Shown piece after piece: positions 1-64,000 of a stretch of DNA of 64,000 bases. The DNA comes from Lepraria neglecta (lineage: Eukaryota; Ascomycota; Lecanoromycetes; Lecanorales; Stereocaulaceae), in assembly GCA_033220425.1 (NCBI GenBank), contig CM065648.1:1550001-1614000 (forward strand), in the 5' to 3' direction. How positions within the stretch are numbered: position 1 is the stretch's first letter; each line of letters begins with the position of its first letter. The notes below the pieces were generated by a model that saw only the letters and a list, made by a program, of their open reading frames with translations, was not told where the DNA came from and did not search any database. The translations under genes and the position numbers were made by a program.

Positions 1-884
1 CTAGACGATCCTTTCGATAGGCTGTTCGTCTTACTATTCCCTTGCGAAGCCACTGATTCCGAATCTTCACCGCCGAATCCTTACTGATGGCTTCGAAAAA
101 GCTAAGAAAGAGTATGGGTCTATATCAAAATCTACATTTATATGGGAATAAGAATTGGGAATAGCCATACCAGCTACTACCAAGTTCTGCGGGCGCAATT
201 TGTTCTTCCCCGCAGCACTGTATATCCCAGTATCACCGCAGACCTGCACCGTTGCTCAACCCCAATAAGAGGCAAGCTATACCAGATTTGGCCTAGTCCG
301 GATGCCAAGCAGGTGGAACGCTACCATTTTTACTGCTTGCAAAGCGCTGCGCGCGAAACACACATTCTTTTCGACTTTTCGACTTTTCGATTTTGAATCC
401 TAGGGGTAAGCCAAGCCATCCATCAACATTGGCTTAGTCCTTTAATATCCTAATACCTGCCTTCGCTCATCATGGACTATCCGATACCTCAGAGCCACTA
501 TTCACAAGTGTTTAGGTGGTTGCTGTTGCCTATATCGCTGTCACCATATCCTGACTTCTAGAGAAGGAATCTTGGCATTCCGCAGAGCCGTAACTCCGTA
601 ACTGCTCCTGTCAACCACCGCCAACGCCATAGACGTCATAGATAGATGAATGTTGGATAGATGGATGGATTGATTAATGGATAATGGATAATGGATGTTC
701 TGTTGGATGAATCGTCGCCTGCAGGCATCAGGGTCGATGCCTAGTAGAGGTGGGGGGGTAATGTTACGGGCTGGGCTTGCACTGTTTCCTTCGTTGCCTT
801 GCCAACAGTACTCTAGCCCTATCGGGCCTAGCTCCAGGGGCTGCCGCAGCCGCATGCTTATATAGATCCTTCGCGCGCTCCTTT
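1..884. other. Flank of normal base composition, no confident gene
   Basis: CpA and TpG occur at ordinary frequency here, unlike almost everything after about 885, so this stretch escaped RIP or is unique DNA. Short open frames exist on both strands (for example 142-396 + and 541-855 -), but they overlap, show no recognisable domain and look like chance. I see nothing that supports a gene start, a splice pattern or an RNA gene. It may be the edge of a gene-bearing segment or the end of an element lying to the left. Confidence 0.5.
641..697. repeat. Degenerate simple repeat (GATG/GGATAAT type)
   Basis: A run of imperfect GATA/GATG and ATGGATA units lies in the unmutated left flank. It is an ordinary microsatellite-like tract with no sign of function. 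Confidence 0.75.
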
Positions 885-1461
885 AGAGCTTTCCTCCTTA
901 GCTTTAGTATCCTCGTCTATATATCTACTATACTATTGGCTAGACCCTAATATATAATATAAAGATCTTGTGTTGAATCCAATCTTTTGAAAGTAATAAT
1001 CCGATAGATATTCTATACGTATATTAGAATGTAACAAGATAAGATAGTATATATTATCTATCTAAGATAGTCACTTTGCTTTTCTATTGATACTAGTAAT
1101 CTTATTATATTCAAGTTGTCCGAGCGTATAATTACGATGCTACTAGAATAGATACCTTCCTTCTAGATGGCCGCTACTAGTAGAAAATAGTTTTTTTAAG
1201 TCTAGTAGTATTAAAACCTCTAGATTATTAAGGATAGCCTTAATATTAATAACTAGCCTATAGCTAATACGGACTTCTTTAGTAGCCTTATTAAAGTTAT
1301 ATAATTTAAGATAGACGAAGAATAACTAACGTAGTTCCTTACTCTAAATAGTGAAATCTCCTAATATATTACTAGGCTAAAGTATTAGATAATTCTCCTT
1401 ACCTCCCTTTCTCTAGGAACTATAGTAGTACTTTTCTAGGTTATAGCCTATTAGAATAGAG
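885..1461. other. RIP-decayed DNA left of chromovirus C, unassigned
   Basis: Composition switches to CpA/TpG-poor, TpA-rich sequence at about 885. One minus-strand frame reads through most of the stretch with interruptions mainly at Gln-type codons, which hints at decayed coding sequence, but I recognise no family. It is the left part of the target into which C inserted; the same target resumes at 21739. Confidence 0.45.
1457..1461. repeat. Target-site duplication of C, left copy (TAGAG)
   Basis: The 5 bp TAGAG directly before the LTR is repeated exactly at 21734-21738 directly after the far LTR. A 5-bp duplication is normal for Ty3/gypsy integration and ties the two ends together across 20 kb of nested insertions. 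Confidence 0.9.
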
Positions 1462-1897
1462 TGTTACGATCAGGAAACATGATCAGGGATGCGCTCAAGG
1501 AGCGTAGCGCCCGTTATAGTTCGAGTCGACGAATTAGTATCCGACTCGGACAGACCCTAAAGGCTTGGCATATTAAGCGATGAGCGCAGTGGTCGCAATT
1601 AGCGCAGGTGCGATTAGTGCGATCAGTGCGATCAAGAATGCTTGGCATGGATTTCGTATATCTATATATACGGAGTACTATTTACCACTTGGAGTATCGT
1701 GCTTAATTTACTTCCTATTTATAGTTTACTATATATAATAGATCTCTTAGGCTAGGCACTAAATATATATTATCTAATTATATACTAGACCCGCTTAGCA
1801 TCACTTGAAGCCTACTTTATACTCTTGTTAGGTTGTACCTCTATCCCTATTAAGAATCAATCTATATACGATACTAGCACGCAACGTATTTATAATA
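1462..1897 (+). repeat. 5' LTR of C
   Basis: It begins TGTTACGATCAGG and ends TATAATA (TG...CA ends with the last CA turned to TA). It matches 21221-21733 and, closely, the E LTR at 39188-39619. Its second half is also the reverse complement of the second half of the B/D/G LTRs, so the two families share their R-U5 part. Directly downstream is CTTTAAGTACCC, a conserved primer-site position that does not begin with TGG; I cannot assign a priming tRNA. Confidence 0.92.
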
Positions 1898-2696
1898 CTT
1901 TAAGTACCCTTAAGGATAATACTATACTAAGAGACTCTAGGGTACCTACCTAAGCTCCTTAGGAGGAGGAAGCGGATAGAGACACCCTACTATTAACGAA
2001 GGACTTAGTAGGTATATTAAGATAGCCTAGCCTAACTTATACTATAGAGAGAGGGACAAGCTCGAGGGATAGCTATCCTAGATATTATTATATCTAAAGT
2101 TCTAAAGGGACTTTATACCTATATAGAGATATCCTACCTTCGCTATTACTTACTTATATAGAAGAGTATAAAAGTAGGTTAATCTATTCCTAAAGAAGTA
2201 TATAGAAGATAATAACAAGGACGGTAAGATTAAGTAGTAGATAGAAAGTATAGCAATATTCAGGCTTGAAATCTGCCGTATATTTAGACTATCTAATAAA
2301 GTCAACGCAGTAATATAAACTATCTAGTACTTAACTTAGAAGAAGTCTGTATTAGAGTATTTAACTTAGTTTTAGTAGTATATAGTAAAGACTAACTAGG
2401 ATAATAATATATTAATAACTATATACTAAAGAGGTCTAAAGGATAACGTTAAGGATAAACTTATAAGGTTAGGGATTATTCTTAATACCCTTAATAAGCT
2501 AATCGAAGAAGTAATTAAAATTAATAATAAGTTATTTGAAAGGACTATAGAAAAAAGGTACGACGGAGGAGTTAGCGGGATAGGATACTTAAGCTTTTTT
2601 ACTAAATCGAAGAGCTACCGCCTAGGTTATAAAGAATATAACCCTTACGGACTAGCGCTAATAGAACTGGATTTTACGGAGAAAAAAGGTAACTAG
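1898..2696 (+). pseudogene. C gag, first part (fossil)
   Basis: Sequence following the C 5' LTR matches the E gag at 39620-40420 almost base for base and the reverse complement of the gag ends of B and D. It is capsid/nucleocapsid coding sequence of a chromovirus. B inserted at 2696/2697; the remainder resumes at 16319, where the knuckle region lies. Broken, consistent with RIP. Confidence 0.85.
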
Positions 2697-3114
2697 TGTT
2701 ACGAACCGTATTGCGTATCAACGGTCGTAGTATAGATTGATTCTTACTAGGATGGATGTGCAATAGAGCAAGAGTATAAAGCAGGCTTCAAGTGATACTA
2801 AGCGGGTCTGGTATATAATTAGATGATATATGTTCAGTGCCTAGCCTAAGAGATCTATCGTATATAGTAGGTACTAGATGAAAATAGAAGTTGAGCACGA
2901 TACTCCAAGTGGTGAGTAAGTACTCGTATATATAGCAATAGGAAATCCCGCCAAGCATCCTTTAATAGCTTTGCTCGCACTGTAATCATTACGATTATTA
3001 TTCTTGATAGTATTACTCGTACTACGATCATTACGATTATCGCTTAACTTGCCTATCCTATCCGAAGTCTTATGTCCTTCGCGATAGTCCTATCAGAACC
3101 CTCTAGTTCTAATA
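2697..3114 (-). repeat. 3' LTR of B
   Basis: On the plus strand it reads TGTTACGAACC...TCTAATA, pairing with 15891-16318 and closely resembling the D LTRs. The internal side begins CTAGCTCCCCCTCC, which is the purine-rich priming tract on the minus strand and fixes this as the 3' end. Confidence 0.92.
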
Positions 3115-3116
3115 CT

Positions 3117-3128
3117 AGCTCCCCCTCC
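3117..3128 (-). other. Polypurine tract of B
   Basis: The minus strand reads GGAGGGGGAGC directly before the 3' LTR, the plus-strand primer position for reverse transcription. The same tract is present in A (6341-6352), C (21206-21217), D (22999-23010) and G (51079-51090). Confidence 0.8.
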
Positions 3129-3129
3129 A

Positions 3130-3700
3130 GATTTCTCGTCCCGAGAAACTATCTATCCTTCATGCCACCCGTTCGTACTAAACGATTATCTAACCTAACT
3201 ATCCGTTCAAAGGAGTTGGCCAGTAAGCTTTCCGACTTTGTTATACGACTATATTCCCGATGCGTTGCCAGTAGTAAGTAGTACCTTATAGGTGCCGATT
3301 TAGATAGGTATTCGAGTTATATTACTAGTAGTAGGAAGTGCGACCTTGTAGTGTCGCCCTTTGAAATACGTTGTGTTAAAAAGCGGCGCAACGAGCTACG
3401 AGAAGAAGTAACCGATACGCTCGTAAAACTAGTGCGTCTTCAGGTATAACTAAACTCTATTAAGAGCGAGAAGAAAAGAATAGTAGACCGAGAGTTATAG
3501 AATATTAGGAAGTTAGAGGAGGATTAACGTATCGCTCCTAGTTCCTCTAATGATTTAATATTTAATATCTCGTCTAAATAGTTCGATCTCCCTAGCGGGA
3601 TAGAAGTCCCCGAGAGCTTCGACTGGTCTTCTCTTATCTCTAATAGAACTCTTAGAGATATTCCCTACAGTTCCCCGTAAGGGTCCTAAAAGGTTCCTAG
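3130..3700 (+). pseudogene. Antisense frame beside the 3' LTR of B (fossil)
   Basis: On the strand opposite to gag-pol, a reading frame runs from the PPT toward the chromodomain end. It includes RFLVPRN near the start, a basic stretch KKRRNELREEV, a Lys/Glu-rich coiled-coil-like part, and a C-terminal block DLIFNIS followed by a Phe/Asp/Pro segment and NRTLRDIPYSSP. The same order occurs in A, C, D and G. The gag-pol frame approaches it from the other side, so the two are convergent. Function unknown. Broken by several changes consistent with RIP. Confidence 0.7.
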
Positions 3701-5927
3701 GTATTTTCCGTCTCGTTATACCCTTTCTACTTAACTAGATAGAACTAATTTCTTCTATCTAGGATCCTCTTGACCTTATACTCTATTTCTTCCTTAATAT
3801 TATAATAAAACGTTTCTTAGAGAGGTATACTAGAGTCTACTAGCTCTAGGAGTAAGATATAGAATACCGGATATACCTTTGCGTTAGGTAGAAGTTAGAG
3901 TTTATAGTTAACTAGTCCTTTTAACCGTTTAATTAAAAATAGTCCGATCTTAATATAATCTAGTTTCTTACTTAGTCTTATTATCCTTATATTTTTTATT
4001 AGGAGATATACTTTATCCCCCTCTTTTAGCTAAGGAATATTCTTTCTTTTCTTATTAACTTATTCCTTTAACTTTCTATTAGAGCTTTTAATTAACCTTT
4101 ATATATCCTTATATAAATTCTTTAGCTCTTCTACCTTAACTAAGGCCCTTTCTATATTAGGTCCTTCCCTAGGTTATAGAAATATATTTATATTCTTTCT
4201 ATAGTTAGTAAAGAATAGGGTCAGGCCTATTATATCTAACCTCTTATTATTATATACTAGTTATACTATTAGAAGTAGTAAAACCTAGTTATCTTATTTC
4301 TAGTTTATATAATACCTTAAGTATACTTCTATTATTTAATTGGCACGTTCTATTTATCTATTAGTCTATAGATAATATACTATTAATATCCGAAGTTTAG
4401 TTCTAATTACTACTATTAGCGTTTTCTAGTAGTTAGAAGTAAATAGCTTATCTCTATCGGATATTATCGACTTCGGTATACCGTAGTCCCTTATTAGCTT
4501 ATCGAGTAGTATAAAAGCTAATTAATCTACCTTATAGGTTTCCTTGAAGGGTACTATAATCGTATACTTTATAAGTTTATCTATAATAACTATAATTGAG
4601 TTAAAGGTATCCTATATAGCTAGGTCCTTCGATAGTAGTAACTTAACTATAAAATCTATTATAATATTATTCTATAGTAACTCTAGTATAGAAGTAAACT
4701 ATATTTATCCGTACTTAGCGTATCGTATCGCTTTATTCTACTAGTACTTGATATATTCTTTAATATATTATTTAACGCGCGCTCGAAGCTTTAGCGCTGC
4801 GTATCCTCGTCCTAGGAGTTCTATTATTTTAGATACTCTAGGGTAACCTTATAAAGGGTCGTTATAGTAATCTCTAATTACTTCTTTAACGTATATATTA
4901 GGTAAGTAGGTCTTATCCTAGTATTTGAGTAATACTAAATCCTATTGATCCTTTCGTAGGTTTATTATAAATATATCGTCGTTATAGGCCTTTATAATCC
5001 TATTAGTCGTATTAGATCCTAATATACGAAGGGTCGCTACTAATACCTAGTATAGTACTAGCGATCCGTCCGCTTCTTTCTTTAGGATTAGTCGTTCTAT
5101 AATATTCTTTTTTTCTATATAGTCTAATCGCCTACTAAGGGTATCTACTCGACTATTATCTTTCCCTAGGGTATAGGTTATCTTGAATTTATATTAACCT
5201 AATAGTTCTAACTATCGAACCTATCTTCTATTTAACTCTTTCGTTATTATAAAGTTAAGAAGATTCTTATAATCTATAAAGATAGTTAAGTCTAAGTAGC
5301 TCTCTACGTATACTCGCTAGTTCTATAATATATATACTATAGTAAGTAGCTCCTTATCGTATATATTATAGTTTTATTCTACTACTAATATCTTCCTTAA
5401 ATAGTAGGTAACTAGATACTACTTCTAGTCTTTCATTTAATATAGGTATACTCCGATTACAAGATCCGATATATCTATTTCGATATAAGCTAGCTCGTTT
5501 ATCTTAAAGGTATAGAGTACTAGTAAATCTATATATACTTTCTTTAATATATCGAATGATTCCTATTAGTTTTTTCCCTATATAAATCTAATATCTTTCT
5601 TCGTAATATCTATTAAAGGTAGTACTTTCTTAGAGTAGCCCTTAATAAACTTCCTATTAAAGTTAGCAAAACCTAAAAAGCTTTATACTACTTTAACGTC
5701 CTATAGTATAGGCTATTTAGTAATAGCTTTAATCTTTTCTAGGCTTATACTAATACCTTTCGTACTAACTATAAATCCTAGAAATTCTACCGCTTATTAA
5801 TAAAATTCGCACTTTTCTAGTTTAAGGAGAAGTCTCGCTTATAATAGGTATTCGATAACGTCCTATATATACCTAATATATTCCTTATTCTCAGAATAAA
5901 TTAGTATATTATCGAGGTACGCTATCG
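3660..5927 (-). pseudogene. B pol, 3' part: chromodomain, integrase, RNase H, RT end (fossil)
   Basis: The minus-strand reading matches A (6900-9160) and D (23540-25810) along its length. It contains the chromodomain (VERI-LD...WKGY-type core) near 3660-3800, the integrase core, the RNase H region and the last part of RT. It stops at 5927, where A is inserted; the RT continues at 12431. Many breaks. Confidence 0.87.
5923..5927. repeat. Target-site duplication of A (TATCG), left copy
   Basis: TATCG at 5923-5927 recurs at 12426-12430. Removing A and one copy restores the sequence found uninterrupted at the same point in A itself (about 9148-9175) and in D. Confidence 0.93.
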
Positions 5928-6338
5928 TGTTACGACCCCCGTCTAATCGTTAACCTAACGGTGCGATAATCAGGTATAGGTATATATAGTCTTATACTTC
6001 TATAGGAGAGGAGTCACTCAGGTAGAATAGCAGTCTTCTTAGTATTGGTAGTTAATACGTTCTATATTAATAACTAGTAAAGTATAGTGCAAGGAGTACC
6101 AGGAAGATTAACCAAGTTGAACACGCTGTTCCAAATAGTAGGCAAAGCCCCGTATATATAGATATACGAAATCCTGCCAAGCACCTTGATAGCTTTGCTC
6201 GCACTACGATCATTGTAATTATTATTCCTAATAGTATTACTCGTACTGCGATCATTGCGATTATCGCTTTACCTGCCTGTCCTACCCGAAGTCATTCGTC
6301 CTTCACGACAGTCCTATCAGAACCCTCTAGTTCTAATA
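5928..6338 (-). repeat. 3' LTR of A
   Basis: It begins TGTTACGACCCCCG and ends TCTAATA on the plus strand; it pairs with 12057-12425. It is 42 bp longer than its partner because it keeps an extra copy of the CTCGTACTGCGATCATT-type internal repeat. The end next to the internal region differs from the B/D family, so A is a separate subfamily. Confidence 0.93.
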
Positions 6339-6340
6339 CT

Positions 6341-6930
6341 AGCCCCCCTCTCTAGATTTCTCGTCCCGAGAAACCATCCGTCCTTCATGCCACCCATCCG
6401 TACCAAAAGATTATCTAACCTAGCCATCCGTTCGAAGGAGCTGGCCAGTGAACTTTCCGACTTCGTTATACAACCCTATTCCTAATACGTTGCCAGTGGC
6501 AAATAGTGCCTTATAGGTACTAATTCCGATAGATGTTCGAGCTGTGTTTCCGGTAGTCGGAATTGCGACCTTATAGTGTCGCCCCTTGAAATGCGTCGTA
6601 TTAAAAAACGGCGCAACGAGTTACGCGAGGAAGTTACTGATGCGCTTATAAAATTGGTACGCCTTTAGGCGTAGCTGAATTCCGTTGAAAAAGAGAAGAA
6701 GAATATAGTAGACCGAGAGTTACAGAATATAAGGGAATTGGAGGAGGATCAACGTGCTATCTCTAAACCTTCCGACGATTTAATATTCAATATCTCGTTC
6801 GAGTAGTTCGCTCTCCCTGACGGGATGGAAGTCCCTGAGAGCTTCGACTAGTCTTCTCTTGTCCCTAATAGAACTCTTAGAGATATTCCCTATAGTTCCC
6901 CGCAAGGTTCCTAAGAGGTTCCTAGATACT
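6341..6930 (+). pseudogene. Antisense frame beside the 3' LTR of A (fossil)
   Basis: This is the best preserved copy of the antisense frame. It shows RFLVPRN near its start, several Cys residues in C-x2-C-like spacing at about 6510-6570 (SDRCSSC, then NCD), a basic KKRRNELREEV block, a charged helix-forming segment (DRELQNIRELEEDQ), and the end block DLIFNIS...PDGMEVPESFD...NRTLRDIPYSSP. A Cys cluster followed by a coiled coil suggests a small nucleic-acid or protein binding factor, but that is inference. It is broken by a few changes. Confidence 0.75.
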
Positions 6931-9900
6931 TTCCGTTTCGTTATACCCTTTCTATTTAACTAGGTAGAACTAATTTCTCCTATCTAGGATCCTCTCGACC
7001 TTATACTCTATTTCTTCCTTAACGTTATAATGAAATATTTCTTAGAGTAGAGTATTAGAGTCCGCTAGCTCTAGAAGTAAGATATAGAATACCGGATATA
7101 CTTTGGCGTCAGGCGGAAGCTTGAGTTTATAGTTAACGGCTCCTTTTACCTTCTTAATTAAGAATAGTCCGATCTTGATATAATCTAGTTTCTTACTTAG
7201 TCTCGTTATCTTCATGTTTTTTATTAGGAGGTAGACTTTATCCCCCTCTTTAAGCTGAGGAATATTCTTTCTTTTACTATTAACGTATTCCTTTAACTTA
7301 TTATTTAAGCTTTTAATTATTTTTTATATATCCTTATATAATTCCTTTAGCTCTTCTACCTTAACTAAGGCTTTTTCTATATTAGGTCCTTCCCTAGGTT
7401 ATAGAAATATATTTATATTCTTTCCGTAGTTGGTAAAGAATAGTATTAGACCTATCGTGTCTGACCTCTTGTCGTTATACGCTAGTTATGCTATTAGAAG
7501 TAGTGAAACCTAGTTATCTTGTTTTTGGTTTATATAATATCTTAGGTATACTTCTATTATCTGGTTTGCACGCTCCGTTTATCTATTAGTCTATAGATAG
7601 TACGCGGTTGATATCCGAAGTTTAGTTCTAATCGCTGCGGTCAGCGTTCTCTAGTAATTAGAAGTAAATAACTTATCTCTATTAGATATTATCGATTTAG
7701 GTATACTATAATCTCTTATTAGCTTGTCGAGTAGTATAAAGGCTAACTAATCCGCTTTGTATATCTCCTTGAATGGTATTATAATTATATACTTCGTGAG
7801 TTTATCTATAATAACTATAATTGAATTAAAGATATCCTACGTAGCTAGATCCTTCGAAGGTAGTAGTTTGACTATAAAGTCCATTGTGACATCGTCCTAT
7901 AGTGATTCCGGTATAGGCGCAAACTAAATTTGCCTGTACTTGGCGTGTCGTGCCGCCTTATTCTATTGGCACTAAATATATTCCTTAATATACTATTTAA
8001 CGCGTATCCGAAGTTTCGGCGCTACGTATCCTCGTCCTAGGAGTTCTATAGTTTTAGACACTCTAGGGTAACCTTGTAATAGGTCATCGTGGTAATCCCT
8101 AACTACTTCTTTAACGTATATATCAGGCAAGTAAGTTTTGTCCTAATATTTAAGTAATACTAAATCTTGTTAATCCTATCTTAGCTTTGTTACAAATGTA
8201 TCGTTATTATAGGCCTTTACGATCTTATCTATTATATTAGGTCCCGATATACGAAGGGTCATTGCTAATACCTGGTGTGGCACCGATAATCTATCGGCTT
8301 GTTATTTTAGGATTAGTCGTTCCGTAACGATCTTTTCTTCTATATAGTCTAATCGCCTGCTAAGCGTATCTGCTCGACTATTATCTTTTCCTAGGGTATA
8401 GGTTATTTTGAACTTATATTGTCTAAGTAGTTCTAACTATCTAACTTATCTTCTATTTAACTCTTTCGTCGTTATAAAATTAAGAAGATTCTTATAATCC
8501 GTAAAGATAGTTAAGTCCGAGTAGCTTTCTGCGTATACTCTCCAATTTTGAAGTATATATACTATAGCAAGTAGTTCTTTGTCGTGAATATTATAGTTCT
8601 ATTCTACTACTAACATTTTTTATAAGAAGTAGGTAACTAGATACTACTTCTAGTCCTTTATTTAATAAAGGTATACTTCTATTACGAGATCCGAGGTATC
8701 TATTTCGATATAAGCCGGTTCGTTAGCTTAAAAGGTATAGAGTACTAGTAGATCTATATATGCTTTTTTCAATATATTAAACGACCTTTATTATTCTTGT
8801 CCCTATATAAATCCGATATCTTTCTTAGTAATATCTATAAGTGGAAGTACTTTCTTTAAGTAGCCCTTAATAAACTTCCTATTGAAGTTGGCAAATCCTA
8901 AGAAACTTTGTACTGCTTTGACGTCCTATAGTATAGGCTATTCCGCTATAGCTTTAATCTTTTCTAGGCTTATACTAATACCTTTTATACTAACTATAAA
9001 TCCTAGAAACTTAATAGAGTCCCTATAAAATTCGCACTTTTCTAGTTTAAGGAGTAGTCCCGCTTATAATAGGTATTCGATAACGTCCTATATATACTTG
9101 ATATATTCTTCCTTATTCTTAGAGTAAATCAAGATATCGTCGAGGTACGCTATCGTTATTCGATCTAAGTATACTTGTATAATATTATTAATAAGTACTT
9201 AGCAGGTTACTAGTGCGTTGGTGAGTCTAAACGGTATTACTAGATACTTATAGTAGCTATATCTAGTCCGGAAGGCAGTTTTCCACTCTTCGCCTTCTTT
9301 TATCCAGATTAGATTATATACGCCTCTAAGATCTAGTTTCGTAAATATCTTTACCTTACTAAGCCGATCCTATAGCTCGCTGATATTTGGTAAAGGATAT
9401 CTATTCTTGATAGTAATATCGTTCAACTTTCGATAGTCGATATATAGCCTTAAGCTTCCGTCCTTCTTCAGCGCGAAGAGGATTGGATAACCTGCTAGTA
9501 ATTTGGATTCCCGAATAAATCCCTTCTTAAGGTTCTTATCGATATACCCGCGAAGTATAGTAAGTTCCTTTTCCGATAGTATATAGATAGGTCTAAATAT
9601 TAGCGCCTTACTAGGTTCGAGTTCGATCTTATAATCCTATAGTTAGTACTTAGGCAATACTTTTGCGCTCGTCTCTTCCTTGAATAGGTATACCTACTAT
9701 TTATATTCCTGAGGGATCGTAGAAGGTTCGTCTTTTCCTTTAATAGCTCTCTCTTTAGTATCCCGCTAACCTCTACTAGTAACTAAGGAGTTAAGCCTTC
9801 TCTCTTAGAAGTTACTCTTATCATTTAAGAATAAAGTAATATATACTTTGACCGGTCTTCGGTTCTTTCCCTTATCTATTATCGTCTACTATTAACTAAT

Positions 9901-12050
9901 AGGTCTAATACTAGTAATATTTCTAGATTATCCGAATTTAAGTACTTTTATCTTCTAGTTAATTTCTAGGTTATATTTATTTAACTAAGGTATTCCTAAA
10001 ATGATATTATAAGTGGCTATCCTAATTATATCGAATATAATCTCCTTGTAGTATTACTAAATTATTACTAGTAGGGAGCGAGTTTCCTCCTCTACTTTTC
10101 CTGTTAAAAATACTAACCTGTTAGCTAGGCGTAGCTTATAGGATAATTTCTTCCTTCGGGTAGGTAGACCGCTTGAGTCTACTAAGTTCCTTGAGATAAA
10201 ATTTCCCGTAGCCCCGCTATCTATTATCGCTACGGTCCGCTATCTATTAATATTTACTAGTATAATAATATAAGTATAGTATTAGGCGGAATATAATTGT
10301 TATTTAGGGAATCACGCGTTAATCTCCTTATACTTCCCTATAGTATAAGAGATTATTCTTTTCCCTGTAATAGTAGGAATCCGTATACTTCCTTTATTCC
10401 TTTATACGGGATATATTTATCGTATAGGTAGCTATACTATAGTACTTAGTTATAAGCTCCTCTCTTAAAGACTTTAAGTAAGTTATTTCTCTCTTTCTCC
10501 TACTTCTCTATAAAGTATAGGAAGTAATAGTACTTCCTCTTACTTGCAAGATACTATTAATATCTATCTTCCTTATACTTATACTACTATATCTCTCTAT
10601 AAGGGGTTCTCTTTAGTAGAGGTACCGTGTGCTCTTTCGCTAGACGGCCTCTTTCCTCCCTATATACTAAGTAATCGGGTAATATATACTTAGTATATAG
10701 AATTTTGCTATATTACTAATATTCTCTATTATATCGATAGTCTTGTATAGGTTCGTCCTATTTGGGTTTTGTAGATAATTACTCGTTTAGTATATCCTAT
10801 ACTTTGTTTTCGATTTCGTCAAAGAGTTTATATTTATCTTCATCCGATTAAGGTTCTTTAATCTCTAGTAATTTTCCTTCTACTTAGGATATAGTAGATC
10901 TAGGTTCGGGTATTAACGCTAGTCTCTCCGGACTAGCTTTCCGCTATATCTAATCCGTCTTATACTATTAAGATCTATTACTATCCCTATAGTAATACCT
11001 CTATACTTCTTCGTTGAATTCTAATTCAAAGGTATTATCTTCCGAATCCTAACTGAATTCTTCTTTATCGTAGGGTTACTATATTTCTTCGGAGTCTTCC
11101 TCGTTATCTAGAGGTCCTCCTTCTATTATATTAATCTGCGGTCGGTATACTATATTCTTCGACCTGCAGTCTCTAGCTATATAGCCCAGTTTACTATAGC
11201 TATAGTAAGTAATTACTTTCTTTCCCCTATACTGCTTTTTCCCTTTAAAGTTTCCTTTCTTCTTTTCTATCTAAATAAAGTTAATCTCTATTAGTACCGT
11301 ACTACGGTAGGTATTACGTTCTCTATAATCTTATCTATAGTTCTTCGTCTTTAAGAAGAATCCTTTATTTCGGGTTCCGCTAACTCCTCCGTCATACCGC
11401 TTCTCTATAGATCGTTCGAATAACTTATTATTAATCTCGATTATATTCTCTATAAGTCCGTCTAGAGTATCAATTACCCCTCCGAATCTTATAAGCTCGT
11501 CTTTAATATTATCTTTAAGGCCCCGATAATATATTATTATCAGCGTATTATCATCCTAACCCGTCTTGGTAGTATATATTTGAAACTAAGTTGAAAACTC
11601 TAATACTAACTTCTTCTACTTTATATATTGGATAATACGTATTACTACGTTTACCTTATTAGAAGGTCCGAATATACGGCGGATTTCGACTATAAACTTT
11701 AGTATACTCTCTATCCAAGATTTAATATCGTCGTCCTCGTCGTCGTCTTCTATATACTTCTTTAGGAAAGGTTCGACCTACTTTTGGGCCTATCCTTGTA
11801 GGTACGATATAGTAAAGGTAGTATATCTAGTTACTAGGAGCAAGTCTCCCTGGAATAGAAGGTATAGTTATACTTATATAAGCTATAGCTCAAGCTTGTC
11901 CCTGTCTCCGTAGTATAGGTCTAGTACTATAACCTTGATTCTTTTTCTAGATCCTTCGTCTATAGTATAGCGTCTCTAGCCAGTAACCGTTAAGGTGCTT
12001 AGGGTAGGGTTTCTACCTGAAGTTATTGAAGAACTCATCCCTTAGGGTAT
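6900..12050 (-). pseudogene. A gag-pol (fossil)
   Basis: This is the polyprotein region of a chromovirus. Visible cores are a CCHC-type knuckle read as GYIARDC near 11160-11240, protease DSGATGNF near 10200, RT blocks (KLDLRG and KTAFRT near 9290-9330, then the YLDD box near 9150), an RNase H region, an integrase with its zinc-binding and catalytic regions, and a C-terminal chromodomain (KVERILDRR, KGYNETE) near 6930-7040. A chromodomain at the integrase end defines chromoviruses and directs insertion to heterochromatin, which suits the nesting seen here. Broken, with dozens of changes. Confidence 0.9.
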
Positions 12051-12056
12051 TCAAAG

Positions 12057-12425
12057 TGTTACGACCCCCGTCTAATCGTTAACCTAACGGTGCGAGAATC
12101 AGGTATAGGTATATATAGTCTTATACTTCTGTAGGAGAGGAGTTACTCAGGTAGAATAGTAGTCTTCTTAGTATTAGTAGTCAATACGTTCTATATTGAT
12201 AACTAGTAAAGTATAGTATAAGGAGTACTAGGAAGATTAACCAAGTTGAACACGCTGTTCCAAATAGTAGGCAAAGCCTCGTATATATAGATATACGAAA
12301 TCCTACCAAGCACCTTGATAGCTTTGCTCGCACTGCGATCATTACGATCATCGCTTTACCTACCTATCCTGCCCGAAGTCATTCGTCCTTCGCGACAGTC
12401 CTGTTAGAACCCTCTAGTTCTAATA
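12057..12425 (-). repeat. 5' LTR of A
   Basis: It matches 5928-6338 with mostly transition differences and one 42-bp internal deletion in the repeated CTCGCACTGCGATCATT section. The base after 12425 starts the second TATCG. On the minus strand the LTR is followed by CTTTGAATACCC, the same primer-site position as in the other copies. Confidence 0.93.
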
Positions 12426-12430
12426 TATCG

Positions 12431-13008
12431 CTATTCGATCTAAGTATACTCGTATAATATTATTAACAAGTACTTAGTAGGTTACTAGTGCGTTAGTAAG
12501 TCTAAACGGTATTACTAGATACTCGTAGTAGCTATATCTTGTTTAGAAGGTAGTTTTCTATTCCTCGCCTTCTTTTATCCAAATTAGATTATATACGCCT
12601 CTAAGATCCAGTTTAGTAAATATCTTTGCTTTACCGAGCCGATCCTATAGCTCTCCTATATTTAGTAATAGATATCTATTTTTGATTATAATATCGTTTA
12701 ACTTTTAATAGTCGACGTATAGTCTTAAGCTTCTATCCTTCTTTAGTACAAAGAGGATTAGGTAACCTACTAGTAATTTGGATTCTCGAATAAATCCCTT
12801 TTTAAGGTTCTTATTAATATACCCGCGAAGTACTTTAAGTTCCTTTTCTAATAATACGTAAATAGGTCTAAATATCGGCTACCTACTAGGTTCGAGTTCG
12901 ATCTTATAATCCTATAGCTAGTACCTAGGTAATACTTCTACATTCGTCTCTTCCTTAAATAAGTACGCCTACTTACTATACTCTTAAGGGACGGAGGGTA
13001 TATCGATT
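12431..13008 (-). pseudogene. B pol: RT segment right of A (fossil)
   Basis: Resumes the RT sequence cut by A at 5927 and runs to the edge of the small TIR element. It matches the corresponding parts of A (9160-9740) and D (25810-26385). Broken. Confidence 0.85.
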
Positions 13009-13529
13009 CATCAGCAAATCGGGAGCACCGGCTTAGGGTCCAAGGGGCTAGCCCCGGGCGCTAGGGGCCGATCTGCCCAAGTGCCAGCTCACGGGAGCTA
13101 GGGGCACCCCCACCGTGCTAGGGGTGCTAGGGGCTAGTCGGGCTGGTCGAGCTGGTCGAGCTGGTCGAGCTGGGCCCTACTGAACTTTTTCGCAATACAC
13201 CTATAAGGTATACGCCTATACGCCTGTAGGTACGCGCCTCCCCTGTAGGCCCTATGTACGCCCCTCCGCGAGAACTTTTCGCGCTGAATCGAATACGCGT
13301 AATACGCATTCGCTGGCGTTGATAGGTGGCCCTCTAGGGGCCTCCCGTTGTTGTTGGCGATCATAGAACATCGCAATTTTGGCAGCTCGAGCGGCTCGAC
13401 CAGCTCGAGCAGCCCGAGACCGTGCGGAATCAGCCCGAGCAGCTCGAGGCCGTGCGGAATCAGCGCCTAGCGCCCGGGGCCGGCCCCTTGGACGCCCGAT
13501 TTTAGGACGCCGCTCCGGATTTGCTAATG
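13009..13529. mobile_element. 521-bp GC-rich TIR element (MITE-like) inserted in B
   Basis: A GC-rich block with intact CpA/TpG sits inside RIP-ruined B. Its ends are inverted repeats: CATCAGCAAATCGGGAGC on the left and the complement of CATTAGCAAATCCGGAGC on the right, with similarity continuing into AAGGGGC...CCCCGGGCGCTAGG. D and C show the uninterrupted target (GTATATTAGTTCCTC type). The duplicated target is at most 2-3 bp and not clear. Inside are inverted GAGCTGGTC-type arrays (13139-13172 against 13382-13412). It has no coding capacity; the overlapping open frames in it reflect GC-rich repeat sequence. It entered B after RIP or escaped it. Confidence 0.8.
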
Positions 13530-15890
13530 TTCCTCCCTTAACTCTCACTTCTTTATCCTACTAACCTTTACTAGTAACTATAGAGTCGGACTACCGTTTG
13601 GTACCGTCCTTATGCGAAGCTAAGGTAATATATACCTCGACCGGTCTTTAGTTCGACTTCTTATCTATTATCGTACGCTATCGATATATAGGTTCGATTT
13701 TAGTAATATAGCCAAATCGTCTAATCTCGAGTACTCCTCTTATCTAATCGATTATTAGATTATACTTCTTTAACCAAGGTATTCCTAAAATTATATAATA
13801 AGTAGCTATCCCAATAATATTAAAGGTAATCTCCTTATAGTAGCGCTGAATTGTAATAGGTAACGAAAGTATCTCTTCGTCTACCTTTCCTATTGATAGT
13901 ATTAACCCGTTAGCCATCTGAAGATCGTACTAATATAGCTTCTTTCGGGTTAGTAATTTAGTTAACTATACCAAGTCTCGCGAAATGAAGTTTCTAGTAG
14001 CTCCAGAATCTATTATCGCAACGGTCCGCTATCCGTTAACGATTATCGGTATTTTCATATATATATCGTATTGCGCGGAACATAGATGTTATTTAGGGGT
14101 TAATATATTGATCTCCTTATGGCTACCCCTACTATAAGGGATTACTCTTTTCCCTATAGAAATCCTAATATAGATTCTATCTACTTATATATTGGGAGTA
14201 GGAATCCTACTTCGGATTTCTCTTTCTTATATTCCGTGTAGTTATTATATAAATAGGTATACTATTCTTTTAGATAGTATTTCTCTATATACGGATAGTA
14301 TATTATCTCTTTCTTGACGTGTTCTAACCAATCTATATCGTTTCCTAGGAAGAACTAGTAAAGTCTCTTTATTGCCAAATACTATAGGTATTCGTTCTTT
14401 CTATAGTTATAGTAGAAGTCTTATCTATAGTAAGCCTTCTTTACTAGCCCCTTTCTATAACTTCTTAGCGTACTATACTATACGTAATAAAGCGTAGTAT
14501 ATTCTTCCTATAGTAACTCTCTATATCTTCGATAATTCCGGTCTTATCGGTAATCTAGTTTCTTATCATCCTATTGTGATTCCTTAGAGCTTTCTTCTTT
14601 TTCCTTAGACGTAGTAGATCCAGGTATTAATTTCCTTAGTGGTCGTATATCTTCCTACTTAGCTTCTAACGTGCTGAGGGCTTCTTCCTACTCTAGGTCT
14701 ATCCCTTCGCTTTCCTAATCCTACTCCGATTCTTTATAAGTACTACTACCGTCTCTAATATCTAAATCTTCTTTGGTTTATAAGGTAACGTCCTCTATAA
14801 GTTCGTCCTCGCCCTCGGATTTATAGTTATACTATTCTTACGTTATCCTATTATACTAGAAGTCGACGTCTTCTTTACCTTTATCCTATATTAGTAGGTC
14901 TTCCTTAGGTATATTATCTATATCGTCCTAGGTACGTACTTTCTCTAGTACATTTAGCTACGGTCGATATACTATGTTTTTCGACTTGTAGTCTCTAGTA
15001 AAGTAGCCCGATTTGCTATAGCTATAATACGTAAGTATTTTCTTTCTACCCCCTTACTGCTTCTTATCCCTAGCTAGCCCTCTAAAGGCCTATTTGCCTT
15101 TTTTCTCCGTGAAGTCTAATTCTATTAGTATATATCCGTAAGGGTCGCGTTCCTTATATCCTAGGTAGTAGCTCTTCGATTTAGTAAAAAAGCTTGAGCG
15201 TCCTATTCTATCGACTCCTCTATTATATCTTTTCTCTATAGTTCTTTCGAATAGCTTATCGTTAATTTCGATTACTTCCTTAATTAATTTGTTAAGGGTA
15301 TTAATAATAATCCCTAATCTTATAAGTTTATCTTTAATATTATCCTTAAGGCCTCTTTAGTATATAGTTATTAATATATTATCGTCCTAGTTAGTCTTCG
15401 CTATATATTACTAAAATTAAGTTAAGTATTCTAATATAGATTTCTTCTAGGTTATATACTAGATAGTTTGTATCGCTATATTGACTTCGTTTAACGGACC
15501 GAATATATAACGGATTTCGAGTCTAAATATAGTTATACTCTCTATCTATTATCTAATTTCGCTATCCTCGTCGTTATCTTCTATATATTTCTTTAGGAAT
15601 AGATTAACCTACTTTTAGGCTCTTCTACGTAAGTAAGTAATAGCGAAGGTAGGATATCTCTATATAGGTATAAGGTCCCCTTAGAACTTTAGATATAATA
15701 ATACCTAGGATAGCTATCCCTCGAGCTTATCTCTTTCTCTATAGTATAAGTCGGGCTAGGCTATCTTAATATGCCTGCTAAGTCCTTCGTTAATAGTTAG
15801 GCGTCGTTATCCGCTTCCTCCTCCTAAGGAGCTTAGGGTAGATACCCTAGGGTCTCTTAGTAGAGTACTTATCCTCGAGGGTACTCAAAG
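13530..15890 (-). pseudogene. B protease, knuckle and gag (fossil)
   Basis: Continues B on the minus strand: protease region near 14000, a zinc knuckle near 14950-15060 (cognate of the A knuckle at 11160), then gag to the primer site just inside 15891. It matches D 26400-28812 throughout. Broken by many changes. Confidence 0.86.
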
Positions 15891-16318
15891 TGTTACAAAC
15901 CGTATTACGTATTAACGGTCGTAGTATAGATTGATTCTTACTAGGATAGATATATAATAGAGTAAGAGTATAAAGTAGGCTTCAAGTAATACTAAGCGGG
16001 TCTAGTATATAATTAGATAATATATATTTAGTACCTAGCCTAAGAGATCTATCGTATATAGTAGGTACTAGATGAAAATAGAAGTTGAGCACGATACTCC
16101 AAGTAGTAAGTAAGTACTCGTATATATAGTAATAGGAAATCCCGCCAAGTATCCTTTAATAGCTTTGCTCGCACTACGATTATTGCGATCATTATTCTTG
16201 ATAGTATTGCTCGTACTACGATTATTACGATTATCGCTTAACTTATCTATTCTATCCGAAGTCTTATATCCTTCGCGATAGTCCTATTAGAACCCTCTAG
16301 TTCTAATAAATAGACCTT
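15891..16318 (-). repeat. 5' LTR of B
   Basis: Starts TGTTACAAACCG and ends TCTAATA, pairing with 2697-3114. After 16318 the C gag resumes with AATAGACC, matching the uninterrupted E sequence at about 40418. Confidence 0.92.
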
Positions 16319-19300
16319 TAGAGGGCTAGCTAGGTGTAAGAAGCAGCAAGGGGGCAGAAAGAAAATACTTACGTATTATAGCTATAGTAAACCGGGCTAC
16401 TTCGCTAGAGACTATAAGTCGAAAAATATAGTATATTACTAGTAGCTAAATATACTAGAAAAAGTATAGGACTAGGATAGTAATTCTAGTAGAATCTTAC
16501 TAATATAGAACGAAGTCTATAGTTAGTAATAAGAAGAGGAATCTAACTTAGGAGATAAGGAGTTCTCCGACGATAGCTTCACGAATAAAGCTAATATTTA
16601 GATAGGGAAGCTATATATTAGAGATAGTAGTAATATCTAGGGAAAGTAACCTAAGTAGGATTAGGATAAGGAAGAATTAGAGTAGAAAGTTATATTAAAA
16701 GAAAAGGACTACCAATAATACCTAAATCTAGATCTACTATATCTAAGGAGAGATAGGAGTATTTAGAGGAAGAAAGACTAAGAGAATTCTAGAACGATTT
16801 TAGTATCTTAGACTTTAGGTATAACTACTATTACCCTAAATATAAGGAAGTCTACTAGAGATAGTATATATAAAATAGTTATAACTATTATAGAATTAAC
16901 CGTAGAAAAGAACTAGGAGTTCTAATAAAATTATTCTATAGTAATTACTAGTACTATAAGTATAAGGATAATAGATACCTTTAGTACTTAGTAAGAAAGT
17001 AATAACTAAGCTACTTCCTACGTAAGAAAGACGAAGAAGAAGTATACTACCGAAACTAAATAAGACGTTAGAGTCTAGAAGTAAACTAGTGCTACCTATA
17101 ATAGTAGTATATATATTTGTATAATAACTACAAGAAATATAAGTTCGAGAAGTAGCTTATAGGATTCCTCCCCGTATAGGGAAAAGAGTAATCTCTTATA
17201 GTAGGGGTAGCTATAAGGAGATTAATATATTAACCCCTAAATAATATCTATATTCTATATAATACGATATATATATAAAAATACTAGTAATTGTTAACGG
17301 ATAGCGGACCGTTGTGATAATAGACTCTAGAGCTACTAGAAACTTCATCTTACGAGATCTAGTATAAACGACTAGAATACTAACTTAAAAGAAGTTATAG
17401 TAGTATAACCTCTAGATAGCTAATAGATTAATACTATTAATAGGAAAGGTAGACGAAGAGATACTTTTATTATCTATTATAATTCAGCGCTACTATAAGG
17501 AGATTACCTTTAATATTATTAGGATAGCTACCTATTATATAATTTTAGGAATATCTTGGTTAAAGAAGTATAACCTAATAATCGATTAGGCTCGAGGAGT
17601 ACTCAGGATTAATCGATCTAGTAATATTACTAGAATTATACCTATATATTAGTAGCGTCTAATAGTAGATGAGAAGTTGAACCGAAGACCGGTCGAGGTA
17701 TATATTACCTTAGCTTTATATAAGAACGGTACTAAAGGGTAGTCCGACTCTATAGTTACTAGTAAAGGTTAGCGGGATAATAAAGTGAGAGTTAAGGGAG
17801 GAACTAATATACTCTCTATCCCTTAGGAATATAGTAAGTAGGCGTACTTATTCGAGGAAGAGATAAATATAGAAGTATTATCTAAGTATTAGCTATAGGA
17901 TTATAAGATTGAACTCGAACCTAGTAAGTAACTAATATTTAGACCTATTTATATATTATTAGAAAAGGAACTTAAAGTACTTTATAGGTATATTAACAAG
18001 AACCTTAAAAAGGGATTTATTCAAGAATCTAAATTACTAGTAGGTTATCTAATCCTCTTTGTACTAAAGAAGGATAGAAGCCTACGACTATACGTTAACT
18101 ATCGAAAGTTAAATAATATTATAATCAAGAATAGATACCCTTTACCTAATATCGGCGAGCTATAGGACTAGCTCGGGAAAGCAAAGATATTTACTAAACT
18201 GGATCTTAGAGGTATATATAACCTAATTTAGATAAAAGAAGGCGAGGAATAGAAAACTGCCTTCCGAACTAGATATAGCCACTATAAGTATCTAGTAATA
18301 CCGTTTAGACTTACCAATATACTAGTAACCTACTAAGCACTTATTAATAATATTATACGAGTATATTTAGATCGAATAGCGATAGCGTACTTTAATAATA
18401 TACTAATTTATTCTAAGAATAAGATAGAATATATTAAGTATATATAGGATATCCTCGGATATCTATTATAAGCGAAACTTCTTCTTAAACTAGAAAAGTA
18501 CGAATTCTATAGGGAATTTATAGAGTTTCTAGGATTTATAGTTAGTATAAAAGGTATTAGTATAAGCCTAGAGAAGATTAAGGCTATAGCTAAATAGTCT
18601 ATACTATAGGACGTTAAAGTAGTATAAAGCTTCTTAGGATTTACTAACTTTAATAGGAAGTTTATTAAGGGCTACTCTAAGAAGGTACTACTACTAATAG
18701 ATATTATAAAGAAAGATATTAGGTTTATATAGAGAAAAGACTAATAGAAATTATTCGATATATTAAAGAAAGTATATATAGATCTACTAGTACTCTATAC
18801 CTTTTAAATAAACGAGCTAGCTCGTATCGAAACGGATATATCGGATCTTATAATAGGAGTATACTTATACTAGATAAAGGACCAAAAATAGTATCTAGTT
18901 ATCTACTATTCAAGGAAGATATTAGTAGTAGAATAGAACTATAATATATACGACAAGGAGTTACTTACTGTAGTATATATACTTTAGAACTAGCGAGTAT
19001 ACGTAGAAAGCTACTCGGACTTAACTATCTTTACGGACTATAAGAACCTTCTTAACTTTATAATAATAAAGGAGTTAAATAGATAATAGGTCTAATAGTT
19101 AGAACTACTAGGTTAATATAAGTTTAAGATAACCTATACTCTAGGGAAGGATAATAATCGAGTAGACGCCCTTAGTAGGCGATTAGACTATATAGAAGAA
19201 AAGAATATTATAGAATAACTAATCCTAAAGAAAGAAGCCGATAGATTATTAGTACTATACTAGGTATTAGCTATAACCCTTTATATAATAGGACCTAATA

Positions 19301-20690
19301 TAACTAATAGGATCGTAAAGGCCTATAAAGATAATACATTCGTAATAATCCTAAGAAAGGATTAGCCGGATACGGTATTACTTAAATACCGGGAGAAGAC
19401 TTATCTACCTGAGTAATATATAGAAGAAGTAGTTAGGGATTACTACGACGATCTATTACAAGGTTATCCGGGAGTTACTAAAACAATAGAGCTCCTAGAA
19501 AGGGGATACGCGGCGCCAAAGCTTCGAGCGCGCGTTAAATAATATATCAAAGAATATATTCAATACCAGTAGAATAAGTCTATATAATATACCAAATATG
19601 GATAAATATAATTTATACTAGTTCTAGAATTACTATAGGATGATATTATAATAGACTTTATAGTTAAGTTACTACTATCTAAGGATCTAGCTACTTAGGA
19701 TACCTTTGATTCAATTATAGTTATTATAGATAAACTAACGAAGTATACTATTATAGTACCTTTTAAGGAGACCTATAAAGTAGATTAGCTAGTATTTATA
19801 TTATTGGACAGGCTAATAAGGGACTATAGTATACTAAAGTTAATTATATTAGATAGAGATAAGCTCTTTATATCTAATTACTAGAAGATACCTATTATAG
19901 TAATTAGAACGAAACTAAGAATATCGATAGTATACTATCCGTAGATAGATAGATAAATAGAATATGCAAATCAGATAATAGAAGCGTACCTTAAGTACTA
20001 CGTCAACTAGAAATAGGATAACTAGGTATTACTACTTCTAATAGTATAACTAGTATATAATAATAAGATATTAGATATAATAAAGCTAATACTATTCTTT
20101 ACTAATTATAGAAAGAATATAAATACTTTTCTATAACCTAGAGAGGGATCTAATATAGAAAAAGCCTTAGTAAAGACGGACGAGCTAAAGAATTTATATA
20201 AGGATATATAAAGATCTATTAAAAGCTTAAATTCTAAACTAAAGGATCGAATTAATAAGAAAAGAAAGAATATTCCTTAGCTAAAGAAGGGGGATAAAGT
20301 ATACCTCCTAATAAAAAATATAAGAACGACGAGACTAAGTAAGAAACTAGATTATATTAAGGTTAGACTATTCTTAATTAAATAGGTAAAAGGACCTATT
20401 AACTATAAACTCGAGCTTCTACCTAATACCAAGGTATATCCGGTATTCTATATCTTACTCTTAGAGCTAGTAGACTCTAATATACCCTTATAGGAAATAT
20501 TTTATTATAATATTAAAGAAGAAACGGAGTTCGAGGTTAAGAGGATTCTAAATTAGGTTAATTAGAAATATCTAGTTAAATAGAAAGGGTATAACGATAC
20601 CGAAAATACCTATAAACTACTTAAGAACCTTACGAACTACTAGGGACTTCTATAAGAGTTCCGGGAGCGTTATAGAAGGAGGACTAATTA
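16319..20690 (+). pseudogene. C gag end and pol (fossil)
   Basis: On the plus strand: knuckle region at 16360-16430, an acidic linker, protease near 17300-17350, RT ([10 protein letters not shown] near 18184, later the YFNN/YLDD position near 18390), RNase H about 18800-19180, integrase about 19450-20100, and a chromodomain near 20500-20680. The order and spacing equal A and D. Broken by many tens of changes, consistent with strong RIP. Confidence 0.88.
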
Positions 20691-21205
20691 GTTCTATCTA
20701 GGAAGCCAAATTGTTCGGACGAGACGTTGAATATCTAGCTATCAGGAACGCTTAGGATAGACCGCTAGTCTTCTTCCAACTCCTTAATATTCTATATCTC
20801 TCGGTCTATAATCTTCCGCTTTTTATTTTCAAGTTGTTTATACTACGTCTAAAGGCGTATTAGTATAGCCTAAAGACGTATAGACTCTTTCGTATTACGG
20901 GCTAACTCTTCGCGCGTAGTTTTTAACTATAACTACGCTTCCTTTCGTTCTATCTTAATACAATATATCTTAAGGGGTAATACCACAAGGTTACATTTTC
21001 TACCGCTATCTATATAGTTAGAATACCTATCGGATCCTATACCTATTAAGTACTATTTGCCGCTGGCAATATATCGGGAATACAGCCGTATCACGACTTC
21101 GGTTAGCTTACTGGCCAGCACCGTTCGGCGGACGGTCGGTTTATCTAAACGCTTTATATATCGGGGTAGTATAAAGGATAGATGGTTTCTCGGGACGAGA
21201 AATCT
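20690..21205 (-). pseudogene. Antisense frame beside the 3' LTR of C (fossil)
   Basis: Read on the minus strand, this is the C counterpart of the antisense frame in A and B. It contains the FLVPRN-like start region near 21190, a Lys/Arg-rich middle, an IRELE-like segment near 20790-20810 and an IFNVSSEQF-like block near 20715-20740. It is more diverged at DNA level than A versus B but keeps the order of motifs. Confidence 0.65.
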
Positions 21206-21220
21206 GGGAGGGGGAGCTAA

Positions 21221-21733
21221 TATTACAATTAGGAAACATAATCAGGGATACGCTCAAGGAGCGTAGCGCCCGTTATGGTTCGAGTCGACGAATTAGTATC
21301 CGACTCGGATAGACCCTGAAGGCTTGGTATGTTAAGCGATGAGCGCAGTGGTTGTAATAAGCGCAGGTACGATCAGTACGATTAGTACGATCAGGGATAC
21401 TTGGCATATTAAGCGATAAGCGCAGTGGTCGCAATAAGCGCAGGTGCGATTAGTACGATCAGTGCGATCAAGAATACTTAGTATGGATTTCGTATATCTA
21501 TATATACGAAGCACTATTTACTACTTAGAGTATCGTGCTCAACTTACTTCCTATTTATAGTTTACTATATATAATAGATCTCTTAGGCTAGGTACTAAAT
21601 ATATATTATCTAATTATATACTAGACCCGCTTAGTATTACTTAAAGCCTACTTTATACTCTTATTAGATTATACCTCTATCCCTATTAAGAATTAATCTA
21701 TATACGATACTAGCACGCAACGTATTCGTAATA
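21221..21733 (+). repeat. 3' LTR of C with an internal tandem duplication
   Basis: It matches 1462-1897 but is 77 bp longer because the block TTGGCATATTAAGCGATAAG... with its GCGCAGGTGCGATTAGT units is present twice (about 21320-21480). A purine tract (21206-21217) precedes it and TAGAG follows it. Confidence 0.92.
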
Positions 21734-21738
21734 TAGAG
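21734..21738. repeat. Target-site duplication of C, right copy (TAGAG)
   Basis: Exact match to 1457-1461. Confidence 0.9.
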
Positions 21739-22577
21739 TTAATATATCGGTACTCTACTTTGTTAAGCTATTCCTAACTTTAGAATATTAAGTCCTATAC
21801 TTGTATATACTTGTACTATACTAAATGAAGCCGAAAATAAAAGATTAGGGATATATTTAGAGTAGATAGTAATAATAAATTCTTTACGATAATATCCTAT
21901 ACCTCTTAAGCCGGTTTATTTAAGAAAGGTATTAAAGTTGAAACTATTAGGATAAGTTATAGAGAGATAAGTTAAATAAAGCTATAATATAAAGGGGGGT
22001 CGCTTCGACTTTATATATATTATTAATAATTAATATAAATAGGTAGCTAATAATAGATACCCTAGCCGGAAGTCGATACTATATCTAGAAGTAGGTACCC
22101 TAGCTAGAAGTTAGTACTATTAATATATTATATATATAGATAAGAGGCTTGAGTAGTCGATAAATGTAATATAATCAATTTTTCTATCTTATTAGGCCTA
22201 GTTAGAACTAGGGCTACGAAATCTCTTATCTCGCTCTATAGGTCGATAAAGTATACCTTTAGCTCTAAATTACTTAAAGGGCTATAGTAGTCTTGTGTAG
22301 CTAAATTTCTAATTGCGAATATAGAACTATCTCGTACTATAATAGGGGAATAGTAGGCTACGAAATAGACTCGTTAAGTAGTCTTAGGTCGATTAATAGG
22401 GGAAGGTCGGAGATAACTAACAACGCCGGCGTCGTGTTATTAAGTGCGGTCTCGTCTAAGGTCTAATTAATTAAATAAAAGTAGGCTTTTAGAGCCTATA
22501 AAAGATACTATAGACGAACTTTACTTCTTCTAATTTACTACTAAGTCGATCGAAGGAAGAGAGTAACTTTAACTAAG
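21739..22577. other. RIP-decayed target DNA between C and D
   Basis: Old AT-rich DNA without CpA/TpG. It is the right side of the target of C and the left side of the target of D. One minus-strand frame is interrupted almost only at Gln/Trp-type codons over most of the stretch, so it may be decayed coding DNA, perhaps the downstream part of the DUF3435 relic to its right, but I cannot show that. Confidence 0.4.
22573..22577. repeat. Target-site duplication of D (CTAAG), left copy
   Basis: CTAAG is repeated exactly at 29231-29235. Confidence 0.9.
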
Positions 22578-22995
22578 TATTACGAACCGTATTGCGTACT
22601 AACGGTCGTATATAGATTGATTCTCACTAGGACGGAGATATAATAGAGTAAGAGTATAAAGCAGGCTTTACGTGGTACTAAGCGGGTCTAGTATATAATT
22701 AGATAATATATATATTCAGTGCCTAGCCTAAGAGATCTATTGTATATAGTAAATACTAGATGAAAATAGAAGTTAAGCACGATACTCCAAGTGGTAAGCA
22801 AGTACTCCTATATATAGTAATAGGAAATCCTACTAAGCCTTTTATAATCGCTATGAGCGCACGACGCTTATTGCGCTTATCATTCTTGAGCGCCATGAGC
22901 GTACTACGCTCGTTGTACTTATCGCTTTAGCTGCTAGTCCTATCTATAGTATCGTGTCCTATAGGATAGTCCTGTTAGAACCGCTAGTTCTAATA
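22578..22995 (-). repeat. 3' LTR of D
   Basis: Begins TATTACGAACCG (TG end mutated to TA) and ends TTCTAATA. It is followed by the purine tract complement CTAGCTCCCTCC. It pairs with 28813-29230. Confidence 0.92.
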
Positions 22996-23029
22996 CTAGC
23001 TCCCTCCTCTAGATTTCTCGTCCCGAGAA

Positions 23030-23600
23030 ACTATCCATCCTCTATACTACCCCGTCGTACTAGATAATCAAATAAATAAGCCGTCCGCAGAACGGAACTG
23101 GCTAGTAAATTATCCGAAATAGTTATGTGTCTCTACTCCCGATATACCGCTGCTAGAAAGTAGTGCCTAGTAGGTACTAGTTCTAACTAATATTCGAACT
23201 GCGTTGATAACGATAGGAAATACAATCTTATAGTGTCGGTCCTTGAAATATATTATATTGAAAAACGTCGCAACGAAATATAGTAAGAGCTATCTAATAC
23301 TCTAGCCAAAGCGAGCCGCTTATAAAAATAATTCGAGTCGATTAAAAAGGAGAAGAAGAAGATAATAGACCGAGAATTATAAAACATTAGGGAGTTAGAG
23401 GAGGACTAACGTGTCGCTCCTAGGTCCTCTAGTAACTTGATATTTAATATCTCGTCTAAGCAGTTCGATTTCCCTGACGGGCTAGAAGCCCCCGAGAGTT
23501 TTAACTAGTCTTGTCTTATCTCTAGTAGAACTCTTAGAGATATTCCCTATAGTTCCCCGTAAGGTTCCTAAGAGGTTCCTAGGTACTCTCCGTCTTATTA
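23030..23600 (+). pseudogene. Antisense frame beside the 3' LTR of D (fossil)
   Basis: Same position and orientation as in A and B. It shows the FLVPRN-like start near 23020-23040, KRRNE in the middle, KKIIDREL and IRELEED, then DLIFNIS, a PDGLEAPESF-like stretch and RTLRDIPYSSP near 23530-23565. The middle differs from A and B more than the end block does. Broken. Confidence 0.68.
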
Positions 23601-26600
23601 TATCCTTTCTATTTAACTAGATAGAACTAATTCCTTCTATCTAGGATCCTCTCGACCTCGTACTCTATTTCTTCCTTAACGTTATAGTAGAATATTTCTT
23701 AGAGAGGTATACTAGAGTCTACTAGCCCCAGGAGTAAGATATAGAATATCGGATATATCTTTGTATCAGGTAGAAGTTAGAGTTCGTAGTTAACTAGTCC
23801 TTTTATTCGTTTAATCAAGAATAGTCTAACCTTAATATAATCTAGTTTCTTACTTAGTCTCGTTATCCTTATATTTTTTATTAGGAGGTATACTTTATCC
23901 CCCTCTTTTAGCTAAGGAATATTCTTTCTTTTCTTATTAATCTATTCCTTTAATTTACTATTCGAGTTCTTAATAGACTTTTATATATCTTTATATAAAC
24001 TCTTAAGTTCTTTTACCTTAACTAAGGCCTTTTCTATATTTAGTCCTTCCTTTACTTATAGAAATATATTTATATTCTTTCCGTAGTTAGTAAAGAATAG
24101 TATTAGGCCTATTATATCTAACCTCTTGTCGTTATACGCTAGTTATACTATTAGAAGTAGTAAAACCTAGTTATCTTATTTCTAGTTTATATAATATCTT
24201 AAATATACTTCTATCGTCTAATTAGCACGTTCTATCTATCTATTAGTCTATAGGTAATATACTATTAATATCCGAAGTTTGGTTCTAATTACTACTATAA
24301 GCGTTCTCTAGTAGTTAGAAGTAAATAACTTATCTCTATCGGATATTATCGATTTCGATATACTATAATCTCTTATTAGCTTGTTAAGTAGTATAAAGGC
24401 TAACTAGTTCGCTTTATAGATTTCCTTAAATAGTATTATAATCGTATACTTCGTTAGTTTATCTATAATAACTATAATTAAGTCGAAGGTATCTTACGTA
24501 GCTAGATCCTTTAAAGGTAGTAGTTTAACTATAAAGTCTATTATAATATCATCCTATAGTAATTCTATTATAGGAGTAAATTATATTTATCCGTACTTAG
24601 CGTATTATACCGCTTTATTCTACTAGTACTAGATATATTCTTTAATATATTATTTAATACGTATCCGAAGTTTCGGCGCTACGTATCCTCGCTATAGGAG
24701 TTCTACTACTTTAGATACTCCTAGGTAATCTTATAAGGGGTTATCGTAGTAATTTCTAATTACTTCTTTAACGTATATATTAGGTAAGTAGGTCTTATCC
24801 TAGTATTTAAGTAATACTAAACCCTACTAATCTTTTCGTAGATTTGTTACGAATATATTATTATTATAGGCCTTTATAATCCTATTAGTTATATTAGGTC
24901 CTAATATATAAAGGGTCGCTACTAATACCTAGTATAGTACTAGCGATCCGTCTACTTCTTTCTTTAGGATTAGTTACTCTATAATATTCTTTTCTTCTAT
25001 ATAGTCTAATTACCTACTAAGTATATCTACTCGACTATTATCTTTCCCTAGAGTATAGGTTATCTTGAACTTATATTAACCTAATAGCTCTAACTATCGA
25101 ACTTGTCTTCTATTTAACTCTTTAGTTATTATAAAGTTAAGAAGATTCTTATAATCTATAAAGATAGTTAGATCCGAGCAGCTTTCTATATATACCCGCT
25201 AGTTCTATAATATATATACTACGGTAAGTAACTCCTTATTGTGTATATTATAGTTTTATTCTACTACTAATATCTTCCTTAAATAGTAGGTAACTAGATA
25301 CTACTTTTAGTCTTTTATTTGATATAGGTATACTCTAATTACAAGATCCGAGGTCTCTATTTCGATACGGGCCGGTTCGTTGGCCTAGAAGGTATAGAGT
25401 ACTAGTAGATCTATATATACTTTCTTTAATATATCGAATAACTTCTATTAGTCTTTTCCCTATATAAACCTAATATCCTTCTTCGTAATATCTATTAGAG
25501 GTAGTACTTTCTTTAAGTAGCCCTTAATAAACTTCCTATTAAAGTTAGTAAATCCTAAGAAGCTTTATACTACTTTAACGTCCTATAGTATAGACTATTC
25601 CGCTATAGCCTTAATCTTCTCTAGGCTTATACTAATACCTTCTATACTAACTATAAACCCTAGGAACTCTACTAACTATTAATAAATTCGCACTTTTCTA
25701 GTTTAAGAAGAAGTTTCGCTTGTAATAGGTATCTAAGGATATCCTATATATACTTAATATATTCTTTCTTATTCTTAGAATAAATTAGTATATTATTAAG
25801 GTACGCTATCGCTGTTTAATCTAAGTATACTCGTATAATATTATTAATAAGTACTTAGCAGGTTACTGGTACGTTGATAAGTCTAAACGATATTACTAGA
25901 TACTCGTAGTAGCTATATCTTGTTTAGAAGGTAGTTTTCTATTCCTCGCCTTCCTTTATCTAAATTAGATTATATATACCTCTAAGATCTAGTTTAGTAA
26001 ATATCTTTGCTTTGCCGAGCCGATCCTATAGCTCTCCTATATTTAGTAATAGATATCTATTCTTGATTATAATATCGTTTAACTTTTAATAGTTGATATA
26101 TAGTCTTAAGCTTCTATTCTTCTTTAGTATAAAGAGGATTAGATAATCTACTAGTAATTTAGATTCTTGAATAAATCCCTTTTTAAGGTTCTTATTAATA
26201 TATCTATAAAGTACTTTAAGTTCCTTTTCTAATAATATATAAATAGGTCTAAATATCGGCTATTTACTAGGTTCGAGTTTAATCTCGTAATCCTATAGCT
26301 AGTATCTAGATAATACTTCTATATTTGTCTCTTCCTCGAATAAGTATATCTACTTACTATATTCCTAAGGGATAGAGGGTATATTAGTTCCTCTCTTTCC
26401 TTTTACTATATTATTCTACTAACCTTTACTAGTAACTATAGAGTTAGACTACCTTTTAGTATTGTCCTTGTATAAAGCTAAGGTAATATATACCTCGACT
26501 AGTCTTCGGTTTAACTTCTTATCTACTATTAAACGCTGCTGATATATAGGTATAATCCTAGTAATATTACCGGATTAATCTATCTTAAGTACTCCTCGAG

Positions 26601-28812
26601 CCTAATTGATTATTAAGTTATACTTCTTTAACTAAGCTATATCTAAAATTATATAATAGGTAGCTATCCTAATAACGTTAAAGGTAATCTCCTTATAGTA
26701 GTACTAAATTATAATAGGTAACGAAAGTATCTCTTTATCTACCTTTTCTATTAATAGTATTAACCCGTTAGCTATCTAAAGGTTATACTATTATAACTTT
26801 TTTCGAGTTAGTATTCCTATTATTTATACTAAGTCTTGCGAAATAAAGTTTCTAGTAGCTCTAGAATCTATTATTATAACGGTCCGCTGTCTATTAACGA
26901 TTACTAGTATTTTTATATATATATTATATTGCGTAGAATATAGATATTATTTAGGGGTTAATATATTAATCTCTTTATAGCTACCTCTACTATAAGGGAT
27001 TACTCTTTTCCCTAAACGGGAAGGAATCCTATAAATTCTTTCTATTGTATATACTTTTGATATTTCTTATAGAGGTATATATACTATTCTATTATATAAT
27101 ATTCCTCTATATATAGATTATAGATTAATTCTCTTCGTAAGTTATTTATCTATATTTATCTATACTCTAGGAAGTATTAATATTTTCGTTTTTGAGCTAG
27201 GTACTATTTATATAAGTCTTCCGTATAGTATATCTATCTTTGAAAGCTATATCCTTTAGATAATTCTCCGTTAGTATATTATCTCCCTAGTTTATATAAT
27301 AGATATAGCCGGTTTATATAATAGGTATAGCCGGTCTATATAGTATCTCTATTCTATCCTCTAATAGTCTAGATAGAAGATATTATATCGGTAGTCTTTT
27401 TCGATTTCGATGCTTGCCTATAGTACTTTTATTCGTTACTCCTTTACTTCTTACTCCCTTTTCCTTTTAGGCTTAGTAAGTCCTAGTTCGGGTTCGATTA
27501 TTAGTTCCTTAGAGTTCCCTTCTTCCTTAGACGTAGTAGATCTAGGTGTTAATTCTCTTAGTAGTCGTATATCTTCCTACTTAGCTTCTAACGTGCTGAG
27601 GGCTTCTTCCTACTCTAGATCTATTCCTTCTTCTTCCTAATCCTACCTAGATTCTTTATAAGTACTACTATCGTCTCTAATATCTAGATCTTCCCTAGTT
27701 TGCGAGTCTACGTCCTCTATAAGTTCGTCCTCGTCGTTAGGTTCTTTATTAAGCTATTCTTGCGTTATCCTATTATACTAGGAACTAACGTCTTCCTCGA
27801 CTTCTTCCTATATTAGTAGCTCCTCCTTAGGCGTGCCGTCTATATCGTCCTAGGTATATACTTTCTTAAGTACATTTAGCTACGGTCGATATACTATATT
27901 TTTTAACTTGCAGTCTCTAGTAAAGTGGCCCGATTTGCTATAGCTATAATACGTAAGTGTTTTCTTGCCCCCTTGCTGCTTCTTGCCCCTAGGCGGCCCT
28001 TTGTAAAGCCTCTTACCCTTCCTTTCCGTGAAGTCTAGTCCTATTAGCGTATATCTATAAGGGTCGCGGTCTCCTTTATATCCTAGGCGATAGCTCTTCG
28101 ATTTAGTAAAAAAGCTTGAGTGTCCCGTCCCGCTAACTCCTCTATTGTACCTCTTCTCTATAGTCCTTTCGAATAACTTATCGTTAATCTTAATTACTTC
28201 CTTAATTAGTTTATCTAGGGTATTAATAATAATCCCTAATCTTATAAGCTTGTCTTTGACGTTATCCTTTAGGCCTCTTCGGTATATAGTTATTAATACG
28301 TTGTCGTCCTAGTTAGTCTTTGCTACGTACTACTAAAACTAAGTTAAATACTCTAATATAGACTTCTTCTGAGTTAAGTATTGGATTGTTTGTATTACTA
28401 CGTTAATTTCGTTTGATAGACCGAATATACGGCGGATTTCGAGTCTAAATATAGCTATACTCTCTATCTATTATTTAATTTCGCCGTCCTTATCGTTATC
28501 TTCTATATACTTCTTTAGGAATAGATTAATCTACTTTTGGGCTCTTCTATATAAATAAATAATAGCGAAGATAGGGTATTATTATATAGGTATAAAGTCC
28601 CCTTGGAACTTTAGATATAGTAATACCTAGGATAGCTATCCCTTAAGCTTGTCCCTTTCCCTATAGTATAAGTCGGGCTAGGCTATCTTAATATACCTAC
28701 TAAGTCCTTCGTTAATAGTAGGGCGTCTCTATCTACTTCCTCCTCCTAAGGAGCTTAGGATAGATACCCTAGGGTCTCTTAGTATAGTACTTATTCTTAA
28801 GGGTACTTAAAG
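23540..28812 (-). pseudogene. D gag-pol (fossil)
   Basis: Minus-strand chromovirus polyprotein region aligned end to end with A and B. RT core near 25800-26030, knuckle near 27900-27960, an acidic linker between knuckle and protease, and the chromodomain close to 23600. No nested insertion. Broken by many tens of changes. Confidence 0.88.
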
Positions 28813-29230
28813 TATTATAAACCGTATTACGTATCGATAGTCGTATATAGATTAATTCTTACTAGGACGGAGATATAATAGAGTAAGAGTATAAAGTAGG
28901 CTTCACGTGGTACTAAGCGGGTCTAGTATATAATTAGATAATATATATATTTAGTATCTAGCCTAAGAGATCTATTATATATAGTAAATACTAGATAAAA
29001 ATAGAAGTTAAGCACGATACTCTAAATAGTAAGTAAGTACTCCTATATATAGTAATAGAAAATCCTACCAAGCCTTTTATAATCGCTATAAGCGCCGTGC
29101 GCTTATTACGCTTATTATTCTTGAGCGCTATAAGCGTACTACGCTCGTTGCGCTCATCGCTTTAGCTACTAGTCCTATCTATAGTATCGTGTCCTATAGG
29201 ATAGTCCTGTTAGAATCGCTAGTTCTAATA
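28813..29230 (-). repeat. 5' LTR of D
   Basis: Same length as 22578-22995, begins TATTATAAACCG and ends TTCTAATA; CTAAG follows. Confidence 0.92.
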
Positions 29231-29235
29231 CTAAG

Positions 29236-31134
29236 GCTATTTTTATCTTCTAGTCTTACTAGTCTAGTATAAATAATATTATTAAGTAGCTCGAATATTA
29301 GCGAGTCTATTGTTTTATTAATATATTTATAAGAACTTTCCCTATTTAGAAGATTATAATAGTACTCTAGCTTAATATTCGTACTAGTAAAAGCCTTTAT
29401 ATTTAGAGAAGACTAATATATTAGATAGCGCCTTTTAATCGAATCGAGCTTAATACGCTTAATATAGTATATATCCTAATAGTAATACTAAAGATCTTGA
29501 ATCGAGTTGAAAGAAAGTATATAGCGTAGATTAGGATATAGAACTACCTTACTTTCACCTATTTCTATAGATTAGTTATATCTATCTTCGAAATACTAGA
29601 AATATTCTTATAGGTACTCTTTCTAGCTCTATTTAATAAGGAACTAATAGAAATATTTTATTAGTAAAAGCTTTAAATTAAAGAGATAGAAGAGATACTA
29701 TCTAGTAGTAGTAAGGGTCTAGTAGAAGATAAATAGATTATATTAAACTAGGAGCGTCTTAAGGTCGGTAAGATAGCGTTGATAGTACTTAAACCATCCG
29801 GTCCTACTAGTAATCTATTTGTTATACTAAAAATAGAGCTCGGTAAAGCTATATTTCCTTTTAAGGTCGCCTTTATAGTAATAGTAAATATATTCCTATC
29901 TATTATCTATACTAATACTATAGAATTAAAGGGTAGTTAGCTAGTCTATAATAACTAAGTATTTAGGAAATTAGAAAGGAGAAGTAGACGAACCGATCTA
30001 TATCCTTTATATATTAGGGTATAGGGTAATAACCGTTTATAGGCCGTAAGCTTAGATAATAGACTACCCGCGGATTTTCTTTGTATAATATAATTATATT
30101 CTAAAGTACGCTATAGCCCTATATACTATAGAGGGGAATATTAAGGAAGAGTAAAGACGCTAGCTAATTATATAGCGGATCTAAATAGCGAATCCGGTTG
30201 AAGTAGCTTGGTAGACTTATAACTTAAGGTACTTTATCCTCTATAGTTAAGGTAATCTTATATAGTTAAATCTACTACTATTTACTAAGCTTCTTAGATA
30301 CGAGCTGGCGTTTTCGCTAATATAGTTTCTCTTATCGAGCCCGAGCTAGCTAGGCTTTATCTTCTAACGTAATACCCTAAAGCTTCTCCCCTAGTATTTC
30401 GATCTCCTTATTAATAGAGATAAAATTAGTATAATTATCTAGGTTAGCTTCGACCTTTATAGATAATAATTATAATAGCTAAGGATAGTAATAGAGTAAT
30501 AGCCTATAAAATCCTTTAAGATAGACGGTGCGGCGTTTTTTGTTCTAGTAACTTACTATCCTATCTATAGTACTTAGCTTAGGCGTATATAAGCCAAAGA
30601 AAGTATCTATATTATTATAGCCGGCGAATTTTATCCTTTCGGCGATTAAGTAACTATTATCTTTAGCTAAGTTAGTATATCTTAATAGTTATATTTTATC
30701 CTTAAGAACTTACTATTAGCTTTAATAAGGGCTTCTCTTTGAATATTATATATCCTAATATTTTCCTTATACCCGGCGCGATACCCTAGATCTACTATTC
30801 GATTACTAAACGAGCCTACTCTATAAATCTTTCCTATAGGTCTATCCTTCTAGAAAAAAGGTATATAAAGTATATCCTTTTTAGTTCGAAGATAGTATAA
30901 GGACCTATCTATAGGTAGTAGAATCGCCTCGATCTCTTCGAAAGACCTATAGTCCTAGAAGGTATTATCCGCTAGGGCGATTGCTATTAAAGATAGTACT
31001 AGATTCGTAAATAGCGGCTCTATATCCTTATATATACTATACTATAGCCTAGAATTATATTATAATAGTTAGTAAGGATTACTCTTAACTATAATCCCGA
31101 AGATTTAGATAGTAAAGTAACCTTTTATACGGTA
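29236..31134 (-). pseudogene. DUF3435-type tyrosine recombinase relic, C-terminal part
   Basis: DUF3435 proteins are fungal tyrosine (YR) recombinases that include the captains of Starship elements and Crypton-like integrases. The minus-strand reading near 30740-31060 gives ALADNTF, YRSFEEIEAI, DILYIPFFQ, PIGKIYRV, LGYRAGYKENIRIYNI and REALIKANS. I recognise this order as the C-terminal half of the family (the ALADxAF...PFFQ...GxRAGYxE...RREAL core). Further left the frame goes on to about 29240. Most interruptions are at Gln/Trp-type codons, as RIP would produce. The upstream half lies at 38117-39160, separated by the Helitron. Family call from memory, not from a search. Confidence 0.7.
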
Positions 31135-31290
31135 CAAGTTAGTACCCGTAATCTTCATAGAAGATTACTGTAAAACCGGCTATATCTCGCTTATTTTATA
31201 CTTGATTTAGAAAATTTAAGCGGCGTTAGAAAGCCCGCTAGTTATAGTATATTTTATATATATAAAGTTAAGCTCTAACTCTAATACTTC
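31135..31290 (-). other. Helitron 3' terminus with palindrome
   Basis: The last 150 bases are shared with 49098-49250 and 61818-61920. The stem GTAATCTTC-ATA-GAAGATTAC at 31146-31166 lies just inside the end, as expected of the Helitron 3' terminator hairpin. The final bases are CTTG followed by T, instead of the usual CTRR-T. Confidence 0.85.
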
Positions 31291-31324
31291 TAAAGTTATT
31301 AAAATAGTAAGATTTTAATACTAA

Positions 31325-31520
31325 GGAGCGGGCCTAAAGGTCCAGGATTTGAAAATACGCGCGCGCTCGGCTATTTCTCGGGTCCGGAATCAGCGCCGGT
31401 TAGCTAGATATTTCATAGGCCTGCGCTAGTACCAGGCCTGTGAAATTCTAATTGGCTGAATACGCGCGCCATAAAGTCGGGCTTGGTATAGGGCTGAGAC
31501 CTTGTCCGCGAAATGCCTAT
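31325..31520. repeat. GC-rich island with a 14-bp hairpin inside the Helitron
   Basis: This block keeps CpA, TpG and CGCG runs, in contrast to both sides. It holds an inverted repeat ATTTCATAGGCCTG (31410-31423) against CAGGCCTGTGAAAT (31433-31446) with a 9-base loop, and two direct AATACGCGCG blocks near 31365 and 31470. It lies between helicase end and Helitron 3' terminus. It may be a small foldback insertion or untranscribed Helitron sequence with no repeat partner to trigger RIP. Confidence 0.6.
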
Positions 31521-31699
31521 TTTTGTATCTATTAACAGCGAGGTTATACGATAGTAATATCGCGATTATTTATAAAGAAACCATACCGGGACGATAATAT
31601 AACCTATATCTATACGCCTGTAAGCTTATTAGCTAATATCTTTAAGCGTTAAGATATAGTCGCCGCCATTTATAAGTCTAAGTAATAGCTATACCGAGT

Positions 31700-34600
31700 A
31701 ATATCTAACCCCGAATCTCACTGAAAAGTCGATTGCCGTAATCTGCAAGTTTGATATATATTCTAAAAGAGGCTTAGCGTCGTTTCGAGAAACTCCTATT
31801 AGCTATAACTATTATACGAGCACTAGACCTACAGCAGTACCTGCTTATAGACCGGGTTATTCATAAGCTTATACCTAATATAGTCATCCGAATCTAGACC
31901 AATTATATATAGGTTCGACTCTATAGTAATACGCGAGTTACTAATATAGAATTATCTATAGGTAAACGCTGGACGGGACCGTAGGTTAAGTCCTATATAC
32001 TTTATCGACTGCCCCTACGACTTATTAATAGTTATTACGAAGGCAGGGCGTATAGGGAACTGCTTGCGGGTGAACGGGGTAGGGATATACTTATTACTAT
32101 CCTTGGACTATAAAGGGATCTTGTATAAGACTACCTCGCTGCCGTCGAAACTCCTACCTATAATATTACCCTTAAGGACGTGTCTCCCGTATTCGGTAAA
32201 TAGAATACGGGTCCTATTATAGAGACGGGGTATATCTAGGTTCCTTATTAATATTACTAGCGTCCCTACCTTTAACTATAGCTTATACGGTAGTAGTAAG
32301 GGCTTATAGAATTTATTCTAGTACTCGTTAGGGAACATCTCGTTTTCCTCAGGGTTCACCGCCTAATCGAAACTCTAGTATTTATAGTAGTCGCCCCGTA
32401 TACGGTCGAGAATATAGTTATTTACTCTCTAGACATCCTTGTTTATAATAGCCAGAATTACTTGTTTAGTTAGATAGCGCCGGTCTAGAAGATCTCTGTT
32501 AATAGTAGGATAAATTTTATCGATCAGTATATCCATAGTATTCTTAGGTACGTATCTATATTTCCAGGGAGTCTTCTTATCCTTAGTGACTAGGTCGACT
32601 ATATTACCTTTACTATTACTAATATATAGGAGAGCTTTAGTAAATTCTACTATTTACCGCCTACCTTCTTCGGTAAGACCTCGATTACTTAGATATATAT
32701 TAGTAGTAAGGCGAAGAATAGTCACCTCGTCCTAGAACGCCGCCTTCTAGATACAGGTATTAATAATAACGCCTGCGGTACCCCCCGGGACTACTAGCAA
32801 GGTCTAACGGAAATCGCCGCAAAAGCAAACGACCTTGCCACTAAAGTAAGTACCGTTATTACCGCAAAGATCCTGTAAAGAATAGCTAACGTATTCAACG
32901 GCGAAACGACTCTATATAGGTACTTCGTCCTAGAAAATAACGCAAGCCCGCTTAATTAACTCTGCGAGGTTAGTCCCTTTCTAAATACCGTAACTGGATA
33001 TACTCTCAGCGTCCAATAGGATCTTGAATCGCGAATAGGTAGTACGTCCACCGTCTAATAGGGTTACAGCGATACCTGAAGACGCTACCGCTAAAGTAAC
33101 ACGCTTCTAAGACCGGAGCTTCTTCAGAATAGTATTCTAGACTATAGTCTTCCTAGTACCGCTAGCGCCGTTCAAAAAGAATAGTACGCCCGTACCAAAT
33201 TCATCATTCTCATTCTTATCTACCGCCGCTATAATCTTTTCGGCTACTAGGCGTTAGTCGGTATTAAGCTTCTGCTATTCAACTTCTATATCTTCTAGTA
33301 TAATATTATAAGATATCTCTTCGCGAAGTAGATAGTTCCGAATTCGCGATTTATATAGAAGATCGAATAGAATAACAACCGGCGGAAGGTTAAATAGCTC
33401 GAGGCTAAGGCTACTTTCGGCGGTAGACTGGTAGTCTAACTGGCTAGAAATCAAATATAGAGTATATTGCTCAGCTTGAAATACTGGGTCTCGTACACGT
33501 TTATCCACATGGTCCTAGAGGATATCTATACGGTAGGCGAAATACTTATTCAATATACGGGTATAGTCGTCCGATATACTATTTTAACAGTTAGAATATA
33601 TAGTCTAACTCGGACAGAGAATATAGTTCGACTCGGCTGAATATAGTCCGACCCGGATATAGAATATAGTCCGACTCGGATAGAAAAATAACGATTATAG
33701 TAATAAAAATAGATACGTACCTTGCTTTAAATTTCTCCTAAAGCGCTAAAGGGTCCTCTAGGTATAGTTCCAATAGAATAGTTACGAAAAGACCTCGTAG
33801 TACTACTAGTAAGTAAAGAGTCTTTACTTCCTCTAGTATCTCAACGCAGTACTTATTATTCTCTACCAATCTAAGTTAAATACAGGCCACTTTATATATT
33901 AGAAGCTCGCCGTTAATAGTCCGTAGATTATTAAATAATATCACCCCCTAACGGTAGGTAAGAAGGAGTCAGCAATAGTACAAATTACCCTACTTAGGAC
34001 TGATTATATATATACGTCTAATTACCTCCCCCTTCTCGCGAATAAACTATATCCGTTTCCTCTTATCCTATATGAAATATATAGGAAATTCGTTATATAG
34101 GTAGTTAAGGGGGTTTATATCTAGAAGGTATAGTTACCCGTTTTTTCTTCTAAACGGCAGAGGCTAATCGTTCTCTAAGGCTTCCTTAGCAAGATAATTC
34201 ATCTTAAAGAACTCCGTTAACTATATCTTGCGTAATAAGTCCTTATCGAGAATAGTCTCGGTAGTCTCCCTATCTAGATCGACGCCAATCTACTGCTCCT
34301 CAGGCAAATAAATCTATAGCCGTTTAATATAAGGCTTAATCCCCTCTATACTAAACCTAAAGATCTTCTAGCAAGCCTCGGAGCTTCCTATCTAGCGACT
34401 TTTATAGAATTCGGTAACCTTATTAACCAATAGAGGCTCTAGCTGTTACTACCCCGGCGGTATAGGGTTCCCCTAAGGCACCGTTGTTAATCGAGTAACC
34501 GAAATATTTACCTGGTCTAGACCCTTGTAGATATACTTGAATAAGTAAAATATAGACTTAATAGAGGCACAGATCTTAATATTTAGATAAGCACGGTACT

Positions 34601-37480
34601 TCTTCAGAAGCTAGGGGTTATAGGGAACGACCTATTAGTTAGTATAACCCTCTAGAGTAGGCTCTATATGCGGGCGTCAATAATACGGGTATACTCCCTT
34701 AGGATCGAACGATAACTTATTATAAATATCCTTAGGGAAGAACTTAGAGTACTAGTTCTTCTCTTTATCCTAGTAGATATTAGAGGCTAAGCAATAGCGA
34801 TAGATTATATAAGTAGTTACTAACTTATAGAGTACTAGGTCCTTCGTCTTATTAGGAATAACGGCCTATACGGCGTTATCGATCTAGGAGACGTATATAA
34901 TTTTATCCTCCTCACGAATAATAAGAAGGATATAGGCGTGCGGCAGACCTCGCTTTTAAAATTCAACTATATAGTAATAACTAATATAGATACCTAAGAT
35001 ATATCTCTCGAAAAGATCCTTAAGAAGCTCCCTGAGCTTTATATTAAAAACCCGTACCTGTATATTATAAACCTCCGTCGTCGATAAACCGGGTTGAATT
35101 AAACGGCGGACGTTAGCCTAGTTCGGGTTATATATAAAAGTTATAAAGAAGGCAGGATTACCTCGATACCGCACTACTATTAAAGCGTCCTCTATATCTA
35201 CCTTTATAGCTCTAGGGCTACCGGCTATACTAGATAGCAGAATAGTAACCTTACTGCCGATATCGCTAAGCCCTAGATCTAGATCCTCGTATAGTCGATT
35301 AACTAAGCCTTTATAGCTAAGTACCTAAATTTTATACTAATACTTAATATACCAATTCAGGTTATTCCATTCGATAATAGCGTAAGTATTAGTGACGAAG
35401 TAACTAAGGAGACGCCCGGAACAGAGTAATCGAGAGAATCTACCCTTACGGTACTATTATGGTATTAGTAGAAGAATTCTTTAAAATATTAAATTTTGCG
35501 AGGTCTACCCCGCAGAGAAATTTTGTTTTAAAAACTTAAAAATATAATATAAATTTACTAGTCGTCGATCATTTTAGTGCTATTTTAAGTAATATATTAA
35601 TAGTTCTATATAAATTACATTTAGAACGAAACTCTTCTCTATATCTAGCTCACTTGTATTAGCTAATATATATCTTCCGTAACTATCGACGGCGATATCT
35701 ATAGCTACTACTATCAAGCGCTATATTTCTAGCGCTTATAGGGGTATTACTAATATAGTATAGGAGGGGGGCGGCGCTTCTTAAAAGAAAAACAATAGAA
35801 GATCGCAATATCCTATATAAAGATATAAAGTACTGGAAAACGTAATTTCACTAATACAAGGGTAGACGTTTGAAAGCTATAGAATGGGCTCACCTGTAGC
35901 TAATAGCGATAGATCTAACTCCTCGTAACCTGTGTAGACCCTCTACGACCTCTCGGAGTAGCTCTATCTCTTTCCGGCTCTTCCTCGTTGTCGCTATACT
36001 TAGGCCGGTCGAGGTCCTAATATATACCGTGGTACTGAGTAGTTCCCTGCCTTATATTTAACCTGCGGGTAGCGAAGAGATATCCTTCTGGTAGCCTATT
36101 ATATCCCTGCAGCGGTAGACTATTATACTAGCTCTGTTCCCTATAAGGGAAAGGCAGGATATACCGCAGGGCTATATAGGATAAGTACTATTCAGGTACC
36201 CTTATAAGGCCCCTACCCTTAACTTTAATACGAATATCTCGTATAATACGTCCCTTCGCGCCGTCGGGAGGAGCAATTATAATATAGGCTACCTTACTGG
36301 ATATAGGGCGGTTATATATATCGCGATTAGTACGCCTAGGGTCGTATTATATAATACGGACGTTTATAGTCTATAGAGGGTATCTTACCTTATTATCTAA
36401 TAAGCGTTCCCGGTAAGTCTTAAAGCTCTATATATAGGGGTTAATATCTCGAAGAAGTCGCTGAAGAAGAAGCACTATATCCGTATTAATAGATCTTTCG
36501 ACCTGCCTAGTATACGTTATACGGGTATCTACTTAATCCTAGCTGGTATTAATAAAGTAGTACTAGGCGTATCTCTCGGTAACGCCTTCCTCAGGCAAAA
36601 GTGGACTAATAGCGTAATATATCCCCCTTTAGATCTTGTATATAGTCTACCTAACCCGGTAATCCATCTTATCTACGCCCTTACTAGTAAAAGAAAGCAG
36701 GTTATTATAGTTTAAGGCTCTCTCAACAAACGTAGTACTACGGGTAGTCCGTTTCATCTTATACTGCCCTAGCTAATAAGGGTCCCGGATACGGTCCTGA
36801 CTATCTAATATATATTCTACCTTATAAAACAGCTTATTCAGCGCGAGAACTTAATACTTAGGATCACCTTCAGGTAGTAGTTCAAGGAATTCAAAGTCAG
36901 GTAAGTCAGGTACCTAGATATTAATTATACCGTTCTAATAGTACTGCTACCGTTTAGTAGAAAGATACTTACCCTCGAAAGAGAAGGTATAGTAATAAGG
37001 ACATTTATTAGTTAGATCAAAGAACTATAGTAGTATAACGTATTCTAGAAGATCGATATATACTTGCGGTAGCCGAGCACTTAGATACGTACTGGGTAAA
37101 GTTCTACCACCCTTATCTATAGTATTACGGCGCTAATACGGTCGATAGCGACGTCGCTGACGTAGGGCATATTCTTCGCTATTCTCTCGTGCCTACCGTA
37201 TATATCTCTATCTCTAGCGGAGGTTATATTATAGTTCTACCGGGGGTACTTCTTCTTTAGAGGAAGAATCTCGGTACTTAGGTAGGCTCGAATCCTCTAG
37301 ATTGCAGGGCGGTATAACCACTTGGATAACTTATTAGACACCTGATTAGGCAGAGCGAGGCCGTAGATAGGCGTTCTGCTGCTATAGTCGAATGATCTAC
37401 CTCCTCTACGTATTTTGTATTTCTACCTACTAACTTATAGTAGTAACGTTAAACTCCCTAGCTCTTATAGCGTTCCTAGA
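31700..37480 (-). pseudogene. Helitron Rep/helicase (RepHel) relic
   Basis: The protein nicks and unwinds DNA for rolling-circle transposition. From high to low coordinates: a Helitron-like N-terminal domain (about 36000-37200; LLLQRLLRDINPYI, APPDGAKGRIIRDIRIK, LPFPYREQS); the Rep domain (about 34130-35460) with the HUH motif read as GLPHAYILL near 34930-34955 (second His changed) and the YLFKYIYKG two-tyrosine motif near 34520-34550; then the helicase (31720-33220) with Walker A GASGTRKT near 33150-33175, a DEVP box near 32925, VVCFCGDFR near 32800-32830, and TINKS near 32005-32040. A CAG|GTGAGC donor at about 35888 on the minus strand and 430 bases of noncoding DNA suggest an intron there. 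Several stops at Gln/Trp codons; not functional. Confidence 0.88.
35465..35890 (-). other. Probable intron in the Helitron gene
   Basis: Between the N-terminal and Rep coding parts the minus-strand reading loses family similarity for about 420 bases. It begins with ACAG|GTGAGCCC, a good donor, and the right-hand coding resumes shortly before GAATGGAATAACCTG. The acceptor cannot be fixed by eye. Confidence 0.45.
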
Positions 37481-37779
37481 ACGTTTCTTCCTTCCCTAAT
37501 TAGTTATCCCTTAGTTAATTATATTCTCTATAACATCTATAAGGGCCGTAGACGAATTCTAACGCTTTAGACGCGAGGTAGGGGCAGGAGCGCTATTATT
37601 AATATATACCGTAAAAGTAGGCGTCTAACGCCGCTAACGGGTAATAGTACGCTAATTATAAATACTATCATGAAGACTAAAGATACCTTACGTCTCTAGA
37701 GCTATTAAATTGGGATAAGAGGTAATAGCGCCGAATAGATATAAGTTACCTAGTTTATTTAAATAAGAAGGCAAATACT

Positions 37780-38116
37780 AAGCTTAATACTTGGTATTTA
37801 CTACTAAGCTTACGCTGCCCGTAAAACATAGCGAAAATACTTCTTTTACTTATAACTTTTGTGTAAATAGGGCAATTCTAAAAATTCTTGATACGCAAGC
37901 AAGCTAATAATTGACTCTAAAACTTATGAAATTATCTCGATATTATATAATATATATAGCGCGGGGAAGTACTGCGAAGAAGTGCGTAGCGTATTTAACT
38001 TTTAGTAGTTAAAGGCACTAGCCGAGAGAGGAAATACAGCTCTAAAGGGATATTCTAATTAGCTACAAGTACGGAATTGCTCCGAATATCGCGATAATCT
38101 ATTATTAGAAGAAAGA
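37780..38116 (-). other. Helitron 5' terminal region (shared repeat)
   Basis: Sequence from about GCCCGTAAAACATAGCG to the TC end is shared with 49430-49621 and, in several tandem copies, with 62490-63461. It includes the conserved ATATAGCGCGGGGAAGT block. It is probably the 5' end and promoter region of the element. Confidence 0.75.
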
Positions 38117-39165
38117 TTTCCGAAAAGCCTTTTATATCTCTTATAACTTATATACTAATTTCTACCTCTCCCTTTTTATTCTTAAAGATAATAAAGTCGA
38201 TTATCTACTTATAGTATAAGTATAATACTTAACTACTTTCTTAGTCGGTAGTACCTTATAGGATTAGTCTACTTATCTTATATAGTAGTCTATAGCCGGA
38301 GCCTCTACGTATATTCGATTTAAAATACTTATCTACTCGCGCCGATAAATAGATAAAAAGTATATAGGTAGCGTAATTCTAGATAAGGATCCTTCTATAT
38401 CTATATTAATGCTAATTCTTTATCTATATATATTTGATTATAATAACGAAGTAGTTTACTATTATAAAGTGCCGAGTTCGCTAAATTATTAAAATATTGA
38501 ACTTCTTATATAGCTCGGTTTATATATACTAGTAAGATTATTAGCCTCTATAGAGAGAGAGGAGGAGTAAATTAGAGATCGGGTATAAATAAAAAATATA
38601 GACTCCGATACGTTAGAAGGAATCTTATCGTTGCTAGGCCGCCGTTTCTAACCGGCGCCAAAGTCTATCCATTTCTAAAGTATATAGTATATAGATAGTT
38701 CCTTCTTACTAGTATAGTAGCCGCGTATAATACTCTCTATAAAATACTTTGTCGTTTTTAAATAGTATAGGCTTATACTAGGGTTTCTCCTCTTATATCT
38801 ATTCTAGTAAAACGAGATATAGTTAGTAAGAATTTTATAGGACTTTGTAGTAATAGGGAGAGATATAGAGCTCTACTCGTCCTAAAGGACTAATATTCGA
38901 TTATAGTTAACTTTAGTACCGGACTCGATATACTTGGAGACCGTATTGCTATTAATATCGGCTTTATTTAGAGACTTATAGCTATTTAATTCTATATTAT
39001 CAAAGAACTATACTATAGTCCTCTTCTTCTTTACTATTGGAGACGAGGTAAAGGGGGGAATTATAGCTAGATAAAACTACTCTAGCTACTAAAGCGTATA
39101 TAGCGAAGAGAGAAAGAGAGAGAGGGATATATAGAGTGGATATAGGATGATAATGTCTATAATAA
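38117..39165 (-). pseudogene. DUF3435-type recombinase relic, N-terminal part
   Basis: This is the upstream half of the gene cut by the Helitron at 31134/38117. The minus-strand reading from about 39060 downward gives SGTKVNYNRILVLWDE-like, NRYKRRNPSISLYYL, a KWIDFGAG-like stretch, and YLSARVDKYFKS near 38330-38360, where families of this type have the ARVG segment with the first catalytic Arg. Just before the junction it reads FIIFKNKKGEVEISI. The start is probably near 39150 (an ATG on the minus strand lies there), close to the E LTR at 39188. RIP-type stops throughout. The family call is moderately secure; the exact start is not. Confidence 0.62.
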
Positions 39166-39187
39166 CGCGCTTGGTATACTAACGGGT

Positions 39188-39619
39188 TGTTACGATTAGG
39201 AAATATAATTAGAGATACGCTCTAGGAGCGTAGCGCCTATTATAGTTCGAGTTAACGAATTAGTATCCGACTCGAATAGACCCTAAAGGCTTAGTATACT
39301 AAGTAATAAGTATAGTAAGCGCAATAAGCGCAGTGCGATTAGTACGATTAGTGCGATCAAGAATACTTGGCGTAGATTTCGTATATCTATATATACGGAG
39401 TACTACTTACTACTTAGAGCGCCGTACTTAACTTTCTATTTAATTATTTACTATATATAATAGATCTCTTAGGCTAGATACTAAATATATATTATCTAAT
39501 TATATACTAGACCCGCTTAGTATTACTTAAAGCCTACTTTATACTCTTATTAGATTATATCTCTATCTCTATTAAGAATCAATCTATAATATAAATACCG
39601 GAATATACGGTTTATAATA
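39188..39619 (+). repeat. 5' LTR of E
   Basis: Begins TGTTACGATTAGG, ends TTTATAATA, and matches 1462-1897 closely. It is followed by CTTTAAGTACCC as in C. Confidence 0.92.
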
Positions 39620-40635
39620 CTTTAAGTACCCTTAAGAATAAGTACTATACTAAGAGACCCTAGGGTACCTACCCTAAGCTCCTTAGGAGGAGGAAGCGGA
39701 TAGAGATACCCTACTATTAATAAAGGACTTAGTAGGTATATTAAGATAGCCTAGCCTAATTTATACTATAGAGAAAGGGATAAGCTTAAGGGATAGCTAT
39801 CCTAGATATTACTATATCTAAAGTTCTAAAGGGACCTTATATCTATATAACGATATTCTATCTTTACTATTACTTATTTATATAGAAGAGCCTAAAAATA
39901 GGTTAATCTATTCCTAAAGAAGTATATAGAAGATAATAATAAGGATAGTAAGATTAAATAGTAGATAGAAAGTATAGTAATATTTAGGCTCGAAATCCGC
40001 CGTATGTTCGGACTATCTAATAAGGTTAATATAGTAATATAAACTATCTAGTACTTAATTTAGAAGAAGTCTATATCGGAGTATTTAACTTAGTTCTAGT
40101 AGTATATAGCGAAGACTAACTAGGATAATAATATATTAATAACTATATATCGAAGAGATCTAAAGGATAATATTAAGGATAAACTTATAAGGTTGGGAAT
40201 TATTCTTAATACCCTTAATAAACTAATTAAAGAAGTAATTAAAATTAACGATAAGTTATTTAAAAGGACTATAGAGAAAAGGTATAATAGAAGAGTTAGC
40301 GGGATAGGATACTTAAGCTTTTTTACTAAATTAAAGAGCTACTATCTAGGTTATAAAGAATATAACTCTTATAGACTAGTACTAATAGAACTGGATTTTA
40401 TAGAGAAGAAAGGTAAATAGGCCTTTAGGGGGCTAGCTAGGGGTAAGAAGTAGCAAGAGGGTAGAAAGAAAATACTTACGTATTATAGCTATAGTAAACT
40501 AGGCTACTTTACTAGAGACTATAAGTCGAAAAATATAGTATATCGATAGTAGCTAAATATACTAGAAAATGTATAGGACTAGGATAGTAATTCTAGTAGA
40601 ATCTTACTAATATAGAACGAAGTCTATAGTTAGTA
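39620..40635 (+). pseudogene. E gag (fossil)
   Basis: Matches C gag (1898-2696 then 16319 onward) without the B interruption. One frame stays open at 40193-40420. The knuckle region is near 40470-40540 (YYSYSK...GYF-RDYKSKN type). The hAT element interrupts the sequence right after AGTTAGTA. Broken. Confidence 0.85.
40628..40635. repeat. 8-bp target-site duplication of the hAT element (left)
   Basis: AGTTAGTA at 40628-40635 recurs at 48144-48151; C has a single copy at the matching place (about 16525). Eight bases is the hAT size. Confidence 0.92.
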
Positions 40636-40840
40636 TATAGCCCGAAAAGATATAGGATAGTATAGGATATTGGCTCTCTTACCCATCTCGGGGTATAGTA
40701 TAGTATTAAGGTCTGAAATCCTATACTATTAGTAGGAGGTATAGGATGTTAGTAGAATACCCTACGGTATAGGATATTAGTAGGATTAATCTATAGTATA
40801 GGATATTTTCGGGATATTCTAGTAGTAGATAAGATAATAC
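40636..40840 (+). repeat. Left TIR of the hAT element
   Basis: The inner 80 bases (ACCCTACGGTATAGGATATT...AGTAGTAGATAAGATAATA) match the right end best. Many short TATAGGATAT-type motifs occur in direct and inverted order, as subterminal transposase-binding repeats do in hAT elements. Confidence 0.85.
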
Positions 40841-43800
40841 TTTATATAAATAGTAAATACTAAAAAGTAATATCTAGAATAATAACTAGAACTTAGGTAA
40901 AGTATAATTTCTAAAGTTATAGTTCTGCAAGAGTAGGGGAGAGTAATTTATATAGAGTATTCAAACTAAATATTTCATTCAAGCTATATATTCATTAAAC
41001 TTTATACCCCGTCTTATCCCAACTAGCCTAGTATACTAACGGGACTCTAAATGGCTATATAAGGCGTTTATATAGCTGAATATCTTTTTAGTACAACGTG
41101 ACACGCTTAGCGTAAATAGTATATAGATTATAGTCTATTTCAAGAGCTATATATTAGAGTTTATAATAGAAATTATATAGAAGTAATAGTCTTACCTTCA
41201 AGAAAATATATTATAAAAGCTTCCGCTACTTCTTATAGAGCTTCTATTATAGGCCTTTAATACCTAAAATATCCTTGTAATACCCTAAATTCTCTCTATA
41301 TATCGATTAAAACCTTCTATACTAAATAACCGAACGGTGCTTTAGGAATAAGTAATTCTTAGGATTTCTAGAAACGGCGGATTTTATAGAGAGCTTTGGC
41401 TATAAATAGCTATTAGCCGTATATAGTAGGTAGAATAATAACTAGAAAGACCTACTTCCTGACTTAACTCTACTCTTTCTACAACTAGCTCTTAAGCCGG
41501 ATCTAGGAAGGCCGGCCGCAGAAATAGATATAATAGTCTTACACGCTATACTCTTACGCGCTGTATATACTAGTATATTAGCTATAAAAGATTCATAAAA
41601 ACTCCGCAAAAATATATACTTCCTAGTATTATCGTTAGGTAGTAGGAATCGTTCTTAACTTCGAAACCTTTTTACTAATAGTAGATACTATAATTAAGGA
41701 TTAGAATAAATAAGGGGATGGTTTAACTAGAAAATAGATATTTACTAGTAATAATTCTAGGGTAGTTATAAAGATAAAAGTTCAATATTACAAGATTATT
41801 TTATTATAGATTACAAAATAGTAAATATCGAAATTCTTATTTCTACTCGACTTCCTACTATTATATTATATACTATATATATTCGTTTAATACCTAAAAG
41901 GTTTTACTTAAAGTCTTTTTTCAAACGCTATTTACTAATATATTATTAGGAAATTCTATAGTTAATTATAGTTATAATTCTAGTTAGTAGATATATTTAC
42001 TTTATTCTAGTTGATATTTATACTAGTAGTAGGTAATATAACGCTAGTAAGGGTAAATAAGAATACTACTACCTAGTCGGGTTTAGTAGCTAAACCTTTA
42101 ATATAACAAATTTCATCTAATCTTCTACCCTTTTTTTAAAATTCCTTAGCTAATTTCTATAAGATAGTAATTATAGGTTAGAGTAAGTATATATCAGCGC
42201 TTCTAACTATAATAATACCTAGAATTAACTAATACTATAGTGAAATATAACGTAATAATTCCGACGATAGGGGGATAGAAGGTAGAGTTTAGTCTTATAG
42301 ATAATTATATAAGTTTTTATTCTATCTCTTATACGCTTATTTTAATCTTTTTATAGCTATTAAAGAAGAAGCCCTCGATAGTAATAATATATTACTTAAA
42401 CAACTTGATATAGAATTTTCTAAGCCTAGCGATAAAACCTTTGAAAGTCGATCTCGATATGGATATATTAGTTAATACTATAGTATATAGCCGAAATATA
42501 AGGTACCGGATAATTTAAGTAAGAATATAAATACTAAGAGATTAAGATATTATATAGATACCTTTATAGATAAGGAAAAAGAGTTAGAGAATATAAAGAA
42601 AGCGGATAATACGATAATTAGATATCAAATTAGAAAATATATATTATTAGATATATATTAAAATACTATAGAGGAGGAGAGGATAAAGTAAAAGGTAGAA
42701 CTTAGGTAGGAAGTCAAAGATAAGAGGTTAGTCTTCCCAATTCTAGTTATTATTCTAGTTATTATTCTAGAATTGCAAATAGTATCTATACTACCGTAGT
42801 AGTATATCGCCTATTATTATAGGTAACTCTAAAGGTTATTATATATATAGAGGATAATAGTAATATTAATAATAATAGAGACCCGATATAGAGTAATATA
42901 GATGACAAAGAAGCTGAAAAGGGTATACTATACCCCTATAATAACTATTAGCTCTAGTATACTAATATAATAGGTCTATAGATCCAATACTCTTAGCTAC
43001 GCGTGAGTAAGATACTATTATCGATTATAGAAAATATAGAACTCTATATAATAACTGGCCTACCGATTAGGAACTTTTAGAGGAGTATAGTAGAGTATCG
43101 AAAAATTATATATATAACTACAAAGTCTCAATTTTCGTCAAATACCAGAATATATAGCGCTACTCAATCCGAAGCCTACTAAATAAGTTAGTATACTTAG
43201 AAGAATGCGCTAATCTTAGACACTACCCTCGCTGCTACTTTAGTAGTCTATTTTCTCTAGTAATCAAAGTATATACTTTTAAAACTATCGACTTATTATT
43301 CTATAAGATTGGTATACTAACTTATTTAGAATAGTAAAGTCTATACTAAGCTACTTCCCCCTCCCTATAATTTTTTTACTCGTCGAGAGCAAGCGGTATA
43401 GTAAAATATAGCAAGCTATATTAATAATAGGCGTTTCAAAGACTATAACAACCCTAATGAAGTCAAGCTTCTAGGACTAGCCTATTGGTAGCTAGACAAT
43501 TATAAGCGGGGTATATATAACTTTAAGCCGGATATAGATAAGGAGAATATAAGAGAGGCTTATCTTTTGATTATTCAAGGCTATAGTAATTAGGTTCCTC
43601 GGGATTTCTATTATCTTACACCTTCTATAGATAAACTAGCTCTTTTACTACGAGATATACTTCCGTTTCTTTTATAAATAGTAGTATATTACTAATATCT
43701 AAGCTTCGCACTCTAGATGATTTTCTAGTTATTATTATAGTTATTAAAAGAAGTACTACTACCAAATTAAAATACTTTTAGTAAAACTAAATATATTAAA

Positions 43801-44900
43801 TTACTATATAGCCCTATCTATAAAGATATTTTATATCGTAGCTTTCTAATAAGTACTATATCTTTCGCTTATAAAGTAACTCTTTTTATATAGTATATAT
43901 ATAGTTATACTATTAGTACTTTATTAATATTCTTTTTAATTTGAACTTTTTCCTAAAGATTAATATACTACTAAACTCGTTAGTAAACTTAGCCTCTATA
44001 GCTTCTTAAAGTATACTTAAAGTAGAGGATTATATTTAAAGCGGCTCTTATAAAAGATTTAATAATATTTCCCTTATAAGCTAACTAAATACTAGTCGCG
44101 GGATAACTAGCTCTATTAATTTCTATAGCCGACGAATTTCTAGTAATATACGAGCTATAATAGTATTTTAGTTAAAGTATAATTTATTTATAGTTTAGAC
44201 TTACTACTAGCTTTAAATTTACGTAACCGAGGTAATTATTTTTTAGTCTTCCGTATTGGTTGACATTTCGCGCCTTACTTATAGCTCTATAACTTTTAAG
44301 TCTACGAAGGTTTCCGTAGAGCTTGATTTCTATTAGTAGATAGACTATTATTATTCTCTCCAGGATTTGGTTAGGCTCCTAGCCTATTATTAGCGCTGAG
44401 CTGAGATACTAAGCTACTATTAGATCCTTATAGAAATATAGGGCTAGCTTGAGGCCCTGATTCCGATACTATTCTAGAGTTTTGGACATTTTGGTAGGTA
44501 TTAAGTATTGTACGGCTCGTTAGTTCAGGTTTAGGCCTGGCGGGTTATTAGGAATCTATAGAACTACTATTTGAAAGTATTAATAATATACTAAGGTATT
44601 TATTCTAATAATAGGAAAAGTAGAGGATCTAGGGGTTGTTATAAAAAGGTCTCGGAGATTAATATTAGTTAGTTAGTAGATAAAGCTAGAATATTATAGC
44701 TAATACTTGATACTAAATTGGGTAAGCGAGTTCTATATTAACTAGATAATAGCTAGAACTATAACTATAACTATAAAAGCTCGGTTTAGTAGAAAACTTT
44801 ATAGTTAAGAGTCGCGTCGAAACTTATAGCTTATATATATAGAGCTTCTATAGTTCCTTCGCCCTCTTAAGCTATTATAATTAATCTTAATTCTAATAAG
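40841..44900. other. Unassigned left half of the hAT element
   Basis: About 4 kb of RIP-decayed DNA between the left TIR and the transposase relic. A plus-strand reading at about 42970-43640 is coding-like, with interruptions mostly at Gln/Trp-type codons and pieces such as SIRSLLNKLVYLEECANL, YYPRCYFSSLFSLVIKVYTF and KTIDLL. I do not recognise it. It may be a second gene of the element, captured host sequence, or an older insertion whose ends I cannot see. Confidence 0.5.
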
Positions 44901-47310
44901 AATCTCTTAAACTACCCCTAATTCTCCTTAATAAGCTTTACTATTTCGAGATATTATTAATTATCTAATCTAGTAATAATTTAACTCCGTTCTTTAATAA
45001 GAATTCTTCTAGTACCCTAGTAAGTATCGATTTTAAGCGCAAAGGTAATAATAAAGGCTACTTTATCTTTAACCTTACTAAAAAGGAGTAGTAGATAACT
45101 TAATAGGATAAGATAGTATAGGCTATATAGAATTCTAGCAAAACTAAGTATTAATATTCTAATATTAACTAGGGCTTAATAATAAGAAAGAGCGATAAAT
45201 AGGACTATTTTCGAGAGTATACCCTTATCGCTAATATAGAGCTATATATTATCTACCGCTACTATAATAAAGTAATTACCTACCCTTCGATAGGGTATAG
45301 AATAATCGGGATAAAAATATATATTACCTTAAAAGGATATATTAAGAAGTTAGGTCTTAGTAATTTATAGTAGATAATAATTATCGAAGAGTACTAAAAT
45401 TATATATATTTTATATTTAAGTTAATCTTAAGCCCTTAATAACTATAATAATAACTAGAATATATATAAAATAGTCTAACCCTTTTTTAGAGGAAATAGA
45501 ACTAGCTTACTAGACTACTATTAGGCGGCCGTACCCTTATACGAGAAGACTTCCTAGAATAATTTCGTTATTAGATAATAGCTACTAGTATACTATTTAG
45601 TATCGCTAATAACCCTAAGACGTTATAACTCTTCTAATATCTTAATCAAAATCTATATTTAGAGTTAGTATCTATAATAAGGAATTACCTTATAAGAAAG
45701 GTCGAGGAGATTAAAAAGGGTCTTCTTAAGGATCTACTTTATAATAATTCTAAGGTCTCCTTAACTCTAGATTACTAGTTAGTATTAAATTATTAGTTAT
45801 ATATAGCGATTATTAGCTTCTTTATTAATAAGAATTAGAGGTAGTATAAAAGTCTCCTTAGGTTTGAATATATCGAAGGTTAATATACTAGTATAAGACT
45901 TAGTCGAATTATTAACCTAATTCTTATAAAGTATAAGCTTTAAGATTATCTCCTCGTCTTTATAATAGATAATACTAGTAATAATAGTATACTCTATTAT
46001 AACCTAATTTTATACCTTCTAGAAACTAATTTCAATAACTACCTCGACTTTAGAGAAGATAAGCCTGCGTAGTCTCTATAATAGATCCTATATATAGTAT
46101 ATATTATCTAACTAGCTTTGAAGGAACTCCTTAGGAAAGTTTATATCAATCCTACTAATAAGGAATTCTAAAGAAACTAGATTAAAGATAAAGAGTAGGA
46201 GAATATTTAGGTAATAAATAGAGGTCTCCTAATAACCTTAGCCAAGGTAAGAACTTTCTAGTTATCTTTCTAGTTACTATCTACTAATTAGAAGAAGGTT
46301 CGAAAGACTATAGTTTATATTAATATAAGTAGTTAGCGCAAGGAGGCCTTTAATAATATATAGCGAGAGCGGCTTAGAGATAACAGCGTACTAGTCCCTA
46401 CGGACTAACTAGCTTCTAACGAGGAAAGGTATTAATAAAAGCGACCCCTTAAGCTTTTCTAGGATATTAAAACTCGATAGGACTCAACTTATTATATACT
46501 AATACGAGCCTATTTACTTCGTTAAGATATAGACTATTATTTCGAGGAGAGATTAGGTAACTATCTAAAACTAAACAACGAGGAATAGTTATAGGTTGAA
46601 TATCTAATCTAGCTTACTAAGCCTTTCTATATTTTTGCAAAGCTAATAAGTAAAGGGAAGGAAGTAATAATTTATTATATCTTTAATATCTATAATAGGC
46701 TTTTTAACTATATCGAGAAGGAAATCTAGTAACTAAGATATAAACGGGTTATTTAGAAAATCGAACTTCTAAGGGCTCTTAAGGCTATTTAGGAGAAGTT
46801 AACTTTATACTATAGCTACACGCAATTAGAGTTAGAATATCTATATAGGTAAGCGATACTTCTACGCCTAAGTTATAGGGATACTATATTCAAAGGTAAT
46901 AGCTAGAAAGTTAACCTATATTGAAAGCTATAGGTAGAGGTCTATTAGAAAGCGCTCTAACGAATATTCAAGAATTATAAAAATCTTAATAGTAATAGCC
47001 AAGTATAAAGGGCTAAGCGATTAAGGGGTTAGTCGGCTAATACGCTTAATAACGTTCTAGACGAGAATATTTATATAGAACTAAATAATATTAGAGAAGA
47101 CTAGCTTATATAGTACAAAAAGTACTATAAATATTCTAGTTATTATTCTAGTTATTAGTTACTAATTATAATTCTTTAATAGTACCCTTCGAGTACTTGA
47201 AGTCTAAGCTAATCTTAGAGTAATAGAAGATCTTGGAGCCTTAATACCCTACCGTTACCTATATAGCTTATAATATCCTTATAGCTAGAGCGATAGACGT
47301 TATCTATAAG
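44900..47310 (+). pseudogene. hAT transposase relic
   Basis: The plus-strand reading has the hAT core in order. Near 45750-45900 is a KVSLTLDYW-like segment, then YKSLLRFEYIEG and RLSRIINLIL. Near 45955-46010 is IIDNTSNNSILYYNLI, the conserved TDNASNN block with one catalytic Asp. Near 46090-46130 is YIVYII-LALKEL, the CxxHxLxL position with Cys and His changed to Tyr. Near 46480-46700 is YILIRAYLLR followed by TKPFYIFAKLISKGKEV and IFNIYNRLFNYIEK. Near 46790-46870 is EKLTLYYSYT, the start of the C-terminal dimerisation region. Many TAG/TAA stops at Gln/Trp positions; dead. An N-terminal BED-type finger was not clear. Confidence 0.85.
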
Positions 47311-47928
47311 CGATATTTCTTAATTACTAGGAAGTATTATAGGAGTCAAAAATACTATTTACCTATAATCTTCTACGTACTAATAATAGTTCTTTATACT
47401 AAAAACCAGCAGAATTAATTAGAATAGGCTAGGCTTGACCTAGATAGTAATCTAAGTATATCGTAGGAAGAAAAGAAGGTCGATAGTAATATACGCGAAA
47501 CCTAGGCGACGGATAATAATATTATCTATATTAGCGATAACAACGAAACCCGGGGGAATAATATAGTAAGGAAGCTCTACCCTCTAAAGATTTTACTAAT
47601 AAGTTATTAGTAATAGCGAGCTAAAAGATATTTATATAGTTAAAGAGAGTTAATATTAATAGATCCAAATACGCTAAAGAGGCTAAAAGATAATATAGAA
47701 GCGTAGTTATTAAATAGGGTTAGAGTAGAAGGTTTAGGGGTACTTAGTAAAATTTCTAGAGAGGAGAATAGGAATAAGGATACTCGATAATAAGAGGCCT
47801 AGGAGTAATTAGGGATAGTAGCTATCTTAGGGCGTAAGCGATAGAAATTATAATAAGTTTTATAGTTATTATTCTAGTTATTATTCTAGTTATTACAAGA
47901 TTAAAAAGAATATAATTAAGAGATGAAA

Positions 47929-48143
47929 TATTATCTTATCTACTACTAGAATATTCTATAAATATCCTATACTATAGATTAATCCTACTAATATCCTATA
48001 CCGTAGGATATCCTACTTAAATCCTAATTCTATATCTTTCTAAAGATATAGGATAAGGGATCTTCTTATCTATACTATATCTTAATTCTATACTATCCCG
48101 AATGGGATATCCCGCGGGATATTCTATATCTTTCCGGGCTATA
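47929..48143 (+). repeat. Right TIR of the hAT element
   Basis: Inverted counterpart of 40636-40840, best in its inner 80 bases and the outermost 20. AGTTAGTA follows directly. Confidence 0.85.
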
Positions 48144-48151
48144 AGTTAGTA

Positions 48152-49097
48152 ACTAGAAGGGGAATCTAACTTAGGAGATAAGGAGTTCTCTAATAATAGC
48201 TTTATAAGTAAAGCTAATACTTAGATAGGAAAGCTATATATTAGGGATAGTAGTAATACTTAGAGAAAGTAGCCTAAATAGAATTAGGATAAGAAAGAAT
48301 TAGAATAGAAAGTTATAATCAAAAGAAAAGAACTACCGATAATATCTAAACCTAGATCTACTATATCTAAGGAGAGATAGGAATACTTAGAGGAAGAAAG
48401 ACTAAAAGAATTCTAGAACAATTTTAGTATCTTAGACTTTAGGTATAATTACTATTACCCTAAATATAAGGAAGTCTACTAGAGATAGTATATAGAAAAT
48501 AGTTATAACTATTATAGAATTAATCGTAGAAAGGAACTAGAAGTTCTAATAAAATCATCCTATAGTAATTACTAGTACTATAAGTATAAGGATAATAGAT
48601 ACCCTTAGTACTTAGTAAGAAAATAATAACTAAGCTACTTTCTATATAAGAAAGATAAGGAAGAGATATACTATTAAAACTAAATAAGATATTAGAGTCT
48701 AGAAGTAAACTAATACTATCTATATTAATAGTATATATATTTATATAATAACTACAAGAAATATAAGTTCGAGAAATAACTTATAGGATTCCTCTCTATA
48801 TATAGAAAAGAGTAATCCTTTATAGTAGAGGTAGCTATAAAGAGATTAATATATTAACCCCTAAATAATATCTATATTCCGCGCAATACGATATATATAT
48901 AAAGATACTAGTAATTATTAATAGATAGCGGACTATTATAATAGATTCTAGAGCTAATAGAAACTTTATTTCACGAGATCTAGTATAAATAACTAGAATA
49001 CTAACCTAAAAGAAGTTATAGTAGTATAATCTTTAGATAGCTAATAGGTTAATATTATTAATAGGAAAGGTAGACGAAGAGATACTTTTATTACCTA
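48152..49097 (+). pseudogene. E linker and protease region (fossil)
   Basis: Continues E after the hAT insertion, matching C 16530-17478. It includes the acidic linker and the protease region near 48940-48975. It ends where the small Helitron derivative is inserted. Broken. Confidence 0.85.
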
Positions 49098-49621
49098 CAA
49101 GTAAGTACCTATAATCTTCATAGAAGATTACCAATAAAACGGCTATATCTCGCTTATTTTATACTCGATTTAGAAAATTTAAGCGGTATTAGAAATTCCT
49201 CTATATATAGTATACTTTTTATATATAAGACTAAGCCCTAATCCTAATAGGGCAAAAGTTATTAAGGATTTAGTATATTAGTACTTCGGGGGCGGCTACG
49301 GGGGTAGCTTTAGGGAACTCCGTAGGCAAAAACATATTTTTTAAGCTTTCCTTAGCTAAATCTTAGCCAAATTTTAAAATTCGAACCGCGTTAGAAAGCG
49401 CATGTTTGGTTCCAGAACTTATGAAATTATCTCGATATTATATAACGTATATAGCGCGGGGAAGTACTACGAAGAAGTTGAGGTACGAATTCAAGTTTTG
49501 GTAGTTAAAGGCGCTAGGCCGAAAAGCGTACTATCAGGGGGGTAGAATATAGGGCTAATCTAATTGGCTACAAGTGCGGAATTGCTCCGAAATACCGTAT
49601 AATCTATTATTAGAAGAAAGA
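49098..49621 (-). mobile_element. 524-bp non-autonomous Helitron derivative in E
   Basis: Both ends match the 7-kb Helitron: minus-strand start TCTTTCTTCTAATAATAG at 49621 and end ...GTACTTACTTG at 49098, with the palindrome ATAATCTTC/GAAGATTAC inside. The empty site survives in C at about 17476 (ATCTA|TTATAATTC), which shows insertion between A and T with no duplication. It has no coding capacity; the middle (49290-49420) is not shared with the long copy. Confidence 0.9.
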
Positions 49622-49640
49622 TTATAATTTAGCGCTACTA
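49622..49640 (+). other. Nineteen-base remnant of E between two insertions
   Basis: TTATAATTTAGCGCTACTA matches C just after the Helitron empty site. It separates the Helitron derivative from the TIR element and proves these are two independent insertions. Confidence 0.88.
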
Positions 49641-50410
49641 TATCTACGAATTATATTTCTGCCTCGAGGGTGCCTTAGTGGCCCCCGAGGCTATAAGCGG
49701 GGTGTGCTAGAAAGCTAGCTCAGGAGCGCCTCTGGGGGCCACTAAGGCCCCTCGAGGCAGTCACGAGGCACCAAGAGGCAGCCCCAAATCGATTCCGATT
49801 GGCCCCAAATTTCAAGGCTAGCTGCGCAAGGTTTATACGATAAACTACCCTGAATCAGGACCCCGTAGGTACCATATTGCGCGAGGTATTCAAGTGCGCA
49901 GCGTTGAAATGTTGACGTTCTGGATGCGAGCGCTAGGAGCGCGCCCAGGAATGCGCCTAGGAACGCGCCTAGGAACGCGCCCAAACATCAACAAAGCTAA
50001 GGCCTTAGCAGCGCCCTAATCAGCGCCACTAACGTAATACGCAAAGCCGCAAGTCTACCGAATGCGCATATGTTAACATCGAATATCAACGGTACGGGGC
50101 CTCTATAGGCAAACACCCCCGCGAGAACTTTGGCTGAATCGCTCGAATCCGGGTAGATGTTGGGGCTGCGACCTGGCGCCGTTGGGGGGTGAGGTTCCCG
50201 AGCGCTGCCGCCGATCATGGAACATCACGGCTTTCGGGGTTAAGCTTCTAGGCGCTTGGCGCCGAAGCTTGGCTACTCGGGCTGTCTCAGAGCTGCCTCT
50301 ACTGCCTCGGAGTATTGCGCGTTGCGCTAAGGCAGCGGGGGCACCCCTAGGAGCTCCGGGCGCTATCCGCGGAAGCTAATATTTGCCGAGGCAGAAATAA
50401 TTTGCAGATA
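49641..50410. mobile_element. 770-bp GC-rich TIR element (MITE-like), TA target
   Basis: The ends are TATCTACGAATTATATTTCT and the complement of TATCTGCAAATTATTTCTGC, continuing into GCCTCG on both sides, flanked by TA. CpA/TpG are normal inside while E around it is RIP-ruined. A TA target and short TIRs fit a Tc1/mariner-type passenger, but no transposase is present. It contains a foldback (49659-49690 against 49729-49760) that repeats its own TIR-proximal CTGCCTCGAGG sequence, and a 12-bp GCGCCTAGGAAC tandem near 49940-49982. Several short open frames inside are not convincing genes. Confidence 0.85.
49659..49760. repeat. 32-bp foldback inside the TIR element
   Basis: CTGCCTCGAGGGTGCCTTAG... 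(49659-49690) is the inverted copy of 49729-49760 with few mismatches and a 38-base loop. Confidence 0.82.
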
Positions 50411-50633
50411 TATAAGGAGATTACCTTTAATATTATTAGGATAGCTACCTATTATATAATTCTAGGAATATCTTAGTTAAAGAAGTATAACCTAATAATT
50501 AATTAGACTTAAGGAGTACTTAAGATAAATTAATCCGGTAATATTACTAGGATTATACCTATATATTAGTAGCGTTTAATAGTAGATAAGAAGTTGAACC
50601 GAAGACTAGTCGAGGTATATATTTGTTACGAAC
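50411..50633 (+). pseudogene. E protease/RT-proximal segment (fossil)
   Basis: Resumes E after the TIR element and matches C about 17495-17715. It ends at the TATATATT target where G is inserted; ATATT at 50629-50633 is the expected left duplication of G. Confidence 0.82.
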
Positions 50634-51075
50634 TACGTTGCGTACTATATCGTATAGGGATTGATTCTCAATAGGAATAGAGGTATAGATATACAAGAGG
50701 TAAAGTAGGCTTCGAGTGATGCTAAGCGGGTCTAGTATATAATTAGATAATATATATTTAGTATCTAGCCTAAGAGATCTATTATATATAGTAGATACTA
50801 GATATAAATAGAAAGTTAAGCACGATACTCTAAGTAGTAAATAGTACTCTATATATATAGCAATAGAAAATCCATGCCAAGCATTTTATTTATACGAGTC
50901 GAATATTAATTCGTCTAAACTATATCTAAGTCGAACGAGTCGAATATCGATTTGTCTAAACTATATCTAAGTCGAACGAGTCGAATATCGATCCATCTGA
51001 ACTAGACCCTACCAAGCCTATACTAGTTTATACGCCCCTGATACGTTCTTATTAGTATATTCTTAGCTCTTAATA
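50634..51075 (-). repeat. 3' LTR of G, with internal 41-bp tandem repeat
   Basis: Begins TGTTACGAACTACG and ends CTTAATA. At 50895-51005 a 41-bp unit (CGAGTCGAATATYRATTYGT...) occurs two and a half times, an addition not seen in the A, B or D LTRs. Confidence 0.88.
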
Positions 51076-51109
51076 TTAGCTCCCCTCTCTAGAATTCTCG
51101 TCCTGAGGA

Positions 51110-51690
51110 TAACCTACTATCCTCTATATCTCGCCCAAAACTAGATACCCTCTCTAAATCGTTAGTTAGAAGATAGCGCATTCTTATCAGCTCGAGTACC
51201 GCAGTCGTCGTTATATAAAAGTACTAGTACTATATTCGCTATAAGAAGGAGTGCCGTATCAGGGCTGAGTCGGAATCTTGTATAGAGTATATATCGTCTA
51301 GACTATCTTATAAGCTCGCCTTCTCTAAGGCCAAGCTCCGTCGTATATAAAAGAAACGCCGTAAAAAGATAGTTATACTACGCCAAGTGCTTTATAAGTA
51401 AAATAAGCTCGCTACTTATACTATAAAGCTAAACTATAAAGTAGAAAAACTTGAAGAGGAGGAGGATATATTAGTATATTATAAGCTTTAGAATATTAAG
51501 GAGATAGAGTATAATAAGGCTACCCTATCGCTTAACCCTAACAATCTAATATTTAATATATCGTCCGAGCGTTTCGATCTACCCGGCGGTTTAGATACCC
51601 CTAAAGGGTTTAATTAGTTATCCTTTATCTCTAATAGAACTCTTATAGATATTCCCTATAGTTCCCCGCAAGGTTCCTAAGAGGTTTCTA
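51110..51690 (+). pseudogene. Antisense frame beside the 3' LTR of G (fossil)
   Basis: The most diverged copy. The beginning and middle share little DNA identity with A or B, yet the reading keeps a basic KKRRKKIVILRQVL stretch, a Glu-rich EKLEEEEDI segment, and the end block NNLIFNISSERFDLPGG...TPKGFN...NRTLIDIPYSSP near 51540-51680. Conservation of the protein end block across subfamilies points to past selection on this strand. Broken by a few changes. Confidence 0.65.
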
Positions 51691-52911
51691 GGTATTTTCC
51701 GTTTTATTATAACCTTTCTATTTAACTAGATAGAACTAATTCCTCCTATCTAGAATCCTCTTAACCTCGTACTATATTTCTTCCTTAATATTATAATAAA
51801 ATATTTCCTAAAGAGGTATATTAGAGTCCGCTAGCTCTAGGAGTAAGATATAGAATATCGAATATACTTTAGTATTAGGTAGAAGTTAGAGTTTATAGTT
51901 AACTAGTCCCTTTACCCGTTTAATTAAGAATAGTCTAACCTTAATATAATCTAGTTTCTTACTTAGTCTTATTATCCTTATATTTTTTATTAGGAGGTAT
52001 ACTTTATCCCTCTCTTTTAGCTAAGGAATATTCTTTCTTTTCTTATTAACCTATTCCTTTAACTTAGTATTAGAGCTTTTAATAGACTTTTATATATCCT
52101 TATATAAATTCTTTAGCTCTTCTACTTTAACTAAAGCTTTTTCTATACTAGGTCCTTCTCTAGATTATAGAAAGGTATTTATATTCTTTCTATAGTTAGT
52201 AAAGAATAGTATTAGGCCTATTATATCTAACTTATTATTATTATACGCTAGTTATACTATTAGAAATAGTAAGACCTAGTTATCCTATTTCTAGTTTATA
52301 TAGTACCTTAAATATACTTCTATTATTTAATTTATATATTCTATCTATCTATTAGTTTATAGATAATATACTATTAATATCCAAAGCTTAGTTCTAATTA
52401 CTACTATAAGTATTTTCTAGTAGTTAGAAGTAAATAACTTATCTCTATTAGATATTATTAACTTCGGTATACTATAATCCCTTATTAACTTATCTAGTAG
52501 TATAAATACTAATTAGTCTACCTTGTAGGTTTCCTTAAAGGGTATTATAATTATATACTTCGTAAGTTTATCTATAATGACTATAATTGAGTTAAAGGTA
52601 TCTTATATAGCTAGGTCCTTTAAAGGTAGTAACTTGACTATAAAGTCTATTATAATATTATCCTATAGTAACTCTAGTATAGTTATAAACTATATTTGTC
52701 TATATTTAGCGTATTATACTACTTTATTCTACTAGTACTAGATATATTCTTTAATATATTATTCGACGCGCGCTCGAAGTCTCGGCGCTGTATAACTTCG
52801 TCCTAGGAGCTCTATCGTCTTAGATACCCCTAGGTAACCTTATAAAGGGTTATCGTAGTAATCCCTAATTACTTCCTTAACGTATATATTAGGTAAGTAG
52901 GTCTTATCCTA

Positions 52912-54420
52912 TATAAGAGCCGATTATAGAGATACTAGACTAGGTTCGGGAGACTATCACTCTAGTGCGGCTATACGATAGCGCAAGTCGTATAGTAGAT
53001 CGGTTTGATACGAGGGTGCAATCTCACTCGATAAATGTATTGTCTCTAAGGACTCCTACCTAAGTTCCTTAGGATTTAGTCTATCTAGTAGTAAATCTAC
53101 TAGTTATTTAGTTACGTATACCTAGACCCTATTATATTTCTGAATCCTTGAAACTCTCGCTATTATTGACACGATAGTAAGGGGGGTATACCCGTCTAAT
53201 AACTAACCAACGCTATAACTACCGTTACCGCTACCTATCTATCGATTAATACTACCGTCAAGCTAGTTAGTTAAAATTCGAATCGAATATTAAATCGAAT
53301 AGTTAACTATAAATTATAATAGCTTCCTTAGCGGGAGTAAGATAATAATTTAGATTAGATCCTAGCGATAGTACGCTTAGAGGAGCCGACGTGGGCGAAG
53401 AAGCCGGTACTAGTATAATATAGGTGAATGCCGAGGAGTATACAGCGTTTTAGGCCTATTAGATATACTATTAATAGGCTTTATTAAGTTTCGAGATATA
53501 AAGGATAGTAAAGAGGTCGATTCTAAGCTTAAAGATAAAAGACCTAAAGCTATATAAGGGTAATACCCCGGAGGAACTAGACGACTTTCTATACGAATAT
53601 AAGCGTTAGTTTAATACTAAAGGCTTTAAGTAAGAAGACCCCGAAGGCGAGATACTAGTAGGCTAAGTATATTAAATAGAGGAAATAAAGAAGTAAGTCG
53701 CTTATACTATAGGCTTCCTAGAGGATAGAGCTAAGACTAACTAGAAGTCTTAGTTACTATAGTTCCCGGTAGGGGCTAACTTGTAGATATATTTCAAGAT
53801 ATTATTATATAAGTTCCTTAAGGGCGATAAAGACGAGGCGTATACTAAAGGTAGCTAGAAACTAGTAAACGCAAGGTAGCGAAAGGGTAATTCGGTTAAT
53901 AAGTATTATAACTATACGTATAAGCTATATATTCGCCTTAGGGCCCTTGATAGAGAATAATCTTTTACTAATTAATAATTCTTCGACTACTTCTAAGTAT
54001 AACTACTTTAGAAGTATAGGATAAAGCTAGACAAGCTAATTCCTAGGCCAAAGACTATATACGAACTATTATATTAGGTTTACTAATATGAGAAAATAGT
54101 AAGAATATATACGTAGAAGGATAGATAGAGAGATAAGTCTCGTCCTAAAGGGTCTACGAAACCCTAAGTTTCGAAGAAGGATAATAAATCTAACTAAATA
54201 GCCAATTATAATTAGAAGAAGGGTTATAATAGTAAGAAGGACTTAGGTAATAAGACTCCTTTTATTATATAGAAGGATAAATTATCTAAAGATATTCGGG
54301 ACTACCGATAGAAAGATTAGGCGTGCTTTAAATACGGGTTATCTAGATATAAGACACGCGATTATATAGTAAAGGAACAAATATTATATAATATCTAAGC
54401 AATACTCGATATAGCAAAAA
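52912..54420 (+). mobile_element. Gag-bearing retroelement H (fossil), left part
   Basis: G sequence (GTAGGTCTTATCCTA) stops and a new element starts with TATAAGAGCCG, probably an LTR beginning TG before RIP. The first 260 bases are LTR-like, with a perfect inverted repeat CTATACGA (52971-52978) / TCGTATAG (52988-52995). From about 53330 a gag frame follows. It is unlike the chromovirus gag of A-G. Whether it is Ty3/gypsy, copia or another retroelement cannot be decided, because pol is not visible. The presumed 5-bp target is TCCTA. The right end was not found. Broken many times. Confidence 0.6.
53330..54420 (+). pseudogene. H gag with zinc knuckle (fossil)
   Basis: The plus-strand reading has TPEELDDFLYEYKR near 53565-53610, a FLYKFLKGDKDEAY-like segment near 53815-53850, NKYYNYTYKLYIRL near 53900-53940, a basic tail (RDKSRPKGSTKP near 54130-54165), and CFKYGLSRYKTRDYI near 54328-54372, which resembles a CCHC knuckle. 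It is a retroelement nucleocapsid/capsid-type protein. Broken by many changes. Confidence 0.65.
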
Positions 54421-54611
54421 ACAAGTAGGTATAGCAATAGCTCCAACCGCTATATACCGCGCTTTCCCAAAAGTTGCTGGGAAATCCCGAGTTGCCGAGC
54501 GCGCCGGTAGGGCTGACAGTTACGTTCAGCGGAATCAGCAACTCAATATTACTAATAGTATCAAATCAGCTCGATCTGCAACTCAATACTACTGATTTAA
54601 CGATGTTAGGT

Positions 54612-54740
54612 CAGTTAGCAATTAGATATTACTATTAGTATAATATATAACCAATTAGCAATTAGATATTACTGTTAGTATAATATCTAACCAATTAGCA
54701 ATTAGATGTTACTGTTAGTATAATGTCTAACCAATTAGCA
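54612..54740. repeat. 40-bp tandem repeat, about 3.2 copies
   Basis: Units start at about 54612, 54651, 54691 and 54731 (CCAATTAGCAATTAGATRTT...), differing by single transitions. Subterminal tandem repeats like this are common near CACTA-type transposon ends. Confidence 0.88.
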
Positions 54741-55250
54741 TGTCCATTATGCGTTTAGCTAGCTATTAGCTCAATCAATAATACAATGCTACTAATATAT
54801 AGCTGCCAGTTTTCTTTTATTATAATTGATTACTTCTTATATAGTCTATATATTTCTACCAATTAGTAGCTATATATCTTCTATACAAGATATAAGTAGG
54901 TAGTCGAATCTAAATAAAGTCTTCTATATATACAATCCGTTTAAAATATAGCTACTACCGATAGCTCCTTCAGTATATAAAAGCTCGTTATTAGTAATAT
55001 CAATACAAGTTTAACTCGCGCTTATACTAATCCTTCTTTAACTTCTTCACGGGTTATTTAACTACGCTTTCCTCGATTCTATAACGACCTATTATCCGCC
55101 AATCCGACTATATCTTCTACTCCTTATAATTCGAGTAAATAACTAAGATAGAGAGTTGCGACGCCTAGTTACCGAACTGTCAGCGGTACCTAGCAAAACT
55201 CTAGTAGATCAGGGGCGCATATATTTCGCCCTTTTTTACCCTTGTCCGAT

Positions 55251-55350
55251 TAGTATCCGACTCGGGTTTTATACTATCCGAGTAGTATCTAACTCGGGTT
55301 TTATACTATCCGAGTAGTATCTAACTTAGGTTTACCCTATCCGAGTCGGA
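55251..55350. repeat. 32-bp tandem repeat, about 3 copies
   Basis: Unit AGTATCYRACTCGGGTTTTA plus TACTATCCGAGT. It contains the CCGACTCGG/CCGAGTCGG motif that also appears in the C LTR and in the Helitron. Confidence 0.88.
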
Positions 55351-55879
55351 TGAATATTTAGCTAGACGTTTCTTAATATTTCTTCTCGTAGTTTACGGTC
55401 TTATCGCTATTATTTCAGTAAAGTATTACTATAGATACTTAATATCCGACGAATTTACTCCCTATCTTCCCCGATAGACTTTATATACGATACCGCGAGC
55501 TTAATAACCTCCCTACTCCTTAGCTTACCGAAGTACCCGAATATTAGTAACGTGCGAGGGCCGTAGACTCGATACTAAAGCAAGCAAATATTATATACGC
55601 AAGATACTATATAGCCTGCTAACGTAATATAGCTATAATTAAATATGCCGAAGAGAGGATTAATACCGCTGTAGTAATTGAAACTATAGGTTAGTTCTTT
55701 ATATTAGAGGTTTTCCTTAAGACTGAAGCCTTGAATTTAGACGTAGTAAGGGCGGTTAGTGGTAGCGTCTCTTCCGCTCTATCGAGCCAGATATATTTAT
55801 AGTATTATCTCTCTTCCTTTTAAGGGTTTTTACTTAGGTTTATAGCGTTGTCTAAGAAGGATTTAGTAGGAATTTAGCG

Positions 55880-58800
55880 TGGATTCGTCGCGCTGCCTTA
55901 GAATTGTTTATTAGGAATTTAGGGTAATATATCGTAGTATATTAGTCCTAGTCGATGAAACTGTTAATATAGAATATCTCTTTTCCTCTAACTGTTCCCG
56001 GTACTAGATAAGTACTTCGCTCGATATTTAGTAGTCTATAGAAGCGGCGAGCGCCTATCATTCGAGGATTAAGTATAAGCGACACCTATATCTTTTTAAC
56101 TTCGACTATTCTATAGTAGTCTTATATCTGCCCTAGATATTAATAATCAAAGACTTCTATAAAGGTAGCCTATATACGAGTAGGTCGTTACTTAAAGTCC
56201 CTATTACTAAGATCCTTTACCTCTACGACGACTAAGACCTTACCGACTAACTTTCCCTCCTATATAGTTTCTAGGTTTCGACTCTTATAGTCTTATTCTT
56301 AGACCTATATATAATCTCTACGCTAGGTAAAATACTGCGAATATTTATAAGGTCTATAGACTACTAAATCCTTATAGAGACATCCTAAATTAGAGGAGTC
56401 CTCTCCTATAGTCTTCTAATATACGAGGCCCGAATAGATATAGACCGGGTAGCTCTTAACCCAGCTACAGTCTGCCTCCCTTCTATTAATATCTAGGTTC
56501 GAGGTTATACTACCTCTGCTTGGCGTTTTCGCTCGGTACGCCTTAAGAAACGCAGCCAGGCTTTGGAGAAACCCAGCTATATTCAGCTATTTAGCCATAT
56601 CTCTCGCCGTTCGCCAGTAACAACTATCGCATTTATATAGATATCTTAATATATAGCGCTCTTCCGCGTCTACTCGCCATCCTAGTTAGTATAGATCTAG
56701 GAGGACCCCGGCCTTTGTGCTTTTCTCGTCTTCTTATTTTCTCCTCTAACTAAGTAATATAGGCTCCGTCTCTTAGAAATTTTTAATATCCCGTATAATT
56801 ATTAACTTGATATAGCGTTCGTTATATTCTATCAATTACTCCTAGTAATCCTTATACTTATTTGTTCGGTTATAGTAATTCTTTAGTAATATCGGATATA
56901 CCCTTTCCGAGGCTTAGGTACTATATCTATCTAGCGAATCGTAGTATCTAATTATATTAATATAATAACTAATACTATAGAATTTAGGAAAGTTGAAAGT
57001 TTGCTCGCCCGTTTTCTTATTGACTAGCCTATATTTTTAAAATACCTCCTTAAGTAGATTAATCCTTTCTAACGCTACATTTATATATTCTAGTATCGCT
57101 TTGTCGTAGGATCGGTATCTTGCGAGCATAATGAAGTCAACGATAGCTCGTCCTATATATAGTATATCTAGGTTTTTTTCGGATAATAGAGGAGCGAAGA
57201 CGGGTATTATAATTCGTAATATCTCTTTACTCTCCTCTCCTATCTATTAGCTTAGCTTACTAAACTCCCGAAATCGCCTCAGCTTAGTAAATTTGGGTAT
57301 AGCTCGAAACCGGGCGTCGATTAAGGCTTATACCTTAAGCTTTATTCGTCCCTCTCCGATATACTCCCTAAGCCAGTCCAGGAGGTAGTTCAATAGCCCT
57401 TTAACCATTAATTAGTATAATATATTAAACGTCTATAGTTAGTAGACGTTAACTGCGAAGTAGCCGTCTATAAAGTTGGGCCGGTTATATACTATTATAT
57501 CTAGTAATACCCTAGGCGTATTCTTATCGTACGTTTTTTGTATCTATAACTACTCTATAGTCTATTCAGGTATTCGCTTTAGATACGGTTTTTCAGGACG
57601 TAGTCGTTCCCGTTCATTTAGCGGTACTAAGTAGACTAGATAGTATTTACCGCTCTTGATCGAGGTTATCAAAACTTGTTCCTCGTAGTCGCCTAGTATA
57701 GACACGAGTATTAGGTAGTATCGTCGTATTCATCCGTCTACGTATATAATAAGGATCCCCTTTAGCGCCAGCTCCTTAAGTACTTTAAAAGAGTATTATT
57801 AGTATATTAAATAAGATCCGTATTTCGGCCGGCTTACCCTCGACTATAAGCCCTATAGCGTAGTAATACACCTCGGCTTTCACACTATTATAGACTAATA
57901 GTACCAGTCCAAGCAATATTATCCCCGGCCGAACCTGTACCCGCCGAATACCTCGATCGAGGTTACCGATAGTAATATAGACTGGCTACGCCTGTTAATC
58001 TCCGTGTGTCTATAATAAATAGGTCTTGTCTAACGATATTATAACCGGTACTACTATTGAGCTATTAGAGAGCTTATCTTATATCTCCTACTACTAGCGG
58101 GCTATATATATCTTACTAACGATTAGACCCCCGTCGAGGTTTCGCTAGCGTATTAGTATATAGTTAATACTCGAATTAAAAGGTTTATATCCGATAAGAG
58201 TTCGTATTATACCTATTATATCGAAGTAGAGTATATAATATATTCTGGTTATCTCGTCCGGTTGAATCGATAGGATACTAAACGCTTGCCAAGACTATCT
58301 ACTAGCAGCAGCAGAATGCTTTATAGTATATAGCTTGGCTTTTAGTTATAGAGCGCTGTTAAAGCTATAGGGTCCGTAGAAAGGTCGTAATCGAGTATCT
58401 TTAAAGAAATTGTCTATTATACCGCTAGATAGTTAGGCGTTATATATCTATAAAGCTAGGGTATAATCAGCTTCTAAATGGAAAGGGTACTAGTCCGGGT
58501 TCGACTTAGGTATTAACTCGGATATCGACTCGGATAGGGGCATAGATAACGACTCGGCTAGGGTTATATCCTCTTCCTCTAAAGGCCTCCCGGTACCTCG
58601 CTCCTATAGGTAGTACTCTATAGAGCTAACAGTCAAGGTAGAGATAGTACCTATAGCACTTGACGCCGTTATCGACTTCGATTAATCGAGTACTATATCT
58701 AGCTTATCTTACTGGTACTAGATCTTGTTAGTAGAGTCGGTAAGTTCAAGTAATCGCCCTAGAGTATCGTTATCCATTAAAATAGTCAGGTCCTCCTAGG

Positions 58801-59050
58801 GGACTTATCTACCTTCGCCCTTACGGGGACTATCGCCGATTACGTCGACCTCGTCTCTTTAGCGTTCATAAATAGGGCCCTCGACTTTATCTTCGTCGAG
58901 GCGTGCCTATCTCCTACGCGTCCAATTGGGGTCCCGGCCCTTATAGCGTAGTAGATACCTAGTTAGGCCGCTTCCGCTGCTGTACTGCTTCTGGCAACGT
59001 TTATACTATCGATCTATCTGGCTTAGGCGTAATATAGAGGTGTTATTATC
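55880..59050 (-). pseudogene. Plavaka-like (CACTA-related) transposase relic
   Basis: Cut-and-paste transposase of the fungal Plavaka group. The minus-strand reading starts with a C2H2-like finger near 58940-59010 (RCQKQYSSGSGLTRYL), then an acidic linker. Near 57640-57730 is LVSILGDYEEQVLITSIKSG, matching the conserved DYPEQ-type block. Near 57340-57410 is LLNYLLDWLREYIG, then DARFRAIPKFTKLRRFREFS and IGEESKEILRIIIPVFAP near 57200-57330. Near 57010-57110 are RAIVDFIMLARY and FNFPKFYSI, and near 56890-56950 DSLDRYST-ASERV, the TEASER-like block. Interrupted at Gln/Trp-type codons by RIP. Family named from memory of these blocks; the terminal inverted repeats were not found. Confidence 0.7.
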
Positions 59051-59778
59051 GAGATCAACGCGTCTAGGTAGATATTAGTAAATATATTCGCTACTAGATC
59101 CTTTAAGCTAACCCGCTATAGGTTAGGATAAATCTATCCTCACGTCGCCTTATATAGCCTATTTTTAACCGTTACTATTAATTAAATTGCAATATATATA
59201 TAGTAGAGTATCGTCCTATAGAAGGCATTAATTAATAGATAGTTTAAGGGGATTTTCTTTCTATACGATATATTTAATAAACGCCCCGGTTATTTATCTT
59301 ATTAGGAAATATAATTAGTTATAAACCTTACGATATATACCCCTATTACCAAAATATACGTCTAAGTCGAACTTAGATTATTTTTATAATAGAGTACTTA
59401 ATTAAGACTTATATTTCGAAGAATAGAAGAAGAAATCTAATTAATCTTTATAAGTAGATAATAAGTTTTAATACTCTATCTTTACTAGATATTAGGTATT
59501 AAGTATAAAGCTAGATATAGTACGTTTGAAATTAGCTATTCGCTTTCTACGTACTATATATATATATAAGTTCCGCTTTTAATTAATATCTTTATCTATT
59601 ATATTAAAGCTCGCTACTTTTAATCTTTTAACGGCTAAACTTACCTATTTATAACTACTCTAACGTACTATTCTATAGAGAAGGGTCTATATCGCCTAAT
59701 TATATTAAGTATTGAACTATTTCGTAACATATTTACCTTACTAGTATTGTATTTACTAACTACTAACTAATCGCTATT
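59051..59778. other. AT-rich spacer, no gene seen
   Basis: RIP-decayed DNA upstream of both the minus-strand Plavaka-like relic and the plus-strand SNF2 relic. I found no copy of the other elements, no terminal repeat and no RNA gene in it. It may hold the end of the Plavaka-like element. Confidence 0.5.
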
Positions 59779-61817
59779 ATGAATAAAAACCCGGTGTGGA
59801 CCCTACTAGTCGTGTTACCCGCTTTATCCCTTTAACTTAGCGAAGAATCCTTAACTTCTCCCTATTTTATTCGTTCTATTATTATTCTTCTTATTATAGA
59901 TATATTAGAATTATCTACAATATTATCTAATATAGCCGGTCCTTCTCTAATCGACCCTCAGGTCGATATAACGCTAGAGCCTGCGCCAACCGAGGCCAAT
60001 TTCTATACGCTTATTAGCAGGCTAAAGTCTAGTAATCCGTCTAGAATCCTATAGAACCTCCCCAATGTCTATAGAGGCTTACGGTATAGTAATAGCTTGT
60101 TTAATACCCTCCGTTAAGTGCTTAAAGACTACCTACGGGGTACCGCTATTTAGGGCGAAAATCTTTAAGGTTCTAGCCAGGACTTTACTAAGGTCCTCAA
60201 CTCCGTTACTACTAACTTTATTCTACCTAACTATATACTACCTTTTAGAGACGAAGTAATATATATATTTGTAAGACTACTTAATAAAGTACCTAGAGTA
60301 GCTAACCGATATACTAGTAAACGACCCTTAGAGGAGTCTTACGACTCGTTTAGTTCAAAAAAGCCTAGATACGATAATACCCGTACTAAATAACCTGATT
60401 ATACTAGACCATTCTTCGTACTAGCTCTAGCCCTAGATAATACCTACCTATCTTATATTATTCTTAGAATCGGTTATACGCGCGATAATAAATTCTATCT
60501 TGTCTAACTACGGTATATTATACGTGATACTTCGCTTACTAACGCTAACCAGCTCTAGGACCAACTTAGTTACAATACTCTAATCTAGTTTCTAGAAACT
60601 AAGAAATTCTGGACCGCCGAAGATAATACCCGGGGGAGTACCCTTATCTATATATCTAATAGGATTATAGAGGTAACTATAAACGAAGATCTACAAAATG
60701 CCATCCGCGACATATATTCACGTAGTTACCGGCGCTACGAGCTTTATATCGTGCGAGGGGTACTCTATTAGTTATACCACGTTAATTAATAGTTAGGATA
60801 TTAACTAATAGATATAATAGCATCTATCGAGGGCAATACGGCCTATCCAAATCAACCTTACCGAGGTAGTTTTACCCTCTCCTACCGCTTAAAATATTCT
60901 TCTCTTATAGTAGGACCTAAAGGGAAAACCCCTAATATATAGGATCCTCTAGGTAAAGACCCTGCTACCTCTTCTACTAAACCCTCTACCCTAAAGCCTT
61001 TCATCGATCCTTCCCTTCTTACTAATAAGTATACTAGTCCGTCTACCGGGAATCTAAAGGAGCCTATAGATATTAGCTCTAGCTCGGATAGTAGTAGTAG
61101 TATAAATAATAAGGCAGAGAATAATAGAAAGGAAGGGGATTTAATAGATAAGGACGAGTAGAAGGCGTTATAGATTAATAAGGCCTATATAGGCAGGACT
61201 CTAGGGTTATATAATATCGAGATAGGTAGGGTAGTAGTAGCTAGAGTAGCTACGAAAGATATAGAGGCGTTAGAATAGGAGGATCGCGACAGGATATAAG
61301 TGCTTTAGCCTCTACCTTATTATTTACTTACTACTAAATACTATCCTAGCGTTAATATAACTAAGGTAGAGGACTATCCGCAATAGTCTCAGAAAACGTA
61401 GTAGTATATAGAGTTATTATTCCAACTATAGAAGGGAAACTAGTCTATTAAGAATACACGAACCCTCTATAGGTTATTATCTATTATAGCCCCCAACGGC
61501 AAGATAAAAAAGATTATACTATATATTCATCAACTCTACTACGCTGCTTGGATGCGCCGGCGTATTTACTAGCAGAGGGGGGTATTAATAGGGACGATCC
61601 CGGCTTTAGCAAGGTTCGTATCTATTCCTAGCTTTTAATGAAACCTACTATCGACTTAGATAATACTAATATCCGACTTAAACTAGACTCTAACGATTTT
61701 TATTATATATATCCTCGAGTATTAACTCTCCTTATAATAGCGCGAGGTTTTCGAAATATATAAGTAGGATTATAAAAATCTCGAATAGTTTAAAGCGTTA
61801 ATCTATTATACTAAGTA
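59779..61817 (+). pseudogene. SNF2-family helicase-like relic, first part
   Basis: A plus-strand frame from the ATG near 59779 reads for 1.8 kb with stops almost only at Gln/Trp-type codons. The first 400 codons are not recognised; they include a basic patch (SKRPLEESYDSFSSKKPRYD) and a Ser/Asp run (DISSSSDSSSS near 61070). Near 61525-61570 is LYIHQLYYAAWMRRR, which resembles the Q-motif start of SNF2 ATPases (HQ--GAAWM), followed in another frame by a DDPGFSK stretch at the Walker A position and, near 61735-61800, LIIARGF...YKNLE-FKALIYYTKY, like motif Ia. The second part resumes at 63462 after a Helitron. SNF2 proteins are ATP-driven DNA translocases. The call is an inference from motif order. 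Confidence 0.55.
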
Positions 61818-62100
61818 CAAGTGAGTGCCCGTAATCTTCACAGAAGATTATCGTAAAACGGATATATCTCGCTTATTTTATATTCTATTTAGAAAATTTA
61901 AGCGAAATTAGAAAGTAATCTATCTATAGTATTAAATTATAAGCTTACCTATAACTTTATATAATAGCAACAGTTTTGGTATATATAAGAGCTGGCTATT
62001 TAGATAGCTCTAGGATACAGAAATAATCTTTGAAGCTTTGCATAGTTTGGATGGTTCCAGGATACTTTTCGCCCCCGGAAGCCATTGGAATGCCCCCGGA

Positions 62101-62484
62101 ACGAATAGGCAGCATACCGCCATATCGCTATATACGAATGAGCAATCCGGTGCCATATCTCCATATGCGAATAGGCAATCTACCGCCATATCGCCATGTG
62201 CGAATAGAGCAATCCGGTGCCATATCTCCATATACGAATAGCCAACCTGCCGCCATATCGCCATGTGCGAATAGCCAATCCGGTGCCATATCGCCAACTG
62301 TGCGAATAGGCAATCTACCGCCATATCGCCATGTGCCGAATGGGCAATCCTATGCCATATCGCCATGTGCGAATAGGCAATCCGTCGCCATATCGCCATG
62401 TGCGAATGAGCCATCCGGTGCCATGATCGCTATATCGCCATGTGCGAATAGGCAATCCGGCGCCATATCGCTATGTGCGAATAT
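62101..62484. repeat. 33-bp minisatellite, about 12 units
   Basis: Unit roughly GCGAATAGGCAATCCGGTGC plus CATATCGCCATGT, with alternating variants (CCGGTGCC and TACCGCC). It gives open frames on both strands, read as an 11-residue peptide repeat (MAIWHRIAYSH-like on the minus strand). No CRISPR character: there are no distinct spacers. Confidence 0.92.
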
Positions 62485-62489
62485 TGCTT

Positions 62490-63300
62490 ATAAGTTTTGC
62501 GTAAATAGACCGATTTTGAAAATTTCGACGGTATTGGAAAGCGTATGCTTGGTTCCAAAACTGATAAGATTATCTCGATATCATATGACATATGTGGCGC
62601 GGGGCATTACTGCGAAGAAGTTGCGGTGCGTATTCAACTTTTGATGTTCCAGGGTCCGGAGGCGCCAAGCTCAATGCTTGGCATTTACTACTGAGCTCGC
62701 ACTGCCTGTAAAACATAGTGAAAACGCTTCTTTTGCTCATAACTATTGCGTAAGTAGACCGATTTTGAAAATTTTGACGGTATTGGAAAGCGTATACTTG
62801 GTTCCAAAACTTATGAAATCATCTCGATATTATATAATGTATATGGCGCGGGGAAGTCCTGCGAAGAAGTTACGGTACGCAAGTAAAACATAGCGAAAAT
62901 GCTTCTTTTGCTCATAACTATTGCGTAAATAGGCCGATTCTAAAAATTCTTGATACGCAAGCAAGCTAATGATTAACTCCAAAACTTATGAAATTATCTT
63001 GATATTATATAATATATATAGCGCGGGGAAGTAGTGCGAAGAAATTTTGACGGTGTTAGAAAGCGTATACTTGGTTCTAAAACTTATGAAATCATCTCGA
63101 TATTATATAATATATATAGCGCGGGGAAGTCCTGCGAAGAAGTTACGGTACGCAAGCAAAACATAGCGAAAACGCTTCTTTTACTCATAACTATTGCGTA
63201 AATAGGCCGATTCTAAAAATTCTTGATGCGTAAGCAAGCTAATGATTGACTCCAAAACTTATGAAATCATCTTGATATTATATAATGTATATAGCGCGGG
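62490..63300. repeat. Tandem copies of the Helitron 5' terminal module
   Basis: The module GCGTAARTAGRCCGATTYTR...GCGCGGGGAAGTCCTGCGAAG recurs from about 62500, 62752, 62923, 63050 and 63196, with lengths of 130-250 bases. The same module is present once in the 7-kb copy (37810-38000) and once in the 524-bp copy. Confidence 0.82.
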
Positions 63301-63461
63301 GAAATAGTGCGAAGAAGTTGCGGTGCGAATTCAAGTTTTGGTAGTTGAAGGCGCTAGGCCGAAAAGCGTACTATCAGGGGGGAGAAGTATAGGGCCGATC
63401 TTATTGGCTATAAGTGCGGAATACCCTCCGAAAGTCGCGATAATCTATTATTATAAGAAGA

Positions 63462-64000
63462 TCTCCTACCCTCGAAATTAAAGGTATAGAGCGGTAATAA
63501 TATATATCCCTCTGCTAATGAATAGGATATTAGTTATCCGTATATCGAGAAAAGTGCCGCCTATTTAACTAGCGTACCGAAGTAAGGTATTATTCTTATT
63601 ATTATACTAGCGAAAGTAATAGGTAACTAGTTACAAGAGTAGACGAAGATAATTAATACTTAATATCCAATATTGAAGCTATAGTACTTCTATACCTATA
63701 TAGGCAAAATATACAATAATATTAATACTACCCTACTTATATTAGAAAATACTAAACTACTTCGATATAAAAAGGATAGAAAACCCAAACCTAGATAGGA
63801 GCGTATTCTACTCCTTATAACTAAGGGCTTATATAATAGATATATTAAGGAAGTACTATAGGACTCTAAGTCTCTATTCGTCTATAACTTTCGTATCGGC
63901 TAGATCTTTATTAACAAGTTCTATAAGATAAGGACAGTAAAGGGTAAATATCCCAAGATAGTCCTTGGTATCAAGGATAAGATTAGTGCCTGAGTCCTAG
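63462..64000 (+). pseudogene. SNF2-family helicase-like relic, second part
   Basis: Right of the Helitron the reading resumes. Near 63744-63830 is LLRYKKDRKPKPR-ERILLLITKGLYNRYIK, and near 63895-63960 FRIG-IFINKFYKIRTVKGKYPKIV. The latter lies where SNF2 proteins have the motif II box (a RIFIDEFHKIR-like DEAH region), here with the acidic residues changed to N and K by transitions. The gene runs off the window end. With the part at 59779-61817 it forms one decayed gene cut by the Helitron. Moderate confidence; a search is needed. Confidence 0.52.

Follow-up and report, generated by a model that had tools for sequence, protein, structure and literature searches.

An antisense gene between pol and the 3' LTR of gypsy retrotransposons in Lepraria neglecta, its six-cysteine protein and the half-site arrays of U3

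The brtn antisense gene of Boty-like elements is said to have been reported by Zhao et al. (2011, Virology 417:248), and part of the present findings may already be in print there. Also used for comparison were the VANDAL elements, which are DNA transposons, HBZ, which is a bZIP protein, and the Gal4-type Zn(II)2Cys6 factors, which have a characteristic cysteine spacing, basic residues between cysteines 2 and 3 of the cluster, a following coiled-coil-like helix and inverted half-sites.

For antisense genes located between pol and the 3' LTR, the role is called unknown in the available portions of PMC7264820 and of the 2025 Retand paper PMC11963269. In fungi, brtn is described as the antisense gene of the Boty-like elements of Botrytis cinerea (excerpts of PMC8365987, PMC7264820 and PMC4227169), whose gag-pol has a chromodomain (PMC4227169, same excerpt); brtn is grouped with the antisense open reading frames (ORFs) between pol and the 3' LTR in the available part of PMC7264820, and an excerpt of PMC5987419 describes a Monilinia transcript with resemblance to Pol as well as to BRTN. 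For the plant Retand elements, the accessible text of PMC11963269 describes antisense ORFs (TRP28, PF04195) that are predicted to bind DNA and for which a regulatory role is proposed. The same text presents HBZ of HTLV-1 as a nuclear antisense product of a retroelement, and VANC binds motifs that often form tandem repeats in the non-coding DNA of its own VANDAL element (PMC5735166, in the part available).

Convergent antisense genes had been regarded in the initial annotation as no standard part of gypsy elements; this view was abandoned, because antisense genes at this position are already described (brtn of Boty, plant Retand). What is added here is the six-cysteine spacing of the protein and the arrays in U3. 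No zinc-cluster-like antisense gene or matching U3 array in fungal retrotransposons was recognised in the titles and abstract starts of the open-licence literature.

Element layout in the window and in the genome

The window is the whole 64-kb stretch of DNA that was analysed (C3:1550001-1614000); the genome searched comprised 42.0 Mb in 11 contigs. Five pol ends were found in the window by tblastn with a 110-aa natural pol piece (a query that would miss other gypsy families), and the antisense frame adjoins all five, at each of the places (copies B, A, C, D and G) where it had initially been noticed. The exact ends agree in the five copies with a frame running from beside the polypurine tract (PPT) toward the chromodomain, and stops interrupt the ORF in all of them. 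On the plus strand of copy B, the order is 3' LTR, PPT, palindrome, ATG at 3162 and stop, followed by pol on the opposite strand. The features are as follows (window positions):

2695-3117, plus strand: 3' LTR of copy B, with its end at about 3117 (2695-3114 matches 15889-16308 at 92%)
2991-3039: three A-type half-sites in the 3' LTR of copy B
3119-3128, minus strand: PPT of copy B, read from the sequence, between the 3' LTR and the ATG
3132-3148: 17-bp palindrome TTTCTCG-TCC-CGAGAAA of copy B, between the PPT and the ATG
3162-3689, plus strand: antisense ORF of copy B, ATG at 3162, stop at 3687-3689, broken by stops
3730-4059, minus strand: end of pol of copy B, reaching to the chromodomain side; convergent with the antisense ORF
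6206-6263: three U3 half-sites of copy A
6387-6914, plus strand: antisense ORF of copy A, ATG at 6387, stop at 6912-6914, broken by stops
6477, 6486, 6507, 6534, 6543 and 6564, plus strand: starts of the six Cys/Tyr codons in the antisense ORF of copy A
6955-7284, minus strand: end of pol, copy A, convergent likewise
20251-20580, plus strand: end of pol, copy G, convergent likewise
20621-21172, minus strand: antisense ORF of copy G, ATA at the start site (21172), stop at 20621-20623, broken by stops
21340-21470: U3 half-site array of copy G, 10 A-type sites
22845-22902: U3 half-site array of copy C, arranged >> << >> with spacing 9/10/9/14/9
23044-23571, plus strand: antisense ORF of copy C, ATA at the start site, stop at 23569-23571, broken by stops
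23612-23941, minus strand: end of pol, copy C, convergent likewise
50894-50984: U3 array of copy D, three D-type half-sites with a 41-bp period
51126-51680, plus strand: antisense ORF of copy D, ATA at the putative start site, stop at 51678-51680, broken by stops; Cys/coil part divergent, C-tail similar
51721-52050, minus strand: end of pol, copy D, convergent likewise

The 12-base core of the palindrome was also found at 6359, 21189 and 23016, and with one change at 51096; the arms are perfect in 62 of the 74 A-type copies described below. The palindrome may have been spared by RIP because it contains no CpA, and it may represent an operator or form a hairpin ahead of the PPT. Other LTR stretches of the same element family lie at 1464-1648 and 39190-39374 (half-sites at 1581-1634 and 39316-39359), and no antisense ORF adjoins them by the pol-piece tblastn of the window. 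Separately, positions 62769-63314 consist of two 273-base units in tandem (95% alike), with a third copy (66%) at 37707-37979.

Relatives of the antisense frame occupy at least 150 genome places: a 53-aa piece of copy A matched at all 150 scored places (E <= 1.6e-7; 352 candidates), and 14 of 17 scored places were matched by a 40-aa piece taken from copy D, the divergent one. For the alignments, 100 loci were sampled and reduced by their 150-base core to 88 distinct copies (74 A-type, 14 D-type), which are part of the at least 150 places. LTR counts were made on 73 A-type copies, one being dropped by the length filter. The pol side could be aligned beside the antisense frame in 74/74 A-type copies and therefore no copy freed from its element was seen among these 74. 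Relatives in viral and prokaryote contigs were searched with one scan each and one peptide pattern, and none was confirmed. In copy L012, the antisense frame continues in frame from an upstream open frame (L012:2517-3053, minus strand, 179 aa to the locus edge). This fused frame was considered as a host gene and rejected, Pfam giving no family at E <= 0.01.

Coding character and past selection of the antisense frame

Because RIP produces C-to-T and G-to-A changes, only transversions (purine-pyrimidine changes) were counted, by parsimony on a tree of the copies. Strong third-position bias was found on the antisense strand. For the 74 A-type copies, the steps at the three codon positions were 80/75/183 from the start codon to column 60 (p=1e-4), 103/60/176 to column 240 (p=1e-4) and 44/30/77 to column 330 (p=0.007). 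The 14 D-type copies, taken separately, gave 49/46/98 over columns -130 to 330 (p=1e-4). Codon-position bias was absent from the LTR control (159/187/166, p=0.58), and pol served as positive control in its own phase (bias at columns 700-1300 in 34 copies, p=0.0002); close to the antisense gene the pol bias was weak (p=0.08 at columns 408-690, p=0.07 at 408-700). The D-type pol stretch showed a weaker third-position excess (89/85/109, p=0.012), which is not interpretable because the reference copy is out of phase there.

In the last 78 columns (330-408), opposite the pol tail, the antisense frame had no codon-position bias (38/42/39, p=0.60). Conservation merely through the overlap with pol was ruled out by the bias for the columns outside this stretch. 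The end block DLIFNIS...NRTLRDIPYSSP had been put forward as conserved and as a sign of selection. It is indeed present in B and A and as variants in C and D; lying opposite the pol tail and lacking codon-position bias, it is no evidence for selection. Of all parts, the conserved end can least be attributed to the antisense strand, and the selection evidence is carried by the Cys and coil parts. Copy G had likewise been thought to keep the block despite its divergence: the DNA divergence stands, but the block is kept weakly (50% to B, against 84% in pol).

A degeneracy test was run because the wobble position is shared by one minus-strand frame, in which in-frame stops are slightly less frequent (2.59 per 100 codons, against 3.14 in the antisense frame). 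Third-position steps in the antisense frame averaged 3.33 at four-fold and 1.53 at two-fold codons (p=0.00045), and the other five frames gave p values of 0.50-0.99, leaving the antisense frame as the only positive one of six. A sense-strand (env-like) ORF at the shared wobble position was rejected on the same test (2.59 steps at four-fold, 2.57 at two-fold codons, p=0.50).

The start column reads ATG (32) or ATA (41) in 73 of 74 A-type copies, ATA being what RIP would make of ATG, and the stop column reads TAA (72) or TGA (1), again in 73 of 74. The length is 175 aa in 47 of the 63 A-type copies in which the frame is kept. The 74 aligned copies together have 404 in-frame stops; for 379 of them, a single RIP-type change separates the stop from a sense codon that another copy shows. 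The antisense stop lies at column 405, and a frequent stop of the pol frame lies at column 370, where 17 copies have CGA or CAA instead; if pol ends at column 370 or beyond, the two frames would overlap tail-to-tail by about 35 bases or more.

The antisense frame almost certainly is, or was, a protein-coding gene. Past selection at the protein level, proposed in the initial annotation, is upheld by the strong codon-position bias and by a degeneracy test that singles out this frame among six. Together, the transversion-only count and the comparison of four-fold with two-fold codons offer a way to recognise genes in heavily RIP-mutated repeats.

The six-cysteine protein and the U3 half-site arrays

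The antisense protein begins with a short basic start, followed by six cysteines, a basic segment, a long predicted coiled-coil-like helix and a C-terminal tail. The basic block KKRRNELREEV was found in B and A. The long helix, in line with the helical part proposed initially, is predicted by the AF2 model with pLDDT 92-95 over residues 71-90. The C-tail contains FDWSSL or FNWSSL in four natural pieces, and its charge varies in these, with 7 acidic and no basic residues in L061 and 5 of each in L042 as the extremes; by analogy, it might presumably be compared to an activation tail.

Tyrosine is the RIP product of TGY codons. The cysteines are spaced CX2CX6CX8CX2CX6C in the 74 A-type copies, and 440 of the 444 cells of these six columns hold Cys (228) or Tyr (212), the others being 1 Ser, 1 Ala and 2 gaps. 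All six cysteines are intact in six A-type copies, Cys or Tyr alone occupies the columns in 72/74, and transversions are few in them (p=0.0004). The C-x2-C cluster first noticed in copy A is thus part of a six-cysteine array, much of which reads as Tyr, as RIP would make it. By reading, the two halves of the array resemble each other. In the 14 D-type copies, Cys/Tyr columns recur at this spacing; the first two of their columns read almost only Tyr (12 Tyr and 2 Ser; 13 Tyr and 1 Lys), and for that reason we infer cysteine there. The D-type start codon column is Ile in 13/14, which makes the start a putative one. Identity to L063 is 28 and 31% for two D pieces.

The columns agree with C-x2-C-x6-C-x5-12-C-x2-C-x6-8-C, which we take to be the Zn(II)2Cys6 (PF00172) pattern, and we likewise take x2/x6/x8/x2/x6 to be the spacing of fungal Zn(II)2Cys6 clusters. 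The Pfam gathering cut-off of PF00172 (Zn_clus), 21, was narrowly missed: 6 of the 36 members scanned match, with 20.9 bits at best, and five of these six align to the second half of the profile. The scan listed 21 families for the 36 members, PF04195 and the bZIP family not among them, and unrelated families reached E 0.0025-0.007 in single members. A profile-profile comparison with the Zn_clus proteins of the genome (16 of its 68 matches were used) aligned only half of the cluster (E=0.011, probability 3.8%). Between Cys 2 and Cys 3, most A-type copies lack the canonical basic residues: among the six columns concerned (-18 to -3), a single one is K/R in most copies and another is R in 14/74. 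D-type pieces read RREKE/RRDKE between these cysteines. The AF2 model of the Cys part was of low confidence (pLDDT 46-54) and gave a single Foldseek match at E=9.9; solved structures searched by sequence gave at best E 0.59 and 0.21, both unrelated, and NCBIfam only weak unrelated matches.

Upstream of the antisense ATG, U3 contains the A-type half-site TGAKCGY (RIP-tolerant letters) in both directions. There are 331 such half-sites in the 73 A LTRs and 34 were expected from dinucleotide shuffles, a comparison that overstates the evidence because the motif was chosen by eye in seven copies, all of them among the 73 counted, and because the copies are related. At least two half-sites occur in 70/73 LTRs and none in 2/73; same-length controls held 33 in the ORF and 9 in pol. 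The preferred spacings are << 9 (58), >> 9 (41) and >< 10 (25), among 218 pairs. The D-type inverted half-site occurs 51 times in 14 D LTRs (0.6 expected), at least twice in 12/14 and not at all in 2/14. The cross-counts were 0 D-type motifs in the 73 A LTRs and 1 A-type motif in the 14 D LTRs. In A-type U3, TATA-like motifs are commonest at about 180-200 bases ahead of the slice end.

A strict pattern of four half-sites was found at 10 genome places (control 0). By coordinates, three of these (C2:62580, C2:111344 and C2:1023472) lie about 320 bases from antisense ORF matches. The other seven match LTR stretches of the same element family over about 390-445 bases, and the palindrome found before the ORF is absent from the 685 bases read; these places may be solo LTRs or 5' LTRs.

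Copy D is 85-90% identical to B, A and C in pol and 76-78% in the C-tail, against 30-33% in the U3 array and 38-46% in the Cys/coil part (raw identities); its outer LTR is 76-78% identical to B and C and 49% to A. By these comparisons, the array and the Cys/coil part have diverged together in D, and, as the two are neighbours, one recombination block may explain this. Copy G is 49-50% identical to B in the coil and C-tail and 84% in pol, and therefore divergence is not confined to one block. Copy A appears as a mosaic: its outer LTR (5927-6341, compared with 2695-3117) is 51% identical to B, its U3 array 83%, and the array, Cys and coil parts 79-83%, which suggests recombination inside LTRs.

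Candidate roles and comparison with known systems

The best explanation, to which we assign a probability of about 45%, is that the element encodes on its antisense strand a regulator that would bind the U3 arrays of its own LTRs and control LTR transcription. The antisense gene would most likely be transcribed out of the 3' LTR. Its six-cysteine protein would bind metal and form dimers, and the dimer would bind the inverted half-site arrays, so that sense and antisense transcription could be controlled from shared sites. Activation or protection from silencing is the more likely effect, because either would repay the element; by analogy with HBZ, repression is possible. A bolder form, held tentatively and with some doubt, makes the protein a Gal4-like sequence-specific regulator driven by the very arrays that it binds, a self-contained feedback circuit in which subfamilies exchange the DNA-binding part and the operator array together as insulating lock-and-key pairs. 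If an antisense-encoded regulator of this kind exists, elements control their own promoters and the subfamily-specific pairs are a source of new DNA-binding specificities. The antisense gene would thereby receive a concrete, testable role that joins a six-cysteine protein, a predicted helix and inverted-repeat arrays in the same element.

A basic, six-Cys protein with a predicted long helix could also be an accessory factor that binds nucleic acids during the replication cycle (an RNA chaperone, or a helper of nuclear entry or of integration), with the U3 arrays bound by a host transcription factor; repeats in U3 are, after all, common in LTRs. We consider this unlikely: the Zn2Cys6 spacing is typical of sequence-specific fungal DNA binders, and D differs from B, A and C in the array and the Cys/coil part together with pol at 85-90%, even if these parts adjoin. 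Roles like those of retroviral accessory proteins are suggested for plant antisense ORFs in the available part of PMC7264820.

Less probable again is a factor that, like VANC, binds the repeats of its own element and removes host silencing, and that is no classical activator. The subfamily-specific arrays described here fit such a factor, and VANC binds short motifs of its own transposon while related VANCs have changed targets (PMC5735166, available part); RIP, however, is a mutation process, and a DNA binder could not reverse it.

An active antisense RNA, with dsRNA or siRNA feeding back on gag-pol and the protein secondary, has a small chance of being correct: a role of this type is raised for plants in the accessible text of PMC7264820 and the convergent layout would yield complementary transcripts, but an RNA would need neither the selection on amino acids nor the Cys columns. 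That there is no gene, the frame being held open by the pol overlap or by RIP-driven composition, is almost certainly wrong: one other minus-strand frame does have slightly fewer stops and the last 78 columns are without bias, but transversions are not RIP products, the bias is found beyond the overlap, the degeneracy test singles out the antisense frame and contradicts this explanation, and start and stop are fixed.

The regulator favoured here can be set beside the known systems as follows. With Zn(II)2Cys6 factors (PF00172), it shares the Cys spacing, the coiled-coil-like helix after it and the inverted half-sites; it differs in that most A-type copies are without a basic recognition module in the Cys 2 to Cys 3 interval, in a score below the Pfam cut-off and in being encoded antisense in a retrotransposon. 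Like HBZ, it is the antisense product of a retroelement, and unlike HBZ it had no bZIP family among those listed by Pfam. Subfamily-specific arrays of short motifs in the element's own non-coding DNA are shared with VANC of VANDAL21, an Arabidopsis element for which binding is demonstrated (PMC5735166, available part), whereas binding here would follow from sequence features. Retand elements resemble the present ones in an antisense ORF between pol and the 3' LTR, a predicted DNA-binding product and tandem repeats within the element (PMC11963269, accessible text); their repeats lie in the internal region, those described here lie in U3, and the PF04195 match is absent here. For brtn, the available text of the literature on it mentions no U3 array. 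The likeness to brtn, drawn from descriptions, is that of a chromodomain LTR retrotransposon with an extra antisense gene between pol and the 3' LTR, and here too the gene lies antisense between pol and the 3' LTR and is kept across copies, in 5/5 of the window and 74/74 of the alignment.
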